Assembly (NCBI RefSeq): GCF_002954685.1
Contig: NZ_MSCN01000001.1
Coordinates: forward strand, 2,719,554 to 2,783,553
Source: Polaribacter porphyrae
Lineage (GTDB): Bacteria > Bacteroidota > Bacteroidia > Flavobacteriales > Flavobacteriaceae
DNA length: 64,000 nt
Direction of reading: 5' to 3'
Of the stretch, positions 1-64,000 are shown piece by piece (the first letter of the stretch is position 1; the number at the start of each line of letters is the position of its first letter). A model generated the notes under the pieces. It had not been told where the DNA came from. It did no database searches and saw nothing but the letters and a program-made list of their open reading frames with translations. Both the position numbers and the translations under genes were made by a program.

Positions 1-111
1 AATCCAAAATCCATTCTAATTGTAGCTGATAAAAATAAAATAGATATAAATGAACTTTCAAAATTTGGAAAAGTAGTAGAATTAACTACCAGTGAAATTT
101 TTAGATACTAA
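1..111 (+). CDS. C-terminal end of a protein, possibly an M16-type peptidase (5' truncated by window edge)
   Basis: An open frame runs from the first base to a TAA at 109-111 and encodes 36 residues (starting NPKSILIVADKNK, ending TSEIFRY). The 'xPxxxLIVVxDKxK...LxKFGxV' pattern resembles the very end of M16 zinc metallopeptidases of Bacteroidota, where a beta strand is followed by 'GDxxKI...LxxLG'. None of the catalytic part is inside the window, so the family call is tentative. No gene follows for about 780 bases. Confidence 0.4.
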   Translation, partial: NPKSILIVADKNKIDINELSKFGKVVELTTSEIFRY

Positions 112-297
112 AAGATTTGATATTATATTTATTAGTGGATTTTCTCTTATTAGGTAGTTTTACTTTCTTAATTAATACTCAAAAGCAATAAGTCTATTTA
201 GTCGCAAAAAGTCAATTTGAGACTAGTTTTTTTATTAAAGTAGTTTCTGAAAATTGTAAAATGTTACTTTCGTTAGTACATATATCAACTAAAATTT

Positions 298-561
298 ATG
301 AAGCACTTTTATTTATTAGCATTTCTATTTGTCATAAGCTCATGTCACTAAAAAACCAAAAATAGTACTATAGGGACAAAATACTCCATTAGAATAGCTA
401 TTGGGCAATTATTAGAGTATAAATATTTTAACAATGAAGACGCTACCTTAGAAATTGTAATTGGTACAAAGCCTAAAGCTAAAGAGATTGATTTTGTTAA
501 ATCTTTAAAAATTAAACTAACTTATTTAGACGAATTAACAAATGAATTCATAACAATTTAA
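298..561 (+). pseudogene. Gene debris: lipoprotein-leader microORF and a fragment resembling an endonuclease-like domain
   Basis: From 298 an ATG opens a 17-codon frame that looks like a lipoprotein leader (MKHFYLLAFLFVISSCH) and stops at 349-351. A second frame without a start runs from about 352 to a TAA at 559-561. It encodes protein-like sequence (RIAIGQLLEYKYF ... LEIVIGTKPKAKEID ... KIKLTYLDEL). That pattern resembles the tail of nuclease-associated proteins in which 'A(I/L)GQLLEY' precedes a hydrophobic strand; the family is not certain. Its upstream part is missing, so this is read as a decayed remnant. The flanks, 112-297 and 562-840, hold only short interrupted protein-like stretches (for example around 700-800) and no intact gene. 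Confidence 0.4.
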
Positions 562-840
562 AAAGATAATTTACTCTAATCCTCATAAATTGGACTACTG
601 TGAGACTACTAAAAGTTTCTTTGCAACCAAATATAGACAAAACTTAAGTTTGACGAAAATGGAAACTTTGTCAAGCTCTTTAGATAAAAGGGTTGCTAAT
701 TAAATGAAGCTGACCAACCTTTAGTTGAGCTAAATCACAAAATCATTTTAAATTTATTTTTGAAAATACTTAAAATCCCGCAAAGTCATTGGTGGTAAGG
801 CTTTACAAAATCACATTGAGCATATACTTGAGCTCAAACT

Positions 841-878
841 AAAAAATCCTTGAGTATCTATATGATATTCAAGGATTT
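841..878 (-). terminator. Rho-independent terminator of the tRNA-Met transcript
   Basis: Arms 844-858 and 864-878 form a 15-bp stem with one G-U pair and a 5-base loop. Read on the minus strand, the stem is followed by a run of T (complement of 841-846). It lies just downstream of the minus-strand tRNA-Met. Confidence 0.75.
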
Positions 879-893
879 ATGGAGTTTTAAAAG

Positions 894-967
894 TGGTCCC
901 ACATGGACTCGAACCATGGACCACCTGATTATGAGTCAGGTGCTCTAACCAACTGAGCTATAGGACC
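894..967 (-). tRNA. tRNA-Met (CAT anticodon)
   Basis: The minus strand folds as a complete cloverleaf. The acceptor stem is GGTCCTA paired with TGGGACC (one G-U), and the anticodon stem CCTGA/TCAGG carries loop CTCATAA, giving anticodon CAT. The T arm is CATGG-TTCGAGT-CCATG. The 3' CCA is not encoded. The anticodon stem resembles elongator tRNA-Met; a lysidine-modified tRNA-Ile2 also has a CAT anticodon and cannot be fully excluded by eye. Confidence 0.9.
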
Positions 968-1027
968 CATAAAAGTGGGTGCAAATTTAAGATTAATTTT
1001 AACTTAAATGCAAACTTTTTTTAATAA

Positions 1028-1999
1028 TTATACAGTTCGTTTCATTAACCACATACCAAAAGCTTTCAGTTTCTGTTTATTCTCATTAGAAATATCCATT
1101 TTTGATAATGTATCAAAGGCTTTTTGAGTATAATCTTCAATTTCTTTTGTAATTAAAAAAGGAATATTATTCATCTTAAAAATTCGAGTTACATCTATGA
1201 TTTTAAGTGTATTCTCTTTTAATTTTTTTCTATAATAATACTTAAGCTTATTAACGGTTTCAGTATCTGCCACTTTAAGAGTTTTTAAATACAAAAAGGT
1301 TTTTTTATTCTCTATGATATCGCCTCCAATTTGTTTTCCAAAAGTTTCTGAATCACCAAAAGTGTCTAAATAATCATCTTGTAATTGAAATGCAAGACCT
1401 AAATTTAATCCGAAATCATAAATCAGGTTTGCATTTTCTTCATTAGTTTCTGCTACAATAGCTCCCATTTTAAGAGCTGCTGCAACTAATACTGATGTTT
1501 TTAAACAAATCATATTAATATATTCTTCAATAGTAACATCATTTCTGGTTTCAAAATCAACATCTAATTGTTGCCCATCACAAACTTCTAAAGCTGTTTT
1601 ACTGAATAGTTTTGCTAATTTCTGAAATATTTTTGCCTCATAATTCTCAAAATATTGATAAGCTAAAATCAACATAGCATCACCAGAAAGTATTCCTGTA
1701 TTAATATCCCACTTTTCATGAACTGTTGCTTTACCTCTTCGTAAAGGAGCATCATCCATAATATCATCATGCACCAAAGTAAAATTATGAAATACTTCTA
1801 TTGATAATGCAGCTGGTAGGGCTTTTTTAAAATCATTCGAAAAAATATCTGCTGCCATTAACGTTAATACAGGTCTAATCCTCTTTCCTCCTATTTGTAA
1901 AATATAATCTACGGGTTCGTAAAGATTTTTTGGTTCTTGAATCCAGTTTTTAGACGTTAAGTATTGTAAAAACTCTTGTTGATAATGTAAAATATCCAA
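1028..1999 (-). CDS. Polyprenyl (trans-isoprenyl) diphosphate synthase
   Basis: A 323-residue all-alpha prenyltransferase that condenses isopentenyl diphosphate with an allylic diphosphate to make the polyprenyl precursor of menaquinone or other isoprenoids in the cytoplasm. Visible motifs are GGKRIRP (residues 37-43), the first aspartate-rich motif DDIMDD (78-83) followed by RRGK, and the second, DDYLD (208-212), in a FQLQDDYLD context with GGD nearby. The product chain length cannot be read reliably. The frame stays open to 2122, but that extension overlaps the divergent tetR gene and its promoter and is basic and unlike the family. The family N-terminus (xILxYQxxFLxYL) begins at a TTG codon at 1997-1999, which is the preferred start. 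Divergent from tetR. Confidence 0.88.
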   Translation of the reverse strand: MDILHYQQEFLQYLTSKNWIQEPKNLYEPVDYILQIGGKRIRPVLTLMAADIFSNDFKKALPAALSIEVFHNFTLVHDDIMDDAPLRRGKATVHEKWDINTGILSGDAMLILAYQYFENYEAKIFQKLAKLFSKTALEVCDGQQLDVDFETRNDVTIEEYINMICLKTSVLVAAALKMGAIVAETNEENANLIYDFGLNLGLAFQLQDDYLDTFGDSETFGKQIGGDIIENKKTFLYLKTLKVADTETVNKLKYYYRKKLKENTLKIIDVTRIFKMNNIPFLITKEIEDYTQKAFDTLSKMDISNENKQKLKAFGMWLMKRTV

Positions 2000-2076
2000 A
2001 TCTCTAAATTTTATGTAAAAATAATGTAAAGAAATTTTACTTTTTAAATGAAATGTTAAAAAATCATTAAAACTTT

Positions 2077-2117
2077 GGAAACTATTTTTGTTTCTAAAGT
2101 TTCCTATTGTATTTTTG
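2077..2117 (+). promoter_or_regulatory. Flavobacterial promoter and candidate TetR operator for the efflux operon
   Basis: A -33 box TTTG (2087-2090), a 19-base spacer and a -7 box TATTTTTG (2110-2117) match the Bacteroidota consensus exactly. A perfect 7-bp inverted repeat, GGAAACT (2077-2083) and AGTTTCC (2098-2104), has its half-sites 21 bp apart (two helical turns) and flanks the -33 box. This fits autorepression by the TetR protein encoded immediately downstream. Predicted transcription start is only a few bases ahead of the tetR ATG. Confidence 0.65.
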
Positions 2118-2127
2118 TACAATATTT

Positions 2128-2730
2128 ATGAGAGAAAAAATTATTGAAAAATCAAATGAATTGTTTTTAAACCTTGGGTTTAAGAGCGTAACTATGGATG
2201 AAATTGCCAATTCTTTAGGTGTTTCTAAAAAAACAATTTATAAGTATTTTAAGAATAAGACTGATTTAGTAGACGCAGTAACCGATTATACTTTCAATAT
2301 TATTTCAAATGGAATTGATAAAATATGTGCTCTAAAAGAAAACCCTATTGATGAGCTTTTTGACATCAAACAATTTGTTATGACGCACTTAAAAGATGAA
2401 AAATCTTCTCCTCAATATCAGCTACAGAAATACTATCCAAAAATTTATGCATCACTTAAACAAAAACAATTTGAAGTAATGCAAGATTGTGTTATAGAAA
2501 ACCTAAAATACGGAATTGAGTTAAGCATTTATAGAGATAATATAGATGTTGAGTTCATTTCGCGTATTTATTTTAATGGTCTTATAGGCATTAAAGATAA
2601 AGACATGTTTCCACTTAAAAATTACTCAATGAAAACTTTAATGAATTATTATTATGAGTATCATTTAAGAGGTATTTGTACAGAAAAAGGCATACAACAA
2701 CTAGAAAAACAATTAAATAATAACCAATAA
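2128..2730 (+). CDS. TetR/AcrR-family transcriptional regulator of the efflux operon
   Basis: A 200-residue regulator with an N-terminal TetR helix-turn-helix: MREKIIEKSNELF, then MDEIANSLGVSKK and TIYKYFKNK around residues 20-50. The variable helical C-terminal half would be the ligand and dimer domain. The ATG at 2128 gives the family-typical N-terminus; the frame is open to 2107, but that extension lies on the -7 promoter box. It is the first gene of a same-strand operon with tolC, the adaptor and the RND pump (4 bases before the next ATG). By analogy with AcrR-type systems it probably represses its own operon until a drug or membrane stress is sensed. The inducer is unknown. Confidence 0.9.
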   Translation: MREKIIEKSNELFLNLGFKSVTMDEIANSLGVSKKTIYKYFKNKTDLVDAVTDYTFNIISNGIDKICALKENPIDELFDIKQFVMTHLKDEKSSPQYQLQKYYPKIYASLKQKQFEVMQDCVIENLKYGIELSIYRDNIDVEFISRIYFNGLIGIKDKDMFPLKNYSMKTLMNYYYEYHLRGICTEKGIQQLEKQLNNNQ

Positions 2731-2733
2731 TAA

Positions 2734-4065
2734 ATGAAGAAATATATTTACATCATTTCTTTTTTAGCTTTTACAATATCATTAAAAGCACAAGAAAAAA
2801 CGATAGAACTTTCTTTAAATGATGCTATAAAATATGCACTAGAGAATAGTTATAATACAAAAGCTGCTCAAAATGATATTAAAGTAGCCAAAGAAACAGT
2901 TTGGGAAACTACCACAATTGGGTTACCTCAAATTAATGGAGCTGTAGATTATCAAAACTTTTTAAAACAACCCATAAGTGTTGCAGATATTAATGGTGAT
3001 GGAGTAGATGAAGAGTTTATTTTTGGCACTAAACAAAATATAAATGCATCTTTTACATTGTCTCAATTACTTTTTGATGGCTCTTATTTAGTTGGTTTAC
3101 AAGCTTCTAAAACTTTTTTAAAGATATCTGAACAAGCTAAAGAAAAAACAGAATTACTAACTAGAGAAGCAGTTATTAATGCTTATGGTAATATTTTGGT
3201 TGCTGAAAAAAGTATCGAAATTTTAAAAAGAAATAATACTGTTAATGATAGAATTCTTAAAGGTGCTAGAGTTGGTTATGAAAATGGATTAGCAGAGCAA
3301 GAAGACGTAGAACAATTTGAGATTATTAAAGGAAACATTGAGAGTAACATAAGAGCTACTGAAAGATTAAAAGTAATTGCTTACAAAATGCTAAATATTG
3401 CTTTAGGTAACCCTATTGATACTAAATTAATATTATCTGATACTTTAGAGTCTTTAGTGCTAGCCAATACCGATTTAGATTTATTAGTAATAGATTTTAA
3501 TCTCGATAATCATATCGATTTTAAAATTGCTGAAAATGATAGAGAAACAAAACGCTTGATGATGCAACTTGAAAAGAGTAAAAATTTACCAAGTTTAAGT
3601 GCTTTTATTAATTATGGAACACAAGCTTTTTCAAATAATTTCTCTTTTTTTGATAGTAATCAAAGATGGTTTCAATCATCATTATTGGGCGTAAGTTTAA
3701 ATGTACCTATTTTTAGCAGTTTTGGTAGAAAAGCTAAAATAGCTCAAACAAAAATTGATTTAGAAACTGCTGATATTCGTTTAGAAGAAACAAAACAAAA
3801 ATTAAGTTTAGCTGCTCAAAGTGCAAAAAGTGATTATCAATTAAGTATAGATAATTACGAAACTGCTCAAAAAAATCTAAATCTTGCTGAAAGAATTGAA
3901 AAAAAACAGCAAATAAAATTCGACGAAGGAATTACTACAAGTTTCGATTTGCTTCAAGCACAAAATCAATTATACACACAACAAAATAGCTACATACAAG
4001 CAATGTTAAACATCATTGCTAAAAAAGCAACATTAGAAAACGCATTAAATATTCCAATAAAATAA
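2734..4065 (+). CDS. TolC-family outer-membrane efflux channel
   Basis: A 443-residue outer-membrane factor. Residues 1-19 form a signal peptide ending near LKAQE. Two repeated long helical regions follow (about 30-230 and 250-440), typical of OEP/TolC proteins, with heptad-like Ala/Gln-rich helices such as the segment near 345-440 with KKQQIKFDEGITTSFDLLQAQNQL. In the cell it forms the trimeric outer-membrane and periplasmic duct of a tripartite pump. It sits 3 bases after tetR and 11 bases before the adaptor gene, so the three pump parts are co-expressed. The call rests on length, signal peptide, the conserved xxDLLxAQNxL element and context. Confidence 0.92.
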   Translation: MKKYIYIISFLAFTISLKAQEKTIELSLNDAIKYALENSYNTKAAQNDIKVAKETVWETTTIGLPQINGAVDYQNFLKQPISVADINGDGVDEEFIFGTKQNINASFTLSQLLFDGSYLVGLQASKTFLKISEQAKEKTELLTREAVINAYGNILVAEKSIEILKRNNTVNDRILKGARVGYENGLAEQEDVEQFEIIKGNIESNIRATERLKVIAYKMLNIALGNPIDTKLILSDTLESLVLANTDLDLLVIDFNLDNHIDFKIAENDRETKRLMMQLEKSKNLPSLSAFINYGTQAFSNNFSFFDSNQRWFQSSLLGVSLNVPIFSSFGRKAKIAQTKIDLETADIRLEETKQKLSLAAQSAKSDYQLSIDNYETAQKNLNLAERIEKKQQIKFDEGITTSFDLLQAQNQLYTQQNSYIQAMLNIIAKKATLENALNIPIK

Positions 4066-4076
4066 CCAAATCAGCA

Positions 4077-5246
4077 ATGAGAAATATATATATATTATTA
4101 CTAGGAACCTTAATTTTATCTTCTTGTGGAGATAAAAAACAACAATCTTTAGATGCTGTTATCGCTACACAAGATTTATCACAAATACGAGCAAAAAAAG
4201 ATGAATTAAATGCAAAGCAAACTGAAATCTCAAATCAAATTAAAAAACTGAATGATGAGATTGCCAAATTAGACACCAATAAAAAAGTGCCTCAAGTTTC
4301 TACTTTTAGTGTTAAAGAAGAAAATTTTAACCACTATTTAGAATTACAAGGAAATGTACAAACTAAGAAAAATGTTATAATTTCTCCAGAAATGAATGGT
4401 ATTTTAACTGCCATTTACGTAAAAGAGGGGCAATCAGTTAGAAAAGGGCAAGCTTTGGCAAAAATAGATGATAATGGTCTATCTAATCAATTAGCACAAC
4501 TAAAAGTACAAGCTGAATTAGCAAAAACTACGTATGAACGTCAAAAAAGAGTTTGGGATCAAAAAATAGGTTCTGAAATTCAATTTTTACAAGCTAAAGC
4601 AAATTATGAAGCACAGAAAAATGCAGTTACTCAATTAGAAAAAACACTAGCAAAAACAAATATTACTGCACCTTTTTCTGGTGTTATAGATGATATCATT
4701 ATAGAACAAGGTAATCTTGTTTCTCCAGGTATGGGTGTTTTTAGAATTGTGAATTTAGGTAACATGTATATAGAAACTGATGTACCAGAAAGCTATATTA
4801 CATCAGTAAATAAAGGAAAAAATGTAGAAGTTGAATTTCCTATTTTGGGTAAGAAGATGCAATCTACAATTAGGCAAGCAGGTAATTTTATCAACCCAGC
4901 AAATAGAACTTTTAAGATTGAAGTTTTAGTACCAAATAAAGATGGTAATATAAAACCAAACTTAACTGCTAAACTAAAAATTAACGATTATTCAAACGAA
5001 TCTGCAATCTTAATTCCACAAAGCATTATATCAGAGAATGCAAAAGGAGAACAATATGTTTTTGTGGTAAAGAACATCAACAATAAAATAGGAACAGCAG
5101 AGAAAGCATTCATTAAAACTGGTAAAACACAAGGAGATGTTATTGAGGTTTTATCAGGTTTATCTAAAGGATTAGAAGTAGTAAAAGAAGGTGCAAGAAG
5201 TGTAAAAGATAAACAAGAAGTAGAAATTTTAACTTCTAAAATCTAA
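4077..5246 (+). CDS. RND efflux periplasmic adaptor (membrane fusion) lipoprotein
   Basis: A 389-residue protein with a lipoprotein signal (LILSSCGDKK, lipidated Cys17). A coiled coil covers about residues 35-65 (QIRAKKDELNAKQTEISNQ and onward), followed by the split biotinyl-lipoyl-like domain (VIISPEMNGILTAIYVKEGQSV and LAKTNITAPFSGVIDDI), the helical hairpin between them, and the beta-barrel and membrane-proximal domains. It links the inner-membrane RND pump to the TolC channel. It starts 11 bases after tolC and ends 4 bases before the pump gene, a standard MFP-RND arrangement. Confidence 0.93.
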   Translation: MRNIYILLLGTLILSSCGDKKQQSLDAVIATQDLSQIRAKKDELNAKQTEISNQIKKLNDEIAKLDTNKKVPQVSTFSVKEENFNHYLELQGNVQTKKNVIISPEMNGILTAIYVKEGQSVRKGQALAKIDDNGLSNQLAQLKVQAELAKTTYERQKRVWDQKIGSEIQFLQAKANYEAQKNAVTQLEKTLAKTNITAPFSGVIDDIIIEQGNLVSPGMGVFRIVNLGNMYIETDVPESYITSVNKGKNVEVEFPILGKKMQSTIRQAGNFINPANRTFKIEVLVPNKDGNIKPNLTAKLKINDYSNESAILIPQSIISENAKGEQYVFVVKNINNKIGTAEKAFIKTGKTQGDVIEVLSGLSKGLEVVKEGARSVKDKQEVEILTSKI

Positions 5247-5250
5247 ACTA

Positions 5251-8200
5251 ATGGCTAATAAAAAAGTAGATAAAGATTTTATACTCTCTTCTTGGGCAAT
5301 AAACAATAAAACAACAATGTACGTATTAATGCTATTGATTTTAGCATTAGGTATCTCTGCATTTTTTAATATGCCTAGAGAAAATTTTCCTGAAATTAAG
5401 GAAACTAAAATTTACATTAGTACTATTTATCCAGGAAATACAGGAGAAGATGTAGAAAAACTAATTACAGATCCTTTAGAAGATAAACTAAAAACTGTAA
5501 GTGGTGTTGTAGAAATTACCTCAACTTCTCAAGAAGATTACTCAATGATTATTGTTGAGTTTGATGAAGGTATGACTGTTGATGCTGCCAAACAAAAAGT
5601 AAAAGATCAGGTTGATACTGAATCCTCTAGCGAAGATTGGCCAACTTTTAATGGTGCAAAAGTAGAACCTAATATCTTTGATTTGAGCATGTCTGAAGAG
5701 ATGCCCATTTTAAATATCAATATTTCTGGAGATTACACAGTAGATAAATTAAAAGAATATGGAGAGTATTTACAAGATGAAATTGAAGATTTATCTCAAA
5801 TCAAAAAAGTAGACATTAGAGGTGCTCAAGAGAAAGAAGTAGAAGTTGCTGTTGACATTTATAAAATGATGGCAGCTCAAGTAAGTTTTAACGACATTAT
5901 CACCTCTATAAGTAATGGAAATATGACGCTTTCTGCTGGTAATTTAAAAGCTAGCGGACAAAGAAGAACAATTAGAATAGTAGGTGAAATAGATAAACCA
6001 AACCAACTGGAAGATTTTGTTGTAAAATCAGAAAAAGGGAATTCAATTTACTTAAAAGATATTGCTGATGTAACTTTTAAGGACAAAGAAAAGACCACTT
6101 ATGCAAGAGAATTTAGTGCTGAAACAAAAAAAGGAGAGGCTGTTGTAATGCTCGATGTTAAAAAACGTTCAGGCAAAAACATGGTAATTGCTGCCGATAA
6201 AATTCAAGAAATTGTTAAAGATGCTAGAGAAAATATATTTCCTGCAAACCTAAAAGTTACGATTGCTAACGATCAGTCTTCAAAAACTATTGGGCAAGTA
6301 GATGATTTAGTAAACAACATCATTTTTGGTGTAATATTAGTGGTTATTGTTTTAATGTTTTTCCTTGGATTTAAAAACGCATTATTTGTTGGTTTTGCTA
6401 TACCCATGTCAATGTTTATGTCTTTAATGATTTTAAGTTTATTTGGATATACTATGAACACAATGATTCTTTTTGGACTAATTATGGGTCTAGGAATGTT
6501 GGTTGATAATGGAATTGTTGTTGTAGAAAATGCCTACAGATTAATGGAAGAAGAAGGCTTAAATAGCATTGCTGCAACCAAAAAAGGAATTGGTGAAATT
6601 GCTTTCCCAATTATCATCTCTACTTTAACAACAGTTGCAGCCTTTGTTCCTTTAGGATTATGGCCTGGAGTTATGGGGCAGTTTATGAAATATTTTCCAA
6701 TAACGCTTTCAGTGGTTTTAGGTTCGTCACTTTTTGTGGCAATTTTCTTCAACTCTGTAATGGTATCTCAATTTATGAGTATTGAAGATAAAAATATGCC
6801 TTTAAAAAGAATTATCACAATTACATCTATACTTGCAGTTGTTGGAATTTTAGTATTAATTTTTGGTGGTTCTTTTAGAGCATTAGGCACATTAATGATA
6901 TTTTCGGCAATTAGTTTTTGGTTATACAGATATGCTTTACGACCAATGGCTAACGGATTTCAAAACGTTATTTTACCAAAATGGGAACGTTTTTATGAAA
7001 GATTATTGACGATTGCTTTAAGAGGTTGGAGACCAATAGTAATCACCATTTCAACATTTGTTTTGTTATTTCTAGCATTTGGTGGTTTTGGAGCTTCAGT
7101 AGCAAGTCAAAGAACAAAAATTGAGTTTTTTCCTGATAATGAACCCAATCAAATTATTGTTTATATAGAATACCCACAAGGAACTGCTATTGAAAAAACC
7201 AATGCTATTACTCTAGATATAGAAAACAGAGTGTATAAAATTTTAAATGCTCCAGAATATGTTGATGATGGCTATAACTTCTTGGTAGAAAGTGCAGTTT
7301 CTCAAGTTGGTGCAGGTGCAGGTAACCCACAAACTGATGGTGGTTCTGCTGCAGATATGCCACACAGAGGTAAAATTACAGCCTCTATGCGTGAGTATAA
7401 ATATAGAAGAGGAGCAGAATCTAAAGACCTGCAAAAGAAAGTACAAGAAGCTTTACAAGGTATTTACCCTGGAGTTTCTATCTCTGTAGAAAAAGATGCA
7501 AATGGACCTCCACAAGGTTATCCAATAAATATAGAACTAGAAGGAAATGATTATGCAGAGTTGATAGAAACCGCAGAAAAAATGCGAGATTATATCAATA
7601 CAAAAAGTATAGGTGGTATTGATCAATTAAAGATTGATGTGAACAAATCTAAACCTTCTATGTTGGTAAAAGTTGATCGTAAAAAAGCTGGAGAACTAGG
7701 GGTTTCTACTGGGCAAGTTGGGCAACAATTACGAAATGCTGTGTTTGGTGCAAAAGCTGGTATTTATAAAAACGATGGAGAAGATTACGATATTTACGTT
7801 CGTTTTAATGAAGAAAATAGATATAATTCTAATGCTATTTTTAATCAAAAAATGACATTTAGAGATCAAGCTTCAGGGCAAGTTAGAAACATTCCTGTTT
7901 CTGCAGTGGCTTCAAAAACAAATACCTCTGGTTTTAGTGCTATTAAGCACAAAGATGTAAAAAGAGTAGTTACAGTATATTCTGCTTTGGCTCCTGGTTT
8001 TACTGATGCAGCTGCAATAGTAACACAAGTTCAGAAAGAAATGGAATCTTTTACAGCATTACCTAAAGGGGTTAAAATTGATTATACAGGCCAAATTGAA
8101 GAGCAAAACAAGCAAATGGCATTTTTAATGAGTGCTTTCTTTATTGGTTTGGCATTAATTTTCTTCATTTTAATTTTCCAATTTAACTCGGTTTCTAAAC

Positions 8201-8748
8201 CTGGTATTATAATGATAGCTATCTTTTTAAGTTTGATTGGTGTTTTTGGAGGATTAGTTGCAACAGGTGCTCCTTTTGTGATTATGATGACAATGATGGG
8301 TATTATTGCACTTGCAGGAATTGTAGTAAATAATGGTGTGGTTTTACTCGATTATACCCAATTATTAATTGATAGAAAAAAGGAAGAAAATAATGTTGAT
8401 GAAGATAAATATGTGGATACACAATCTTTAAAAAACGCAATTATTAAAGGTGGTAAAGCACGTCTACGTCCTGTTTTATTAACAGCAATTACAACCATTT
8501 TAGGACTAATTCCTTTAGCAATAGGTTTCAATATAAACTTTTTTACTCTTTTAAGCGATTTTAATGCTAATATTTATATTGGTGGAGATAATGTAATTTT
8601 CTGGGGACCTTTAGCAAAAACTGTTATTTATGGTTTAATTATAGCAACATTCTTAACCTTAATTGTTGTGCCTATTTTATTCTACTTGGTTACTCGTTTT
8701 AAAATGAAATTGAAAGGTAAAAATAGCATTCAAGAAATAGCTGCTTAA
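5251..8748 (+). CDS. RND-family efflux permease (AcrB/HAE1-like), enlarged
   Basis: An 1165-residue inner-membrane proton-antiport pump, longer than the usual roughly 1030-1050. Typical parts are TM1 near residues 20-40, PREN(F)PE, the porter domain with PGNTGEDVEKLITDPLE, the TM4 segment GLIMGLGMLVDNGIVVVENAYR with the Asp used in proton relay, the second porter domain (610-920) and TM helices 8-12. Extra length comes partly from a central hydrophobic insert (about 515-570, two probable extra helices before TM7) and partly from loops near the C-terminus (about 1045-1060 and 1090-1115). With the upstream TolC and adaptor it makes a tripartite exporter. The substrate cannot be inferred; regulation is presumably by the TetR at the operon head. 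Confidence 0.93.
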   Translation: MANKKVDKDFILSSWAINNKTTMYVLMLLILALGISAFFNMPRENFPEIKETKIYISTIYPGNTGEDVEKLITDPLEDKLKTVSGVVEITSTSQEDYSMIIVEFDEGMTVDAAKQKVKDQVDTESSSEDWPTFNGAKVEPNIFDLSMSEEMPILNINISGDYTVDKLKEYGEYLQDEIEDLSQIKKVDIRGAQEKEVEVAVDIYKMMAAQVSFNDIITSISNGNMTLSAGNLKASGQRRTIRIVGEIDKPNQLEDFVVKSEKGNSIYLKDIADVTFKDKEKTTYAREFSAETKKGEAVVMLDVKKRSGKNMVIAADKIQEIVKDARENIFPANLKVTIANDQSSKTIGQVDDLVNNIIFGVILVVIVLMFFLGFKNALFVGFAIPMSMFMSLMILSLFGYTMNTMILFGLIMGLGMLVDNGIVVVENAYRLMEEEGLNSIAATKKGIGEIAFPIIISTLTTVAAFVPLGLWPGVMGQFMKYFPITLSVVLGSSLFVAIFFNSVMVSQFMSIEDKNMPLKRIITITSILAVVGILVLIFGGSFRALGTLMIFSAISFWLYRYALRPMANGFQNVILPKWERFYERLLTIALRGWRPIVITISTFVLLFLAFGGFGASVASQRTKIEFFPDNEPNQIIVYIEYPQGTAIEKTNAITLDIENRVYKILNAPEYVDDGYNFLVESAVSQVGAGAGNPQTDGGSAADMPHRGKITASMREYKYRRGAESKDLQKKVQEALQGIYPGVSISVEKDANGPPQGYPINIELEGNDYAELIETAEKMRDYINTKSIGGIDQLKIDVNKSKPSMLVKVDRKKAGELGVSTGQVGQQLRNAVFGAKAGIYKNDGEDYDIYVRFNEENRYNSNAIFNQKMTFRDQASGQVRNIPVSAVASKTNTSGFSAIKHKDVKRVVTVYSALAPGFTDAAAIVTQVQKEMESFTALPKGVKIDYTGQIEEQNKQMAFLMSAFFIGLALIFFILIFQFNSVSKPGIIMIAIFLSLIGVFGGLVATGAPFVIMMTMMGIIALAGIVVNNGVVLLDYTQLLIDRKKEENNVDEDKYVDTQSLKNAIIKGGKARLRPVLLTAITTILGLIPLAIGFNINFFTLLSDFNANIYIGGDNVIFWGPLAKTVIYGLIIATFLTLIVVPILFYLVTRFKMKLKGKNSIQEIAA

Positions 8749-8768
8749 AAACAATATTTGTTAACTAG

Positions 8769-8804
8769 AAAAAGGTTGTAATTGTAATGATTTCAGCCTT
8801 TTTT
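8769..8804 (+). terminator. Terminator after the efflux operon
   Basis: Stem arms 8769-8778 (AAAAAGGTTG) and 8794-8803 (CAGCCTTTTT) pair over 10 bp with one G-U, and the right arm runs into a T-rich tract. It lies 20 bases after the pump stop codon. Confidence 0.75.
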
Positions 8805-8834
8805 GTATTTTAAAACTTACCAAAAGGCTTCATT

Positions 8835-8866
8835 TTTGAATACTTTACCAATTATTGGTATATTTG
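8835..8866 (+). promoter_or_regulatory. Promoter and palindromic operator of the parDE operon
   Basis: TTTG (8835-8838), 20-base spacer and TATATTTG (8859-8866) form a consensus flavobacterial promoter. A perfect 7+1+7 palindrome, TACCAATTATTGGTA (8846-8860), fills the spacer and touches the -7 box. That is where a ribbon-helix-helix antitoxin would bind to repress its own transcription. Confidence 0.7.
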
Positions 8867-8884
8867 ATAAAACTGTATAAAATT

Positions 8885-9136
8885 ATGAATAAAAATACAT
8901 CAATATCACTTGGGAACTATTTTGACGAATTTGTTCAAGAAAGTATACAAAAAGGGCGTTTTAAAAATGTGAGTGAAGTAATTCGTGCAGGTTTACGACT
9001 TCTGGAAGAAGAGGAAAATAAAGTAGTTGCTTTGAAAAAAGCGATTCAGGAAGGAATTGACAGTGATATTGCTCATGATTTTGATCCTGTAAAACATCTT
9101 CAGTCTTTGAAAGCAAATAAAAGATTGAATGGCTAG
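8885..9136 (+). CDS. parD: ParD-family type II antitoxin
   Basis: An 83-residue antitoxin. The N-terminal half (ISLGNYFDEFVQESIQ to EVIRAGLRLLEEEE) is a CopG/ParD ribbon-helix-helix DNA-binding domain. The acidic-basic C-terminal tail (IAHDFDPVKHLQSLKANK) is the part that wraps the toxin in this family. The frame extends to 8855, but that would place the start inside the promoter, so the ATG at 8885 is used. It overlaps parE by 8 bases, the usual translational coupling of antitoxin first and toxin second. It likely autorepresses through the palindrome at 8846-8860. Confidence 0.9.
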   Translation: MNKNTSISLGNYFDEFVQESIQKGRFKNVSEVIRAGLRLLEEEENKVVALKKAIQEGIDSDIAHDFDPVKHLQSLKANKRLNG

Positions 9137-9428
9137 ATACAAACTAACCAATAAGGCTGTTGAAGATTTATCAAAAATTTGGGAATATACATTTGATGTT
9201 TGGTCAGAAAAACAAGCCACAAAATACTATGAAATGTTAATTTCAAGCTGTCAAAAAATAGCGGATAAACCTAATTTAGGAAAAAATTATGTTGGTGTCA
9301 CTAAACAACTTTTTGGGTTAAAAGTCCAAAAACACATTATATTTTACAGAATTACGAATCAAAATTATATTGAAATCACAAGAGTTCTTCACGAAAGAAT
9401 GAATTTAAAGAATAGACTGAATAAATAA
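9129..9428 (+). CDS. parE: ParE/RelE-superfamily type II toxin
   Basis: A 99-residue basic toxin of the ParE branch of the RelE fold. It opens with YKLTNKAVEDLSKIWEYT and ends with the diagnostic 'I(E)ITRVLHERMNLKNRL' segment. ParE toxins block DNA gyrase; target and activity here are inferred from the family. The start lies within the end of parD (8-base overlap). No frameshift or missing core element is seen, so the pair appears intact. Confidence 0.9.
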   Translation: MARYKLTNKAVEDLSKIWEYTFDVWSEKQATKYYEMLISSCQKIADKPNLGKNYVGVTKQLFGLKVQKHIIFYRITNQNYIEITRVLHERMNLKNRLNK

Positions 9429-9432
9429 AATT

Positions 9433-9927
9433 ATGAGACAACAACTTTTACTCATTGTACTGTTAATATCTAGTTTAACTTTTAGCCAAAATTTTAAACT
9501 TACTCAACCAAATATTTTAAAGTTAAAAAAGCAAAATTCAACAGAAGTAGAAAGTGAAATTATTTATCATTATTTGACAAATAATTATAAAACAACTTCT
9601 AAAAAATATGACATAAAATATTATGAATGGGATAAATCTAAAATTTGTGCTTATTCGCAAAAGTTTAAAAACGGAATTCAATATGCTGTATCTAAATGTA
9701 AAGAATCTGGTGGAATTATGATTAATCTAGAAATTCCAAAAATAAAACGAGTTGAATTAATGAAATGGATTGAAAACATCTATGAAGTAGATAAAGCTGA
9801 AGAAGAACAATATATTTGGAAAGAAAATAATTCAAAATTTGAACCTAAAGAACAAATTCCAGGTTGTTATTATAAAATCATCGAAAAAGAAAAGAAAACT
9901 CAAATAGAACTTTATTGTGGGTGTTAA
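9433..9927 (+). CDS. Secreted hypothetical protein
   Basis: A 164-residue protein of unrecognised family. Residues 1-18 form a signal peptide (MRQQLLLIVLLISSLTFSQ). The mature part is Lys/Glu/Tyr-rich, with four cysteines including a C-terminal CYCGC-like ending (GCYYKII ... LYCGC) that could form disulfides in the periplasm or outside. It starts 4 bases after parE and may be read from the same transcript, but nothing links it functionally to the toxin-antitoxin pair. Confidence 0.6.
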   Translation: MRQQLLLIVLLISSLTFSQNFKLTQPNILKLKKQNSTEVESEIIYHYLTNNYKTTSKKYDIKYYEWDKSKICAYSQKFKNGIQYAVSKCKESGGIMINLEIPKIKRVELMKWIENIYEVDKAEEEQYIWKENNSKFEPKEQIPGCYYKIIEKEKKTQIELYCGC

Positions 9928-9954
9928 ATAGCAATATTCTCATAAACCCACTAA

Positions 9955-10425
9955 ATGCAAAACAAAGTTTACACAGTTGATGAAATCAAACGCAAAATAG
10001 AGCAATATTGCGTATATCAAGATAGATGTCATAAAGAAGTAGAGCAAAAAATGAGAGAATACAATCTAATTCCTGAAGCTAAAGAACAAATTTTATTAAG
10101 CTTACTAAAAAATAATTTCTTAAATGAAGAACGCTTTGCTAAAAGCTTTGCTAGAGGAAAATTCAGAATAAAAAACTGGGGGAAACAACGAATTATTAGA
10201 GAATTAAAATTCAAGGAAATCTCTACTTACAACATTAAAACTGCTCTCAAAGAAATAGAAGAAAAAGAATATTTAGAAACTATTTATAGAATTACCGAAA
10301 ATAGAAATGCTGTAATTTCTGAATCAAATATTTATAAAAGAAAACAAAAACTAATTGGCTTTTTAATGCGTAAAGGTTTTGAGAGTGACCTTATTTACAA
10401 AACAGTAAATGAAATCGTTGTTTAA
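9955..10425 (+). CDS. recX: RecX-family regulatory protein
   Basis: A 156-residue helical protein matching RecX. Repeated three-helix modules are visible, with the pattern Y...RCHKEVEQKM...L, LLKNNFLNEERFAKSFARGKFRIKNWGKQRI and a C-terminal KLIGFLMRKGFESDLIYKTV. RecX binds RecA filaments and damps recombination and SOS activity. It is not next to recA here. Its stop overlaps the stop of the convergent gene at 10422 by 4 bases. Confidence 0.88.
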   Translation: MQNKVYTVDEIKRKIEQYCVYQDRCHKEVEQKMREYNLIPEAKEQILLSLLKNNFLNEERFAKSFARGKFRIKNWGKQRIIRELKFKEISTYNIKTALKEIEEKEYLETIYRITENRNAVISESNIYKRKQKLIGFLMRKGFESDLIYKTVNEIVV

Positions 10426-10940
10426 TTATAGAAATTCTTTAAAAAGATAGAATCACTTTTTCTTTTTGCTTTTATAACCATTTTTATATCATCATTTGGT
10501 ATAGATACAGAGAGTACATAGTGCTTTATTTTCCAAGTATTATCATTTTTTTGTAAAACTCCAGAACCTCTGCAAGTTCCCATCCAAGTAGTTAAAAGTT
10601 CATCAAACCAAACAAAATTACCTAAATTATTTACATAAATATTACGTTCTAATACTTTAAAATCCCATGCTTTTCCTTTATCAAAATAAGGTTTGCTAAA
10701 ATTTGAAAACGCTTTTTTTGTCCAATTTTCTGTAGCATCAGTTCCAATAAATACAGAGATACTATCCATTTTTCCAAAATAATCACCATAATTGGCTTCT
10801 GTTGCTGCCAAATGCCAATCATCCATAAAGCTGTTTACATTTTGTTTTATGGTTTCTTGTTTTTCAATTGAAATAACCTCTCGAGTATTACAAGAGATTA
10901 TCACAAATAAAAACAAAAAAAAGATTAGAAAATTTCTCAT
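10422..10940 (-). CDS. NTF2/SnoaL-like domain lipoprotein
   Basis: A 172-residue protein with a lipoprotein signal (FLFLFVIISCNTRE, Cys17) followed by one compact cone-shaped NTF2/SnoaL-type domain. Visible elements are DWHLAATEANYGDYFGKMD, 'FIGTDATENWTKKAF' and 'NLGNFVWFDELLTTWMGTCRGSGVLQKNDNTWKIKHYVLSVSI', written here in parts. Members of this fold range from small enzymes to ligand-binding proteins, so no specific function is assigned. It overlaps the upstream lipoprotein gene by 4 bases, suggesting co-translation. Confidence 0.75.
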   Translation of the reverse strand: MRNFLIFFLFLFVIISCNTREVISIEKQETIKQNVNSFMDDWHLAATEANYGDYFGKMDSISVFIGTDATENWTKKAFSNFSKPYFDKGKAWDFKVLERNIYVNNLGNFVWFDELLTTWMGTCRGSGVLQKNDNTWKIKHYVLSVSIPNDDIKMVIKAKRKSDSIFLKNFYN

Positions 10941-11587
10941 TGATTTTTAAGTTTTGATTTTTTTGGCAATGTGCTTCTTACATTCTTTTTAACAAATTTT
11001 TCATCATACTTTTCCTTTCTGTTTAACTCTATTGTTTTTTTAGAAATACTATCAATTTTTGTAGAGTCTAACCCAATAAAAACAGCGTCAATTACTATGG
11101 CATCTTCAAAAGCTTTTTTAGATAAAACACTGTTTATTTTAGAGATTAAAGCATCATAGGCTTTTACTATTTTACCTGTTTGTTCGTTTACCTCTTTAGC
11201 TTTTATTGAGGGTATATTAATCATGTCTGATAATCGTAAGCTTTCGTTATGTAAAATATTAACTCTAGCCTTAAAAGAAGGCGTATCAAATAGTTTTGGT
11301 TTTACAGAATCTTTTACATTTTTTATCAAATTTTCTAGTTCAATGGCATTACTTAATGCCTCATTAGGAGATGCTTTTGTAAACCTTTCTAAAAAAGAAT
11401 CGAGGATTTTTAATTCTTTCCAAGTAGCTATTTCTTGCTCAAATATGGGTTTAACTTTTACAGAAAAGTTATGATTTACTATAATACTCATTTCTGGTTT
11501 TTCTTCACTTAAAACAACACTATTCTGTTGTTTTTTATTACAAGAAAATAGTAAAAGAAAAAGAAAAAAAGTAAGAATACGTTTCAC
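10937..11587 (-). CDS. Hypothetical helical lipoprotein
   Basis: A 216-residue protein when started at the GTG at 11585-11587, which gives a clean lipoprotein signal (VKRILTFFLFLLLFSC). The longer frame to 11614 adds ten residues ahead of the signal and is less likely. The mature part is predicted mostly helical and Lys/Glu/Ser-rich, with repeated 'LSNAIELENLIKNVKDSVK' and 'LISKINSVLSKKAFEDAI'-type amphipathic segments; no family was recognised. It is coupled by a 4-base overlap to the SnoaL-like lipoprotein downstream. Confidence 0.65.
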   Translation of the reverse strand: MKRILTFFLFLLLFSCNKKQQNSVVLSEEKPEMSIIVNHNFSVKVKPIFEQEIATWKELKILDSFLERFTKASPNEALSNAIELENLIKNVKDSVKPKLFDTPSFKARVNILHNESLRLSDMINIPSIKAKEVNEQTGKIVKAYDALISKINSVLSKKAFEDAIVIDAVFIGLDSTKIDSISKKTIELNRKEKYDEKFVKKNVRSTLPKKSKLKNQ

Positions 11588-11725
11588 AAAAATAAATTTT
11601 AAGTAAAAGTACATATTTTGTAGAAAGGGTTGTATTTCATATTTGTTAATTTTTTAGTGATAAAACGATGTTAAAATATCAAATAAATAATTAAAATTAT
11701 TTATATTGAGAATACTTAAATTAAG

Positions 11726-11733
11726 TACCTTTG
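11726..11733 (+). promoter_or_regulatory. -7 promoter box for the threonine dehydrogenase gene
   Basis: TACCTTTG fits TAnnTTTG and lies 27 bases before the ATG at 11761. The matching -33 element is weak (only TTG near 11706-11708). Confidence 0.5.
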
Positions 11734-11760
11734 TTATTGATAAATATTCAATTTGATTCA

Positions 11761-12720
11761 ATGAGTACACAAATTTTAGTTTTAGGAGCAAGTGGACAAA
11801 TTGGCACTGAACTTACTCAAAAATTACGTTCAGTTTATGGAAATGAACATGTTATTGCTTCAGATATAAGAGAAGGAAATAAAGAGATGATGGCTTCTGG
11901 TCCTTTTGAAATTGTTGATGCTACTAATAAAAAGCAAATTTTAGCTATTGTACAAAAATACAGCATCACTCAAATATATTTATTAGCTGCTATGCTATCT
12001 GCGACTGCAGAAAATCATCCTCAAAAAGCATGGAATTTAAATATGAATTCTTTGCTAGCAGTGTTAGATTTAGCAAAAGAAAAACACATAAATCAAATTT
12101 ATTGGCCAAGTTCTATTGCTGTTTTTGGACCAACTACACCAAAAGAAAATACACCTCAAAAAACGGTAATGGAACCTTCTACAGTTTACGGAATTAGTAA
12201 GGTTGCTGGAGAATTTTGGTGTGATTACTATCATCAAAAATTTGGAGTTGATGTAAGAAGTTTACGTTACCCAGGTATTATTTCTTGGAAAACAAAACCT
12301 GGAGGAGGCACTACAGATTATGCTGTCGACATTTATTTTAAAGCATTAGAAGATAAGAAATACGAATGTTTTTTAAGCGAAAACACTCGTTTACCAATGA
12401 TGTATATGGATGATGCTGTTAATGCAACCATACAATTAATGCAAGTAAAACCAAAAGATATTAAAATTAGAAATAGCTACAATTTATCAGCAATCGATTT
12501 TACTCCAAAAGAAATTGCTTTAGAAATTCAAAAACATATTCCAGATTTTAAAATTACCTACAAGCCCGATTTTAGACAACAAATTGCAGATAGTTGGCCA
12601 CAATCTATTGATGATTCTCAAGCAAGAGAAGATTGGAATTGGCAACATCAGTTTGATTTAAAATCAATGACAGCAGATATTATTAAGAATCTTGAAAAGC
12701 AGTACAGTAAATCTCTGTAA
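11761..12720 (+). CDS. NAD-dependent L-threonine 3-dehydrogenase (epimerase/SDR type)
   Basis: A 319-residue extended short-chain dehydrogenase. It oxidises L-threonine to 2-amino-3-oxobutyrate with NAD in threonine catabolism. The Rossmann motif GASGQIG is at residues 9-15, the catalytic YxxxK is YGISK, and the segment LRYPGIISWKTKPGGGTTDY with LPMMYMDDA is typical of the UDP-galactose-epimerase-like threonine dehydrogenases known from Flavobacterium. The start MSTQILVLGASGQIG at 11761 places the nucleotide motif at the usual distance. It stands alone; no 2-amino-3-ketobutyrate CoA ligase gene lies nearby. Confidence 0.88.
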   Translation: MSTQILVLGASGQIGTELTQKLRSVYGNEHVIASDIREGNKEMMASGPFEIVDATNKKQILAIVQKYSITQIYLLAAMLSATAENHPQKAWNLNMNSLLAVLDLAKEKHINQIYWPSSIAVFGPTTPKENTPQKTVMEPSTVYGISKVAGEFWCDYYHQKFGVDVRSLRYPGIISWKTKPGGGTTDYAVDIYFKALEDKKYECFLSENTRLPMMYMDDAVNATIQLMQVKPKDIKIRNSYNLSAIDFTPKEIALEIQKHIPDFKITYKPDFRQQIADSWPQSIDDSQAREDWNWQHQFDLKSMTADIIKNLEKQYSKSL

Positions 12721-12768
12721 GTTATCAATTATTTTTCGTCTAAAACACTAAATTGAAAACCATCAATT

Positions 12769-13380
12769 ATGAAAGCGATTATCGAAAAAAGTTTAGAAAA
12801 CGCATATAGTTATTTTGAATATAAAGAACTAGTAAAAAATTTATTGGCAGAAGATAAATCTACAGGTTCAAATCAATCTGAAGAATTAACAAATTATAGT
12901 TTGTTAAATGATAGAAGAATGAAGCGTTTAGACAAAACCATCAAAATTTCTGATGAAACTACTAATGCATTTAACCTAATTGATGAGCCACAAACATGGT
13001 TGGTTTTAACAGAAGGTTGGTGTGGAGATGCAGCACAAAACTTACCTGTTATTCACAAAATGACTGAACTAAATAAAAATATCAATTTAAAATTGGTTTT
13101 ACGAGATGAGCATTTAGAATTGATGGATTTATTTTTAACTAATGGAGGTAGATCTATCCCAAAATTAATTGCATTAAATAAAGATAATGAAGTGTTATTT
13201 ATTTGGGGACCAAGACCAAAAACTGCTGCAAAAATGGTGTTAGAGTATAAAAAAGAAAACGGTACTTTAGATGCTCAATTTAAACAAGATTTACAGGTTT
13301 GGTATAATAAAGACAAAGGGCAAAGTGTACAAAGTGATTTTGTAGAAATGATACATAAAACACAGTTACAAAAGGCCTAA
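12769..13380 (+). CDS. Thioredoxin-fold protein with WCGDA motif
   Basis: A 203-residue cytoplasmic protein of the thioredoxin-like family common in Bacteroidota. The core contains TWLVLTEGWCGDAAQNLPVI, where the classic CxxC is replaced by CGDA, leaving a single cysteine. The cis-Pro strand is seen as GGRSIPKLIAL. No signal peptide. With only one active-site cysteine it is unlikely to be a classical disulfide reductase; the biochemical role is unknown. It lies 48 bases after the threonine dehydrogenase and is followed by a strong terminator. Confidence 0.8.
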   Translation: MKAIIEKSLENAYSYFEYKELVKNLLAEDKSTGSNQSEELTNYSLLNDRRMKRLDKTIKISDETTNAFNLIDEPQTWLVLTEGWCGDAAQNLPVIHKMTELNKNINLKLVLRDEHLELMDLFLTNGGRSIPKLIALNKDNEVLFIWGPRPKTAAKMVLEYKKENGTLDAQFKQDLQVWYNKDKGQSVQSDFVEMIHKTQLQKA

Positions 13381-13402
13381 AAAGTAAAGATACTATTCTT
13401 TT

Positions 13403-13440
13403 AAAAAATCGCAAATTAGAGTTCTAGTTTGCGATTTTTT
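13403..13440 (+). terminator. Strong Rho-independent terminator
   Basis: Arms 13403-13415 (AAAAAATCGCAAA) and 13428-13440 (TTTGCGATTTTTT) are perfectly complementary over 13 bp around a 12-base loop. The right arm ends in six T, 22 bases after the thioredoxin-like gene. Confidence 0.85.
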
Positions 13441-13447
13441 GTTTGCG

Positions 13448-13455
13448 TATCTTTG
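13448..13455 (+). promoter_or_regulatory. -7 promoter box upstream of the 13473 gene
   Basis: TATCTTTG fits TAnnTTTG, 17 bases before the ATG at 13473 and just after the terminator. A TTTG at 13428-13431 lies 16 bases upstream, shorter than the usual 19-21 spacing. Confidence 0.5.
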
Positions 13456-13472
13456 CAAAAATATTAAGTATA

Positions 13473-13955
13473 ATGTACGTTGATTATTCCTCAATTTCTG
13501 ATGAAGCTAAAGTTTGGGTTTATCCTTCAAGTAGAAAATTTTATACAACAGAAATTGAAGAGCTAGAACAAAGTATCAAAGAATTTGTTGAAAATTGGAA
13601 AAATGATGATGAAAACTTTAAAGCATCATACCAACTGTTATATAATCGATTTATTGTTTTAGTGGCTGATGATTCAACATCAGCATTAATAAATTCTGAT
13701 ATCGATACTTCTGTTTCTTTTATTTTAACGCTTCAAGAAAAATATAATATAGCTCTTTTAGATAAAATGAATGTTTGCTTTAAACAAGGTGAGTATGTTC
13801 AATACAAAGAATTAAAAGATTTTAAAAAATTATTAAAAAGCAAAGCTGTTACTGGTAAAACAATCATTTTCGATAATTTAATTTCTAATAATTACGACTT
13901 TAAAAATTTTTGGGAAACACCAATTGAAGAGAGTTGGTACAATCGTTTTTTATAA
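13473..13955 (+). CDS. Conserved flavobacterial protein of unknown function
   Basis: A 160-residue soluble acidic protein (MYVDYSSISDEAKVWVYPSS onward) of a type widespread in Flavobacteriia. Relatives are often labelled as ABC transporter ATPases, yet no Walker A, signature or Walker B motif is present, so that name is probably inherited from the neighbour. Repeated hydrophobic strands (FIVLVADDS, IDTSVSFILTL) suggest an alpha/beta fold. The start at 13473 is chosen over the upstream in-frame ATG because the latter overlaps the -7 box. It ends 5 bases before the ABC ATPase ATG, so the two are probably one operon. Confidence 0.7.
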   Translation: MYVDYSSISDEAKVWVYPSSRKFYTTEIEELEQSIKEFVENWKNDDENFKASYQLLYNRFIVLVADDSTSALINSDIDTSVSFILTLQEKYNIALLDKMNVCFKQGEYVQYKELKDFKKLLKSKAVTGKTIIFDNLISNNYDFKNFWETPIEESWYNRFL

Positions 13956-13960
13956 CTTTT

Positions 13961-14914
13961 ATGCTTCTAGTAAATAACATCACTTTTGGGTATTCTAAAA
14001 ATAACATTGTATTAAATGATTTTGATTTTTCATTAAAAAAAGGAGAACACTTATGTGTAATGGGTGAAAGTGGCTGTGGAAAATCAACTTTATTAAAAGC
14101 AATTTACGGTTTGTTAGATTTACAAAAAGGTGAAATTTTTTGGGATAAGCATCAAGTTTTAGGGCCTGAATTTAATTTAGTTCCTGGTTTTGAAAAATTT
14201 AAATATGTAGCACAACATTTTGATTTGATGCCCTATATTTCTGTATCAGAAAATATAAAAAAGTTTTTATCTCGTTTTTATCCAGAAGAGAGCGAACAAC
14301 GCACTCAAGAATTATTGCAAGTGATAGAAATGAAATCTTTTGCTAATGTAAAGGTTAAAAACTTAAGTGGTGGTCAAAAACAAAGAGTCGCAATAGCTAG
14401 AGCACTAGCTAAAAAACCCGAGCTTATTCTACTAGATGAGCCTTTTAGTCAAATAGATAATTTTAAAAAAAATAGCTTACGACGTAATATATTTAGCTAT
14501 TTAAAAGAAAAAAATATTGCTTGTATTGTGGCTACACACGATAAAAATGATGCCCTATCTTTTGCTGATAAGTTAATGGTTATTAAAGAGAATCATATTT
14601 TAATAAATGATAATCCTAAAACAATTTACAGTAAACCTAAAGAAAAATATGTAGCTGCATTATTTGATGATGTTAATGAAATTAGTATTGATGGAGAAAA
14701 TTTATTAGTATATCCTCATCAAATAGAGGTGGTAAAAGCTTCAAGTTTAGAAGTTTTCGTTACCAATTCTTTCTTTAAAGGGTCTTATTGGTTGGTTGAA
14801 GGGAATTTTGAAGGGCAAAAGATTTTTTTTAATCATTATAGTTTAATCGCACAAAAGACCATGGTTTCTATAGCAATAAAAAATCACCTAGATTGTAAAA
14901 ATCAAGGTGATTAA
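13961..14914 (+). CDS. ABC transporter ATP-binding protein
   Basis: A 317-residue ATPase subunit. Walker A is GESGCGKST, the ABC signature LSGGQKQR, Walker B LILLDEPF, and the H-loop is seen in VATHDKN. Residues beyond about 235 form a C-terminal extension rich in beta strands (NEISIDGENLLVYPHQIEVV), like the TOBE-type regulatory domain of importers of the potABCD/sulfate class. No permease or binding protein is encoded next to it, so the substrate is unknown. The ATG at 13961 directly precedes the conserved first strand; the frame extends to 13934 inside the previous gene. Confidence 0.85.
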   Translation: MLLVNNITFGYSKNNIVLNDFDFSLKKGEHLCVMGESGCGKSTLLKAIYGLLDLQKGEIFWDKHQVLGPEFNLVPGFEKFKYVAQHFDLMPYISVSENIKKFLSRFYPEESEQRTQELLQVIEMKSFANVKVKNLSGGQKQRVAIARALAKKPELILLDEPFSQIDNFKKNSLRRNIFSYLKEKNIACIVATHDKNDALSFADKLMVIKENHILINDNPKTIYSKPKEKYVAALFDDVNEISIDGENLLVYPHQIEVVKASSLEVFVTNSFFKGSYWLVEGNFEGQKIFFNHYSLIAQKTMVSIAIKNHLDCKNQGD

Positions 14915-14922
14915 ATTATAAA

Positions 14923-14978
14923 CTTTCTCTTAAAACCCCTATATTTAAATAGAGAAAGCTGGGGGAGTATAATTTTTT
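14923..14978 (+). terminator. Candidate terminator after the ABC ATPase gene
   Basis: CTTTCTCT (14923-14930) pairs with AGAGAAAG (14951-14958), and a T-run follows at about 14973-14978. The loop is long (20 bases), so the call is moderate. The rest of the 161-base gap to the AraC gene is AT-rich without visible genes. Confidence 0.4.
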
Positions 14979-15075
14979 AATCTTTAAAAACTAAAAGCGT
15001 TTTCTACAAATTTAATACGTAAAAGACTTCAAAAAAGGAAAATATTCGATTTTAAACTGTAAAAATGGGAAATAT

Positions 15076-15951
15076 TTAAGTCTTAAATCTTTTTCTATAA
15101 GCTTCTGGAGTATAATTTGTATGCTTTTTAAAATACTTATAAAGATTAGCAGGATCTCGAAACCCAAGCTTAAAAGCTATTTCTTTTATAGATAAACTTG
15201 TGTGTAAAAGATTCTTTTTTACTTTAATAATTATTACCTCATCTATAAACTTTTTTGCAGATTTGTGAGTAACAAATTGTACTACAGTATTTAATTTTTT
15301 TGAGGAAAATCCGAGCTTTTTGGAGTAATCACCTACTTTTTTAGTGGTAGTATAGTTATTTTCTAATAGGTTTTGAAATTTAATAAACTCTTTCAGATAC
15401 TTACTTAACTGAACTTTATTATGTCCTTCAGATTTTATTCTATAAATAGCAGTAATTAAAACATGTACTAAACTTCTAATAATTTTATTACTGTAATCAT
15501 CTGAAATAGTTAAAACTTCTTCTTCTATTTTAGTTATTAAAAGTAAGATATTAGAAAATTGTTCATCGTTTAATTGCGTTTTTGGTGATGTTAGCATTTC
15601 ATTAAATGCCTGAATGGTTTTTCTAATTTCAGTTTCATTAAGATAACTATTCAGAAACTCTTCTCTGAAAAAAAGTGAAAATCCTCTTGCATTCTTATTA
15701 TTGTAAAATTTTTGAATTTGATTTTTTCTAATAGATAGAATCGTACCTCTTGAATAATAGTAATCATTGTAATCTATAGAATGTCTTCCTATATCTGCAG
15801 TAATAAAAATTAATGTATAATAATCTATAGAATGATTAGAATTTATTACATCTTTTTCTTTTAATTTTAATAAATCTTCAAGTCTAGTAATTTTAAAGTT
15901 TAATCCTTGAGAATTTATTTCATAAGCACTACTTAAAGAAACATTTAGCAT
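15076..15951 (-). CDS. AraC-family transcriptional regulator
   Basis: A 291-residue regulator. The C-terminal 100 residues are a double helix-turn-helix of the AraC/XylS type (LGFSSKKLNTVVQ; then SIKEIAFKLGFRDPANLYKYFKKHT and TPEAYRKRFK). The N-terminal 190 residues resemble the cupin-like sensing region of cytoplasmic AraC proteins (YDYTLIFI-like strands, RKNQIQKFYNNKNARGFSLFF). No membrane segment. It lies 35 bases downstream of, and on the same strand as, the 11-gene polyketide cluster, so it may be co-transcribed with it and control it; this is inferred from position only. Confidence 0.88.
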   Translation of the reverse strand: MLNVSLSSAYEINSQGLNFKITRLEDLLKLKEKDVINSNHSIDYYTLIFITADIGRHSIDYNDYYYSRGTILSIRKNQIQKFYNNKNARGFSLFFREEFLNSYLNETEIRKTIQAFNEMLTSPKTQLNDEQFSNILLLITKIEEEVLTISDDYSNKIIRSLVHVLITAIYRIKSEGHNKVQLSKYLKEFIKFQNLLENNYTTTKKVGDYSKKLGFSSKKLNTVVQFVTHKSAKKFIDEVIIIKVKKNLLHTSLSIKEIAFKLGFRDPANLYKYFKKHTNYTPEAYRKRFKT

Positions 15952-15986
15952 TTTTTGGGGGAATTACATCTACGCTAAAATACAAA

Positions 15987-16436
15987 TTAATTAATAGAAT
16001 TTATCACAACTGCTTTTTGATTAAAGAAAATCTTAGCATTTTCTCTTTTCCCAAGCAATAACTTTCCAATAGGAGATGAAACAGAAACAGCAAAATACAT
16101 CTTCTTTGCAACTACAAGTTGCCCAGCAGAAATTGAGAGAAAATAGTTGGCAACATTGGTTTCTATTATACTTCCTAAATGTGCAATATTAGAAGTTTTT
16201 GAAACATTAATTTTTGCTAGTGTTTCTTTCATTTGATAAATGTTAGAAAGCTGCTGACTGGCTTTTTCCATCTCTAATTGTAACATAGCTCGTCCAGTTT
16301 CATGCTTGTCTCCAGCAGAACTTTTGGTTTCTGATTGTAATGCTTTTTGATGGGATGAAATTGTCTCTTGAACAGTTTTTAAACGGTTATCTACAAACTC
16401 TTTGCATTTATGTAGTAATTCTTTTTTAATTTCCAT
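15987..16436 (-). CDS. GreA/GreB C-terminal-like protein (last gene of the polyketide cluster)
   Basis: A 149-residue protein. The first 80 residues form a predicted helical hairpin (KCKEFVDNRLKTVQETISSH; then SSAGDKHETGRAMLQLEME). The C-terminal part (IGSIIETNVANYFLSISAG and SPIGKLLLGKRENAKIFFN) resembles the FKBP-like domain of transcript-cleavage factors GreA/GreB, including the SPIGxALLGK-like turn. The related family is frequently mislabelled as a 3-oxoacyl-ACP synthase, but no thiolase motif is present. It overlaps the phosphopantetheinyl transferase gene by 11 bases. Whether it acts on RNA polymerase is unproven. Confidence 0.75.
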   Translation of the reverse strand: MEIKKELLHKCKEFVDNRLKTVQETISSHQKALQSETKSSAGDKHETGRAMLQLEMEKASQQLSNIYQMKETLAKINVSKTSNIAHLGSIIETNVANYFLSISAGQLVVAKKMYFAVSVSSPIGKLLLGKRENAKIFFNQKAVVINSIN

Positions 16437-17007
16437 TTATAATAAATGCATATGCTCCATAATTTCCATGATGCGAAATAGAACAAGAATTTGTTAGAAA
16501 TTTATGATGATGATAAAATTGTGGTACTCCAATTTGGATTTTCCTTTTTTCAATTTCTGATGATAAAATCCCTGTATTTTCTTGTAATCGTTTTGTTATG
16601 TCTTTATCGAGGTTATTTGGAGATCCAACTCCTAAAAAAACGCGAATTTTATGACCTCCTTTAATTAATTTATCTTCTGCAATTGTGTGTATATAAGATG
16701 CATCAAAAAAAGTAGTTGTATAGAAGTTTGTGTTTTGAAAAGTTACAACACCTTCATCTTCTTTGGTAAGTAAACATTCAAACTTTTGTGGAGCAAAAAA
16801 ACGCTTTTTTACTTTTTGAGTGTAGCATTTATATGCAGCTTCTTTCATAGACCAAAATAACCAAACCTTTAAAAAAGGATTTTCTGAATTATAAATTTCT
16901 TTCTGTTCTTTTTCAGTAAACTGTTTTTCTAGAAAGCCAATCCTTTGCCAATCACTTTCTGTTTTTGCTAATTGTAGGTCTATAATATCATTTCCAATAT
17001 TAAGCAT
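16426..17007 (-). CDS. 4'-phosphopantetheinyl transferase
   Basis: A 193-residue enzyme of the AcpS/Sfp superfamily that would attach the phosphopantetheine arm of CoA to an acyl carrier protein. The magnesium-binding motifs are visible: GNDIIDLQLA near the N-terminus (residues 5-14) and WSMKEAAYKCY around residue 52. The C-terminal half is divergent (SCSISHHGNYGAYAF near the end). It overlaps the ACP gene by 8 bases, a strong hint that it activates that carrier protein specifically. It is shorter than Sfp (about 225 residues) and longer than AcpS (about 125). Confidence 0.85.
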   Translation of the reverse strand: MLNIGNDIIDLQLAKTESDWQRIGFLEKQFTEKEQKEIYNSENPFLKVWLFWSMKEAAYKCYTQKVKKRFFAPQKFECLLTKEDEGVVTFQNTNFYTTTFFDASYIHTIAEDKLIKGGHKIRVFLGVGSPNNLDKDITKRLQENTGILSSEIEKRKIQIGVPQFYHHHKFLTNSCSISHHGNYGAYAFIINGN

Positions 17008-17251
17008 TCATTTTATTTTGAATAATCTGTATAGTGGCTTTTACTGTTAACATATTTTCCATAGAATCGTTATCAATTTCTATATCAAACTCATCTTCAA
17101 CATCTAAAATAATATCTACTAAATTTGCAGAATTTATTTCTAAATCATTTATAAAATCTGTTTCTTCGTTAAGATTTTTAAAACCTTCTTCGTTTTGAAC
17201 ATAAGGTTTTACAATTGCAGTTAGTTTTTCTAAAAGTTGTTCTTTTGTCAT
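17000..17251 (-). CDS. Acyl carrier protein
   Basis: An 83-residue acidic four-helix carrier protein. The phosphopantetheine attachment serine is Ser41 in EINSANLVDIILDVEDEFD, where the usual DSL is replaced by NSA. It is followed by the standard acidic helix II and ends with TVKATIQIIQ. It begins one base before the end of the ketosynthase gene and overlaps the transferase gene by 8 bases, so the three are made together. It would carry acyl or polyketide intermediates for the cluster rather than serve primary fatty-acid synthesis; this is inferred from context. Confidence 0.9.
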   Translation of the reverse strand: MTKEQLLEKLTAIVKPYVQNEEGFKNLNEETDFINDLEINSANLVDIILDVEDEFDIEIDNDSMENMLTVKATIQIIQNKMNA

Positions 17252-18526
17252 TTAATTATCTAAATATTTTTTAAATATAACACAAGCATTCACATCTCCA
17301 AAACCAAAACTAGCTTTTGCAAGAAAGTTGATTTCTTTTTTTATTAATTTTTGTGGAATCTTATCTTTATGAATGAGTTCTGATATTTCTGGATGAATAT
17401 CATCGCAATTAATATTTGGGAATACAAGTTGATCTTTAATTTGCAAAACAGTAGCAACAGATTCAATTGCTCCAGAAGCTGCTAAACAATGTCCAATTTG
17501 CGATTTCAAAGAATTAATTAAAGGGAAGTTTTCTCCTTTTCTATTCAATGCTATTGTCCAATTTCTAATCTCTAAAGCATCTTTAGATGTGGCTGTTAAA
17601 TGGCCATTAATAGCATCAATTTTATCAGCAGAAATCTTTGCATCTACCAAAGCATCTTTTATACATCTTTGAACAGCTTCTGCATTTGGAGCTGTTAAGG
17701 AACCTCCATTTCTTTGCCCTCCAGAATTTATATTACCTCCTAAAACTTCTGCATAAATCGTTGCTTTTCTTTCTAAAGCACTTTCTAGAGATTCTAAAAC
17801 CAAAGCTGCTGCTCCACTTCCTGGTACAAAGCCAGAAGCAGACGCACTCATTGGTCTTGAGCCTTTTTCTGGAGATTCATTGTGCTTATAAGTCATCACT
17901 CGCATCGCATCAAAACCTCCCCAAGAATACAAACTGCTATCACTAGAACTACCTACTAACATTCGTTTTGCTTTGCCAGTTTTAATTCTTTCAAACCCTA
18001 AAAGCAAAGCTTCTGTACCAGTTGTACAGGCTGAAGAATTCGTTGTTATTTGATTGCCAACACCTAAAATTCCTCCTAAATATGCAGATATTCCACTAGC
18101 CATAGTTTGCACTACAGAAGTACTTCCTAAACGTCTTACTTTATTATCATCAATTTTATAAATTGATTCTCTAAATTTTTCGATTCCAGAGGTTCCAGTT
18201 CCAAAAATAATACCTGCATCATAATCTAAAATAGAGTTTTCGTCAACAGAAAAACCTGCATCTTTCCAAGCATCAACTCCTGAGATACAACCGTATAAAA
18301 TAGAAGTACTGTTAAAGCCTCTTAATTGTAAAGGTGTTAAATATTGGGCAATTTTTTCTTCAGAAATTTTTGGAATTCCACCTATACAACAAGAAAACCC
18401 TTTTTCTTTTAATTCTTGATGGAATGTAATACCTGATTTACCTTTCTGTATAGCATCTGTAAATTCTTGCAAACCTACTCCATTTGGTGCTACAACTCCT
18501 AGACCTGTAATAACAACTCTATTCAT
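17252..18526 (-). CDS. Beta-ketoacyl-ACP synthase (KAS I/II type)
   Basis: A 424-residue condensing enzyme. The Cys-His-His triad is intact: Cys167 in TTNSSACTTGTEAL, His309 in INGHLTATSKDALE and His346 in LKSQIGHCLAASGAIE. C-terminal glycine-rich 'FGFGDVNACVIF' completes the thiolase fold. It should perform decarboxylative elongation of acyl-ACP with malonyl-ACP. It overlaps the dehydratase gene by 8 bases and abuts the ACP gene, forming a small fatty-acid-like unit inside the type III polyketide cluster. It is not next to fabD, fabG or the usual acpP-fabF pair, which argues for a specialised role. Confidence 0.92.
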   Translation of the reverse strand: MNRVVITGLGVVAPNGVGLQEFTDAIQKGKSGITFHQELKEKGFSCCIGGIPKISEEKIAQYLTPLQLRGFNSTSILYGCISGVDAWKDAGFSVDENSILDYDAGIIFGTGTSGIEKFRESIYKIDDNKVRRLGSTSVVQTMASGISAYLGGILGVGNQITTNSSACTTGTEALLLGFERIKTGKAKRMLVGSSSDSSLYSWGGFDAMRVMTYKHNESPEKGSRPMSASASGFVPGSGAAALVLESLESALERKATIYAEVLGGNINSGGQRNGGSLTAPNAEAVQRCIKDALVDAKISADKIDAINGHLTATSKDALEIRNWTIALNRKGENFPLINSLKSQIGHCLAASGAIESVATVLQIKDQLVFPNINCDDIHPEISELIHKDKIPQKLIKKEINFLAKASFGFGDVNACVIFKKYLDN

Positions 18527-18968
18527 TATCTTTAGTGATTATCATTCCTGAAATTTCGCCTCTACAAACCAATTCGTTTTTCAAATTCATCATTTTGACT
18601 TTACATTTTAATTTGTTAAATCTAAAATAGACTTTTTCTGAAACTACAGTAACTTTTTCATTAGGTAAGACAGGTAAAAAAAAATCTACTTGATGAGAAG
18701 TTAATGCAATTTGTAGTTTATTTTCTGATGAAATTTTTTCTTTTAATAAGTAAATCCCAAAACAAACAACCCCAATTTGTGCCATAGTTTCTGTAAGAAT
18801 TACACCTGGAGTAATTGGGTTTCCTTTAAAGTGTCCTTTATAAAAATAGGCATCTTTCTGATATGTATAAATCCCTGAAACACCATTTTCAGAGATTTCA
18901 GAAATTTTATCAACAAACAAAAATGGTTTTTGATAGGGTAAAAGTGATATGATTTTTTTTGTTTTCAT
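18519..18968 (-). CDS. FabZ/FabA-like 3-hydroxyacyl-ACP dehydratase (hot-dog fold)
   Basis: A 149-residue hot-dog protein with LPYQKPFLFVDKI near the start and the active-site helix motif HFKGNPITPGVILTETMAQ, which contains the conserved catalytic His of FabZ. FabZ-type enzymes use a His/Glu pair; in this protein the Glu position is occupied by Glu in LTETMAQ. It would dehydrate 3-hydroxyacyl-ACP. The ATG at 18966-18968 gives the family N-terminus; the longer frame to 19016 adds a basic extension. It overlaps the KAS gene by 8 bases. Confidence 0.83.
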   Translation of the reverse strand: MKTKKIISLLPYQKPFLFVDKISEISENGVSGIYTYQKDAYFYKGHFKGNPITPGVILTETMAQIGVVCFGIYLLKEKISSENKLQIALTSHQVDFFLPVLPNEKVTVVSEKVYFRFNKLKCKVKMMNLKNELVCRGEISGMIITKDNE

Positions 18969-19051
18969 TAGCTTAAATTTTCCTTTTGAACTAAACCTCT
19001 TGAACCTCCAAAACAAATATCCATTCGTTTTTATGTCGAAATTCTTTCATT

Positions 19052-19753
19052 TTAAGGTTTTAAGATTTTACCTTTTTTATCTAAAATTTCAAATCTTGCA
19101 TTATCAAACTCATCTATATAAATCTTAATTCTTTCTCTCCCTTTAGAATCATATAAAAAGAGCCCAGTCTTTTTATTTTCTTCTCTTCCTAAAAACATTC
19201 TGTACACATTTATTTCAGAGTCTATATATTTTTTGAAACTTAAATAGGCAGAATCTTTTTGAGTTTTTGAGTATTCTTTTGTTTTAGCTTGGAAAGCTTC
19301 AACTAATTTTTCTACCCTTATAGAATCTGAACGTTCTCTAAAAAACATACCATACCAACGTTTCCATTCTCCTTTTTCAAGATACTCATCTTTCATAATT
19401 GCCATTATTTGATCGTTTTTCTGCTGATCAAAAGTTATTCCTGCAAAGTTTTCTTTATCTGTACCATCATAATAAATACCTCCAACTTCATCTCCAACTC
19501 TATTAAAAAAGATAATTCCTGGTAAATCTCTTTTTGTGTCTGGATAATGTGGAACTCCATGGGTTGTGGCTAGAGCTTGTTGTTCAGGATTACTTATAGA
19601 CATATATAAGTTGTTATCTGAACCAACAATACTTAATCTTTGAGCTTCAATTTCTTTGAACTTTACAATATCCTTTTTTGTACTTGTAAAAACGAGATAA
19701 GCTATAATACCTAGTAAAAGGGTAAGGTTGATTAATGGTAATTTTGATTTCAT
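19052..19753 (-). CDS. Membrane-anchored hypothetical protein in the polyketide cluster
   Basis: A 233-residue protein with one N-terminal transmembrane segment (about residues 6-22, LINLTLLLGIIAYLVF) and a periplasmic or extracellular remainder. The soluble part has a repeated 'xxGIxxxD' character (GGIYYDGTD, FAGITFDQ, TGLFLYDSKGRERI), suggesting a beta-rich domain. No family with known function was recognised. It is separated from the polyketide synthase by 77 bases and from the dehydratase by 83 bases, the two largest gaps in the cluster, so it may be an insertion into an older operon or have its own promoter, although no consensus box was found in either gap. Confidence 0.6.
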   Translation of the reverse strand: MKSKLPLINLTLLLGIIAYLVFTSTKKDIVKFKEIEAQRLSIVGSDNNLYMSISNPEQQALATTHGVPHYPDTKRDLPGIIFFNRVGDEVGGIYYDGTDKENFAGITFDQQKNDQIMAIMKDEYLEKGEWKRWYGMFFRERSDSIRVEKLVEAFQAKTKEYSKTQKDSAYLSFKKYIDSEINVYRMFLGREENKKTGLFLYDSKGRERIKIYIDEFDNARFEILDKKGKILKP

Positions 19754-19830
19754 TTTTAACTTTTCTTAAACTTTTATTTGTGTTTTTTTCATTGAAATGC
19801 TAAAAAAACTTTAGTAATTATAATAAACTG

Positions 19831-20883
19831 TCACCATTCTAACAAAATTCTTTGTGCTGAAAAACCTGGTCCAAAACTTAACATAATTCCACGTTCTCCT
19901 TTTTGTGGGTTTCTATCCATAAATCGTTCTAAAACATATAAAACTGTTGCACTTGACATGTTTCCAAACAATCTTAAAACTTCTTTAGTATCATTTATAT
20001 TTTTGCCTAATTTACCAAATAAATCTTCTACTGTTTGTACAATTTTTTTACCTCCAGGATGAAAAATTAAATGATCTATATCTTCTATTCTTAAATTATT
20101 TTTTTCTAAAAATGGGTGAATAATATTTGGAAAATGATCAGAAATTTTTTTAGGTACTTCTTTGTCTAATATCATTTGTAATCCAGTATTTACTAAATTG
20201 AAACCCATCATGTGTGTGGCATCAAAAAAGTGATACATTTCTTCATCTATAATTGTTGGCCCTTCATCATCCTTAAAAGAAGATAGAATTACACTAGAAG
20301 CACCATCACCAAAAATCGCAGCACTTACTATGTTTGTCATAGAAAAATCATTTAATTGAAAAGTTGCTGTTGGGGCTTCTACTGCAACTACTGCTGCTCT
20401 TTTATTTGGATTCGCTTTTAAAAAATTCTTCGCATAAATTATTCCTGAAACACCAGCTGCACAACCCATTTCTGTAACTGGCAAGCGAACAATATCTTGT
20501 TTCATGCCTAATGAATTAATTAAATACGCATCTACAGAAGGAATCATTATACCTGTACAACTCACAGTAATAATATAGTCTAAATCTTTGGGGTTTAAAT
20601 TGGCTTTTTCTAGAGATTTTAATAGTGATTGTTCAGCCAATTGCACTATTTCTCTCTTATAAATATTGTTTTTATCTTCAAATGAAGTTGCTGTAAACAC
20701 CTCTTCTGGATTCATTATAGAATAGCGTTTATCTACTCCTGCACCTTCAAAAAGTTTAACAACTTTTCTTTGAAAACGAGATTCTTGATCTTGCATCCAA
20801 AGTTTTACAAAAGGAATAATGTCTTTTGTTTCTCTATAGTATTTTGGTAATTGCTTGGCTACTGATATTATTTTTACTGCCAT
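19831..20883 (-). CDS. Type III polyketide synthase (chalcone/stilbene synthase family)
   Basis: A 350-residue homodimeric ketosynthase that extends an acyl-CoA (or acyl-ACP) starter with malonyl-CoA and cyclises the product. The catalytic triad is present: Cys141 in VTEMGCAAGVSGI, His275 in HLIFHPGGKK and Asn308 in LFGNMSSATVL. The family C-terminal signature appears as LSFGPGFSAQ (residues 335-344). Length fits bacterial members. Bacterial relatives make alkylresorcinols, alkylpyrones or tetrahydroxynaphthalene; which of these applies cannot be read here. It directly abuts the methyltransferase gene, as in srs/bps-type loci. Confidence 0.92.
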   Translation of the reverse strand: MAVKIISVAKQLPKYYRETKDIIPFVKLWMQDQESRFQRKVVKLFEGAGVDKRYSIMNPEEVFTATSFEDKNNIYKREIVQLAEQSLLKSLEKANLNPKDLDYIITVSCTGIMIPSVDAYLINSLGMKQDIVRLPVTEMGCAAGVSGIIYAKNFLKANPNKRAAVVAVEAPTATFQLNDFSMTNIVSAAIFGDGASSVILSSFKDDEGPTIIDEEMYHFFDATHMMGFNLVNTGLQMILDKEVPKKISDHFPNIIHPFLEKNNLRIEDIDHLIFHPGGKKIVQTVEDLFGKLGKNINDTKEVLRLFGNMSSATVLYVLERFMDRNPQKGERGIMLSFGPGFSAQRILLEW

Positions 20884-21594
20884 TTATTTTTTAATTATCC
20901 ATAAAAAACGGAATGCCCATTTCCATGATATTTGTGATTTTTTATTAATTTTATTTGAAATTCTCTCTAAATCTTGTCGTTTAAATCCTCTTAAAACTGA
21001 TGTTAAACCATCTTCAATAATCATCTTATTTTTTATAAAAATTGACAATAACATAAACAGATAATAAGCTAATTTATGTCTATGTAAATCGTTAACAACC
21101 ACTCCTATTTTAGCTTTCTTTATCGTATTTCTTAAAAAAGAAATCAATTCTGGTTCTTTAAAATGATGTAAAAACAACGTGGCCAAAACAACATCAAATT
21201 CGCGTTTTTGAAATTCATCAGAAAAAATATCTTCCGTTTTAAAACTCAATTCAGTATAATCTACAGACAATTCATTTGCATACTGAATTGCTGTTGGGTT
21301 TGCATCTACTCCAATCAACTTAAATGTATAGTTGTTTTTTCTGCCAAATTTGGCAATATCTCTTAAAATATCTCCATGCCCACAGCCAATGTCAATAATG
21401 GTAACTTCTTGTTCTTTGGGGTGGTTTTTAAGAATCGATTTTAAGCCTTTTAAAGTTACTCTATTACCTCCTAACCAGCGATTTATATTTTCTAATTTAT
21501 CTAAAGTATCACGCAATAAATCACCACCAATAGAAAAATCGTCCATGATTTCTTCTTTGTCTGTTCTTTGTTTTGTGCTAACTATAAAATTCAT
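20884..21594 (-). CDS. Class I SAM-dependent methyltransferase
   Basis: A 236-residue enzyme. Motif I is VTIIDIGCGHGDILRDIA (around residues 64-81), the acidic residue after strand 2 is in IGVDANPTAIQYA, and post-motif FDVVLATLFLHHF is typical of UbiE/COQ5-like or O-methyltransferases. It probably methylates the product of the adjacent type III synthase. The ATG at 21592-21594 shares one base with the stop of the flavoprotein gene (TAATG), which supports this start; upstream sequence to 21687 belongs to that gene. C-terminal residues are basic and hydrophobic (SWKWAFRFLWIIKK), perhaps contacting the membrane. Confidence 0.87.
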   Translation of the reverse strand: MNFIVSTKQRTDKEEIMDDFSIGGDLLRDTLDKLENINRWLGGNRVTLKGLKSILKNHPKEQEVTIIDIGCGHGDILRDIAKFGRKNNYTFKLIGVDANPTAIQYANELSVDYTELSFKTEDIFSDEFQKREFDVVLATLFLHHFKEPELISFLRNTIKKAKIGVVVNDLHRHKLAYYLFMLLSIFIKNKMIIEDGLTSVLRGFKRQDLERISNKINKKSQISWKWAFRFLWIIKK

Positions 21595-22724
21595 TAATCT
21601 ATGGGTTTTCCATGGGTTTGTTTGATGACAATTGGCAATAAAAAAGGAAGTTTTTGAACTACATTCAATAACAGGTTTGAGATCCAATCCTTTCTAAACA
21701 AAGCTGCAATAAAATGCCCTACTTTTAACCTCCATTTAAATTGTTTATTCCATTTTGAAATATAGCTTTTTTCTAATTGATTTCTGTCGATTTTTTTCTC
21801 TAAAAAATCAATAATTAATGGTGCTACTATTTGTGCAGATTGAATAGCCATACTCATTCCATTTCCACACAGTGGATGAATCATACCTGCTGCATCACCA
21901 GAAAAAATAATATGATTATTAACCAGCTCTTTAGTATCAAAAGAAATTTGGCTTATAGATAGAGGTTTATCCCAAATTGGTTTTGAGTTTTTAAAAATCT
22001 CATTTAAAAACTTATTCTTAAAAACAATACTCTTTTGAAAATCTTCTATACTTTTATATTTTTTAAATGATAAATAATTTGTGATATAACATAAATTAAT
22101 AGCATCATTTTCTACTTTAGAAACACCACAATATCCACCTTTAAAGTTATGAAGTGCTACTAAATCTTTTGGAAAAGTACCTTTTACATGAATTTTTACA
22201 CCTAAATAAGGTGATTTTTTTTTGATAAATTTTCGATTAAGCTCAACATCTAGAGTTGACCTTTTTCCAAATGAGCCAATTGCTATTTTAGAGGTAAAAA
22301 CCTTATTCTGTTTTGTTATAATTGTAAAAACATCAATTTTAAAATTGATGTTTATTACAGCATCTTTAAGTATAGCAACTCCATTGGCTATTGCCTTTTT
22401 TGAGAGTTGGTAATCTAAAGTGTGCCTAGATATTCCAAAACCTCCTAAAGGTAATTTTGACGAAAAGAGTTTACTATTTGTAGTAGAAAGTTGAAAATTT
22501 TTAATCTGTACTGCACCAAAATCAAAAGGGTTAAAGTCTAAATATTTTAAATAAGGAATCACTTCATTAGAAATATATTCTCCACAAACTTTGTGTTTTG
22601 GATAGCTGTTTTTTTCTACCAACAATACTTTTTTGCCAAATTTTGATAGATGAATAGCATTGCACAAACCTGCTAAACCACCTCCAATAATAATAACATC
22701 AAAATTTGGGGTTTTTGTTTTCAT
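21594..22724 (-). CDS. FAD-dependent monooxygenase or geranylgeranyl-reductase-type oxidoreductase
   Basis: A 376-residue flavoprotein of the PHBH/UbiH/GGR superfamily. The dinucleotide motif IIIGGGLAGLCNAIHL is at residues 11-26, followed by a basic KVLLVEKN strand end, and the second FAD motif is FSGDAAGMIHPLCGNGMSMA near residue 280. This class hydroxylates phenols or reduces isoprenoid double bonds. Next to a type III polyketide synthase and a methyltransferase, aromatic hydroxylation is the more likely role (compare srsA-srsB-srsC). The ATG at 22722-22724 overlaps the preceding stop as TAATG; the upstream extension is inside the neighbouring gene. Confidence 0.85.
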   Translation of the reverse strand: MKTKTPNFDVIIIGGGLAGLCNAIHLSKFGKKVLLVEKNSYPKHKVCGEYISNEVIPYLKYLDFNPFDFGAVQIKNFQLSTTNSKLFSSKLPLGGFGISRHTLDYQLSKKAIANGVAILKDAVININFKIDVFTIITKQNKVFTSKIAIGSFGKRSTLDVELNRKFIKKKSPYLGVKIHVKGTFPKDLVALHNFKGGYCGVSKVENDAINLCYITNYLSFKKYKSIEDFQKSIVFKNKFLNEIFKNSKPIWDKPLSISQISFDTKELVNNHIIFSGDAAGMIHPLCGNGMSMAIQSAQIVAPLIIDFLEKKIDRNQLEKSYISKWNKQFKWRLKVGHFIAALFRKDWISNLLLNVVQKLPFLLPIVIKQTHGKPID

Positions 22725-23833
22725 TAATCTAGTAATTCTGCTAATTCTTTCCCTACTAAATATCCAATTGCTATTCCCATTCCTCCTAAACGAACTCCAC
22801 AAAATACATTATTAGAAATTTGTTTTATAATAGCTTTCTTCTGATTTCCTACACCCATAATTCCACTCCATCTATGTTCAATTTCAAATTGTTGGTTGGG
22901 TAAAATAATTTCTTTCAATATTCTCTCTAACTCATTTTGAATGATTTCTGTTTGTCCAAATTCAGTAGTTTCTTCTGTCTTAAAGTCTAAATTTCTGCCT
23001 CCACCAAACAAAATTCTATTGTCTATATTTCTAAAATAGTAATAGCCTTTATCCAAATGAAAAGTTCCTTTAATTTCTAAATTTTTTATAGGTTTTGTAA
23101 TTAATACTTGAGCTCTTGCAGGTGTTACTTTTTCTATAAGAAGTTCTCTAGAAAAACCATTTGTAGTAATTAACAATTTATTTGTATAAAAATCTAATCT
23201 ATTGGTTTTTAAATGAATTTTAGTGTTATTATCTTGATAACTCTCTAACTTAATATTGTTAATGATTTTAATTCCTAATTTTTGAGTTTTCCTCAATAAT
23301 TGAGTAGTCATTTTCCCAGTATCTATTTGCCCTTCAAAATTATTTGTAATGTATTTTGAATATACTTTTTTGAAATTAAAAATATTATCTGTTTCAGAAA
23401 AAATATTTGCTTTAAAGATTGGTTTTAGTAAAAGATTTATAGTATCTTTCTTTGTGATACATTTCTCATAAAAACTTTTCGATTCACATAATTCAAAACC
23501 TCTATTTTCTTGAAAATCTATGTCTTTGTCTCCTAAATTTTTTCGTAATAATTGTAAACCCTCCCAACGCTTTTTTACTAAAGTGTAAACCTCTTCTTCT
23601 GTATGGGATTGTAAATCGTAAATGATTTCAGATAAACTTCCAAAACAAGCAAAACCTGCATTTTTTGTTGATGCTCCTTGAGGTAACATTCCTTTTTCCA
23701 AAACAATAATTTTAGCTTTTGGATATGTCTCTTTTAATGTTATTGCACAACTTAAGCCTACAATTCCACTACCAATAATTGTAAAATCAATTTTTGAAAA
23801 CCATTCTTTTAATTCCCAATAACTATAGTTCAT
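22724..23833 (-). CDS. DAO-family FAD-dependent oxidoreductase
   Basis: A 369-residue flavoenzyme of the D-amino-acid-oxidase/glycine-oxidase fold. The N-terminal FAD motif is FTIIGSGIVGLSCAITL (residues 17-33) with acidic IIVLEKG after it, then GASTKNAGFACFGS, the common 'GAS-NAG' element where FAD or substrate is held. The C-terminal motif RWSGIMGVG and CGVRLGGMGIAIG is typical. The substrate is unknown. It is the second gene of the cluster, with the GNAT gene ending one base upstream and the next flavoprotein overlapping by one base. Two flavoenzymes in tandem suggest successive oxidation steps. Confidence 0.82.
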   Translation of the reverse strand: MNYSYWELKEWFSKIDFTIIGSGIVGLSCAITLKETYPKAKIIVLEKGMLPQGASTKNAGFACFGSLSEIIYDLQSHTEEEVYTLVKKRWEGLQLLRKNLGDKDIDFQENRGFELCESKSFYEKCITKKDTINLLLKPIFKANIFSETDNIFNFKKVYSKYITNNFEGQIDTGKMTTQLLRKTQKLGIKIINNIKLESYQDNNTKIHLKTNRLDFYTNKLLITTNGFSRELLIEKVTPARAQVLITKPIKNLEIKGTFHLDKGYYYFRNIDNRILFGGGRNLDFKTEETTEFGQTEIIQNELERILKEIILPNQQFEIEHRWSGIMGVGNQKKAIIKQISNNVFCGVRLGGMGIAIGYLVGKELAELLD

Positions 23834-24283
23834 TTATACTATTTTTTCAAAACAAATACTGTTCTCCATTCCAACATATTGCCCATAATTTGGGATGATT
23901 TTATACTGACATTTTTTGTAAAAATTTACAGCTTCTATTTGTTTTTTTCCTGTTTCTAAAACACATTTTTTATATTCTAACTCTTTTGTCCAAACTTCTA
24001 ATTCTTTCAAAATATACTGGGCAATTCCTTTATTTCTATAGCTTTCTGCTACGAACATCCTTTTTACTTCCATAGCAGAATCATCAAATTTTTTAATAGC
24101 ACCACAACCTACTGCTATATGATTTTGGTAAATTACAATAACATGATTTAACACGTCAATATTATTAAACTGATTGTAAAAATCGTGTTCATCACCATCC
24201 GTTATTTTGAGATATGCATCCAATTGTTTTACCAATTTAATGAAATCTTGATTGTCTGAATTTGTTCTTACAATATGGGTCAC
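23834..24283 (-). CDS. GNAT-family N-acetyltransferase
   Basis: A 149-residue acyltransferase of the GNAT fold. Motif A is VKRMFVAESYRNKGIAQYILKELE (given in part; the acetyl-CoA pyrophosphate loop is RNKGIA), followed by LETGKKQIEAVNFYKKCQYK. It has no signal peptide. It is the first gene of the polyketide cluster, ending one base before the DAO-type gene. It could modify an amine-containing product or be a passenger; the acceptor is unknown. No consensus TAnnTTTG box was found in the 200 bases upstream. Confidence 0.85.
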   Translation of the reverse strand: MTHIVRTNSDNQDFIKLVKQLDAYLKITDGDEHDFYNQFNNIDVLNHVIVIYQNHIAVGCGAIKKFDDSAMEVKRMFVAESYRNKGIAQYILKELEVWTKELEYKKCVLETGKKQIEAVNFYKKCQYKIIPNYGQYVGMENSICFEKIV

Positions 24284-24424
24284 AATGAATAATTGAATCG
24301 TTAATTAGTAAATATAAAAAATGTTAGACAATATAAATATACAGCTATTGGTTCTGAAATTTTTATATGAATTTAGAACTTAATTGATTTGTAAAAAAGT
24401 AATATATCAAACATATTGAAAAAT

Positions 24425-24461
24425 AAAAACACCTGAAAAGTAAAGTTTTACAGGTGTTTTT
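24425..24461 (-). terminator. Terminator after the OmpA-like lipoprotein gene
   Basis: AAAAACACCTG (24425-24435) pairs perfectly with CAGGTGTTTTT (24451-24461). Read on the minus strand it follows the OmpA-like stop codon by 23 bases and ends in a T-run. The rest of the 24284-24484 gap is AT-rich with nothing recognisable. Confidence 0.75.
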
Positions 24462-24484
24462 CTTATATCTAAAAGGTTAATTTC

Positions 24485-25189
24485 TTATCCTTTAACTTGA
24501 TTTGCTTGTTTTTTTGCTTCCTCTTTCATTTTTTCATCAGGAACAATAGCAACATTTACACGTCTATTTTTTGCTCTTCCTTCAGCAGTTGTATTATCAT
24601 ATTTTGGTTGTGTCTCTCCATACCAAAGTGTTTCGAAACGAGAGCTTGCAATACCATCACTCACTAAATAATTTTTAACCGATTTTGCTCTTTTTTCAGA
24701 TAATGCTAGATTATAAGCCTCTTTTCCTGTATTATCTGTATGCCCAACAACTAGAATTTTAGTATCTGAAAACTCTATAAAAACTTTAGCTAATTTGTCT
24801 AAAGTTTGCTTTGATTTATTATTGATATTTGCCTTATTTGTATCAAAATATACACCACTATTTTCATCAAAAGTAACAACAATACCATTATCTACTCTTT
24901 CTACTTCAGCTCCAGGTATTTCTTCCTCAATTTTTTTAGCTTGCTCATCCATTCTCTTACCAATTAAAACACCAGCTGTACCACCTAAAACACCACCAAT
25001 TACTGCTCCTAACTCACTGTTCTTTCCATTACCAACATTGTTACCTATAATAGCTCCAATAATAGCACCACCAGCAGCTCCAATTACTGCTCCTTTTTGT
25101 TTATTATTGGCGTTTTTAGTCGCTTCACAAGAAGTTAGAGATACAAGAATTGTAAAGATTAATACGATACTTAAGTTTTTACTTTTCAT
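24485..25189 (-). CDS. OmpA-family lipoprotein with glycine zipper
   Basis: A 234-residue envelope protein. The lipoprotein signal is IFTILVSLTSCEATK (Cys21). Residues 30-85 form a glycine-zipper segment (GAVIGAAGGAIIGAIIGNNV; then GAVIGGVLGGTAGVLIG) that inserts in or along a membrane. Residues 110-225 are an OmpA C-terminal peptidoglycan-binding domain, with ILVVGHTDNTGKEAYNLALS and LSEKRAKSVKNYLVSDGI. The protein ties outer membrane to cell wall. It ends in a charged tail (KEEAKKQANQVKG). It follows the lipocalin-like gene by 6 bases on the same strand. Confidence 0.9.
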   Translation of the reverse strand: MKSKNLSIVLIFTILVSLTSCEATKNANNKQKGAVIGAAGGAIIGAIIGNNVGNGKNSELGAVIGGVLGGTAGVLIGKRMDEQAKKIEEEIPGAEVERVDNGIVVTFDENSGVYFDTNKANINNKSKQTLDKLAKVFIEFSDTKILVVGHTDNTGKEAYNLALSEKRAKSVKNYLVSDGIASSRFETLWYGETQPKYDNTTAEGRAKNRRVNVAIVPDEKMKEEAKKQANQVKG

Positions 25190-25195
25190 AATTAT

Positions 25196-25654
25196 TTATT
25201 GTTTTATAAAATTCATATTTATTATAAAGGGTTCTCCATCTACTCTAATGGTTTGTTGCCAAAGCATTCTATCTTCAGAAAGATTCTTAAGTTTTACCCT
25301 AAAACCAATATTACTTTCGTTCTTTTTTGGCTTAAGAAGAAAATCATAATAGCCAGAAATTTCATCAACTTCTTGAATTACAAATATAAACTCTCTTTCA
25401 TCTGCTGAACAGTTTGCTTCTTTAAATACATAAGTTCCTGAATTGTTATTAGGAACAAATTTCCAACTACTACCAACAAAACATCCTGCTTTTTGATCTT
25501 TAAACAAAGTAACATTATACGATCCTGTTTTGCTGTACGTAATTTTATTTAGAGTCCAATTTCCTTTAATTACTTTTTCTTTAGTTTTAATGTTTTTTGA
25601 CACTCCACAAGAGAGCATTGTTATTGATATGAGTAAAAATAGTATTTTTTTCAT
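25196..25654 (-). CDS. Lipocalin-like lipoprotein
   Basis: A 152-residue lipoprotein (LLISITMLSCGVSK, Cys16). The mature domain begins with the lipocalin-like 'I.G.W.L..I' pattern (VIKGNWTLNKITYSKTG) and is made of repeated beta strands. It matches the small lipocalin-like proteins frequent in Flavobacteriia, often encoded beside an OmpA-domain lipoprotein as here. The ligand is unknown. Probably co-transcribed with the OmpA-like gene. Confidence 0.8.
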   Translation of the reverse strand: MKKILFLLISITMLSCGVSKNIKTKEKVIKGNWTLNKITYSKTGSYNVTLFKDQKAGCFVGSSWKFVPNNNSGTYVFKEANCSADEREFIFVIQEVDEISGYYDFLLKPKKNESNIGFRVKLKNLSEDRMLWQQTIRVDGEPFIINMNFIKQ

Positions 25655-26131
25655 GATTTTATTTTATACAAAGAAAGGAATTTATGAAAAGAAAAACCAA
25701 CTTATAGGGTTAAAATAATACTATAAAAATTTGCCAAAATCAAATAGTATGGTTTTGGCAAATCAGGTAAAAATAGTTTGGGGGTACTAATGATTTTTTG
25801 TTAGATTTGTAAAGATAAATTTTAAATAAATTTACCTTTTATCTTTTCGATAAATGGTTTTATAAAACCTATAAACTCTTAAATTTTATAGTTAAATCTA
25901 AAATAGATTACTTAAGTTTGATTGTTCTTTCTTTTAAGGATAAAAATTTCCGTTAGCAGTAAAATCTTCAATAAACAAGTTTATAGTCAATTTTATTGAT
26001 AGATAATCCATCTAAAACTTCTGTATTGTTTAATTTGAGAAGCTATTTATATCATTATAGTCTCCAAAAGAATAAGATTCTATAACAGGCATATTTTAAA
26101 AATTGGTAGTCTTTAATTTTTTTGTTATTGT
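25655..26131. other. 477-base gap with decayed coding traces
   Basis: No intact gene. On the minus strand, 26092 down to 25934 reads as protein-like sequence broken by two in-frame stops (MPVIESYSFGDYNDINSF, stop, TIQKF, stop, then MDYLSIKLTINLFIEDF and onward), which may be a degraded short gene. No matching family was recognised. The remainder is AT-rich, including a near palindrome around 25732-25762 (GCCAAAATCAAATA ... GGTTTTGGC). Confidence 0.3.
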
Positions 26132-27034
26132 TTAAAAATAAATCTCTTGAGCTAATCTAAACGTATTTGCATGTGCATCTACAACAATATTGACATCTTT
26201 AGAGTAGCCACCTCCCATAGAACACATTATTGGAATTTTCTGGTCAAAACAGGTTTGTAAAATATAACGATCTCTTTCTTTACAACCTTCAATAGTTAAA
26301 GAAAGTTTACCTAATTTATCAGTTTCAATTACATCAACTCCACATAAATAATAAATAAAATCTGGTTTTTCTTGATGAATGAGTTTGGGTAAAGTTTCTT
26401 TTAAAATGGATAAATATGCATCATTTTTTGTATTGTCTTCTAATGCAATATCTAAATCTGATTTTTCTTTTACAAACGGATAATTGCTTTTTCCATGCAT
26501 CGAAAATGTAAATACAGAGTTATCATTTTGAAAAATTTCTGCAGTTCCATTGCCTTGATGTACGTCTAAATCTACTATTAAAACTTTATTAACAAGATTC
26601 TTGTTTTGTAAATATTTTGCACCAATTGCTTGGTCATTTAACATGCAAAAAGCTTCTCCTCTATCAGAAAATGCATGATGAGTTCCACCAGCTATGTTCA
26701 TAGCAATTCCATTTTTTAAAGCAAATTCTGATGCTTTCATGGTACCATCTGCAATAATCATTTCACGTTCAATTAAACGTTCTGATAATGGAAACCCAAT
26801 TTTTCTTGCTGTTTTTTGGTTTAAAGTAATATTAAGTAAATCAAAAAAATAGTCTGGTTCGTGAACCGTAAAAAAGTGTTTATTATTTGGTATTTCAGGC
26901 TCAAAAAAGTTTTCTACAGAACAAGTTCCTTCATATAACAATTGTTGAGGTAACAAATCGTATTTAATCATTGGAAAACGATGCCCAGATTTTAACGGAT
27001 GATTGTAGATTGGATGATGTGCTATTTTGAGCAT
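26132..27034 (-). CDS. Histone-deacetylase-superfamily hydrolase
   Basis: A 300-residue zinc hydrolase of the HDAC/acetoin-utilisation/acetylpolyamine amidohydrolase fold. The catalytic His pair is in GGTHHAFSDRGEAFC, the zinc-binding motif is IVDLDVHQGNGTAEIF, the second metal Asp is in LCGVDVIETDKLG and the glycine-rich loop is SMGGGYS. Bacterial members remove acetyl groups from small amines or proteins; the substrate is not evident. It is encoded directly after the 473-residue secreted protein with no gap, so the two are probably co-transcribed. Confidence 0.88.
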   Translation of the reverse strand: MLKIAHHPIYNHPLKSGHRFPMIKYDLLPQQLLYEGTCSVENFFEPEIPNNKHFFTVHEPDYFFDLLNITLNQKTARKIGFPLSERLIEREMIIADGTMKASEFALKNGIAMNIAGGTHHAFSDRGEAFCMLNDQAIGAKYLQNKNLVNKVLIVDLDVHQGNGTAEIFQNDNSVFTFSMHGKSNYPFVKEKSDLDIALEDNTKNDAYLSILKETLPKLIHQEKPDFIYYLCGVDVIETDKLGKLSLTIEGCKERDRYILQTCFDQKIPIMCSMGGGYSKDVNIVVDAHANTFRLAQEIYF

Positions 27035-28456
27035 TTAATCTTTAAACTTCTTAAATACCAAATCTTTAGAAAATGATCGATATTCAGTTTTGATATAAAA
27101 ATCTTTATATTTAAAAACTGTACCTCCTTTATCACTATCGGATACAAAATCTTGCATTTTATCAAATGCATTTTCTGGTATTTCTCCTTTTTTGTGATTA
27201 AATTCTTCATCAAATAAACACTCGATTCGGGTTGCTTTATTATTACCAAATGAATTAAATGCTATTTGAGCAGGGTTGAAAAAAATGGTAGCACTACCAA
27301 TAGAAGCTATTGGTAATCCTCCAAAAGGCATCATCATCCCTGCATTAGATCTTTGTACGACATATCCTCCAAGAGTAACATGGTAAAATTTATTGTATTT
27401 TTTTACAGATACACCAATATTTCCTGCATAAATTTTACGTAGAAACTTTTTGGTTTTCTCTAGCTCTCTATAATTATTATATATCCCACCTTCTTGAATA
27501 ATTGGAGTATTTTTAAAAGAAATTACACCTTCTTTTACAGCAGAATAAGTTTTAATTTCTTCTTCTGAAGAAAAATTAAATATTTTTAATGAAAATTCTT
27601 TTTTAGATACAGAAAAAGTAAAAAGATTATCACCATTTAAGTAGGAATTTCCTTTTTTGGAAGTATTTTTTATTTTATTTAATGGGTTTTTAAAATATTT
27701 TGTTGAAGCTTTAAAGTTTATTAAATCAATAATTAAAAGCTGTGTAAAAGAATCATCTGTATTAAAAGAAAAAACTACTTCATGTCCCCTCTCATACATT
27801 TTATATTTACTCGAAGTTATTTCAATTGTATTAGGTATATTTTCTTCAAATTTTCTTATTTCGCCAGAAAAAATAAGCATTTTATTGGCTGTTTTTCTTT
27901 TCTTTAATTTATCTAAAAAAACCAATTTATCTGTACTAATAATATTCTTTTTTTTATTAAAGTCTTTAAAGGTATAAGCATATAATTCATTCTTTTGCTT
28001 GGATGAACAGAGTAAATAAAATTGATTATTGATTGTTGTAGTTTGTACAAAAGATTCTGTATTCTCAATATCAAACTCCTTTGATATTACTTGTTTACTT
28101 TCGAAAGAAAATCTAACAATTAAAAATTTTTCTTTCTTCTTGTTTGTAAGAAAAATAGTGTAATCGTCATTTACATCAATATCATACCCAATTAAAATTT
28201 TAAATTTTCTACTTTTTTCTTCAGAAGTTAATCTATCTACAACTTCAAATTTTGAATTTATTTTGTAAGCATAAACATTCTTTGCATCAGCCAAAATATA
28301 AACAATTTCCCCATTTTTTTCATTTACAATAGGTATAACATCTTTTATATTAGAAGACGTTGTTTTTAAATCATTTTTAAATGATAATAATGTTTGTTGA
28401 GAAAAAACCTGTATACTAAAGAAAAGTATAATTAATGTTCCGAATATCTTTTTCAT
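27035..28456 (-). CDS. Secreted hypothetical protein
   Basis: A 473-residue protein with a clear signal peptide (MKKIFGTLIILFFSIQVFSQQ). The rest is Lys- and Phe-rich, with alternating beta strands and repeated 'DKLVFLDKLKKRK', 'YKMYERGHEVVFSFN' and 'IISTDK'-like segments that could be a beta-propeller-like surface protein. A short Gly/Met-rich stretch (NAGMMMPFGGLPIASIGS) near residue 375 is unusual. No family assigned. It ends where the HDAC-like gene begins and lies 13 bases downstream of metG on the same strand. Confidence 0.65.
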   Translation of the reverse strand: MKKIFGTLIILFFSIQVFSQQTLLSFKNDLKTTSSNIKDVIPIVNEKNGEIVYILADAKNVYAYKINSKFEVVDRLTSEEKSRKFKILIGYDIDVNDDYTIFLTNKKKEKFLIVRFSFESKQVISKEFDIENTESFVQTTTINNQFYLLCSSKQKNELYAYTFKDFNKKKNIISTDKLVFLDKLKKRKTANKMLIFSGEIRKFEENIPNTIEITSSKYKMYERGHEVVFSFNTDDSFTQLLIIDLINFKASTKYFKNPLNKIKNTSKKGNSYLNGDNLFTFSVSKKEFSLKIFNFSSEEEIKTYSAVKEGVISFKNTPIIQEGGIYNNYRELEKTKKFLRKIYAGNIGVSVKKYNKFYHVTLGGYVVQRSNAGMMMPFGGLPIASIGSATIFFNPAQIAFNSFGNNKATRIECLFDEEFNHKKGEIPENAFDKMQDFVSDSDKGGTVFKYKDFYIKTEYRSFSKDLVFKKFKD

Positions 28457-28469
28457 ATTTTTTTATTTA

Positions 28470-30545
28470 TTAACTAACAGCTTGCCCATTTTTAACTTTC
28501 TTTTCAGGCTCAACAAAAGCCAACTTCCCATCAGGAGTGTCAGTCATTAAAATCATTCCTTGGCTTTCTACTCCTCTAATTTTTCTTGGTGCTAGATTTA
28601 CCAAAACAGAAACTTGTTGCCCAATTATCTCTTCTGGAGCAAAACTTTCTGTAATTCCAGAAACTATGGTTCTTACATCAATACCAACATCAACCTTTAG
28701 TTTTAAAAGCTTCTTTGTTTTTGCCACTTTTTCTGCTTCTAAAATAGTTCCTATTCTGATGTCTAGTTTTGTAAAATCATCAAACTTTATAGTTTCTTTT
28801 TGAGGTTCTACCACTTTGTTTTCTTGCTCATTAGCTAATTTTGTTGCTTCTAATTTTTGCAATTGAGCCTCAATAGTTTTGTCTTCAATTTTAGAAAATA
28901 ATAGTTCTGCTTTATTAATTTGATGATTTGTTGGAATTAAAATATCTTTTTGAGTTACATCTTTCCATGTTAGAGATTCCTTCGTTTCACTCGGAATGAC
29001 ATTTAGATTTAAAATATTACTTAATTTAGTTGAAGTAAAAGGCAAAAATGGTTCAGAAACTACAGCTAATGCAGTTGCAATTTGTAAGGCAACATACATA
29101 ATTGTTTTTGTACGTTCTTCATCTACTTTAATTACTTTCCAAGGTTCTTCATCTGCCAAATACTTGTTACCCAATCTTGCTAAATTCATCAATTCTTGAG
29201 AAGCTTCTCTAAATCTATACCTTTCTATAGATTTTCCAATACTATTTGGAAATTCTTTTACAGCAGCTAAAACGTCTTCATCTACTTCTGAATAATCTCC
29301 TGCAAGTGGTACTTGCCCTGCATAATATTTATTAGTTAAGACCACAACTCTATTGATAAAGTTCCCAAAAATAGCAACCAATTCACTGTTGTTTTTTGTT
29401 TGAAAATCTTTCCAAGTAAAATCGTTGTCTTTACTTTCTGGTGCATTTGCAGTTAGTGTATAACGCAAAACATCTTGCTGATTTGGAAACTCCTCTAAAT
29501 ATTCGTGCAACCAAACTGCCCAATTTTTGGACGTTGATAATTTGTTGCCTTCTAAATTTAAAAACTCATTGGCTGGTACATTTTCTGGTAAAATATAATT
29601 GCCATGTGCTTTTAACATACTTGGAAAAATAATACAGTGAAAAACAATATTGTCTTTCCCTATAAAATGAACTAGTTTAGTATCGTCTTTTTTCCAGTAA
29701 TCTTCCCAATTTTTACCTTCTCTTGCTGCCCATTCTTTAGTCGATGAAATATAGCCAATAGGCGCATCAAACCAAACATATAATACTTTTCCTTCTGCAC
29801 CTTCAACTGGTAAAGGAATCCCCCAATCTAAATCTCTGGTTACAGCTCTTGGACGCAGACCATCTTCTACCCAACTTTTTACTTGTCCGTAAACATTGGG
29901 TTTCCAGTCTTTTTTATGCCCTTCTAAAATCCATTCTCGTAAAAAAACTTCATGCTTATCTAAAGGTAAAAACCAGTGTTTGGTTTCTTTTACAGTGGGT
30001 ATATTTCCTGTAATTGCAGATTTTGGGTTGATTAAATCTGTAGCATTATGACTTGTTCCACAGTTTTCACATTGATCACCATAACTTTCTTCAAAACCGC
30101 ATTTTGGGCACGTTCCAACCACAAACCTGTCTGCTAAAAACTGATTGGCTTCTGCATCATATAACTGTGCAGTCACTTCTTCTATAAACTCACCATCATT
30201 ATACAATTTTGTAAAAAATTCTGATGCTGTTTCGTGATGAATTTTAGCTGAAGTTCTAGAATAATTATCAAACGAAATTCCAAATTCTGAAAAAGAATTT
30301 TTAATAATAGTATGATACTTATCAATAATATCTTGTGGAGAAACTCCTTCTTTTTTTGCTCTCATTGGTATAGCCACTCCATGCTCATCAGAACCACAGA
30401 TGTACGCCACATCTTTACCAATTCCTCTTAAATAACGTGCATAAATATCTGCTGGAACATAAACACCTGCTAAATGCCCAATATGAATTGGTCCATTTGT
30501 GTATGGCAAAGCTGCTGTAATTGTATATCTTTTTGGAGCACTCAT
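28470..30545 (-). CDS. metG: Methionyl-tRNA synthetase
   Basis: A 691-residue class I synthetase that charges tRNA-Met. The HIGH motif is seen as [14 protein letters not shown] near residue 12, the zinc knuckle as [18 protein letters not shown], and the KMSKS motif as KLSTSKN. A C-terminal EMAP/Trbp111 tRNA-binding domain covers about 585-691 ([17 protein letters not shown] ... [20 protein letters not shown], given in part). The ATG at 30543-30545 gives the family start. Residues 515-524 ([10 protein letters not shown]) are encoded by a dispersed repeat inserted in frame (see 28972-29002). A -7 box at 30585-30592 lies upstream. Confidence 0.96.
28972..29002 (-). repeat. Dispersed palindromic repeat inserted in frame in metG
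   Basis: On the minus strand the stretch reads as TGTCATTCCGAGTGAAACG followed by AAGGAATCTC. It is a close relative of the 'GTCATTCCGAG...GAGGAATCTC' element scattered through many Bacteroidota genomes (recognised from memory), with ATTCC/GGAAT as outer arms. It is read through as part of MetG residues 515-525, with rare-looking codons CCG and ACG. Its site lies in the linker between the anticodon-binding and the tRNA-binding domains. Confidence 0.65.
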
Positions 30546-30584
30546 AAGCTTTTCTCGTATTTTTTGGTATCGTTTTTGAAAGTG

Positions 30585-30592
30585 CAAAAGTA
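30585..30592 (-). promoter_or_regulatory. -7 promoter box of metG
   Basis: The minus strand reads TACTTTTG, fitting TAnnTTTG, about 40 bases before the metG ATG. The -33 box is not evident. Confidence 0.5.
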
Positions 30593-30646
30593 CAAAAAAG
30601 GAATTTTGTGTAGTAATTGAAAATACTTACTTTTAAGAAAAAAAGA

Positions 30647-31261
30647 ATGCTAAAAAACAAACTCCTTTTTTTCTTTTTACTGATGTTTTTTTCATCAATA
30701 AAAGCTCAAGAAAAACAAGATTCTTTAAAGGTAAAAACAAATACTATTGTTTTTATAGACTTAAATGTTAGATATTCTTTTGGAGTTACTAATGGATTGT
30801 CAGGAGGTTTAAGTTTAAATTATCAAGTAAAGAAAAATCTACTTAAATTTAGGTTTTTTGAAACCTCTCGCATTGAAAATGTGGATGTAATTTTCGGAAT
30901 TATTCCTACGAATATAGATCAAAAATTAACAAGAGAGTATTCTTTACTTTATGGAAAAAGATTTATTAAAAATGATTTAGCTTACCATTTTGCAGGTGGA
31001 ATTTCTTACAGCAATTATAAGAAAACAAAACAAGATGTTGTAGTTACAGAATATAACTTTGTTGGTTTTCCATTAGAATTTGGAATTCATTGGTTTCATT
31101 CAAAAAAAGAAAGATATAGAGTTTTATTTGGCTTAATTCCTGTTGGGAAACCCACAAGTTTTGGACGTGCACAAGGATTAAAACTATATGTAAATCTTGC
31201 TAAAAGATCTTATATTGGTTTAGGTATTACGATTGGTTTAGGTTGGCATAAAAAGTATTAA
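30647..31261 (+). CDS. Secreted outer-membrane-type hypothetical protein
   Basis: A 204-residue protein with a signal peptide (LLFFFLLMFFSSIKAQE). Alternating hydrophobic strands with Tyr/Phe/Gly (DLNVRYSFGVTNGLSGGLSL, LAYHFAGGISYSNY, YIGLGITIGLGWHKKY at the C-terminus) look like a small outer-membrane beta-barrel; the C-terminal aromatic fits. No named family. The ATG at 30647 is preferred. A TTTG (30605-30608) and TACTTTTA (30628-30635) 19 bases apart form a near-consensus promoter just upstream. It ends 3 bases before the LD-carboxypeptidase and shares nearly the same signal peptide end (SSIKAQEK), so they are probably one operon. Confidence 0.65.
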   Translation: MLKNKLLFFFLLMFFSSIKAQEKQDSLKVKTNTIVFIDLNVRYSFGVTNGLSGGLSLNYQVKKNLLKFRFFETSRIENVDVIFGIIPTNIDQKLTREYSLLYGKRFIKNDLAYHFAGGISYSNYKKTKQDVVVTEYNFVGFPLEFGIHWFHSKKERYRVLFGLIPVGKPTSFGRAQGLKLYVNLAKRSYIGLGITIGLGWHKKY

Positions 31262-31264
31262 ATA

Positions 31265-32260
31265 ATGAAGTATATAATAGTTACAGTTTTATTCTTGATG
31301 ATTTTCTCATCAATAAAAGCACAAGAAAAATTAATAACTCCTGCTTATTTAAAAGCTGGAGATACTATTGCAATTCTTGCACCAGCAGGAATTCTAAAAC
31401 CAAGTAGAAAAGCAGTTATTCTGCAAGCTAAACAATTAGCAGAAAGTTGGGGATTACAAGTAGTTTTAGGTAAAAATATGTTTAATAATGGGAATCATTT
31501 TGCGGGTTCTGATGACGAACGTTATGAAGATTTTCAAAGAGCATTAGACAACAAAAATATCAAAGCCATTTGGGCAGCAAGAGGTGGTTATGGTTCAGTT
31601 AGAATTTTAGATAAACTTGATTTTTCAAAATTTCAACAAAACCCAAAGTGGATTATTGGCTATTCTGATATTACTTCGTTTCATAATCACATTCATAATT
31701 TAGGTTTTGAGACTTTACATGCTATGATGGCTACTAGTTTAGAAGAAAAGCCAGAGGAAATAGAAGAAACAATTTCGTCATTTAAGAAAGCGCTTTTTGG
31801 TGAAAATTTGAGTTATACTATTCCTTCATCAACATATAATAGAACTTTTGATACTAACAAAATTGAAGGGCAATTGATTGGAGGAAATTTAGCAATTTTG
31901 GCTTCGATGTTGGGTTCTGAAAGTCAATTAAACACAGAGAATAAAATACTATTTATTGAAGAAATTGGCGAGTATAAGTATTCCATAGACAGAATGCTAC
32001 AAAGCTTAAAAAGGGCTGGTTATTTTACCAAAGTAAAAGGAGTTGTTGTAGGTGATATGAGCTTAATCAAAAAGAATTCTACAAAATGGGGTAGTTCTAT
32101 AGAGCAACTCATTTTAGATGCCATTCCACAAGGTATTCCTGTTTTTTTTAATTTTCCAGCAGGTCATGAGGCTGATAATCGAGCAATAATTTTTGGAAGA
32201 AGAGTTGAGTTGGCAGTAGACAGTAGCAGTGAGCAGTTAAAAGTTGTTTTTAAAGAATAG
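31265..32260 (+). CDS. Exported LD-carboxypeptidase (peptidase S66, LdcA-like)
   Basis: A 331-residue serine peptidase that trims the terminal D-Ala from murein tetrapeptides in cell-wall recycling. Unlike the cytoplasmic E. coli enzyme, it has an N-terminal signal peptide (residues 1-20, ending SIKAQE). The nucleophile is in GYSDITSFHNH (Ser of GYSD), the Glu in FIEEIGEYKYSIDRML and the His in FPAGHEADNRAI, completing the Ser-Glu-His triad. The last 15 residues (DSSSEQLKVVFKE region) overlap a CAGT-type repeat (32213-32238). The stop overlaps the convergent gene by 11 bases. Confidence 0.9.
   Translation: MKYIIVTVLFLMIFSSIKAQEKLITPAYLKAGDTIAILAPAGILKPSRKAVILQAKQLAESWGLQVVLGKNMFNNGNHFAGSDDERYEDFQRALDNKNIKAIWAARGGYGSVRILDKLDFSKFQQNPKWIIGYSDITSFHNHIHNLGFETLHAMMATSLEEKPEEIEETISSFKKALFGENLSYTIPSSTYNRTFDTNKIEGQLIGGNLAILASMLGSESQLNTENKILFIEEIGEYKYSIDRMLQSLKRAGYFTKVKGVVVGDMSLIKKNSTKWGSSIEQLILDAIPQGIPVFFNFPAGHEADNRAIIFGRRVELAVDSSSEQLKVVFKE
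32213..32238 (+). repeat. Short CAGT-type tandem repeat at the 3' end of the LD-carboxypeptidase gene
   Basis: CAGT recurs at 32214, 32221, 32227 and 32234 (spacing 6-7 bases), within GGCAGTAGACAGTAGCAGTG and onward. Similar CAGT-rich repeats occur dispersed in Bacteroidota genomes. It is translated as AVDSSSEQ at the protein's C-terminus. Confidence 0.5.
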
Positions 32261-32603
32261 TTTTGATTTTGAATAAAGAGGTATCTAAATCGTTATAAAG
32301 TTTTAAAAATCGTTGTTTTCGATTTTCTTGTTCTTTGAATTCTTTACCCTGAAAGCCACCTATAACTTTAAAAACTTTGAATTTTGAATGATTATGATTT
32401 TCTTCATTTAAATTAAAATCAATTTTAGAAATTTCAAGCTTAATTTCTTTAGAAAATGAACTTTTATCTATTCTATTTATAAAATTTTGTACTTCAATTT
32501 TTAATTGATTTATTTCATCATCAGTAATAATTTTATCTTTTTGATGTCTTAAACATTCAGTTTTTAAAAACTTTAAATATTTTAATAAAGTATCTTTTTC
32601 CAT
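32250..32603 (-). CDS. Hypothetical protein
   Basis: A 117-residue charged, helical, probably cytoplasmic protein (MEKDTLLKYLKFLKTECLRH onward). No recognised motif. It has a Lys/Asn/Glu-rich middle (FNLNEENHNHSKFKVFKVIGG) and a C-terminal helix (EQENRKQRFLKLYNDLDTSL). Lacks a signal peptide or membrane segment. It lies 26 bases downstream of the serine hydrolase gene, on the same strand, and ends inside the convergent LD-carboxypeptidase gene. Confidence 0.5.
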   Translation of the reverse strand: MEKDTLLKYLKFLKTECLRHQKDKIITDDEINQLKIEVQNFINRIDKSSFSKEIKLEISKIDFNLNEENHNHSKFKVFKVIGGFQGKEFKEQENRKQRFLKLYNDLDTSLFKIKTIL

Positions 32604-32629
32604 TTGCTTTAAAAATAACCAAAAAATAA

Positions 32630-34000
32630 CTATTTCACTTTTTTAAACGTATAATTTTCTCCTTGTTTTACGGTATATCCTATAATTTCATTTTTATCAT
32701 TTCTAAAAAACTTGAAAGCCACACTTACTGCTTTAAATATAAAAACATCTTTTTCTGAAGGTGTTAAAAAAGCGTCTGCTTCAGGATTTTTAGGGTCACT
32801 CAACACCAAACGATTATCAAATAATTTTATTTCAAAAACTCTTTCTAGCTCTCCTTGGAGTTCGTAAATACCTATATATTCTCTTAATTTTTCTGCTGAA
32901 ATTTCCTTTTTTGTGAAAATTTCAATTGGATTATTCATCAAAGTACTTGCTATATAATCAGAAATTTTATTGACTCTATCAAACTTGGTATTCGCTAAAA
33001 TACACACATAAATATCTTCATTTGGCAAATACATTCCATTAGTTGTAAAACCAAATAAATTACCTCCATGTTGAATGGTTTTACTGCCTTGTAAATTCCT
33101 TGAAAAGAAGCCATAACCATAGCCAGTTCCTTTTCCATCGTCTGTTTTTTTCTCTGTAATTAATTGTTCAACAACATATTTACTAATAATTGTTTTCCTT
33201 TTTAGTGCTTCATTCCATAGAAATAAATCTTTTGTGGTAGCTACAATTCCTCCAGGAGCGTATAAAGCTGAACCCACCATTTTTGGTGCAGGAAATAAAA
33301 TTCCTCTTTTACTATTATACCCTGTAACAATATTTTTCTTTTTTGTATTACTTGTATACCAAAGTCCTGTAGAATGCATTTGTAAAGGCTCAAAAATGTA
33401 GGTTTTTAAATATTCCTTTAAGGATAAACCTGTTACTTTTTCTAAAGCTGCACCCAATAACGGATAATTAGAATTGCTATATGCCCATTTTGAACCTGGT
33501 TTAAATAATAATGGTCTGTCTTTATAATAATTAATCAATTCTTTTGGTGTATGTTCTTTGGCTAACAAATAAAATTCGTTATCATCTACATCAAAATAAT
33601 TAGGAATTCCAGAGGTTTGTGATAACAAATGATGAATTGTAATTATATGTTTTTTAGAAGGATAATAAGGCACAAATTTTTGAATAGAATCTGACAATTT
33701 CATTTTACCTTGTTCTACTAATTGTAAAATAGCAGCAGAAACAAACTGTTTACTCATAGAAGCCAATTGAAAAACCATATTTGTTTTCAATTTTCTTTTT
33801 GGCTTTATAGACGCTAAACCATAAGCTTTATTGAAAATAATTTCACCTTTTTTAGCAACTAAAACAACTGCTCCAGGTTCATTCTTTGGATATTCTTCTT
33901 TTAGAAAATCATCAATCTTATTTAAGCTGTTTGTTTGTTGACCTAAAATGGATTGTGAGCTAAAAAAAGTAAGAAATATTATGAAGCCTATTTTTTTCAT
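32630..34000 (-). CDS. Secreted serine hydrolase of the beta-lactamase / class C family
   Basis: A 456-residue exported enzyme. The signal peptide covers residues 1-20 (MKKIGFIIFLTFFSSQSILG). The SxxK motif is SMSK in FQLASMSKQFVSAAI, the YxN is YSN in WAYSNSNYPLLG and the third motif is HGG in IQHGGNLFGF. A C-terminal beta domain of about 100 residues follows, as in many esterase/DD-peptidase members. True beta-lactam cleavage is not implied; peptidase or esterase activity is as likely. The ATG at 33998-34000 is chosen because it directly precedes the signal peptide. Confidence 0.87.
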   Translation of the reverse strand: MKKIGFIIFLTFFSSQSILGQQTNSLNKIDDFLKEEYPKNEPGAVVLVAKKGEIIFNKAYGLASIKPKRKLKTNMVFQLASMSKQFVSAAILQLVEQGKMKLSDSIQKFVPYYPSKKHIITIHHLLSQTSGIPNYFDVDDNEFYLLAKEHTPKELINYYKDRPLLFKPGSKWAYSNSNYPLLGAALEKVTGLSLKEYLKTYIFEPLQMHSTGLWYTSNTKKKNIVTGYNSKRGILFPAPKMVGSALYAPGGIVATTKDLFLWNEALKRKTIISKYVVEQLITEKKTDDGKGTGYGYGFFSRNLQGSKTIQHGGNLFGFTTNGMYLPNEDIYVCILANTKFDRVNKISDYIASTLMNNPIEIFTKKEISAEKLREYIGIYELQGELERVFEIKLFDNRLVLSDPKNPEADAFLTPSEKDVFIFKAVSVAFKFFRNDKNEIIGYTVKQGENYTFKKVK

Positions 34001-34095
34001 TGTGTAACTATTATTGTTTAACAATGGCAAATAAACTAAATACAAATACTTAAATCTATTCAAATCTAGATTTGAGTGTTATTTAAATCTAAAAT

Positions 34096-35208
34096 CTATT
34101 GTTGCTGAAACTCTTTTGGAGTCATATTTGTCATCGATTTAAATGTTCTTTGAAAAGTAGCCTGAGAGTTAAAACCACATTCAAAAGCTATACCTGTTAT
34201 GGTTAAATTTTTGTCTTTATTTTCTAATAATCTTTTTTTAAAAGCTTCGACTCTAAAACCATTTACATATTCATTAAAAGATTTTCCTAAATGCTGATTG
34301 AGTACTTCTGAAATAATTTTTTGAGAAATTTTGGTGTGTTTTACAACATCATTTAATTTAAGATTTGGGTTTAGAAATAGTTCATCAATTAGCATTGCAT
34401 TTTCTAAAGCTTTAGAAGTATCAACTATAATTTTGTTGGATAAGTTTTTATCTTTTTTAGCTGTTTTAAAATGTTTAAAACTGATGATATATCCGTTAAT
34501 ACCCAACCAATAAATTAAAACAATTAATGGCATATATACAGGATACCATCCAACAGCACCCAATAATTTATTTGAAAAATATGGAATTATATAAGGAATT
34601 AAATGCAGCAACCAAATGATGGAAAAAATTAGAAATCCCATTGTAAATTGTCTTACCCAATTGTAAACTTCCTTATTTCTATTTTGAACTTTAAATCTGG
34701 CTATCATTTTTAAAGTGATAATAATATATGCTGTTAAGGAAATCCATCTAGGAATATCAACATACTTGTTGTATTGATAAATAAAATTATTCCAATCAAA
34801 CGTATTGGATTCTAAAAGTCCTAAAATGCTACAAATTATTAGGAAAAGAGAAAGTATATATGGAAATAGGTCTAAAATAACTGAATAAAAATGTTTTCTA
34901 TTTCCTTTGTTTACTGCAGTATTTGTATTTAATGTGGCTTTTACATAAAAATAAATTAACGGTCCTATTGGCATAATAATTACCAATGGTAAAACAGCAC
35001 CAATAATTACCCAAAAAGTAGTGTTTAAGGTTATTGCTTCTATAAAATACAGATTAAAACACGCCAATGAAATAAAAAGAATTATCCAAGCCAATAATGT
35101 ATTGGCTTTAGTGTTCAATTTTATTCGAAATAATAAAAAAGAGGTGATAAAACCTTGAATGGCTCCTAATAGAATTATAATGTTTAGAAATTGTTTAAAT
35201 GAAAGCAT
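34096..35208 (-). CDS. Membrane-bound AraC-family regulator
   Basis: A 370-residue protein with about six to seven hydrophobic helices in the first 240 residues (FLNIIILLGAIQGFITSFLL, TLLAWIILFISLACFNLYF, and others) and a C-terminal AraC double helix-turn-helix (SQKIISEVLNQHLGKSFNEYV; ITGIAFECGFNSQATFQRTFKS, given in part). Such hybrid membrane regulators are common in Bacteroidota and sense envelope or extracellular signals. It lies 95 bases upstream of the serine hydrolase gene and downstream of the GH81 gene, all on the same strand; it may regulate either. Confidence 0.87.
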   Translation of the reverse strand: MLSFKQFLNIIILLGAIQGFITSFLLFRIKLNTKANTLLAWIILFISLACFNLYFIEAITLNTTFWVIIGAVLPLVIIMPIGPLIYFYVKATLNTNTAVNKGNRKHFYSVILDLFPYILSLFLIICSILGLLESNTFDWNNFIYQYNKYVDIPRWISLTAYIIITLKMIARFKVQNRNKEVYNWVRQFTMGFLIFSIIWLLHLIPYIIPYFSNKLLGAVGWYPVYMPLIVLIYWLGINGYIISFKHFKTAKKDKNLSNKIIVDTSKALENAMLIDELFLNPNLKLNDVVKHTKISQKIISEVLNQHLGKSFNEYVNGFRVEAFKKRLLENKDKNLTITGIAFECGFNSQATFQRTFKSMTNMTPKEFQQQ

Positions 35209-35275
35209 TAACTATTAGCGTATCCAAAGGCTGCAAGTAAAATTACAATCAAAAATTTAATTAAAAAAAGTTTAT

Positions 35276-38200
35276 TTACTCTTTTAAAATTTTTGTAGTA
35301 AAACTCTCATTATCTGCATAAACCTTTAGCAGATAAAATCCACTAGATAAATCATCAACATTTATAGTTAAAAAATCTTGATGTATTTCTTTCAGTTTTT
35401 TTCCTAAAACAGAATAAATTTCGACTTTTTGGATTTCATTTTTATCAGACTGAATTGACAATCTGTTTTTCACAGGATTTGGAAAAATACGAGCATCATC
35501 AATCGAAAAAACAAGACTACTTAATGTATTGGATAGTTGCACATCATCAAAATAAAAAGTTGAAGTGTTAGAGCCATTACCAACATTACCAATATCGAGC
35601 ATAAAAATTAGTTTATCGAAGGTAGATGCCCCAACTTGAGAGAAATCCCAGTGTAAAGTTTCCCAAGCACCTGAAACTGTAGTTGGTGTTGCCAACTCAA
35701 AAGAACCTCCACTATTTTGCCTTTCTAATTTTATTTGCATTGAGGTGCCAACAGGAGCTTCAGTCCATACTTTTAAGGTGATGTATTTATTGCTAGAAAA
35801 ATCTAAAGGGTTAGATAAATTAATATAAGAACCAGCCCAAGGTTGTCCTCCATCTCTTATAATTTTTGCCATTTTTGAGCTTGTGTTTCCATTATTGGCA
35901 TTTATAACTGTTGCTGTTCCACCATCAAAATTATTAAAATCTGATGTTATTGGAGAGGTTTCAAAATCGAAAGGTAAACTCATTTGTTGTGCTACTGGAC
36001 AAGTTGCACCACTAAAAGTAAATTGCATTTTCCCTAGATTAACTTCGCCATTATCAGCTGTTAATTTAAGCACATGAGTGCCTTGTGTTAGATTAATATT
36101 TGCTGTTTTGGTTTGCCAAGTATTCCAACCACCTGTTGATGAGAAAACAATATTTTCAGTAACTTTTGTTCCATCAATCTCAAAACTGATTGGGCCACCT
36201 CCAGCAGTATTACCTGAAGCATATCTCATAGATAATTCGTAACAACCAGAATTTTGTACATCAATGGTATACTCTAACCACTCACCACCAGCAATCCAAC
36301 CTACAGTTGCACCTTCATTGTTCACAGTTACTGCATCTACATATTCGCTAGTTCTAAAATCTCCTTCGTTATTTACAGAAGTATCAAAATAAGAAATATT
36401 CTGGCCTACACCTCCTTGAAACTCATCATAATGACCAGCTTCAATTGTCCCTGGAATTGCATGAACAACATCATTATAAGGTCTTTGTTCTCCAACTTGG
36501 ATGTTAATCACGTTAGAAATTACACTTCCAGAAGCTGTATACATTTTGGCATGCAAACCATAAATACCAAATTGTAAATTTGTTACGTCATAATTATAAG
36601 GTGCAGTTGTATCTTCACCTAACAAAGTTCCATTGCTATAAAATTCCGCTTTTGTAATTCCAGAACCAGTTGTGTTCAAAGTTAAGTTTGCTGTAGCATT
36701 CTGTTGATATTCACTTTTATCTGATGCTAAAGTTCCAGTAATAGCAATATCTCTACTTGTAGCCATTTGATTTGCAGGAACTGTGAGTTGATAACCATCA
36801 GAAAATGTAACTATCTTTTGCGTATTTGTATAGTTGTGTGCTACATAAGTTTTAGTACCATTATCATTAAAAACAGCTGCAATAGGATAATCTGCAGTAA
36901 TTGTAGCATCTAACTTTCCTAAAGCTTTCATAGCATGCAACCAATGATAGGTTTGCGCATCAGAAATACCAAACTTTAGATTTCTATCAGGGTTTCCATT
37001 ATACAGATTAATAGCTTCATCTGGATCTAGTAATGATAGGTATTTCCAAATAGTATCATGCCACAAATTAGGATTGGTATCATTTGGATTTAGAATTCCT
37101 GTGTTCTGTTTTAGCTCATTCCAAATGGTTTGCACATAATTAGTATTCTGTCCTAAATACAGAGAACCTCCATGCATAGGATATAATTCTATGACATAAG
37201 AAGCTGTAATATCTGAAGTCCAAAACGTTCCATTATCATAAGAATTTCCCCAAACACGAGAAACCAAACTGTATTGTTGATTTGCTTGGAAATTTCTATC
37301 ATACATATCAAACCAATATTCTTCGATAGCAGATTGTTCTGTGGTGTAAATATAAATCCCTAAATCTCTAATTTCGTTATTATTGGTAATAGTTCCCCAA
37401 TGAATTAAAGACGATGCAAACTGCATACTTTCAGAGGTAGATTCTTGGTCATTTCCTTGAGGAAAAGAGGCAAAACCATTAGCCCAACTATGCCCTGCAT
37501 AAGGACTGAAATTTCGTAAATATGGAAACATATAGTCATTTCTATTTGGTGATGCTGCATCTCTAATTAATAAATTTACCATTGGTGCCCATTTTGTAGC
37601 CCAACCAGGATCAAATTGCTCCATAAAAGCAGCTGCATGTATAAAGTATCCCCAATGAAAATGATGATCGTTTATATTGCTATCTTGTCCATGACCAGCA
37701 GGATAACCAATAGTGGTTGTCCAATCGTTATTGTAATAAAAAAGAAAAGCAACTTCACCATTTTCGTAAGACAACCAATCTTCTAAACGTTCTTTAATAG
37801 TGGCAATCATTTTGTCTCTGGCAACAATATTTCCTGTTTGGTCTGCAATTCGTGCAGTTTGTATTAATCGATTCATTACTTGTCCTTCGTTATACGAATC
37901 TGTCCAAGTTGCTAAACCATCACCTTCTATTAACTGAATTTTATCATTTAATTCATTGGGCTTAAAAGAATTACTATAATGAGGTAAATTTGGTAAGGTT
38001 GGTAAAATACCTTTAAATGTGTGTTCTACAGCAAAGGTGTTACCATCTAACATTTTTATTTCACCTCTAACATTGCTATAACTTGTGCCATTTGGTGTTG
38101 TAGAACCAGATGCTAAATTTGCCCATTGATGAGGTAACAACCCTTGTAATATGTTGGTTTCTGTGCCTTCTTTTGCGTCAGTGGTAACTGTAAAAACAGT

Positions 38201-38998
38201 GGTTACTTTTGACGTAGTTTCATTAAAAGACCAATTAGCTTCTGTGTTTTTTGGAAAAACGTAAGCATATTTTTTATATTGATTGGCAACAGTACTTACG
38301 TTAGTAGTGCTTTGAGGTAACATAGCTACTGACCAATAATCTTTACCATTTAAAGTTGATGTATAAATATTTCCATTTTGAATCCATGTACTTCCAGATG
38401 GTGCATAAGCAACATAATCACTACCATTTTTTGCATTTTCCACAATTAACATTTCATTAGAAATAGTAGCTGTACCAGCTAATACTTTTATAGATGCTGA
38501 TGAAGAACTATTTTTAGTAAAATATACAAAGGGCATACCTATACCAGAAGTAGCTTCGAATTCATTATTACCATCATTCCAATTCATAGTAACTGTCCAA
38601 TCCGAAAAATCTGAAACTGTAGTTTTATTTGTTGTTAATCCTGTTAATCCAACTTCAATTGAATATAAATCGCCAATAACACCCCAAGGTATATAAGTCA
38701 TTATTAAACCATTATTGTTGGTATTCATTGTTAATGGATAATTGAATAAATTATCTGCATGATTGTCTTTAATTAGTTTTGACCACCAATCGTTTGTAGG
38801 TACTGGTTTAGTTGCTGCTACTCCAGACACTTGTGGTGTGCCAGAAGGAAAGTTATTTCTGTTTGCAGCATCAACTCCAGGAAAAGTATTGGTATAGCTA
38901 CCATTACCAACAGCAATTTGAGCATCTACAGAAAAAGAAGTCATTGCAACCGTTAGAAAAAAAACAAACTTTAAAAGAGTTTTTGGTGTAATAATCAT
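35276..38998 (-). CDS. GH81 endo-1,3-beta-glucanase (laminarinase) with CBM6 and type IX secretion tail
   Basis: A 1240-residue secreted enzyme. A signal peptide covers residues 1-26. The GH81 catalytic domain (about 30-735) shows PVPTNDWWSKLI, the acid motif INDHHFHWGYF, PSPN-like RDAASPNRNDYMFPYLRNF, SWANGFASFPQGNDQESTSE (with the catalytic glutamate pair) and EYWFDMYDRN. Then come an Ig-like domain (about 745-840), a CBM6-type beta-sandwich (about 850-985; HYDEFQGGVGQNISYFDT), a galactose-binding-like sandwich (about 990-1150) and a C-terminal type IX sorting domain (about 1165-1240; IFPNPVKNRLSIQ and SGFYLLKVYADNESF). It hydrolyses beta-1,3-glucan such as laminarin outside the cell. No SusCD pair is adjacent. 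Confidence 0.93.
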   Translation of the reverse strand: MIITPKTLLKFVFFLTVAMTSFSVDAQIAVGNGSYTNTFPGVDAANRNNFPSGTPQVSGVAATKPVPTNDWWSKLIKDNHADNLFNYPLTMNTNNNGLIMTYIPWGVIGDLYSIEVGLTGLTTNKTTVSDFSDWTVTMNWNDGNNEFEATSGIGMPFVYFTKNSSSSASIKVLAGTATISNEMLIVENAKNGSDYVAYAPSGSTWIQNGNIYTSTLNGKDYWSVAMLPQSTTNVSTVANQYKKYAYVFPKNTEANWSFNETTSKVTTVFTVTTDAKEGTETNILQGLLPHQWANLASGSTTPNGTSYSNVRGEIKMLDGNTFAVEHTFKGILPTLPNLPHYSNSFKPNELNDKIQLIEGDGLATWTDSYNEGQVMNRLIQTARIADQTGNIVARDKMIATIKERLEDWLSYENGEVAFLFYYNNDWTTTIGYPAGHGQDSNINDHHFHWGYFIHAAAFMEQFDPGWATKWAPMVNLLIRDAASPNRNDYMFPYLRNFSPYAGHSWANGFASFPQGNDQESTSESMQFASSLIHWGTITNNNEIRDLGIYIYTTEQSAIEEYWFDMYDRNFQANQQYSLVSRVWGNSYDNGTFWTSDITASYVIELYPMHGGSLYLGQNTNYVQTIWNELKQNTGILNPNDTNPNLWHDTIWKYLSLLDPDEAINLYNGNPDRNLKFGISDAQTYHWLHAMKALGKLDATITADYPIAAVFNDNGTKTYVAHNYTNTQKIVTFSDGYQLTVPANQMATSRDIAITGTLASDKSEYQQNATANLTLNTTGSGITKAEFYSNGTLLGEDTTAPYNYDVTNLQFGIYGLHAKMYTASGSVISNVINIQVGEQRPYNDVVHAIPGTIEAGHYDEFQGGVGQNISYFDTSVNNEGDFRTSEYVDAVTVNNEGATVGWIAGGEWLEYTIDVQNSGCYELSMRYASGNTAGGGPISFEIDGTKVTENIVFSSTGGWNTWQTKTANINLTQGTHVLKLTADNGEVNLGKMQFTFSGATCPVAQQMSLPFDFETSPITSDFNNFDGGTATVINANNGNTSSKMAKIIRDGGQPWAGSYINLSNPLDFSSNKYITLKVWTEAPVGTSMQIKLERQNSGGSFELATPTTVSGAWETLHWDFSQVGASTFDKLIFMLDIGNVGNGSNTSTFYFDDVQLSNTLSSLVFSIDDARIFPNPVKNRLSIQSDKNEIQKVEIYSVLGKKLKEIHQDFLTINVDDLSSGFYLLKVYADNESFTTKILKE

Positions 38999-39093
38999 GC
39001 TAAATATTTAATTATGTAAAATTACATCATTAAAACATTTGTAAAGAATTTAGTAACAATACACAAACACAACAAAACAAAGTTTAACAGAAT

Positions 39094-39444
39094 TTAAGAT
39101 TTGCTATTTACTTGTTCTAACAAGCGATTGGAAATTTCTTTGCCGTTTTTATCAATAGAAACAAACCAAACATTAGAAGTACATTTTCTATTAATATCTG
39201 TATTGTTTGGACAATCTTGCTTCGTGCCTTTTATTAGGTAACCCTGTTTGGTGATTTTTGCGGAATAACCATACTCATTGTAAAAATTACCATAGGTATT
39301 TTGCCAAATTTTCTTTCCTTTTTTATTGGTCTTAATAATATACATATCGTAATTCCCTTTTCCATAAGAACTTGTAGATCCAATAATTAAATAGCCATCT
39401 TTGGTAGCCAAAATTGAACTGGCTTTGTCCCAACTATTATCCAA
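39094..39444 (-). pseudogene. 3' remnant of a beta-propeller-type secreted protein gene
   Basis: An open stretch of 116 codons encodes two to three repeats of the type TKDGYLIIGSTSSYGKGNYD, IIKTNKKGKKIWQNTYG and SAKITKQGYLI. These match the 'DGGYLIAGST ... DxYLIKTDxxGxxxW' repeats of long Bacteroidota secreted proteins. The frame has no ATG: it opens with a TTG after an in-frame TAG, and the codons before it belong to an unrelated gene fragment (39446-39536). It therefore looks like the tail of a larger gene whose 5' part was deleted. No signal peptide. Confidence 0.6.
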
Positions 39445-39445
39445 C

Positions 39446-39536
39446 GTCTAAATAAAACGATAGAGAACACAACTCCGTGGAAAAAGAAAATTAAAAGTAA
39501 ACCGCTTTTTTCATTAAAGTTAAAAGGGAAATTCAT
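39446..39536 (-). pseudogene. 5' remnant of a membrane AraC-type regulator gene
   Basis: From an ATG at 39534-39536 the minus strand encodes MNFPFNFNEKSGLLLIFFF followed by HGVVFSIVLF, typical of the first helix of membrane AraC regulators in Flavobacteriia (FN.KSSLLLIFFFHG.VFS). After about 30 codons the frame runs into sequence of the propeller gene, then hits a stop at 39387. The start is intact and the rest of the gene is gone. Confidence 0.6.
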
Positions 39537-39544
39537 TAATTATA

Positions 39545-40195
39545 CTATTTAGATTCAAAGGTTTTTAAGAATTTTCCTATTTCTTTTTTACATTGTTTAA
39601 ACTTATCAATTTTTAATTTAAGCGTATGTCTATAAGTTGATAAATAATTGCTAAATTCTTTTGAAAAATAAACTTTCTCATCTTGGATACTCCCACCAAC
39701 CAAATCAAAATTCTTTTTTACATATGGAAAGAAATCAGTTAAAAAAGAGTTTCTATTCCCATCATCCATAGATTGCGTCCAAGAATAATATTCATACATA
39801 TTTATGATATCTTTTTTTCTATCAAAAGAACCTATAAAACGAATATCCCCTGAATTAATTAAAGAGTTATAAGCATTTTTTCTAACATATAAATACCCAG
39901 CATTCAGTATTTCAAAAGATAACCTGTTAATGTTTTTTAAATCTGTTTTCCCATCTAATAAGGTAAAAATTGTATCGATTTTTTTTAGATTCTTTTCAGC
40001 ACTTATTAAAGCATATTTTAAGTTTATTTGATTTATTTGTGTTTCTTCCTTTAAATAATCTAAATGTGATTGTATTAGTTTTTGCTGTTTATTATCAGAA
40101 CTGCATTCATTTAATTGAAAAGCCATTAAAATACCAAAAACTACAACAGAAATTTCAATTAAATAGGTTTTAAAACGTGTTTTTCTATTAGACAT
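39545..40195 (-). CDS. Membrane-anchored DUF6090-like protein
   Basis: A 216-residue protein. A basic N-terminus and one transmembrane helix (YLIEISVVVFGILMAFQLNE, residues 10-29) are followed by a helical periplasmic domain (HLDYLKEETQINQINL, AGYLYVRKNAYNSLINSGD). This matches the conserved Bacteroidota 'R..K..F..Y..E..LIV.GILIA..(V)N.W' family of unknown function (DUF6090-type). It lies just upstream of the deletion scar on the same strand. Confidence 0.7.
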   Translation of the reverse strand: MSNRKTRFKTYLIEISVVVFGILMAFQLNECSSDNKQQKLIQSHLDYLKEETQINQINLKYALISAEKNLKKIDTIFTLLDGKTDLKNINRLSFEILNAGYLYVRKNAYNSLINSGDIRFIGSFDRKKDIINMYEYYSWTQSMDDGNRNSFLTDFFPYVKKNFDLVGGSIQDEKVYFSKEFSNYLSTYRHTLKLKIDKFKQCKKEIGKFLKTFESK

Positions 40196-40269
40196 AATCT
40201 GTTTTTTCTTTATAAAGTTACAAAATCAATTAAAACTATCTAATTTAGTTGCCTAAAATTGCACTTAAA

Positions 40270-40629
40270 ATGGCAACACACAACGAACTTGGTAAAAAAG
40301 GAGAACAATTAGCCATCGATTTTTTAATAAAAAATGGTTATAAAATTCTTGAAAAAAACTACCGATATTTAAAAGCTGAAGTAGATATTATTGCTCTAAA
40401 AGATGATATTTTAGCTGCTGTTGAAGTAAAAACAAGAACTTCTGACTATTTTGGAAATCCTGAAGAATTTGTAAATCCTAAAAAAATAAAATTATTGATT
40501 TCTGCAATTGATAATTATGTAGTGGAAAGAGATTTAGATGTAGAGGTTCGTTTTGATATCATTGCTATTATTATCAATAAAAAAGGGACTAAAATTGAGC
40601 ATTTAAAAGATGCTTTTTTACATTTTTGA
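40270..40629 (+). CDS. YraN/UPF0102-family endonuclease-fold protein
   Basis: A 119-residue predicted nuclease-fold protein of the UPF0102 family. Conserved features are NELGKKGEQLAIDFL, ILEKNYRYLKAEVDIIAL with the GE/AEVDII acidic residue, and the core VEVKTRTS, which together form a PD-(D/E)xK-like active site. The usual 'GEIDLI' is AEVDII here. The ATG at 40270 gives the standard start; the frame extends to 40249. The exact function is not established. Confidence 0.88.
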   Translation: MATHNELGKKGEQLAIDFLIKNGYKILEKNYRYLKAEVDIIALKDDILAAVEVKTRTSDYFGNPEEFVNPKKIKLLISAIDNYVVERDLDVEVRFDIIAIIINKKGTKIEHLKDAFLHF

Positions 40630-40657
40630 TAAGCTAAACTATATCAATCATAATAAT

Positions 40658-41260
40658 TCAATTATTTAAAACTTTCAACTCTTTTTCTATTATAGAATCG
40701 ATTTCTTTTTCACTTAAGCGATTATCTCCATTAGAATAAAACCTTACTTTAAAACCACTCATTTCCCAAGGTTGCATTCGTTGAGAATTCCAATAATCGG
40801 GACTTTCTAAATCAATTCTTTGATAATTTTCAGAGATTGAGTTTATAACAGCAATATTATTCTGATACTTAATTTTTTTATCAAAAGGAAATGAAAAACT
40901 CATTTCCGAATTATTTAATTTACCATTATTTTCAATTAGAATAAAATAGTTTGTTTTCTTTTCAGTAAGGTCAATGATTATTTCTCTTCCGTTAAATGAA
41001 TAAAAGGTTATTCCTAAAATTAACATTATAATCTCTATTCTATTTATTTTTTTTAAGCTTACTTTTTTTGCAATTATCCTATCTAAAATAACAACTAAAA
41101 AAACAATAAAAACTCCAAATAAAATAATTGCACCACCTAAACTACCTCCTCCTTTTAAAGTTAATCCATTTATTCCAACTGGTAGTCCAATCAAAATGAG
41201 TAGAAATCCTAAAACTGAAAACACTGTTGGTTTCTTAAATATTTTTAGACTTGTTTTCAC
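40658..41260 (-). CDS. Membrane protein of unknown function
   Basis: A 200-residue protein with three hydrophobic helices near the N-terminus (VLGFLLILIGLPVGINGL, GGAIILFGVFIVFLVVIL and IEIIMLILGITFYSF) and a polar C-terminal domain of about 110 residues with alternating strands (IDLTEKKTNYFILIENNG). No family recognised. It is 23 bases downstream of the TlpA-like gene on the same strand, so it may share that transcript. Confidence 0.55.
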   Translation of the reverse strand: MKTSLKIFKKPTVFSVLGFLLILIGLPVGINGLTLKGGGSLGGAIILFGVFIVFLVVILDRIIAKKVSLKKINRIEIIMLILGITFYSFNGREIIIDLTEKKTNYFILIENNGKLNNSEMSFSFPFDKKIKYQNNIAVINSISENYQRIDLESPDYWNSQRMQPWEMSGFKVRFYSNGDNRLSEKEIDSIIEKELKVLNN

Positions 41261-41283
41261 TTATATTTAATGATTAATAGATT

Positions 41284-42654
41284 TTAAATCTTATCTAAAA
41301 ATGCTTTTACATCTTTAAATTCATTAGGTTTTCCAATAATTTTTTTGTTGCTATCTAAAACCAAATATGTAGGTGTAAAATACACTTGATAAGTTCTTGC
41401 AGTTTTATTTTCCCACTTATTTAAACCCAATACATTATGCCATCCATATAAATTATTCTTTTTATACGTTTCCCAAACAAAAGCTTCTTTTTCTAAAGAG
41501 AAAGCAATTACTTTCATGTTAGGTTTAGTTTTCATATAAGTATGCAACTGTGGAATTTCTCGCAAACAATGAGAGCAACTTGTACTCCAAAATACCAAAA
41601 CATAGGTGTTTGCATCATTTAACGTTGATAATTTAAAATTTCTACCATTTTCTTGCCATGAAAAATCAGGAGCTATTCTACCTATTTCTGTAGCAAATAA
41701 CGCTTGTTTTTCAGATTTAAACTTACTGTCTTGTAAAGAAAAAGGAAGTCTGTTATAATGTTCTTCAAACAAATAATCGATAATTGTTAAGTTTTTAGAG
41801 CTTTCAAATTGTTCAATCAAAAATTGTATAATATCTCTCTTATAAGGCTGACTTTTTATTTTTGATAACACTGTATCAATTGCTTCTTTGTGCAACTTGT
41901 CTTGCTGTATTTTATCATCAGAATAATTAATATATAATACATAATCTAAAATTCTGTTTGTGATAAATGATGAGTTAATTAATGTTTTGTTTGAAAAATC
42001 AATTTTATCAAAAAAAGTATTCTTCATTTTTGATAAATAAGTTTCAACAGAAGTTAGTATTTCTGGTGGATTTGATCGTAAACTTGCTTTTATAAAAGGA
42101 GCTACGTATTTATTTTTTGATGCTTCCTCATACTTGCTCTGTATGTTATTTACGTTGTTGTATGCCTTTTTGTATTTCTCTTTTAAGTCTAAATTTGGAG
42201 TTTGTAAAACAGCTACCTGAATGGAATCTAATTGTTGTTGGGCTTTAGATATTTCAGAAATATAGTTGCTATACAATTTATTCTCTGATGATTCTGAAAA
42301 TGCTATAGATTGTTGTGGATAATCAGGATTAAAAACAAAAGACACGTCTTCATTATTGTAATAAAAATCTACAAAACCAGAACCCTCTAACCTATAGGTA
42401 GCTCTATAAGTTCCTGGTTTTGCTGAAGCTGGCAATTGAATATTAAAAGAACTTACTGCTTGTTTTTCTTTACCTATAAAAACAGAATCTTTTTTTAGTG
42501 AAGTGTTGTTTATAAACACCTGCTTTGTACCTTCAATTTTATACAGAATTAACCAGTCAGTATCTATTTTAGGGCTCATAACTCCACTAACAGTATGTTG
42601 TGCATACGATATTGAAGCTATAAAAAAGAAAAATATAAATAGTTTTTTTACCAT
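41284..42654 (-). CDS. TlpA-type periplasmic thiol-disulfide oxidoreductase
   Basis: A 456-residue exported protein with a signal peptide (LFIFFFFIASISYAQ, residues 4-18), a long helical N-terminal part (20-310) with a DUF4369-like start, and a C-terminal thioredoxin domain (about 325-456). The redox motif is CSHC in VLVFWSTSCSHCLREIPQL, and the cis-Pro region is VYFTPTYLVLD. It likely reduces or shuffles disulfides in the periplasm. Similar TlpA-like proteins with long N-terminal regions are abundant in Bacteroidota. Confidence 0.85.
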   Translation of the reverse strand: MVKKLFIFFFFIASISYAQHTVSGVMSPKIDTDWLILYKIEGTKQVFINNTSLKKDSVFIGKEKQAVSSFNIQLPASAKPGTYRATYRLEGSGFVDFYYNNEDVSFVFNPDYPQQSIAFSESSENKLYSNYISEISKAQQQLDSIQVAVLQTPNLDLKEKYKKAYNNVNNIQSKYEEASKNKYVAPFIKASLRSNPPEILTSVETYLSKMKNTFFDKIDFSNKTLINSSFITNRILDYVLYINYSDDKIQQDKLHKEAIDTVLSKIKSQPYKRDIIQFLIEQFESSKNLTIIDYLFEEHYNRLPFSLQDSKFKSEKQALFATEIGRIAPDFSWQENGRNFKLSTLNDANTYVLVFWSTSCSHCLREIPQLHTYMKTKPNMKVIAFSLEKEAFVWETYKKNNLYGWHNVLGLNKWENKTARTYQVYFTPTYLVLDSNKKIIGKPNEFKDVKAFLDKI

Positions 42655-42756
42655 GATAAATTCAGTTTTTACTTGTACAAATAGTTTTCAAGAAGTGTAC
42701 CAAATATACTTTTTCTGTAGTAAAATAGGTATATTGTAACGTTAAAATATGTATGA

Positions 42757-43551
42757 ATGCCTTTTTCTAATAAAATAATTTGGATAACTGGTGCTTCTTC
42801 TGGAATAGGAAAAGCACTTGCAATTGAACTTTCTCATCAAAATGCTAGCTTGATTTTATCCTCAAGAAAAGAAGAAACTTTAAAACTTGTAAAACAGGAG
42901 TGTAAAAACCCTGATTTGGTTAAAATTATTGCTCTAGATTTAGAAGATTACAACAATTTAGAGTCTAAAGTTGCTGAAGCTATTGCTGCGTTTGGTAAGG
43001 TTCATATACTTGTAAATAATGGTGGAATTAGTCAACGTTCTTTAGTAAAAGATACTACTATTACTGTTGATAAGCGAATTATGGATATTAATTATTTAGG
43101 TACAGTTGCCTTAACCAAAGCTATTCTACCTCATTTTATCAAAAATAAAAGTGGTCATTTTGTAACCACCACAAGTATTGTTGGTAAAATTGGTACTCCT
43201 CTGCGATCTAGTTATGCAGCAAGTAAACACGCTTTATATGGTTTTTTTGATAGTTTACGAGCAGAAAATCATCAAAACAATATTTCTGTTACATTGGTTT
43301 GTCCAGGTTTTGTAAATACAAACGTTTCTAAAAATGCATTGACTGGTGATGGAACTCCACAACAAAAAATGGATGTAGCTACAGAAAACGGAATTCAGCC
43401 AGAACGTTTTGCAATATTGATGGTAAAAGCCATTAAAAAGAAGAGAGAAGAGGTTTATATTGCTGGTGCTAAAGAGAAATTAGCTGTTTTTATGAAACGA
43501 TTTTTTCCTAAAATTTTATCTATAATGATTCGCAAGTTGAGTGTTACTTAA
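42757..43551 (+). CDS. Short-chain dehydrogenase/reductase
   Basis: A 264-residue classical SDR. The cofactor motif is TGASSGIGKALA (residues 11-22), then NNGG (LVNNGGISQRS), the catalytic Ser in TTSIVGKIGTPL and Tyr/Lys in YAASKHALYGF. The cofactor-adjacent basic residues (SSRKEET) favour NADP. The C-terminus is hydrophobic and basic (MKRFFPKILSIMIRKLSV), as in DHRS7/YqjQ-type membrane-associated members. Substrate unknown. Confidence 0.88.
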   Translation: MPFSNKIIWITGASSGIGKALAIELSHQNASLILSSRKEETLKLVKQECKNPDLVKIIALDLEDYNNLESKVAEAIAAFGKVHILVNNGGISQRSLVKDTTITVDKRIMDINYLGTVALTKAILPHFIKNKSGHFVTTTSIVGKIGTPLRSSYAASKHALYGFFDSLRAENHQNNISVTLVCPGFVNTNVSKNALTGDGTPQQKMDVATENGIQPERFAILMVKAIKKKREEVYIAGAKEKLAVFMKRFFPKILSIMIRKLSVT

Positions 43552-43594
43552 CTAGCTAATTGTATTTAAAAATACATTCTCTAGCAACTTTTAT

Positions 43595-43618
43595 AAATAT
43601 GTTAGTAAAAACATATTT
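43595..43618. terminator. Possible bidirectional terminator between SDR and restriction genes
   Basis: AAATATGTT (43595-43603) pairs perfectly with AACATATTT (43610-43618) in the 82-base gap between convergent genes. The stem is AT-only and the T-tract is short, so the call is weak. Confidence 0.35.
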
Positions 43619-43633
43619 TAAATACTTATAACT

Positions 43634-44596
43634 TTATCTATTCACAAATATGTGGTTTGTAAATAAAGTATGTGGTGCACTTACTAAATTTATATCAAAT
43701 TTTAAAGAAGGTTCAACTCTTGAACTTGCATTATGAATTCTAAAAGAAATTTGCCAGCCTTCATTTAAAGCAACCAATAATGTAGTAGTCGAGTTTTTTT
43801 GATACACGACTTCAATTAATCTTGATGGGAATTTTAATTTTGGAATTTTAGCTTTTGGTTTCACTTTTTCAAATGGCAAATTTAAAGTTCCGTGTAAATT
43901 GTAAGCCTGAATCTCTACTTTCTTTTTACCTTTAATTACTTTGTAAAAATCTTTATTTCCAATTAAATATTGTACCAAATTTTCTGCTACAATGTTTGGA
44001 TTGTTTTTATCCAAACGAAGCAATTCTTTACGAAAAGCGTTTAAAATAGGAATATAAACTACTTGGTGCATATTTTCAATCGAAGTCCACTTGGTGGTTT
44101 TGTCCTTTTCTCTCAAATCTGCAAGCATCTTAAAAATCTGGTTAACTTCCTTAAAGTAATTGTCTGAACAAGAAACACCTAACCATTTTTCTCCAAAATT
44201 GATTTTATTTGATAATCTTGAATGTTTAACTGCTCGATGATTATTCTTTGCTGAAACTCCAATTTCCCATTTTTGTAGAGAACGAATTATCAAAACATCA
44301 CGAACATCTCCGGTTTGTCCAGCTTGATCACTAACCAATTCCAAAACTAAAATATCGTCTTTGCTAATTCCATTCGATAATCTCGGTTCAATGTCAATTA
44401 GAAAATTTATTGAGGCACTTGCTGTAATTCTAAAAGTGTCTTGCTCTGGCTCACTAAAACCATCGAAAAAGCCTTTAGCTGTTTTATAAGGTTCGTTTTC
44501 AGTTATAGAAACGCTAGTTATTGTCTTTAAACGTTCATAAAATTCGAATAGCAATGCATATTCAAATGCCTTGCCGTTAATCGTTTGACTTGCCAT
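43634..44596 (-). CDS. HaeIII-family type II restriction endonuclease
   Basis: A 320-residue restriction enzyme. The segment GDVRDVLIIRS, WEIGVSAKNNHRAVKHSRLS and INFGEKWLGVSCSDNYF follows R.HaeIII closely (there 'EIGLSIKHNHFAVKHSRLS'), including the putative PD-(D/E)xK core of D, E and K. The expected target is GGCC, cut to give blunt ends. It is the last gene of a controller-methylase-endonuclease operon, 3 bases after the methylase stop, so the methylase is made first. The gene is full-length with no frameshift. Confidence 0.88.
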   Translation of the reverse strand: MASQTINGKAFEYALLFEFYERLKTITSVSITENEPYKTAKGFFDGFSEPEQDTFRITASASINFLIDIEPRLSNGISKDDILVLELVSDQAGQTGDVRDVLIIRSLQKWEIGVSAKNNHRAVKHSRLSNKINFGEKWLGVSCSDNYFKEVNQIFKMLADLREKDKTTKWTSIENMHQVVYIPILNAFRKELLRLDKNNPNIVAENLVQYLIGNKDFYKVIKGKKKVEIQAYNLHGTLNLPFEKVKPKAKIPKLKFPSRLIEVVYQKNSTTTLLVALNEGWQISFRIHNASSRVEPSLKFDINLVSAPHTLFTNHIFVNR

Positions 44597-44599
44597 AAA

Positions 44600-45652
44600 T
44601 TATGAAAGTGTATTTTCTAATTCCAATTTTTTCTTTGTAACTTGTTTTGGTTCATTTTCTGCATTCTCAATTTGAGACTTAATACTTATGGCAATATGTT
44701 TTGCAAGATTCACAGGAACTGCATTTCCAATCATTTTATATCCAGCTGAAATATTATTATAATGAAATGTAAAGTCATTTGGAAATGTCTGAATTCTTGC
44801 GCATTCTCTAACACTTAATCTGCGATATAAATCTTCTTTACCCGGAACAAAAACACGAACATTTTGATCAATGAATTTCATCTTTGGTGCTTGCGGATGA
44901 AGAGGTGCATGTCTTCCTCCTGCTTGAATTGTAAAAGATTGTTCATCCCAACTTCTTACTCTATTTCTTGACATAAACATCGATGAGAAACCGCCGATCA
45001 TATATTCGTGATTTGGAATTTTACAATTTTCTTTGTTTGTCTTATTTCCATCTTTTGCAGAAACTACATTATTTTTTAAATCTGCTATTGCTTGTTCAAG
45101 TGTAACTTTTTGGTTAAATGGTTTTGGAAACTGAAATTCAAAATCTAAATCTTCTCGTATACCAACAAAAAATACTCGTTTCCTATCTTGTGGAACATTA
45201 AAATCTGACGCATTTAATAATTTAAAAGACAATTTATATCCAGCATTTTTAAACATTATTTTAATATTTTTTAAAGCTTCTTTGTGTCTTTCCAATAACA
45301 TTCCACTTACATTTTCAGCAAGAAAGAATTTCGGTCTTTTAGCATCCAATATTCGTATAAAATCATAGAATAATTGTCCTCTTTTATCGTTTATTCCACG
45401 TAATGAACCTGCTTCACTCCAACTTTGGCAAGGTGGACCCCCAATAATTCCATCACAATCTGGAACTTCATCAGATTTTATATTTACAATACTTCGTCTG
45501 TCTAGTATAGTTTTTTTATGATTTTTCTCATAAGTTTCCCAAATATCTTTATCATATTCGTTTGCCCAAAGAATATTAAATCCTGCTTTTTCAAATCCTA
45601 AATCCAATCCACCTGCTCCTGCAAAAAATGATACTACATTCATGTTTTTCAT
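44600..45652 (-). CDS. DNA (cytosine-5-)-methyltransferase, M.HaeIII-like
   Basis: A 350-residue m5C methylase. Motif I is [17 protein letters not shown], motif IV holds the catalytic Cys in [16 protein letters not shown], motif VI is LAENVSG and motif [15 protein letters not shown]. The target-recognition region has [20 protein letters not shown] and PLHPQAPKM, matching M.HaeIII (there '[20 protein letters not shown] ... LHPQAP'), followed by [16 protein letters not shown] and GNAVP. It should methylate the internal C of GGCC. Its ATG overlaps the controller gene's TGA stop by 4 bases (ATGA). Confidence 0.92.
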
Positions 45653-45969
45653 TTAGTTTGAAATGATTTGTTTAATTTTCTTCTATATGCTGCTTTTTCT
45701 TCAGCAACTTGTAAAAGTTGTTTGGTACAGTTTGTTTCATAAATATGTTTTGCCAATTGATCAGTAACATATTCATTTCTCAATTCAATAAGATTAAGTT
45801 TGAATATTTTTGCAAGTTTTGGTAAACGTTTTTCATCAAAATCTCGTTTTCCATTCTCTATCTTGCTCAAATTAGCTGAATCTAGATTCAGTTTGGCTGC
45901 AAGTTGAGTTAAAGTCAATTCCTTATTATGTCTTAATAAACGAATATATTCTCCAAAAGTAGTTTTCAT
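45649..45969 (-). CDS. XRE-type controller (C) protein of the restriction-modification operon
   Basis: A 106-residue regulator. Residues 1-65 form a helix-turn-helix of the XRE type ([39 protein letters not shown]), like C proteins of type II systems; a C-terminal helical tail of 35 residues follows. The ATG at 45967-45969 is preferred over the upstream TTG at 45981, which lies in the operator. It probably times expression by binding the inverted repeat at 45975-45991 in front of its own gene. Confidence 0.82.
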
Positions 45970-45974
45970 TAGAC

Positions 45975-45996
45975 TTGTCAATTTTCGACAAATTTA
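45975..45996 (-). promoter_or_regulatory. Controller operator overlapping the -7 box of the restriction-modification operon
   Basis: TTGTC (45975-45979) and GACAA (45987-45991) form an inverted repeat with a 7-base spacer. Its distal arm overlaps a minus-strand -7 box TAAATTTG (45996 down to 45989). The repeat begins 5 bases upstream of the controller ATG. Confidence 0.55.
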
Positions 45997-46041
45997 ATTA
46001 TTTTATTTGTAAAAAAAGTTTTTTTATTTTTAAAGTTATGA

Positions 46042-46398
46042 TTATTCAAAATAATCTAACGCTTCAAAATAAGTAACAATAGCTTCTTTCATTAAAACAG
46101 TTTGCTCACCACCTTTTAAGTTTGGTAATTCTGTAACTACTTTGTAATGTGGCCAACCATCATCATCAAAAAAGTCGAATTCATAATATCCATAAGGTTC
46201 TAGCAACTTACAAATAGCTATATGCATTAAGTTTACTTTCTCGTCTTTTTTGAATTTACGATGTCCTTGCCCTAATTCTTGTACGCCAATTAAATAGATA
46301 ATTCCATCTACATTTAACTCATCTCCGTCAGAAAAATCTTTGGTAAGTTTATCAACTAAAAACAACCACTTTTCTTTTAAATTATCTGTTTTTGTCAT
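46042..46398 (-). CDS. Conserved hypothetical protein
   Basis: A 118-residue acidic cytoplasmic protein (MTKTDNLKEKWLFLVDKLTK onward). It shows LNVDGIIYLIGVQELGQGHRKFKKDEK and DFFDDDGWPHYKVVTELPNL, conserved across Flavobacteriia without known function. No signal or membrane segment. The ATG at 46398 is preferred to the one three codons upstream. Divergent from cvpA. Confidence 0.65.
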   Translation of the reverse strand: MTKTDNLKEKWLFLVDKLTKDFSDGDELNVDGIIYLIGVQELGQGHRKFKKDEKVNLMHIAICKLLEPYGYYEFDFFDDDGWPHYKVVTELPNLKGGEQTVLMKEAIVTYFEALDYFE

Positions 46399-46457
46399 AT
46401 TTATCATAATAAAAAGTAAAGATACAATCCCAAATTTTCAATTTCTAAAAAAAGATG

Positions 46458-46465
46458 TAGTTTTG
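46458..46465 (+). promoter_or_regulatory. -7 promoter box of cvpA
   Basis: TAGTTTTG fits TAnnTTTG, 17 bases before the ATG at 46483. A TTTC at 46436-46439, 18 bases upstream, is a possible weak -33 element. Confidence 0.5.
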
Positions 46466-46482
46466 ATATAAATTTAAGATTG

Positions 46483-47013
46483 ATGAATTATCTGGATATT
46501 ATTATAGCAATACTCTTAATTTTATCTTTTGTTAGAGGAATAATGAAAGGGCTCTTTGCAGAAATTGCAGGTCTTATAGCTATTGTTGTAGGAGTTTATG
46601 TTGCTGTAAATTACTCTTATCATCTTGTAGAGTTTTTAAATCAATCACCTGCAGATTGGTCTCACCAAACCAATCAAATTGTTGGCTTTGCTTTTACTTT
46701 TTTAATTGTTGTAATTTTAATTGTTGTACTAGGAAAAGTAATGACTAAAATTGCTGATATTACTTCACTAGGTTTAATTAATAAATTTTTAGGTGGTCTT
46801 TTTGGTGCTTTAAAAACGGCTCTTATTTTAAGTGTTGTTTTTATTCTTTTTGAGAAGTTTAATAATACTGTGCCTTTAATAAAAAAGGAAACGTTTAAAG
46901 AGTCTATGCTATATACACCTGTTAAAGAAATTGCACCTACAATATTTCCAGCAATGGTAAAAAAAGGGAAAGATGGTACTCAAGAAATTACTATTCCTGG
47001 TAAGTATAAATAA
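46483..47013 (+). CDS. CvpA-family inner-membrane protein
   Basis: A 176-residue protein with four predicted transmembrane helices (LDIIIAILLILSFVRGIMKG, LIAIVVGVYVAVNY, FAFTFLIVVILIVVLG, ALKTALILSVVFILF). It matches the CvpA/colicin V production family: 'G..KG...E...L......' near the N-terminus and GLINKFLGGLFGALKTA. Role uncertain, linked in other bacteria to envelope integrity and biofilm. Terminated by the hairpin at 47018-47034. Confidence 0.88.
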   Translation: MNYLDIIIAILLILSFVRGIMKGLFAEIAGLIAIVVGVYVAVNYSYHLVEFLNQSPADWSHQTNQIVGFAFTFLIVVILIVVLGKVMTKIADITSLGLINKFLGGLFGALKTALILSVVFILFEKFNNTVPLIKKETFKESMLYTPVKEIAPTIFPAMVKKGKDGTQEITIPGKYK

Positions 47014-47017
47014 AAAA

Positions 47018-47034
47018 CCGAGAATAAATCTCGG
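47018..47034. terminator. Bidirectional terminator between cvpA and carbonic anhydrase
   Basis: CCGAGA (47018-47023) pairs with TCTCGG (47029-47034) around a 5-base loop. T-runs lie on both sides (plus: TTAATTTTTT; minus: TTTTTTA), serving the two convergent genes. Confidence 0.8.
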
Positions 47035-47043
47035 CTTAATTTT

Positions 47044-47673
47044 TTACAACATATTCACTTTTCCAGAACTTAAGGAATAAACTCCACCAACAATTTTAAT
47101 ATCTCCTAGATCTTCTAGGTCAGCTAAAATCGGGCTTCGTTCACGTATTCTATCCATAGTTAATAATACATTATTGGCAACAGTTTTGGCAACAAAATTT
47201 TTATTTGTTGAGTTCTTTTCACCTTCAACTTCTCCAGATGATTTTTTTACAGCTGGCATTATTTTAGACAACATTTCTGTAATGTTTCCTAATTCTACAC
47301 CATCACAAGCTGCTTTTACAGCACCACAACTTTCATGACCTAATACTAAAACTAGTTTACTACCTGCTACAGCACATGAGTATTCTAAACTTCCTAAAAT
47401 GTCAGTATTTTCAAAATTACCAGCTACTCTAGCAACAAAAATATCGCCTATTGCTTGGTCAAAAACTTGCTCAACTGGCACTCTAGAATCTATACATGAT
47501 AAAATTACAGCTTTTGGGTATTGCCCAGTTGTAGTTTCTGCTACTAAATCTAAATGAGCAACTTCTGCTAAATTATTATTCGTAAAACGTTCGTTACCTG
47601 CTAACAAATCGTTTAAAACATCATTAGGAGATAATTGATCTTGAGCTTCTTTGTCTATTGCTTTATTTCTCAT
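47044..47673 (-). CDS. Beta-class carbonic anhydrase
   Basis: A 209-residue zinc enzyme that interconverts CO2 and bicarbonate. Zinc ligands are Cys60 (LSCIDSRVPVEQVFD), His113 and Cys116 (LGHESCGAVKAACDG), with the Asp62-Arg64 dyad. No signal peptide. It lies 24 bases downstream of the SulP transporter gene on the same strand; the pairing suggests a bicarbonate uptake and hydration unit. Confidence 0.94.
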   Translation of the reverse strand: MRNKAIDKEAQDQLSPNDVLNDLLAGNERFTNNNLAEVAHLDLVAETTTGQYPKAVILSCIDSRVPVEQVFDQAIGDIFVARVAGNFENTDILGSLEYSCAVAGSKLVLVLGHESCGAVKAACDGVELGNITEMLSKIMPAVKKSSGEVEGEKNSTNKNFVAKTVANNVLLTMDRIRERSPILADLEDLGDIKIVGGVYSLSSGKVNML

Positions 47674-47697
47674 TCTCTATATTTTTTATTGATTGAT

Positions 47698-49275
47698 TTA
47701 ATTTGCTTTTTTTAATTTAAAAAATTCTGTAAAACTATCTGGATTTTCAATAATTCCTCTTTCTGAAACAAGTTTTATATTGATATTTCTTTCTTTTGCT
47801 TTAAAGGCAAAATCATCTAATATTTCTATAATATCGTTATCTAAATAAGTCGTTTTTCTAACATCTAATTCAAGAAAACTATCTTTAGGTAAGTTGTCTA
47901 ACTCTTTTAAAATTGCACCTTTGTTAAAGAATGTTACCTCTTCTGCCAAAGTCATTTTTATTTTTCCATCATCTACATCTTCACCCTCTTTGTGTAAAAA
48001 GTGAGAGTTTTGGAAACTCTTAATTAAAATAACAACGATACCAACTGCTAAACCTAAACCTATACCTACTAATAAATCTGTAAATACAATACCTACAACA
48101 GCAACAGTAAAAGGTAAAAATTGTTTCCACCCCAAGTTATACATCTTTTTAAATAATGCTGGTTTTGCTAGTTTATATCCTACAACTAAAAGTATTGCAG
48201 CCAAAACAGATAAAGGTATTTTATTTAACAATGTAGGTATCAAAATTACAGATATCAGTAAAAAAAAGCCATGAATAATCGCAGACATTTTTGTTCTACC
48301 TCCAGATTGAATGTTTGCAGAACTTCTTACAATAACTTGTGTTACTGGCAAACCACCTATTAAACCCGATAAAATATTTCCTGTTCCTTGTGCTAATAAT
48401 TCCCTATTTGTAGGAGTTACATTTTTATGAGGATCTAACTTATCTGTGGCTTCAACACATAATAAGGTTTCTAAACTGGCTACTAAAGCAATTGTAAACC
48501 CAACTACCCAAATTTCTGGATTGGTAATAGCCGCAAAATTTGGAAAACTAAATTGAGCCAGAAAAGAACTCATATTTTCTGGCACAGGAACACTCACTAA
48601 ATGTTCTGAACTTATACCGTATTTTGAATCTGAACCAGCAATAAAAAAATACACAATTCCAAAAACAACTGCAACTAATGGTCCTTGAATTAATTGGAAT
48701 ATTCTTCCTTTTTTGGAAAGTACATTGTTCCATAAGATTAAAATTCCTAAACCTACAATACCTACAATAGTTGAGCCTAAACTGATATTATTTACAGTAT
48801 TTAATAACTCTGAAAAAGTATTTTCTCCATCAACTTGAAAGAAGGCAAAATCTCCTTCAGGATCAGCATCATAGCCAAAAAAGTGTGGGATTTGTTTTAG
48901 AATAATAATGATTCCAATACCAGTTAACATCCCTTTTATTACTGATGATGGAAAATAATATCCAATAATTCCTGCTTTTAAAAAACCAAAAATAAGTTGG
49001 ATAACACCACCTAAAACAACAGCAACTAAAAAGTTTTCATAACCTCCAAGAGTTCCGATTGCTGTTAAAACTATAGCAGCTAAACCTGCTGCTGGCCCAC
49101 TAACGCCTATTTTAGAGCCAGACAAGGCTCCTACTACAATACCACCAATAATACCAGCAATTAAGCCAGAAAATAAAGGTGCTCCACTTGCAAGTGCTAT
49201 ACCTAAACACAAAGGTAAAGCCACAAAAAACACCACAATACTTGCAGGTAAGTCGTTTTTAATATATTTAAACAT
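47698..49275 (-). CDS. SulP-family anion transporter (probable bicarbonate or sulfate)
   Basis: A 525-residue membrane transporter with about 12-14 helices. The segment DLPASIVVFFVALPLCLGIALASGAP is the usual start of SulP proteins, GLIAGIIGGIVVGALSGSKIGVSGPAAGL is a core element (both given as positions 8-60), and NRELLAQGTGNILSGLIGGLPVTQVIVRSSAN follows later. A cytoplasmic STAS domain covers about 430-525 (LDVRKTTYLDNDIIEILDDF). Co-transcription with carbonic anhydrase favours bicarbonate as the substrate; sulfate cannot be excluded. Confidence 0.88.
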   Translation of the reverse strand: MFKYIKNDLPASIVVFFVALPLCLGIALASGAPLFSGLIAGIIGGIVVGALSGSKIGVSGPAAGLAAIVLTAIGTLGGYENFLVAVVLGGVIQLIFGFLKAGIIGYYFPSSVIKGMLTGIGIIIILKQIPHFFGYDADPEGDFAFFQVDGENTFSELLNTVNNISLGSTIVGIVGLGILILWNNVLSKKGRIFQLIQGPLVAVVFGIVYFFIAGSDSKYGISSEHLVSVPVPENMSSFLAQFSFPNFAAITNPEIWVVGFTIALVASLETLLCVEATDKLDPHKNVTPTNRELLAQGTGNILSGLIGGLPVTQVIVRSSANIQSGGRTKMSAIIHGFFLLISVILIPTLLNKIPLSVLAAILLVVGYKLAKPALFKKMYNLGWKQFLPFTVAVVGIVFTDLLVGIGLGLAVGIVVILIKSFQNSHFLHKEGEDVDDGKIKMTLAEEVTFFNKGAILKELDNLPKDSFLELDVRKTTYLDNDIIEILDDFAFKAKERNINIKLVSERGIIENPDSFTEFFKLKKAN

Positions 49276-49362
49276 GTATAAATTTATTGTATCTAAAAAA
49301 AGTTTTTTAGATTGATTTTTAATTGATTGATAAATTGATTTGGTTAAAAAGTTTGAATTGAT

Positions 49363-49665
49363 TTAGAGTTTCAATTCTGGTGGAGGTGTATTTATTTTAG
49401 AATACGTAGAGTTGTATTTTTTAGACTGAAATCTTACATTCTTCTTTCTAAACATTTCTTGTTTAATAACAGAACTTGCTACATCTGATGATTGTAATTT
49501 AATCTCTAAATCTTTTGCGGATTCTTCACCTTTTTTTTCCTCTTCTTCGCTAGCGTCAAAAAGAATACTAATCTCTTGATTTTTGTCTACTAAAGAAACA
49601 ATGGCAGGAGCAATTATTAAGTTTACAAATAATAAAGAAAAGAAAATTGCGATTTTTACTCTCAA
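49363..49665 (-). CDS. Small membrane-anchored hypothetical protein
   Basis: A 100-residue protein with one N-terminal transmembrane segment or signal anchor (IAIFFSLLFVNLIIAPAIVSL), an acidic middle (EEEEKKGEESAKDLEIK) and a basic tail ending PPPELKL. A similar small protein is found near bat or transporter genes in other flavobacteria, as far as recalled; function unknown. It lies between the SulP gene and batE, on the same strand. Confidence 0.6.
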   Translation of the reverse strand: MRVKIAIFFSLLFVNLIIAPAIVSLVDKNQEISILFDASEEEEKKGEESAKDLEIKLQSSDVASSVIKQEMFRKKNVRFQSKKYNSTYSKINTPPPELKL

Positions 49666-49729
49666 AGGTTCTGTTTATTTAGGAAATCGCAATATAATAA
49701 AACAGAATTTAAATTATTATTATTTAAGA

Positions 49730-50488
49730 TTAAAAATCATTTAACAGTTTTATTTCGTTAGCTACAATCCAACCCACTTTTCCATCTGCTATTTTTATCT
49801 TTCTCCAATCATCAACATTGTCTAGAACAATAACTTTTGTGCCTTCATGTAACGTAAACACTTTTTCAGAATTTAGTGTTGGTGCATTTCTAATTTCTGT
49901 TTCTTCTGCAAATACTATAGCTTCTTTATTATTCTGATGGAAATTGTATTGATTATAGGTAATTATAAATGAAACTATTAAGAGTAAAAAACTTAAGATA
50001 CTTGTTACAAAATAAAAACGTTTTTTAGATGGTGATAATGAAAAATAAAATAGTAAAAACAATAAACTGCCTAATATAGAAAACCCAACAACAACTATTG
50101 CCCATTGATTATAAGAGATTTTTTGCAGAAAGTTTACGTTCAATTTTTGAAAAACACTTTTTGGTAATTCTTCAATATTATCTAATGCCAATCTTTTTGC
50201 AAATACTAAATTGTTTTTAGCATCTTCATTTAGAGGATCTAGTTTTAAAGATTTTTCATAATAATAAATAGAGGGACCAACTTTGTTTATCTTGTAATAA
50301 GCATTGCCTAAATTGTAGAATAATTCTGAAGAAATGTTACCTTGTTTTTCTATTTGCTTATAAGTCTTTATTGCCTCTTCAAACTTTTCTGTTTTGTACA
50401 ACTCATTAGCTGAAGAAAATAATTCTTCTGTAGTTTGTGCTACAATAGTATTGGCAAGAATCAACAATAAAAATAGAATATTTTTCAT
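49730..50488 (-). CDS. batE: BatE: TPR and SH3-domain aerotolerance protein
   Basis: A 252-residue protein with a signal peptide (MKNILFLLLILANTIVAQ), tetratricopeptide repeats at about 20-95 (AKKLEEAIKTYKQIEKQG-like; FYNLGNAYYKINKVGPSIYY), a double transmembrane region (about 130-180) and a C-terminal bacterial SH3 domain (IRNAPTLNSEKVFTLHEGTK). Last gene of the moxR-bat operon; it starts one base after batD's stop. The complex is linked in Bacteroides to oxygen tolerance and envelope integrity. Confidence 0.88.
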   Translation of the reverse strand: MKNILFLLLILANTIVAQTTEELFSSANELYKTEKFEEAIKTYKQIEKQGNISSELFYNLGNAYYKINKVGPSIYYYEKSLKLDPLNEDAKNNLVFAKRLALDNIEELPKSVFQKLNVNFLQKISYNQWAIVVVGFSILGSLLFLLFYFSLSPSKKRFYFVTSILSFLLLIVSFIITYNQYNFHQNNKEAIVFAEETEIRNAPTLNSEKVFTLHEGTKVIVLDNVDDWRKIKIADGKVGWIVANEIKLLNDF

Positions 50489-50489
50489 C

Positions 50490-52259
50490 TTACAACTGCT
50501 TATCTAATTGAACAATAACTTTTTTAGCTCTCTCAAACTCTTGCTTCATCTCTGTATCTGTTATAGGCGTATAACGTGCAAAATCTGATGCTTTTAGTAC
50601 ATCAATAAATTGAGTTATATTTTGCTGTTCAACATTTTTCTGTTCTAAAATTTGAGTAATTTTTTCCTTACTAATATCAGAAGTTTCTATGCCTAATTTA
50701 GCTTTTAAATAATTATGTAAAGCACGTTCTAGAGCTTCGTAAAAAGCTTCTTTTTTACCTAATTGCTTTTGGGCTTCAGATAAATATTTTTTAGCCAATT
50801 TCTCTGCTTTTCGTAATCTGATACCAACTACATCACTATTTCTTTTCTCGTTACTTTTAGCTATTAAAATGCCTATAGGTATTAATAATAATGGTAATAA
50901 TAGTAGTAAATAAAATAAATTTGATTTAAAAAATGTACTTGTTTCTGCTTTAGCAAAAATGCTTTTGGTTTGAATGTACCTAAAGTTTTTACCTGTAACT
51001 ACAACATCCTTTTTATTTACTGAAGTATTGTTGGCAGTATTGTTTTTTATCAACTCTTTCCCTTCAATAACATCAACATAAAAATCTTCAGAATTAAGCG
51101 TATTATATGTTTTTGTTTTTGGGTTAAAATAAGAAAAAGAAACGCTTGGTATTTTATACTTGCCTTTATATTGTGGTACTACAGTATATAAATCTGAAAC
51201 TGAACCAGACAAACCCCTAGTAGTAACTCTAACTCTTTCTTTTCTTTCTGGTTGATATTTTTCTAATTCAGCAGGTGTTTCTACTACTGGTAACTCAAAT
51301 AATTTTAAATTCCCTTTTCCAGTTACTGCAACTTTTATTTGTGATGACTCATTAGATCTTAAAATATCTTTGCTTAAAGAAACTGCAAAGTTAAAATCAC
51401 CAACTGCACCTGTAAAGCTCTCTGGCTTGCCTTCTAAAGGAAGGTCTTTTGGTCTTATTACCTTTTTGGCTGATGAAAATTCTTTTCTAACATTTTTTGT
51501 AATCACATTTCCAAAGAAATCTGCTCTTCCTGTAGGTACACCAATTACAATGTCCATTTTCATGGGATCAATTTCTAACTTACCTGTTTTTGTAGGGATT
51601 AGCAATGCTTTTTGTAATACAATATATCTATAATCTTCACCATTATATTTTCCCATTTTTACAGGAAAACCATTGATTTTAATCTCTTGATTCCAAAAGC
51701 CATTATATTGTGGTGCTTCTGTAACAGAAGTATCGTAAACACTAACATTTTCGCTAACATATAATCTATATTCTACATAAATACCTTCACCAACATAGGG
51801 TCTAGATTTTGAAACCTCTGCTACTAAATGAATATTTTGTTGGGCAATATAGTCTGGATCATTGGGGTTTTGTGGAACTTCAACTGGGTCTAAAACTCTA
51901 ATTTTAGTCATTCTAGAATTAATTGTTGCACCATTTAATTCTATGCTAGCTGCACCAATAATTAACTCTCCTTTTCTTTTAGGTTTTAAGATAAATGAGT
52001 AGGATTTTGAAAAACTAACTTTTCCATTTATCCAAGATTGACTTACTGATTGACTTGGCCCAGCAATAACTCTAAAGTCTTTAAATTTTGGAGGGGTAAA
52101 ATCATCTGCACCTTGTTTATTGATAGAAAATTCTATTCGCAATCGTTGATTTAACCCCAACTTATTTTTACTTACTTTAACTTTTAACTCTGTATCTTGT
52201 GCTAAAAGAGTTAGTGATAGTAAACTAACAAATAACGATATGAAAATTTTTAACTTCAT
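50490..52259 (-). CDS. batD: BatD: large exported protein of the bat operon
   Basis: A 589-residue protein with signal peptide (FISLFVSLLSLTLLAQ), repeated beta-sandwich segments (LRIEFSINKQGADDFTPPKF; VGEGIYVEYRLYVSENV; SNESSQIKVAVTGKGNLKLF) typical of the BatD family, one transmembrane helix (about 440-460, FYLLLLLPLLLIPIGILIA) and a cytoplasmic helical tail. It acts in the envelope, presumably with BatA/BatB. It lies 25 bases downstream of batC. Confidence 0.9.
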   Translation of the reverse strand: MKLKIFISLFVSLLSLTLLAQDTELKVKVSKNKLGLNQRLRIEFSINKQGADDFTPPKFKDFRVIAGPSQSVSQSWINGKVSFSKSYSFILKPKRKGELIIGAASIELNGATINSRMTKIRVLDPVEVPQNPNDPDYIAQQNIHLVAEVSKSRPYVGEGIYVEYRLYVSENVSVYDTSVTEAPQYNGFWNQEIKINGFPVKMGKYNGEDYRYIVLQKALLIPTKTGKLEIDPMKMDIVIGVPTGRADFFGNVITKNVRKEFSSAKKVIRPKDLPLEGKPESFTGAVGDFNFAVSLSKDILRSNESSQIKVAVTGKGNLKLFELPVVETPAELEKYQPERKERVRVTTRGLSGSVSDLYTVVPQYKGKYKIPSVSFSYFNPKTKTYNTLNSEDFYVDVIEGKELIKNNTANNTSVNKKDVVVTGKNFRYIQTKSIFAKAETSTFFKSNLFYLLLLLPLLLIPIGILIAKSNEKRNSDVVGIRLRKAEKLAKKYLSEAQKQLGKKEAFYEALERALHNYLKAKLGIETSDISKEKITQILEQKNVEQQNITQFIDVLKASDFARYTPITDTEMKQEFERAKKVIVQLDKQL

Positions 52260-52284
52260 CTTCTTCTTATCCTAAATTTAAGGA

Positions 52285-53124
52285 TTACCAGTCTTTTTCT
52301 TGTTTTACTTTTCTGCCTTTTGCTTTTTTGGCATTCATTTTCTTCTGTGTTTTCTTTTCCTCGTTATTTAAACTTTCTAACAACTGCTTAATTTGTTGAG
52401 GAGACATTTGTCCTTGTCGTGGTTTAGACTTTTGTTTTTTATCTTTTTTATCGTCTTTTTTAGGATCTTGATTCTTTTTCTGGTCTTTGTCTCCTTTACC
52501 ATCTTTATCTTTCTCGTCCTTTTTATCATCTTTTTTATCCTTGTCATCACCATCTTTCTTCTTATCCTTGTCTTTATTTTTGTCGTCTTTATCTTTTTTA
52601 TCTTTCTTATTCTTATCGTCTTTCTTGTCTTTATTATCCTTGTTGTCTTTATTCTGTTTGTTTTGTTTGTCTAGCATCTTTTGTGCTACTGCCAAATTAT
52701 AACGAGTTTCATCGTCTGTAGGATTGTTTCTTAATGAACTTTTATAAGCATCTACTGCACCTTGATAGTTTTTGGTTTCCATCATTGCATTACCAAGGTT
52801 ATGATATGCTTCTGCTTTGGTAAACTTATCTGTAGCAGTTTTTGCTGTTAATTCGTAAGATGGTATTGCCTCTTTAAAATTTTGGTTTTGATATAATGCA
52901 TTCCCTAAATTATAACTTGCCTTATCGTAAGCTGAGTTATTACTCAACGCCTTTTGGTAAGCCACAGACGCATCTGTAAATTGTTTTTGTTCATATAACT
53001 GATTACCTTGTCTCACCATTTTTCTGGCTTTACGTTGTAAGGCGATCGAGTCTTTTTGTGCTACTATTTCTTTAGATGAAAAAACAACAGCAAAAAGCAG
53101 TATTATATATTTTAAATTTTTCAT
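52285..53124 (-). CDS. batC: BatC: TPR protein with a long Lys/Asp tract
   Basis: A 279-residue exported protein. After the signal peptide (LKYIILLFAVVFSSKEIVAQ) come TPR repeats (about 35-150; YNLGNALYQNQNFKEAIPSY, YHNLGNAMMETKNYQGAVDA). Residues about 155-240 are an almost pure Lys/Asp/Asn tract (KDNKDKKDDKNKKDKKDKDD and similar), followed by a basic tail with RQGQMSPQQIKQLLESLNNEEKK, a conserved BatC element. The tract is encoded by AAA/GAC-type repeats and creates long artefactual frames on the other strand. It lies 5 bases after batB. Confidence 0.88.
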   Translation of the reverse strand: MKNLKYIILLFAVVFSSKEIVAQKDSIALQRKARKMVRQGNQLYEQKQFTDASVAYQKALSNNSAYDKASYNLGNALYQNQNFKEAIPSYELTAKTATDKFTKAEAYHNLGNAMMETKNYQGAVDAYKSSLRNNPTDDETRYNLAVAQKMLDKQNKQNKDNKDNKDKKDDKNKKDKKDKDDKNKDKDKKKDGDDKDKKDDKKDEKDKDGKGDKDQKKNQDPKKDDKKDKKQKSKPRQGQMSPQQIKQLLESLNNEEKKTQKKMNAKKAKGRKVKQEKDW

Positions 53125-53129
53125 AAATC

Positions 53130-54176
53130 TTATTTTTTTGTTTTTTCTTCGTTAAATAAATCAACTTTTCTTAACCATTTAGTTTTCTTTTCAAAGAAGA
53201 AAACATCTAATAATAAAAAGAATATTCCAATTCCTAAAAACCACTGAAATTGATCTTTATAATCTGAAAATTGTTTTGTTTCAAATTCACTTTTTTGTGC
53301 ATTTGCAATAATTTCAGCTACCTCTTTTACTGGATTTTCAGTAAAATTACCATCTATATATTTACCATTTGCAATATCTGCAATATTTTGTAATACTTCT
53401 GGATTCCTTTTAGTAATGACAGTTTCTCCTTTTCTGTCTTTTTTGTAACCAATCATAGAACCATTTAAACGCATGGGTATTGGTCCTCCTTTTTCTGTAC
53501 CAACACCAATAGTATAAACTTTTATACCATCATTAGACAAATTTTGTGCCACTTGTTTGGTTTCTTCTTGATGATCTTCACCATCTGAAATGATGATTAA
53601 GAAACGATTGGTTTGTTCATCATTATTATAATATCTTTTTGCTAATTCTAACGCTTCATTAATTGCTGTACCTTGGCTAGAAACCATATCTGGTCCTGCA
53701 TTTTGCAAAAACATGTTTGCTGCTGCATGATCTGTTGTTATTGGTAAAAGAGGATATGAATTACCTGCGTAAATGATAACTCCAACTCTATCTGAACCCA
53801 ACTTATCAATAATTTTTGATATGATTTGTTTCCCTTTTTCTAATCTATTTGGAGCAATATCTTCTGCTAACATACTTCTGGAAACATCCAAAGCAAAAAC
53901 AATATCTACACCTTCTCTTTTTACTGTTTTTAATTTCGATCCCATTTTAGGATTTACCAGAGAAATAACTAAAAAAGAAACTGCTAATAGTAACATTATC
54001 AACTTTAACGTAGATTTAAAAGTTGATGTATTTGGTGCTAATTTTTGTAGTAATTCTTGATTGGCAAATTTGCGTTGAGTTCTTTTTTTCCACCATAAAA
54101 CCAACAAGAAAACAACAATCATTGCTGGAACAATTGCAAGTAAAATAAAATATGTTGGTTCTTCTAATTTATACAT
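53130..54176 (-). CDS. batB: BatB: von Willebrand factor A membrane protein
   Basis: A 348-residue inner-membrane protein: two N-terminal helices (YFILLAIVPAMIVVFLLVLW; LKLIMLLLAVSFLVISLV), a VWA domain (about 85-270) with the MIDAS motif DVSRSM (VFALDVSRSMLAEDIAPNRL), conserved Thr and Asp residues (SDGEDHQEE), and a C-terminal helix (WFLGIGIFFLLLDVFFF). The metal site is complete. A dispersed repeat (54179-54212) separates it from batA. Confidence 0.9.
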   Translation of the reverse strand: MYKLEEPTYFILLAIVPAMIVVFLLVLWWKKRTQRKFANQELLQKLAPNTSTFKSTLKLIMLLLAVSFLVISLVNPKMGSKLKTVKREGVDIVFALDVSRSMLAEDIAPNRLEKGKQIISKIIDKLGSDRVGVIIYAGNSYPLLPITTDHAAANMFLQNAGPDMVSSQGTAINEALELAKRYYNNDEQTNRFLIIISDGEDHQEETKQVAQNLSNDGIKVYTIGVGTEKGGPIPMRLNGSMIGYKKDRKGETVITKRNPEVLQNIADIANGKYIDGNFTENPVKEVAEIIANAQKSEFETKQFSDYKDQFQWFLGIGIFFLLLDVFFFEKKTKWLRKVDLFNEEKTKK

Positions 54177-54178
54177 AA

Positions 54179-54212
54179 GCCCATTCTAACCTTCCCAAAA
54201 GAGAAGGGATTT
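54179..54212. repeat. Dispersed hairpin repeat between batA and batB
   Basis: CCATTCTAACCTTCCC with AAAAGAGAAGGG and ATTTTT resembles the 'TCCCTTCTC...GAGAAGG' type of element found between genes in many Bacteroidota (recognised from memory). CCTTC pairs with GAAGG. It fills the whole gap between the two bat genes. Confidence 0.5.
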
Positions 54213-55223
54213 TTAAATAAAACTTTTAAATATTGTGTTACGTAATAAAAACTCAAATATTAATAACCCTAAAGCTAAAAACACTAAAGGTCTATACATT
54301 TCTTTATAATTATAGTATTTAAAATCTTCTATTTTCGTTTTTTCTAGCTTATCTATTTCATCATAAATAGCTTTTAATTTTTCATTATCAGTTGCTCTAA
54401 AATAACGACCATTGGTTTCTGATGCTATTTCTTTCAATAACTTTTCATCAATCTCAACCTGTTGCTTTCTAAAGTTCAATTGCCCAGTTCTTGGGTCTTT
54501 ACTCCATGGAAAATCAGCCATTCCGTTTGTTCCAATACCAATTGTGTATACTTTAATGCCAAGTTCTTTTGCTAGTTCTGTGGCTGTTCTTGGGTCAATA
54601 TTCCCTGAATTATTTACACCATCTGTTAATAAAATAATTACTTTGCTTTTGGCTTTACTTTCTTTTAGTCTATTAACACCAGAGCCTAAACCCATACCAA
54701 TTGCAGTGCCACCTTTTAATTGACCCCATTGCAATTCTGATATTGATCTTTTTACAATCAACTTATCACTAGTTATTGGAGTTTTTGTAAAACTCTCACC
54801 TGCATAAACTACAATACCTATTCTATCATTAGGTCTTCTATTTACAAAATTTACAGCCACTTTTTTTAGGGCTTCTAATCTATTAGGTCTTAAATCTCTA
54901 GCCAACATACTTGCAGAAACATCAATTGCCATAACAATATCTATACCTCTATTGGTTTTAGTTCTTTTGCTTACAGATACATTTCTGGGTCTTGCTAAAG
55001 CAACAATAACTGCTGCTAAAGCTAATAGCCTTAACAAATATAAAAGTGGTTTTAATTTTGATACGAAAGACGATTTTGTGGTAAACCCCTTAATGCTAGG
55101 CACAGTTAAAACAGCTGCATCTTTTTTCCTTTTAAAGAAAAACCAAAGTGCCAACAATGGAATTACTATAAGTAACCAAAAGAATTCAGGATTTTGAAAT
55201 TCAACATTACTCCAGTTCATCAT
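54213..55223 (-). CDS. batA: BatA: von Willebrand factor A membrane protein
   Basis: A 336-residue inner-membrane protein with two helices in the first 80 residues (FFWLLIVIPLLALWFFF; LLYLLRLLALAAVIVAL), a VWA domain with intact MIDAS DVSASM (VMAIDVSASMLARDLRPNRL) and LTDGVNNSG, and a C-terminal helix (YRPLVFLALGLLIFEFLL). A close paralogue of batB. Its start overlaps the end of the BatD-like gene by 17 bases. Confidence 0.9.
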   Translation of the reverse strand: MMNWSNVEFQNPEFFWLLIVIPLLALWFFFKRKKDAAVLTVPSIKGFTTKSSFVSKLKPLLYLLRLLALAAVIVALARPRNVSVSKRTKTNRGIDIVMAIDVSASMLARDLRPNRLEALKKVAVNFVNRRPNDRIGIVVYAGESFTKTPITSDKLIVKRSISELQWGQLKGGTAIGMGLGSGVNRLKESKAKSKVIILLTDGVNNSGNIDPRTATELAKELGIKVYTIGIGTNGMADFPWSKDPRTGQLNFRKQQVEIDEKLLKEIASETNGRYFRATDNEKLKAIYDEIDKLEKTKIEDFKYYNYKEMYRPLVFLALGLLIFEFLLRNTIFKSFI

Positions 55224-56205
55224 CTTTACTAACAGGTTTTGGTTTTAAATTATGAATCACTTCTTCAGAATCTTTTCTATCCTCTTCTATTTCTGGGGCT
55301 AAAGGTTTCGATTTTGCAAATTTTACTAAATCTGCTTCTTGTAACAATGCTTTTAGCTTTTGAATGGTTTGTTTATCTGTAGTAATTGTATTTGCTGTAT
55401 GACAATCTTTAATTACCTCTAAAATTTCATCCGTAGTTTTTTCTAATGCTGGTATTTTTAACTCACGTTCTATGTAGCCTCTTATAATATCTGTAAGTTC
55501 ACTATAATATTCTTTTACCTTGTTATTTTGCCAGAGTTTCTTTTCATCTAACTCATTCAACTTATACATTGCTTCTTCATAAGGAGGTAAAACTCTATAT
55601 GTTGGTTCGTCTTCTTTATGCTTTCTTTTTCTAATGACAAAGTAGTAAATCCAAAAACCGATGATAACTAAAATTACCAATGCCAAATAAATGTAGATTT
55701 TATAATCGTCGAAAACTAATGGTTCTTTTTTAATAGATTTTATAGGGAATTTTTTGATTTTAGTAGTATCTACAGCTACTGTAGCTACATTGACCAATAA
55801 AGAATCTGTTAAATACGCTTGATTTCTAACAAAGATTTGTTGTTGTGGAATGTAATAAGAACCACTATCAAAACCAGTGATAATATATTTTTGAACTAAC
55901 CCTGTTCTTAACGTATCTAACTTTAGAGAGTCAACAACTTCTAAACCTTTTAATTTTAGTTTAGGAATGATAACATTTTTAGTTTCTTTTACAGAAATTT
56001 TTAACTCAATTTGTTCTCCTATTCTAATTTGAGAAGTTTCAATTTGAGCTTTAACCACAGGGTTTTGTGAAAAAACAGAAAAAGATAAAAAGAAAAAACA
56101 GAAAAAGCCTATCTCTCTAACTCCTTTTACAAAGGAAAGAGAGCATTTAGCCTGTGCTTCTTTGAAATTTTCTTCTAACTTTCTATGTATATTACCTTTT
56201 TTCAA
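55207..56205 (-). CDS. BatD-like exported protein with repeat-derived N-terminus
   Basis: About 332 residues from a TTG at 56203-56205 (the exact start is uncertain; no ATG exists upstream in frame). The typical secretion core (FFCFFFLSFSVFSQ) sits only at residues about 40-53 because residues before it (AKCSLSFVKGVREIG) are encoded by a dispersed repeat (56107-56148). After that come a beta-sandwich (about 55-140; QIRIGEQIELKISVKE), one transmembrane helix (IYIYLALVILVIIGFWIYYF) and a helical cytoplasmic tail (TDIIRGYIERELKIPALEKT). It lies between the DUF58 gene and batA; known in other bat operons as an extra BatD-related component. Confidence 0.75.
   Translation of the reverse strand: MKKGNIHRKLEENFKEAQAKCSLSFVKGVREIGFFCFFFLSFSVFSQNPVVKAQIETSQIRIGEQIELKISVKETKNVIIPKLKLKGLEVVDSLKLDTLRTGLVQKYIITGFDSGSYYIPQQQIFVRNQAYLTDSLLVNVATVAVDTTKIKKFPIKSIKKEPLVFDDYKIYIYLALVILVIIGFWIYYFVIRKRKHKEDEPTYRVLPPYEEAMYKLNELDEKKLWQNNKVKEYYSELTDIIRGYIERELKIPALEKTTDEILEVIKDCHTANTITTDKQTIQKLKALLQEADLVKFAKSKPLAPEIEEDRKDSEEVIHNLKPKPVSKDDELE
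56107..56148 (-). repeat. Dispersed hairpin repeat at the start of the BatD-like gene
   Basis: Minus strand: GCTCTCTTTCCTTTGTAAAA then GGAGTTAGAGAGATAGGC. TCCTTT pairs with AAAGGA and CTCTCT with AGAGAG. It resembles the 'CCCTCTCCTTTGGAGAGGG' element of Bacteroidota and is read as KCSLSFVKGVREIG. Confidence 0.55.
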
Positions 56206-56284
56206 TTCTTTAAATTTGTTTACACACAATTAATTTTAAGTATGAGTATTTTTTAGCTTTTGGAAAATTTAGTTGGCTTTATTT

Positions 56285-57154
56285 CTATCTTCCTTTATGT
56301 TTAAAATAACCTAATAATTTTTTTACGTAGCTTTCATCAACTCTAGTGTTTATTGTACCTGAACCACTTCTTTTAAACATATTCAAGTAATAATCTGAAA
56401 GTCTATGAGCATTTTTTCTATAATTATGTCTTACTTTTTTTGATGATGTATTTACCAACTGTACAGCTCCTGTTTCTGAATCTAACATTGGCACCATTCC
56501 TAAATTTGGTATTTCTTCATCATGCTTGTCATAAACTCTTATACCTGTTAAATCATGCTTTTTACCTGCAATTTTTAATGTTTTTTCATAGTTATCATCC
56601 ATAAAATCGGATAATAGAAATACAATTGCTCTTTTTTTCATTACACTCGACAAAAATTTAAGTGCTTCAGAAATATTGGTTTTTTTACTTTTTGGAGTAA
56701 ACTCAATGAGTTCTCTAATAATTCTTAAAACATGGCTTTTCCCTTTTTTAGGAGGAATAAATAACTCTACATCATCAGAAAATAAAATAAGACCAACTTT
56801 ATCGTTGTTTTGGGTTGCAGAAAAGGCTAATGTTGCTGAAATTTCTGTAATGGTATCTTTTTTAAATTGATTAGATGTTCCAAAAAATTCTGAACCAGAA
56901 ACATCTACCATTAACATCATGGTTAACTCACGTTCTTCTTCAAAAACCTTAACATAAGGTTCGTTATAACGTGCTGTAACATTCCAATCTATGGCTCTAA
57001 CATCGTCTCCAAATTGATACTGACGAACTTCAGAAAAAGTCATACCTCGTCCTTTGAATGATGAATGATATTCACCTCCAAAAATATGATCAGACAAACG
57101 TCTTGTCTTAATCTCTATTTTACGAACTTTTTTGAGTATTTCTTTGGTATCCAT
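56285..57154 (-). CDS. DUF58-domain protein of the moxR-bat operon
   Basis: A 289-residue protein of the DUF58/VWA-like family that accompanies MoxR ATPases. Conserved VRQYQFGDDVRAIDWNVTARY and RELTMMLMVDVSGSEFFG show the metal-site-like DVSGS motif, and the tail keeps TINTRVDESYVKKLLGYFKH. No membrane helix. It follows moxR after 62 bases that hold a repeat element. Thought to be the partner on which the MoxR chaperone acts; inference from family context. Confidence 0.88.
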   Translation of the reverse strand: MDTKEILKKVRKIEIKTRRLSDHIFGGEYHSSFKGRGMTFSEVRQYQFGDDVRAIDWNVTARYNEPYVKVFEEERELTMMLMVDVSGSEFFGTSNQFKKDTITEISATLAFSATQNNDKVGLILFSDDVELFIPPKKGKSHVLRIIRELIEFTPKSKKTNISEALKFLSSVMKKRAIVFLLSDFMDDNYEKTLKIAGKKHDLTGIRVYDKHDEEIPNLGMVPMLDSETGAVQLVNTSSKKVRHNYRKNAHRLSDYYLNMFKRSGSGTINTRVDESYVKKLLGYFKHKGR

Positions 57155-57161
57155 TGTTTAA

Positions 57162-57215
57162 GCTGTTGGCTTTTTGCTTTTCGCTGTTGGCTAATTGCTA
57201 AATGCTTAGAGCTAT
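57162..57215. repeat. Direct-repeat element in the moxR-DUF58 gap
   Basis: GCTGTTGGCT occurs at 57162-57171 and again at 57183-57192. It sits within a run of TTGCT-like units (TTTTTGCTTTTCGCTGTTGG). Such 'AGCCAACAGC / AGCAAAAAGC' clusters are dispersed in some Bacteroidota genomes (recognised from memory). It fills the intergenic gap without interrupting the operon. Confidence 0.5.
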
Positions 57216-57216
57216 T

Positions 57217-58206
57217 TTAAGGTACTTCTACTTCATTAATAATTGAGTTGATAATGTCAACAGAAGTTACATTTTCTGCTTCAGCTTCGTAGGTAATTCC
57301 TATTCTGTGACGTAAAACATCTGTAACAACTGCTCTTACATCTTCTGGAATTACATAGCCTCTTCTTTTAATAAAAGCATAGCATTTAGCAGCTTTTGCC
57401 AAATTGATACTTCCTCTTGGAGAAGCTCCAAAGCTAATTAAATCTTTTAAGTTTGGTAAGTTATATTTTTCTGGATAACGTGTAGCAAATATGATATCAA
57501 GAATATATTTTTCTATCTTTTCATCCATATACACTTCATTAACAGATTCTCTTGCTTGAATAATTTGTGCCACAGAAATAACTGGATTTACTTTAGAAAA
57601 ACCACCAGATAAATTTTGACGCATAATAACCTGCTCATCTTGTAACCGTGGATAATCTATCACTACTTTTAACATAAAACGATCTACTTGTGCTTCTGGC
57701 AATGGGTATGTACCTTCTTGTTCTACAGGGTTTTGAGTTGCCATTACTAAAAATGGTTCATCTAATTTAAAAGTGGTATCACCAATGGTAATTTGACGCT
57801 CTTGCATTGCTTCTAATAAAGCAGACTGTACTTTAGCTGGTGCTCTATTAATTTCATCAGCTAAAACGAAATTGGCAAAAATTGGTCCTTTTTTAATCTC
57901 AAAACTATTTTTTTGCATGTTGTAAATCATGGTTCCAACAACATCTGCTGGTAATAAATCTGGAGTAAACTGCACTCTACTAAAACTACCTTGTACTGCT
58001 TTTGATAAAGTGTTAATAGCTAAAGTTTTCGCTAAACCAGGTACACCTTCTAGTAAAATATGGCCATTGCCTAATAAACCAATCAAAAGGCTTTCTATCA
58101 TTTGTTTTTGACCAACAATAACCTTATTCATTTCTAGAGTAAGAATATCTATAAAAGCACTTTCTCTTTCTATTTTCTCATTAATAGCTCTAACATCTAC
58201 ATCCAT
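57217..58206 (-). CDS. MoxR-family AAA+ ATPase
   Basis: A 329-residue AAA+ chaperone-like ATPase. Walker A is LLEGVPGLAKTLAIN (GVPGLAKT), Walker B FVLADEINRA, sensor 1 ATQNPVEQEGTYPLPEAQVDRF, sensor 2 GASPRGSINL. First gene of the moxR-DUF58-batD-like-batA-B-C-D-E operon, which extends to about 49.7 kb. It probably remodels or matures the VWA proteins encoded downstream. Confidence 0.93.
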   Translation of the reverse strand: MDVDVRAINEKIERESAFIDILTLEMNKVIVGQKQMIESLLIGLLGNGHILLEGVPGLAKTLAINTLSKAVQGSFSRVQFTPDLLPADVVGTMIYNMQKNSFEIKKGPIFANFVLADEINRAPAKVQSALLEAMQERQITIGDTTFKLDEPFLVMATQNPVEQEGTYPLPEAQVDRFMLKVVIDYPRLQDEQVIMRQNLSGGFSKVNPVISVAQIIQARESVNEVYMDEKIEKYILDIIFATRYPEKYNLPNLKDLISFGASPRGSINLAKAAKCYAFIKRRGYVIPEDVRAVVTDVLRHRIGITYEAEAENVTSVDIINSIINEVEVP

Positions 58207-58243
58207 TATATTTAATAATTATGTGTTTAATTTTTAGTAAAAA

Positions 58244-58251
58244 CAAAGCTA
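58244..58251 (-). promoter_or_regulatory. -7 promoter box of the moxR-bat operon
   Basis: The minus strand reads TAGCTTTG, fitting TAnnTTTG, about 38 bases before the moxR ATG. No TTTG at the exact 19-21 base spacing was found. Confidence 0.5.
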
Positions 58252-58308
58252 CAATTTTAACAAAATTATTTTGTTAAAACAAGGTTAAAGGTTTTTGTGT
58301 TTTTCTCC

Positions 58309-59088
58309 TTATTTAATAAGGTTTTTCTCGTATTTTAACAATTGTAAATTGTCAACATCAAAAACACCGTAAGTAAAATACTGTATCCAATCTCCTAGAT
58401 TAATATATTTGCTCTTTTGTGGTAAGTCTATTTCTAAAGGTAAGTGTCTGTGACCAAAAACGAAATAATCGTAGTGTTTTTGAGCGAGTTTCTTTTTGCA
58501 ATACTGCACTAACCATTCGTTTTCTTCGCCTAGAAACTTTGCATCTTCATCACCAGAAATTAATTTGTTCTTTACAGACATATACTGCCCTAATTTTACT
58601 CCTAAATCTGGATGCAACCATTTAAAAAGCCATTTGAATAAAGGAAAAGTAAATACTTTTTTCATGCGTTTATAGCCTTTATCTCCAGGCCCTAAACCAT
58701 CTCCATGACCTATAAAAAATTTTTTATTGTTGATAAGAAATTCTTGTGGTTTGTGATAAACAGGTATGTTTAGTTCTTTTTTAAAATAATCTGTCATCCA
58801 TAAATCGTGGTTGCCTACAAAAAAATAGATAGGAATACCTGAATCTTTGATTTCTGCTAACTTTCCTAAAACACGAACAAATCCTTTTGGTACAACTGTT
58901 TTATACTCAAACCAAAAATCAAATAAATCACCTAATAAAAAAATGGCTTCTGCATCTTTTTTCACTTCATCTAACCAAGCTACGAACTTTTTTTCACGAG
59001 GTAAGCTAGCTTTTGGAGTTGGTGCTCCTAAATGCTGATCTGATGCAAAATAAACTTTTTTGTTTTCTGAAGTTATAATAGAAATCAT
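58309..59088 (-). CDS. lpxH: UDP-2,3-diacylglucosamine diphosphatase (LpxH-type)
   Basis: A 259-residue metallophosphoesterase that releases UMP from UDP-2,3-diacylglucosamine in lipid A synthesis. Metal motifs are visible in order: SDQHLG, LLGDLFDFWFEY, VGNHD, IGHGDGLGPGDKGYKRM and GHRHLP. The hydrophobic cap-like segment (FPLFKWLFKWLHP) suits peripheral membrane binding. It lies 15 bases after the S41 protease gene, same strand. Confidence 0.85.
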   Translation of the reverse strand: MISIITSENKKVYFASDQHLGAPTPKASLPREKKFVAWLDEVKKDAEAIFLLGDLFDFWFEYKTVVPKGFVRVLGKLAEIKDSGIPIYFFVGNHDLWMTDYFKKELNIPVYHKPQEFLINNKKFFIGHGDGLGPGDKGYKRMKKVFTFPLFKWLFKWLHPDLGVKLGQYMSVKNKLISGDEDAKFLGEENEWLVQYCKKKLAQKHYDYFVFGHRHLPLEIDLPQKSKYINLGDWIQYFTYGVFDVDNLQLLKYEKNLIK

Positions 59089-59103
59089 TGTTGCAAAGAA
59101 AAG

Positions 59104-60678
59104 CTATTCCTCTTTACTTTCCAACTCTAACACTTTTTGTAGCATTTTGTCTTCTTGATGAATAATTCTGTAAAAACCAACATCGCCAAAAAGAACATTG
59201 GCAATAGATGCTTTTAAATAACGTTTTACACTTTTTCTAGTTTTGAACGATGGTTTAGCTCTATCTTTTATTTTAGATAAATAGGCCTCAAAAATTTTAT
59301 CATCTGTATCAAAATCGTCAATAAAGGTATCAATTGTCCATTTTTCTAGTTTTTTCCTATTTGCATCTACATAATCAAACGCATAGTTATTAATGGTATT
59401 AAAGTAGAAATTTGTCATAAAAGAAGTAGTGTCTATTGCTACAAAAACATCAGGAATAATACCTCCACCTCCGTAAACGACTTTTCCTTTTGGAGTTGTG
59501 AATTTTAGAGAATCATTTACTCTAATACTATCTTTATTCAATAATTCTCCACTAGAAACTCTCTTCTGATAATCTTTATAATAGCTCTTTTTGCCGTTTT
59601 TGGAATATGGCTTCTGTATTGAACGACCTGAAGGTGTATAATAACGAGCTGTTGTTAAACGTACAGCAGAACCATCACCTAAATCCATTTCTTCTTGTAC
59701 CAAACCTTTACCAAAAGATCTACGACCAACGATTGTACCCTTGTCATTATCTTGCATTGCACCTGCAACAATCTCTGAAGCTGAAGCTGAATTTTCATCA
59801 ATTAAAACATATAAATCTCCTTCTTCAAAACTGCCAATAGATGTTGAAAAATATTCTTGAATTTCATCATCATTACTTTTAGTAAAGACCATAAGTTTAT
59901 CTTTCTCTAAAAATTCATCCATTATTCTATTTGCAATATCTACAAAACCTCCACCATTTCCTCTTAAATCTAACACAAGGTTTGTCATTCCTTTTTCTTT
60001 TAAATCTGTAAGCGATTTTTTAAATTCTCTATAGGTGTTTCTTGCAAACCTGTCTAATTTAATATACCCTATAGAATCATTAATCATATAAGCTAAATCA
60101 ACACTTTTTATGTTTACTTTTCCTCTAGTTAAATTGACCGTAAAAAGTGAGTCATTACTTTTTCTATAGACTTGAAGGTTTACTTTCGTATTTGGTTTTC
60201 CTTTAAGGTATTTTGGTACTTTACCACTATACATCTCTTTACCATGTAAAGTGTCTTTATCAGCAACTAAAATTCTATCACCTGCCTTTATACCTGCTTT
60301 TATACTTGGTCCTCCCTTTATAGGTTGAATTACTGTAATTGAGTCATTTATCATTCTAAATTGAACCCCAATGCCAACAAAATTACCCTGCATACTTTCT
60401 GTTACTGCTTGTAAGTTTTCTTTTGGAATATATACTGAATGTGGGTCTAATTTGCCTAACATTTCTTTGATAGCTCCATCTAAAAGTTGATCTGTATTAA
60501 CATCATCTACATAATCTCTCTCAATAAAATTGATAAGTTTTTTTATTTTCTTCTCTTGTGATGAGTTTTGATTTAATGATAATATTTCTGAAGAGCCACC
60601 ACTAAAAAAAGTACCTATTAAAATACCAAGCACTACAGCTAAAGAGAAATATATAGGAAGATTGTTTTTATTCATCAT
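59104..60678 (-). CDS. S41-family C-terminal processing peptidase
   Basis: A 524-residue exported protease with a signal anchor (FSLAVVLGILIGTFFSGG), an N-terminal helical region, a PDZ domain (about 90-180; GIGVQFRMINDSITVIQPIK, AGIKAGDRIL) and the protease core (190-370) with LDLRGNGGG, catalytic Ser in DENSASASEIVAGAM and Lys in GRRSFGKGLVQ. It degrades or trims envelope proteins in the periplasm. It overlaps the dCMP deaminase gene by 11 bases. Confidence 0.92.
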   Translation of the reverse strand: MMNKNNLPIYFSLAVVLGILIGTFFSGGSSEILSLNQNSSQEKKIKKLINFIERDYVDDVNTDQLLDGAIKEMLGKLDPHSVYIPKENLQAVTESMQGNFVGIGVQFRMINDSITVIQPIKGGPSIKAGIKAGDRILVADKDTLHGKEMYSGKVPKYLKGKPNTKVNLQVYRKSNDSLFTVNLTRGKVNIKSVDLAYMINDSIGYIKLDRFARNTYREFKKSLTDLKEKGMTNLVLDLRGNGGGFVDIANRIMDEFLEKDKLMVFTKSNDDEIQEYFSTSIGSFEEGDLYVLIDENSASASEIVAGAMQDNDKGTIVGRRSFGKGLVQEEMDLGDGSAVRLTTARYYTPSGRSIQKPYSKNGKKSYYKDYQKRVSSGELLNKDSIRVNDSLKFTTPKGKVVYGGGGIIPDVFVAIDTTSFMTNFYFNTINNYAFDYVDANRKKLEKWTIDTFIDDFDTDDKIFEAYLSKIKDRAKPSFKTRKSVKRYLKASIANVLFGDVGFYRIIHQEDKMLQKVLELESKEE

Positions 60679-61096
60679 AAGGTAAATAATTTATTTCTAC
60701 ACCGGCTTTTTCTAAAAAGTTTAGACCAGATAAATCTTTATAGGGGTTTGCGTACACCACTCTTTTAATACCAGATTGATGAATTAATTTACTGCAATCT
60801 GTACAAGGTGATAACGTAATATATAACGTTGCATCTTTGCAAGATTGTGTAGAAGCTGCCACTTTTAAAATTGCATTGGCTTCAGCATGCAAAACTTCCC
60901 ATTTTGTAGCTCCATCTTCATTCTCGCAACAATTATCAAACCCTGTTGGTGTGCCATTAAAACCATCAGAAATTATCATTCTATCTTTTACAATTAAAGC
61001 ACCTACTTGCTTTCTTTTACAATGTGATAGTTTACCCCATTCACGAGCCATTTTTAGATAAGCTTTATCGTATTTTAATTGTTTTTTTTCTGTCAT
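60668..61096 (-). CDS. dCMP deaminase
   Basis: A 142-residue zinc deaminase that converts dCMP to dUMP for dTMP synthesis. Zinc motif HAEANAI (His and catalytic Glu) and PCTDCSK (two Cys ligands). ARMP-like RKQVGALIVKDRMIISDGFNGTP is a ComEB/dCMP deaminase feature. The stop lies inside the start of the S41 protease gene (11-base overlap). Confidence 0.92.
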   Translation of the reverse strand: MTEKKQLKYDKAYLKMAREWGKLSHCKRKQVGALIVKDRMIISDGFNGTPTGFDNCCENEDGATKWEVLHAEANAILKVAASTQSCKDATLYITLSPCTDCSKLIHQSGIKRVVYANPYKDLSGLNFLEKAGVEINYLPYDE

Positions 61097-61142
61097 CGAA
61101 AAACGAATGTAAAAAGATTCCGCTAAAATAGAAGTTAATTAT

Positions 61143-61724
61143 TTACCAAAAAACTCTTTCAAACATCATTTTAAGTGATATTAAAATTACAATTGATGAA
61201 CAGACGATAACCCAGCTATTTTTCTTAACTTTTACAAGCTCTTGCAAAACATAACCCAATGCTAAAATACCAAGTACAATAATTATTTGAGCAACTTCTA
61301 TACCAATAGCAAATTCAACTAAAGGTAAAAGTTTATCTTCTTCTTGACCAATCATCATTCTAAAGTAATTCGAAAAGCCAAGACCATGAATTAAACCAAA
61401 AAACAAGGCAAAAACTAAATTAACACTATCTTTTTGTTCGCTATTGTTTTTTGTATTAATAATGTTAATTACACCTGTAATAAAAATAGTTACAGGAATT
61501 AAAAACTCAATAATATCAACTCTTATTTTTAAGACTCCATAAGCAGACAAGGCCAGTGTTAATGAATGCCCAAGTGTAAAAAGAGTAACTAGCCATAATA
61601 CTTTTTTCCATTGTTTTACACTAAATACAACTGCTAATACTACTAAAAAAATTATATGATCGTAAGCTGAAAAATCTAAAACATGGTGTAAACCCATTTT
61701 AAAATATAATTTAAAATCGTTCAT
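61143..61724 (-). CDS. HupE/UreJ-like membrane protein
   Basis: A 193-residue membrane protein with about five to six helices. Family features: LHHVLDFSAYDHIIFLVVL near the N-terminus, TLFTLGHSLTLALSAYG, and ALFFGLIHGLGFSNYFR with FAIGIEVAQIIIVLGIL. Members carry or assist nickel/cobalt or unidentified metals; no hydrogenase or urease genes lie here, so the substrate is unknown. The ATG at 61722-61724 is chosen because the upstream frame (to 61760) contains the tRNA terminator. Confidence 0.83.
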   Translation of the reverse strand: MNDFKLYFKMGLHHVLDFSAYDHIIFLVVLAVVFSVKQWKKVLWLVTLFTLGHSLTLALSAYGVLKIRVDIIEFLIPVTIFITGVINIINTKNNSEQKDSVNLVFALFFGLIHGLGFSNYFRMMIGQEEDKLLPLVEFAIGIEVAQIIIVLGILALGYVLQELVKVKKNSWVIVCSSIVILISLKMMFERVFW

Positions 61725-61749
61725 TTGAAAGGTTGAATTTAAATTAAAA

Positions 61750-61772
61750 AACCGAAACATATTGTTCCGGTT
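61750..61772 (-). terminator. Terminator of the tRNA-Leu transcript
   Basis: On the minus strand AACCGGAACA and TGTTTCGGTT pair over 10 bp (one G-U), followed by a T-run (complement of 61745-61751). It lies directly after the tRNA. Confidence 0.8.
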
Positions 61773-61775
61773 TTG

Positions 61776-61857
61776 TACTCAAGGTGGGAATCGAACCCAC
61801 ACTTCCGAAGAAACTGGATTTTGAATCCAGCGCGTCTACCAATTCCGCCACTTGAGC
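61776..61857 (-). tRNA. tRNA-Leu (CAA anticodon)
   Basis: The minus strand forms a class II tRNA of 82 bases. Acceptor GCTCAAG pairs with CTTGAGT, the D arm contains TGGCGGAATTGGTAGACGCG, the anticodon stem CTGGA/TCCAG holds loop TTCAAAA (CAA anticodon), a variable arm follows, and the T arm is GTGGG-TTCGATT-CCCAC. The 3' CCA is not encoded. Confidence 0.93.
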
Positions 61858-61918
61858 TTGACAATATTTTGGATTGCAAACTTACTAAATATTTTTAGTT
61901 TTAAAGTGAAAAAATTAA

Positions 61919-61949
61919 TTTCAAACTCGATAATTAATTTCTACTTTTG
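61919..61949 (+). promoter_or_regulatory. Promoter of the prs-rplY operon
   Basis: TTTC (61919-61922), 19-base spacer, TACTTTTG (61942-61949). The -7 box matches the consensus; the -33 box has one change. Leader to the ATG at 61984 is about 28 bases. Confidence 0.65.
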
Positions 61950-61983
61950 TAGATATACAACAACACAACAAAAACATTATTTC

Positions 61984-62925
61984 ATGACAACTAGTCAACT
62001 TGCACCAAAACTTTTTGGTTGCAGACAGAGTACAGTTTTAGCCGAGAATATTGCAAAAGAATACAACACAGAATTAGGAAACGTAATTACCACTTATTTT
62101 AGTGATGGCGAATTTCAACCTGCATTCGAAGAATCTGTTAGAGGAAGACGTGTTTTTATTATAGGATCTACATTTCCGAATGCAGACAATTTGATGGAAA
62201 TGTTGCTAATGTGTGATGCCGCAAAAAGAGCATCAGCAAGACACATTACAGCAGTTATGCCCTATTTTGGATGGGCTAGACAAGATAGAAAAGATAAACC
62301 TAGAGTAGCTATTGGAGCTAAACTGGTAGCGAAACTATTAGAATCTGCTGGTGCTACAAGAATTATGACAATGGATTTGCATGCAGATCAAATTCAAGGT
62401 TTTTTCGAAAAACCTGTAGATCATTTATTTGCTTCAACTATCTTTCTACCCTATATTAAAAGTTTAAATCTAGACAATTTAACTATTGCTTCTCCAGATA
62501 TGGGAGGTTCTAAAAGAGCTTATGCTTACTCTAAACATTTGCTTTCTGATGTAGTAATTTGCTATAAACAACGAAAAAAAGCAAATGTAATTGGACACAT
62601 GGAACTGATTGGAGATGTAAAAGGAAAAAATGTAGTACTCGTTGATGATATGATTGATACTGGAGGAACACTAGCTCATGCAGCAAATTTAATGAAAGAA
62701 AGAGGAGCCTTAAGTGTACGTGCAATTTGTACACATCCTATTTTATCTGGTGGTGCTTATGAGAAAATAGAAGAATCTGCATTAACAGAATTAATTGTTT
62801 CAGATACTATTCCGTTAAAAAAAGAGACTTCTAAAATAAAAGTAGTATCTTGCGCGCCCTTATTTGCGGATGTTATGCATAAAGTGCAAGACAATACCTC
62901 AATTAGTGGACAATTTTTAATGTAA
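61984..62925 (+). CDS. prs: Ribose-phosphate pyrophosphokinase
   Basis: A 313-residue enzyme that makes PRPP from ribose-5-phosphate and ATP for nucleotide, His and Trp synthesis. Visible: FSDGEFQPAFEESVRGRRVF, YFGWARQDRK, the flexible-loop region, the PRPP-binding motif VVLVDDMIDTGGTL, and MDLHADQIQGFFEKPVDHL. The ATG at 61984 gives a normal length; the frame is open to 61852 inside the tRNA. Followed by rplY after 18 bases. Confidence 0.95.
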   Translation: MTTSQLAPKLFGCRQSTVLAENIAKEYNTELGNVITTYFSDGEFQPAFEESVRGRRVFIIGSTFPNADNLMEMLLMCDAAKRASARHITAVMPYFGWARQDRKDKPRVAIGAKLVAKLLESAGATRIMTMDLHADQIQGFFEKPVDHLFASTIFLPYIKSLNLDNLTIASPDMGGSKRAYAYSKHLLSDVVICYKQRKKANVIGHMELIGDVKGKNVVLVDDMIDTGGTLAHAANLMKERGALSVRAICTHPILSGGAYEKIEESALTELIVSDTIPLKKETSKIKVVSCAPLFADVMHKVQDNTSISGQFLM

Positions 62926-62943
62926 ATAATTAAATAAAAAGTA

Positions 62944-63537
62944 ATGAAATCAATTACAATTAAAGGATCAAAAAGAGAAAGCGTAGGCAAAGTAGCTACT
63001 AAAGCCTTACGTAATGCTGGAATGGTTCCTTGCGTTATATACGGAGGAGACAAGCCAATACACTTTTCAGCAGAAGAAAAAGCGTTTAAAAACTTGGTAT
63101 ATACTCCAAACGTATATACTGCATCTATTGATGTTGATGGGCAAAAAGTACCAGCTATTTTGCAAGATATTCAGTTTCACCCAGTAACTGATAAAATTTT
63201 ACACGTAGACTTTTATCAACTATTTGACGATAAAGAAGTTACAATGAATATTCCTGTAAAATTAACAGGTACTTCACCTGGTGTATTAAATGGTGGGTCT
63301 TTACGTTTTACTAATCGTAAATTAAAAATAAAAGCAGTACCTGCAAATTTACCTGATTTTGTAACTGCTGATATTTCTAAATTAAAAATAGGTAATAAAT
63401 TATTTGTAACGTCATTAAAAAATGATGATTATACATTTATGCACCCAGATAATACTGTTGTTGTTCAAGTAAGAACATCTCGTAACGCAACTGCTGAAGT
63501 TGAAGAGGAAGAAGCAACAGAAGCTGCTGCAGAATAA
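62944..63537 (+). CDS. rplY: 50S ribosomal protein L25/general stress protein Ctc
   Basis: A 197-residue TL5/Ctc-type L25 protein: [20 protein letters not shown] then MVPCVIYGG form the 5S-rRNA-binding domain, and a C-terminal beta domain follows ([28 protein letters not shown]). The tail is acidic ([13 protein letters not shown]), typical in Bacteroidota. Operon with prs, ended by the terminator at 63556. Confidence 0.94.
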
Positions 63538-63555
63538 GTTTTGAAAATATACTTT

Positions 63556-63591
63556 AAAAAAGCGTTACAAATTTTTTTGTAACGCTTTTTT
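63556..63591 (+). terminator. Terminator after rplY
   Basis: AAAAAAGCGTTACAA (63556-63570) pairs perfectly with TTGTAACGCTTTTTT (63577-63591); the arm ends in a T-run. Confidence 0.88.
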
Positions 63592-63646
63592 ATTTAATCT
63601 GAATCTATTTAAATGTGTATTAAAAATTATATAATATATTTCTTAT

Positions 63647-63654
63647 TATTTTTG
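63647..63654 (+). promoter_or_regulatory. -7 promoter box of pth
   Basis: TATTTTTG fits TAnnTTTG. It lies 68 bases before the ATG at 63722 but only 4 bases before an alternative ATG at 63659, so it argues for the downstream start. Confidence 0.5.
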
Positions 63655-63721
63655 AGCTATGATACTCAAAAATCTATTTTATAAATTATTTAACATAAAA
63701 GTAGAAGCAAAAGAAAATCTA

Positions 63722-64000
63722 ATGAAAAAGTTTTTAATTGTTGGTTTAGGAAATATTGGTGATAAATACGAAAATACACGTCATAATATCGGTTTTAAGA
63801 TTCTTGATGAAGTAGCGTCTGAACACAATACTTCTTTTGAAACTGAAAAGCTTGGAGATATTGCTAGTTTTCGTTTTAAAGGAAGAACTTTTATCCTCTT
63901 AAAACCAAATACATTTATGAATTTAAGTGGAAAAGCGGTTAAATATTGGATGCAAAAAGAAAATGTACTTATTGATAACATTTTGGTTGTTACAGATGAT
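63722..64000 (+). CDS. pth: Peptidyl-tRNA hydrolase (3' end beyond window)
   Basis: The first 93 codons of Pth, which rescues tRNA from stalled peptidyl-tRNA. MKKFLIVGLGNIGDKYENTR holds the Asn of GLGN, followed by RHNIGFKILDEV with the catalytic His and then FILLKPNTFMNLSGKAV. An in-frame ATG at 63659 would add 21 residues (MILKNLFYKLFNIKVEAKEN), but the -7 box at 63647-63654 favours the 63722 start. The gene runs off the window end. Confidence 0.92.
   Translation, partial: MKKFLIVGLGNIGDKYENTRHNIGFKILDEVASEHNTSFETEKLGDIASFRFKGRTFILLKPNTFMNLSGKAVKYWMQKENVLIDNILVVTDD

Follow-up and report, generated by a model that had tools for sequence, protein, structure and literature searches.

A conserved seven-gene core in Flavobacteriaceae joins a type III polyketide synthase to a discrete acyl module and may direct synthesis of a tailored aromatic or pyrone lipid

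Do the eleven genes around a type III polyketide synthase (T3PKS) of Polaribacter porphyrae form one pathway, and what would such a pathway make? T3PKS clusters account for 9% (PMC7440613) and 10.74% (PMC10734526) of the clusters predicted in Flavobacteriaceae, according to the relevant parts of two surveys. A search of one open-access library turned up, among the listings and passages considered, no paper describing the architecture or its product. The genes lie in a stretch of 64,000 nucleotides, called the window here. An ORF check found eleven co-directional reading frames at positions 15987-24283, all on the minus strand (as are all features below), just as the first-pass annotation had listed them. 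Most overlap or abut, as also claimed there, except for gaps of 77 and 83 bases flanking a membrane protein gene. Pfam and NCBIfam agreed with the families assigned earlier, i.e. GNAT, DAO, FAD flavoprotein (FMO), SAM methyltransferase (MT), type III PKS, dehydratase (DH), ketosynthase (KAS), acyl carrier protein (ACP) and phosphopantetheinyl transferase (PPTase). Trimmed starts were applied to FMO (22724), MT (21594) and DH (18968).

Across relatives the conserved core consists of seven genes only, in the order FMO-MT-T3PKS-slot-DH-KAS-ACP-PPTase. T3PKS orthologues were found in 63 of the 199 genomes of the family. FMO and MT were present in all 75 loci with sufficient upstream sequence; among the 69 loci with sufficient downstream sequence, DH occurred in 68, KAS in 67, ACP in 68 and PPTase in 59. 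All members of the cluster families that were found share one strand. A conserved gene order in Flavobacteriaceae had been named in advance as the check on the cluster, and many genera show the order of the core again, so the proposal survives it. The number eleven does not survive, because the GNAT, DAO, membrane protein and Gre-like genes vary or move among relatives and the eleven genes thus cannot be regarded as one pathway. The GNAT acetyltransferase gene (23834-24283, GTG start; Pfam) lay upstream in 11 of the 67 loci whose flank was long enough. The gene for the DAO-type FAD oxidoreductase (22724-23833; Pfam) was upstream in 46/67 at varying positions, and none was found in the examined stretch of relative G527 (locus L210). 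The last reading frame (15987-16436) lay upstream of T3PKS in 29/67 loci and downstream in 19/69. Its presence was confirmed; the name Gre-like is weak, the GreA_GreB match reaching 16.6 bits (E 0.008; cut-off 26.9) with no match at E 0.001, and a role as elongation factor is unsupported.

Past the operon end lies an AraC-family gene (15076-15951; Pfam HTH_18), a possible regulator, whose homologue holds the same place in relatives G566 and L067. A flavobacterial promoter pattern matched 8 times against 6.8 expected, in no case ahead of the operon. Scans for sigma-70 promoters (69 vs 59.4 +/- 7.6 expected) and terminators (3 vs 3.2 expected) were near chance. PADLOC gave no defence association for the membrane protein or the Gre-like protein, and in a comparison with 228 plasmid records identity did not exceed 33.6% among the 15 matches listed.

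The first half of the core encodes the putative ring-forming and ring-tailoring enzymes. FMO (21594-22724; FAD_binding_3) is of the GG-reductase/UbiH-like superfamily (NCBIfam GG-red-SF, 99.8 bits, cut-off 158.8) and is a probable ring hydroxylase by prediction; its residues G276, D277 and A279 were found in 77/77 aligned rows. MT (20884-21594; Pfam Methyltransf_31/25) is a class I SAM methyltransferase that scored 144.7 bits with NF004851, below the cut-off of 243. The T3PKS (19831-20883) matched PF00195 with 75.0 and PF02797 with 68.1 bits (cut-off 27), and at E 0.001 the genome has no second match to PF00195. The triad Cys141-His275-Asn308 reported for it earlier proved invariant in 21/21 aligned sequences and 79/79 rows. 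With the model of the 3,5-dihydroxyphenylacetyl-CoA synthase DpgA (NF042429) it reached 173.4 bits against a cut-off of 425. Among solved relatives Pks11 was the best match and CylI stood in the fourth row. In ArsB, a Trp has been linked to resorcinol formation (PMC6274091, in the part drawn on here). By our placement in the alignment this position is probably Phe in the window's type; the motif there is MGF in 14/14 T3PKSs of this type and MGW in 6/8 of the ICMT type. With Phe in place of the Trp of ArsB, either a resorcinol or a pyrone would thus be possible.

The second half resembles a small type II fatty acid unit, and catalytic residues are conserved throughout. The FabZ-like hydroxyacyl-ACP dehydratase (18519-18968; Pfam FabA) has His46 in 63/63 and Glu60 in 64/64 rows with a residue there. 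The FabF-like ketosynthase (17252-18526; fabF TIGR03150, 267.4 bits, cut-off 493.75) has its triad Cys167-His309-His346 in 73/73 rows. In the ACP (17000-17251; Pfam PP-binding), Ser41 lies within an NSA motif and is Ser in 69/69 rows, and the active-site residues of the PPTase (16426-17007; Pfam ACPS) are conserved in aligned relatives. A second ACPS-family gene is located elsewhere in the genome. The first-pass annotation had joined this unit to the FMO-MT-T3PKS trio, a sound reading. They could nevertheless be two adjacent, unrelated operons, FMO-MT-T3PKS and DH-KAS-ACP-PPTase: guest genes land between the halves, other families have the trio but no acyl module, and two loci of the window's own type (L127, L086) have no DH or KAS after the trio. 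Because the halves stay joined across many genera and at least two further families, we regard this as very improbable.

Between T3PKS and DH, most relatives carry a further gene in the slot. A FabL-like reductase (SDR) was present there in 99/164 loci and absent in 62/164. The FabI/FabL signature is a Y-x6-K spacing; at least 54 of the 59 slot SDR rows show it, with 3 rows unmatched, and three members scored best with the FabL model, at 137-146 bits against a cut-off of 328. The window's cluster is without any reductase gene. Instead, about 80 bp (18969-19050) align, with deletions, to the start of SDR genes. The best local alignment score over 42 SDR starts was 74, compared with 40 in the other gap and with a mean of 34.2 (sd 4.0, maximum 52) for 500 shuffles, and the collinear relative G566 has a full SDR at this very position. 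The reductase has thus been lost from the window, a point beyond the first-pass annotation. Relocation within the genome was ruled out, the best match having 29% identity (E 4.6e-15).

The slot is now occupied by a gene for a membrane-anchored protein of 233 aa (19052-19753) without Pfam family, previously counted as a cluster member. A tblastn search of 80 cluster loci (E 1e-4) gave no match to it. Homologues occur in 18/146 other genomes, and in the five that also hold a T3PKS (G283, G496, G507, G534, G553) the two were never near each other (0/5), which rules out a part in the pathway and identifies the gene as a guest. Guest genes land in this slot.

A relic next to an inserted foreign gene might mean that the copy in the window is in decay and has lost its function, and broken copies do occur in relatives (L098, G563, G150), so the pathway is dispensable. 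We consider decay improbable here, since the remaining core reading frames are all open and loci lacking the SDR recur with DH and KAS retained: on the tree, the pattern of SDR absence takes 12 changes, and well-supported branches force at least 6 of these. Furthermore, an SDR elsewhere was detected in 0 of 16 SDR-less genomes tested at E 1e-20 (2/2 positive controls were found), therefore the core persists without it.

Our preferred reading, to which we give a probability of roughly 55%, is that the product of the core is an aromatic (phenolic or quinone) or pyrone lipid, oxygenated and methylated, whose acyl tail would be built on the dedicated ACP and used as starter by the T3PKS. Each chemical step below is inferred, as are the hand-over from ACP to T3PKS and the class of product. 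The dedicated PPTase would activate the dedicated ACP, on which KAS, the FabZ-like DH and a reductase, i.e. the cluster SDR where it survives and otherwise household reductases, would build or extend the acyl chain. The T3PKS would then accept the chain as starter, add malonyl units and close the ring, and MT and FMO would methylate and oxygenate it, plausibly to a hydroquinone or quinone. Such a transfer has precedents in ArsA to ArsB/ArsC (PMC6274091) and in CylI and others (PMC8086630), as given in the portions of these papers used here. In some relatives, handling of the lipid beyond the inner membrane would fall to YceI together with an MMPL/RND protein. YceI genes were found in 25/60 and MMPL transporter genes in 14/69 loci, all on the operon strand, and Pfam confirmed two YceI members (PF04264, 97.4 bits, cut-off 23.7) and one MMPL member among the relatives' neighbours. 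These additions hint at a lipid product. They are missing from most loci, and the scanned neighbours of the window's cluster include neither.

In other Bacteroidia families the same MT and FMO pair adjoins another T3PKS clade and a UbiA gene. In 30 such loci with 1.5-kb flanks, UbiA was detected in 26 (of the two UbiA sequences behind the model, one came from L215, a locus among the 30), MT in 26, FMO in 25 and YceI in 2, and DH, KAS, ACP or SDR in 0/30. Conversely, UbiA was found in 0/80 loci of the window's type. In the stretches examined, the pair thus has either UbiA or the acyl module as companion, never both. Between the window and the UbiA-linked locus L172, identity was 32% for MT and 39% for FMO. 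In the MT tree, the window's type groups with one subgroup of UbiA-type MTs with support 99, the subgroup having been picked post hoc. The T3PKSs of the two architectures form separate clades, hence their rings need not be the same. The idea that these T3PKS types are sisters was dropped, as the tree has three clades and is unrooted. When a conflict between the MT and T3PKS trees was sought, the T3PKS tree minus ICMT rows grouped the same rows with support 23.6; the far longer T3PKS branch is the one feature suggesting exchange of the T3PKS between architectures.

Since UbiA would tail a finished ring, the acyl module might do likewise: the T3PKS would use an ordinary acyl-CoA starter, and KAS, DH and ACP would make a separate acyl group that ends up on the ring or on some other molecule. 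Type III PKSs were long thought to use CoA substrates only (PMC8086630, in the section consulted), and the present results, adjacency of the genes included, fit acyl-CoA and acyl-ACP use alike. The conserved core is without any acyltransferase family, and we judge this alternative rather unlikely.

The reading with an ACP-bound starter remains our preferred one. Redefining the core, recognising the loss of the reductase and finding sister operons with UbiA together give a concrete product hypothesis that simple knock-outs could test. They also provide a candidate for transfer from an ACP to a type III PKS in which the type II proteins are discrete, and a natural comparison of two ways of tailing a tailored ring. 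In plain terms, a small fatty-acid-making unit and a plant-like polyketide enzyme of a marine flavobacterium probably yield an oily, ring-shaped molecule, and relatives combine the same genes for finishing the ring with another enzyme for supplying the tail. More speculatively, Bacteroidia may possess a quinone-like lipid family whose MT and FMO were retained while tail supply, perhaps also the ring synthase, was swapped. In many families UbiA would add an isoprenoid tail, alongside one T3PKS clade; in Flavobacteriaceae a dedicated type II module would build an acyl tail, alongside another clade. About one third of the genera of Flavobacteriaceae would then make a so far unrecognised quinone or phenol of the membrane or periplasm, partly carried by YceI.

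How does the core compare with known systems? The first-pass annotation had likened the trio to srsABC of Streptomyces griseus. As in srsABC and pkqABC of Actinobacteria, T3PKS, methyltransferase and FAD oxygenase stand side by side. However, in the Streptomyces operon L179, which represents srs by arrangement alone, the methyltransferase is of the ICMT family instead of class I SAM, the flavoprotein shares 20% identity across 259 residues, the gene order differs and no acyl module was seen. The ACP-bound chains of DarAB lead to other phenolic lipids of Bacteroidota, the flexirubins and dialkylresorcinols; DarAB is not known to be a type III PKS, and the DarB model scored 26.9 bits on the window's cluster against a cut-off of 550. 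In the ars system of Azotobacter, a type I FAS builds the chain. This system (ArsA FAS with ArsB/ArsC) likewise has a dedicated acyl-chain synthase beside a type III PKS and, in the part of PMC6274091 drawn on, a reported acyl-ACP hand-off, whereas KAS, DH and ACP are discrete in the window and MT and FMO are added. CylI of cylindrocyclophane synthesis also receives its chain from an ACP, but type I PKSs extend that chain, and halogenation and dimerisation belong to the route in the account drawn on (PMC8086630). Planctomycetal T3PKS operons and cyanobacterial hidABC (hierridin), likened here by gene content, share T3PKS, methyltransferase and oxidoreductase; one carries a lipid/isoprenoid-binding gene, and the passages used of PMC10896814 describe no acyl module.

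The window might hold an operon of this srs/pkq or hierridin type with a redundant fatty acid unit, giving a known class such as methylated alkylresorcinols or alkylquinones and so overlapping with our reading on the product. The combination of T3PKS, MT and FAD enzyme is present, and such operons are tied to polyketide quinones in Actinobacteria (PMC9927152, in part) and to alkylresorcinols in Planctomycetota (PMC10896814, likewise). This is possible, if doubtful, given the ICMT methyltransferase and distant flavoprotein of the srs-like operon and an acyl module retained in 67-68 of 69 loci, unlike a redundant copy. Judged by MT and FMO, the UbiA-T3PKS-MT-FMO operons of other Bacteroidia (e.g. 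L172, L171) are closer than the srs-like operon: both enzymes are homologous to the window's, although the T3PKS is of another clade and a UbiA prenyltransferase takes the place of KAS, DH and ACP.

All eleven ORFs of the type III polyketide synthase (T3PKS) cluster were present on the minus strand at 15987-24283 as the first-pass annotation had placed them, and Pfam and NCBIfam returned the gene families it had named, apart from the Gre label, for which the match was weak. The proposed T3PKS triad, Cys141-His275-Asn308, did not vary among aligned relatives, and the whole genome contained a single PF00195 match. The idea of an eleven-gene cluster, however, stood only for a conserved core of seven genes. 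This was seen in 80 loci, the best of at least 561 confirmed relatives and, as the closest ones, an uneven sample; among these 80, the closest named T3PKS loci were from Polaribacter (85-89% identity). Loci entered the counts only if they extended 2.5 kb or more upstream of the T3PKS, or 5.5 kb or more downstream of it. On this basis, the FAD flavoprotein (FMO) and the methyltransferase (MT) genes were each found upstream in 75/75 loci, followed downstream by the dehydratase (DH) in 68/69, KAS in 67/69, ACP in 68/69 and the phosphopantetheinyl transferase (PPTase) in 59/69. The MAG locus L127 was devoid of DH, KAS, ACP and PPTase, and PPTase was missing from seven Aequorivita loci and the MAG loci L122 and L132; in L086, whose short flank put it outside the counts, no DH was seen after the reductase. 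DAO (46/67 upstream), GNAT (11/67 upstream) and the Gre-like gene (29/67 upstream or 19/69 downstream) varied in position. From these presence counts, the pathway is therefore best drawn with seven genes. In two loci (L110, L121) an extra MT-family gene was located between ACP and PPTase, which suggests a doubly methylated product.

T3PKS matches occurred in 140 of 199 genomes of the family, nearly every one another genus, at E 1e-10. Orthologues of at least 55% identity, counted from the match table, were present in 63 of the 199, own genome included, and the other listed matches were far weaker. At the genus level, 68/146 genomes gave a match at E 1e-50. Among 296 genomes of the phylum, three outside the family but of the same class harboured orthologues of 71-72% identity; the core was present in each of the three, and two lacked the short-chain reductase (SDR). 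Broken copies were also observed: two stops interrupted the T3PKS match of genome G563, the orthologue of G150, one of the 63, was split in two pieces, and the MT and KAS regions were fragmented in Lacinutrix neustonica (L098), which is among the misses in the core counts. Surveys of Flavobacteriaceae tally T3PKS clusters (PMC7440613, PMC10734526, in excerpts), and excerpts on Aequorivita and Aquimarina (PMC6139392, PMC9860996) mention T3PKS clusters, not necessarily of the window's type, the Aquimarina one described as unlike every MIBiG entry. Our search of one open-access library found no description of the cluster architecture or its product.

In most relatives the slot between T3PKS and DH is occupied by the SDR gene, which the window lacks. 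For three members tested, FabL was the top-scoring model, yet far under its cut-off, and most aligned rows had a Y-x6-K spacing. Over 164 loci, in which some genomes stand under two locus numbers (153 distinct T3PKS sequences), 99 carried the SDR, 62 did not and 3 could not be called. Mapped onto a T3PKS tree built with FastTree, this pattern took 12 changes, and well-supported branches force at least six. The SDR was found elsewhere in the genome in none of 16 SDR-less genomes tested, and likewise not in that of the window. A relic of the reductase start was detected within the 83 bases between the window's guest membrane gene and DH, with an alignment score of 74 versus 34.2 ± 4.0 in 500 shuffles, none of which scored as high; the second gap beside the guest gene scored 40. 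In the collinear genome G566, with a 92% identical T3PKS, the reductase is intact. A search of 146 other genomes found homologues of the guest gene in 18; in the five of these that also gave a T3PKS match, the two lay apart. IS200-like genes fill the slot in 11 SDR-less loci (L059, L061, L067, L068, L070, L185, L187, L188, L195, L201, L205), a list that may include some genomes twice; Pfam Y1_Tnp was confirmed for L059 alone. A 586-aa ORF lies between T3PKS and DH in genome G484 (L213, 4426-6186); it is a further guest like the window's membrane gene and by eye resembles a secreted beta-helix protein.

In 12 of 14 distant Bacteroidota T3PKS loci (L160-L173) neither MT nor FMO of the window's family was seen, and in five of these 12 the next gene, judged by eye, encodes an ICMT-like membrane protein. 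L171 and L172 contained homologous MT and FMO genes together with a UbiA prenyltransferase gene. The L172 T3PKS matched 65 of 345 genomes of the class. In the 30 best loci, with 1.5-kb flanks, we detected UbiA in 26 (using a model built on two sequences, one of which, L215, the same as L172, is among the 30), MT in 26, FMO in 25 and YceI in 2, and DH, KAS, ACP or SDR in none. UbiA gave no match among the 80 window-type loci with flanks up to 10 kb. Between L172 and the window, MT was 32% and FMO 39% identical, and other UbiA-type MTs reached up to 46% identity with the window's MT. The MT tree united the window's type with one UbiA-type subgroup, picked after inspection of MT identities, with a support of 99. 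The T3PKS tree, unrooted in its branching order, gave three clades (window's type 100, UbiA type 100, ICMT type 90, the last label partly by eye); with the window and UbiA types alone it did not conflict with the MT tree (support 23.6). We read this as one tailoring pair, MT and FMO, with two alternative tail suppliers. Branch length, and only that, suggests that the T3PKS itself may have been exchanged. The top solved relative of the UbiA-linked T3PKS (L172, 7832-8920) was 4b0n, the brown-alga phloroglucinol synthase; that of the window T3PKS was Pks11.

YceI proteins bind isoprenoid quinone-like lipids. Among the 60 loci whose flanks span 8 kb in each direction, 25 had genes of this family near the cluster, always on the operon strand and either adjoining FMO or after PPTase, and an MMPL transporter gene immediately followed PPTase in 14/69 loci; neither was among the scanned window genes adjoining the cluster. 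Upstream of the cluster, the window (24485-25654) and Aequorivita (L113, L114, L123, L126 and others) share an OmpA-like and small lipoprotein-like pair despite their distant clusters, and in many Polaribacter loci a dinB-like gene takes its place. Lookalikes of fabH, accB and accC, identified by eye, were located upstream in 21-23 of 80 loci (e.g. L080, L083, L091), a possible link to malonyl-CoA supply.

Active-site residues were kept in T3PKS, KAS, DH, ACP and PPTase in the alignment of relatives. In the proposed pathway, PPTase would load ACP, and KAS and DH, with a reductase, would build or extend a chain; the ACP-bound chain would then be picked up by the T3PKS, and MT and FMO would complete the ring, which could be a resorcinol, pyrone or quinone. 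At the position inferred to lie opposite the Trp of ArsB, a type III PKS of Azotobacter, Phe was found in 14/14 sequences of the window's type and Trp in 6/8 of the ICMT type. Precedents for chain transfer from ACP to a type III PKS are described, in the excerpts available, for Azotobacter ArsA to ArsB/C (PMC6274091) and for CylI, the type III PKS of cylindrocyclophane (PMC8086630).
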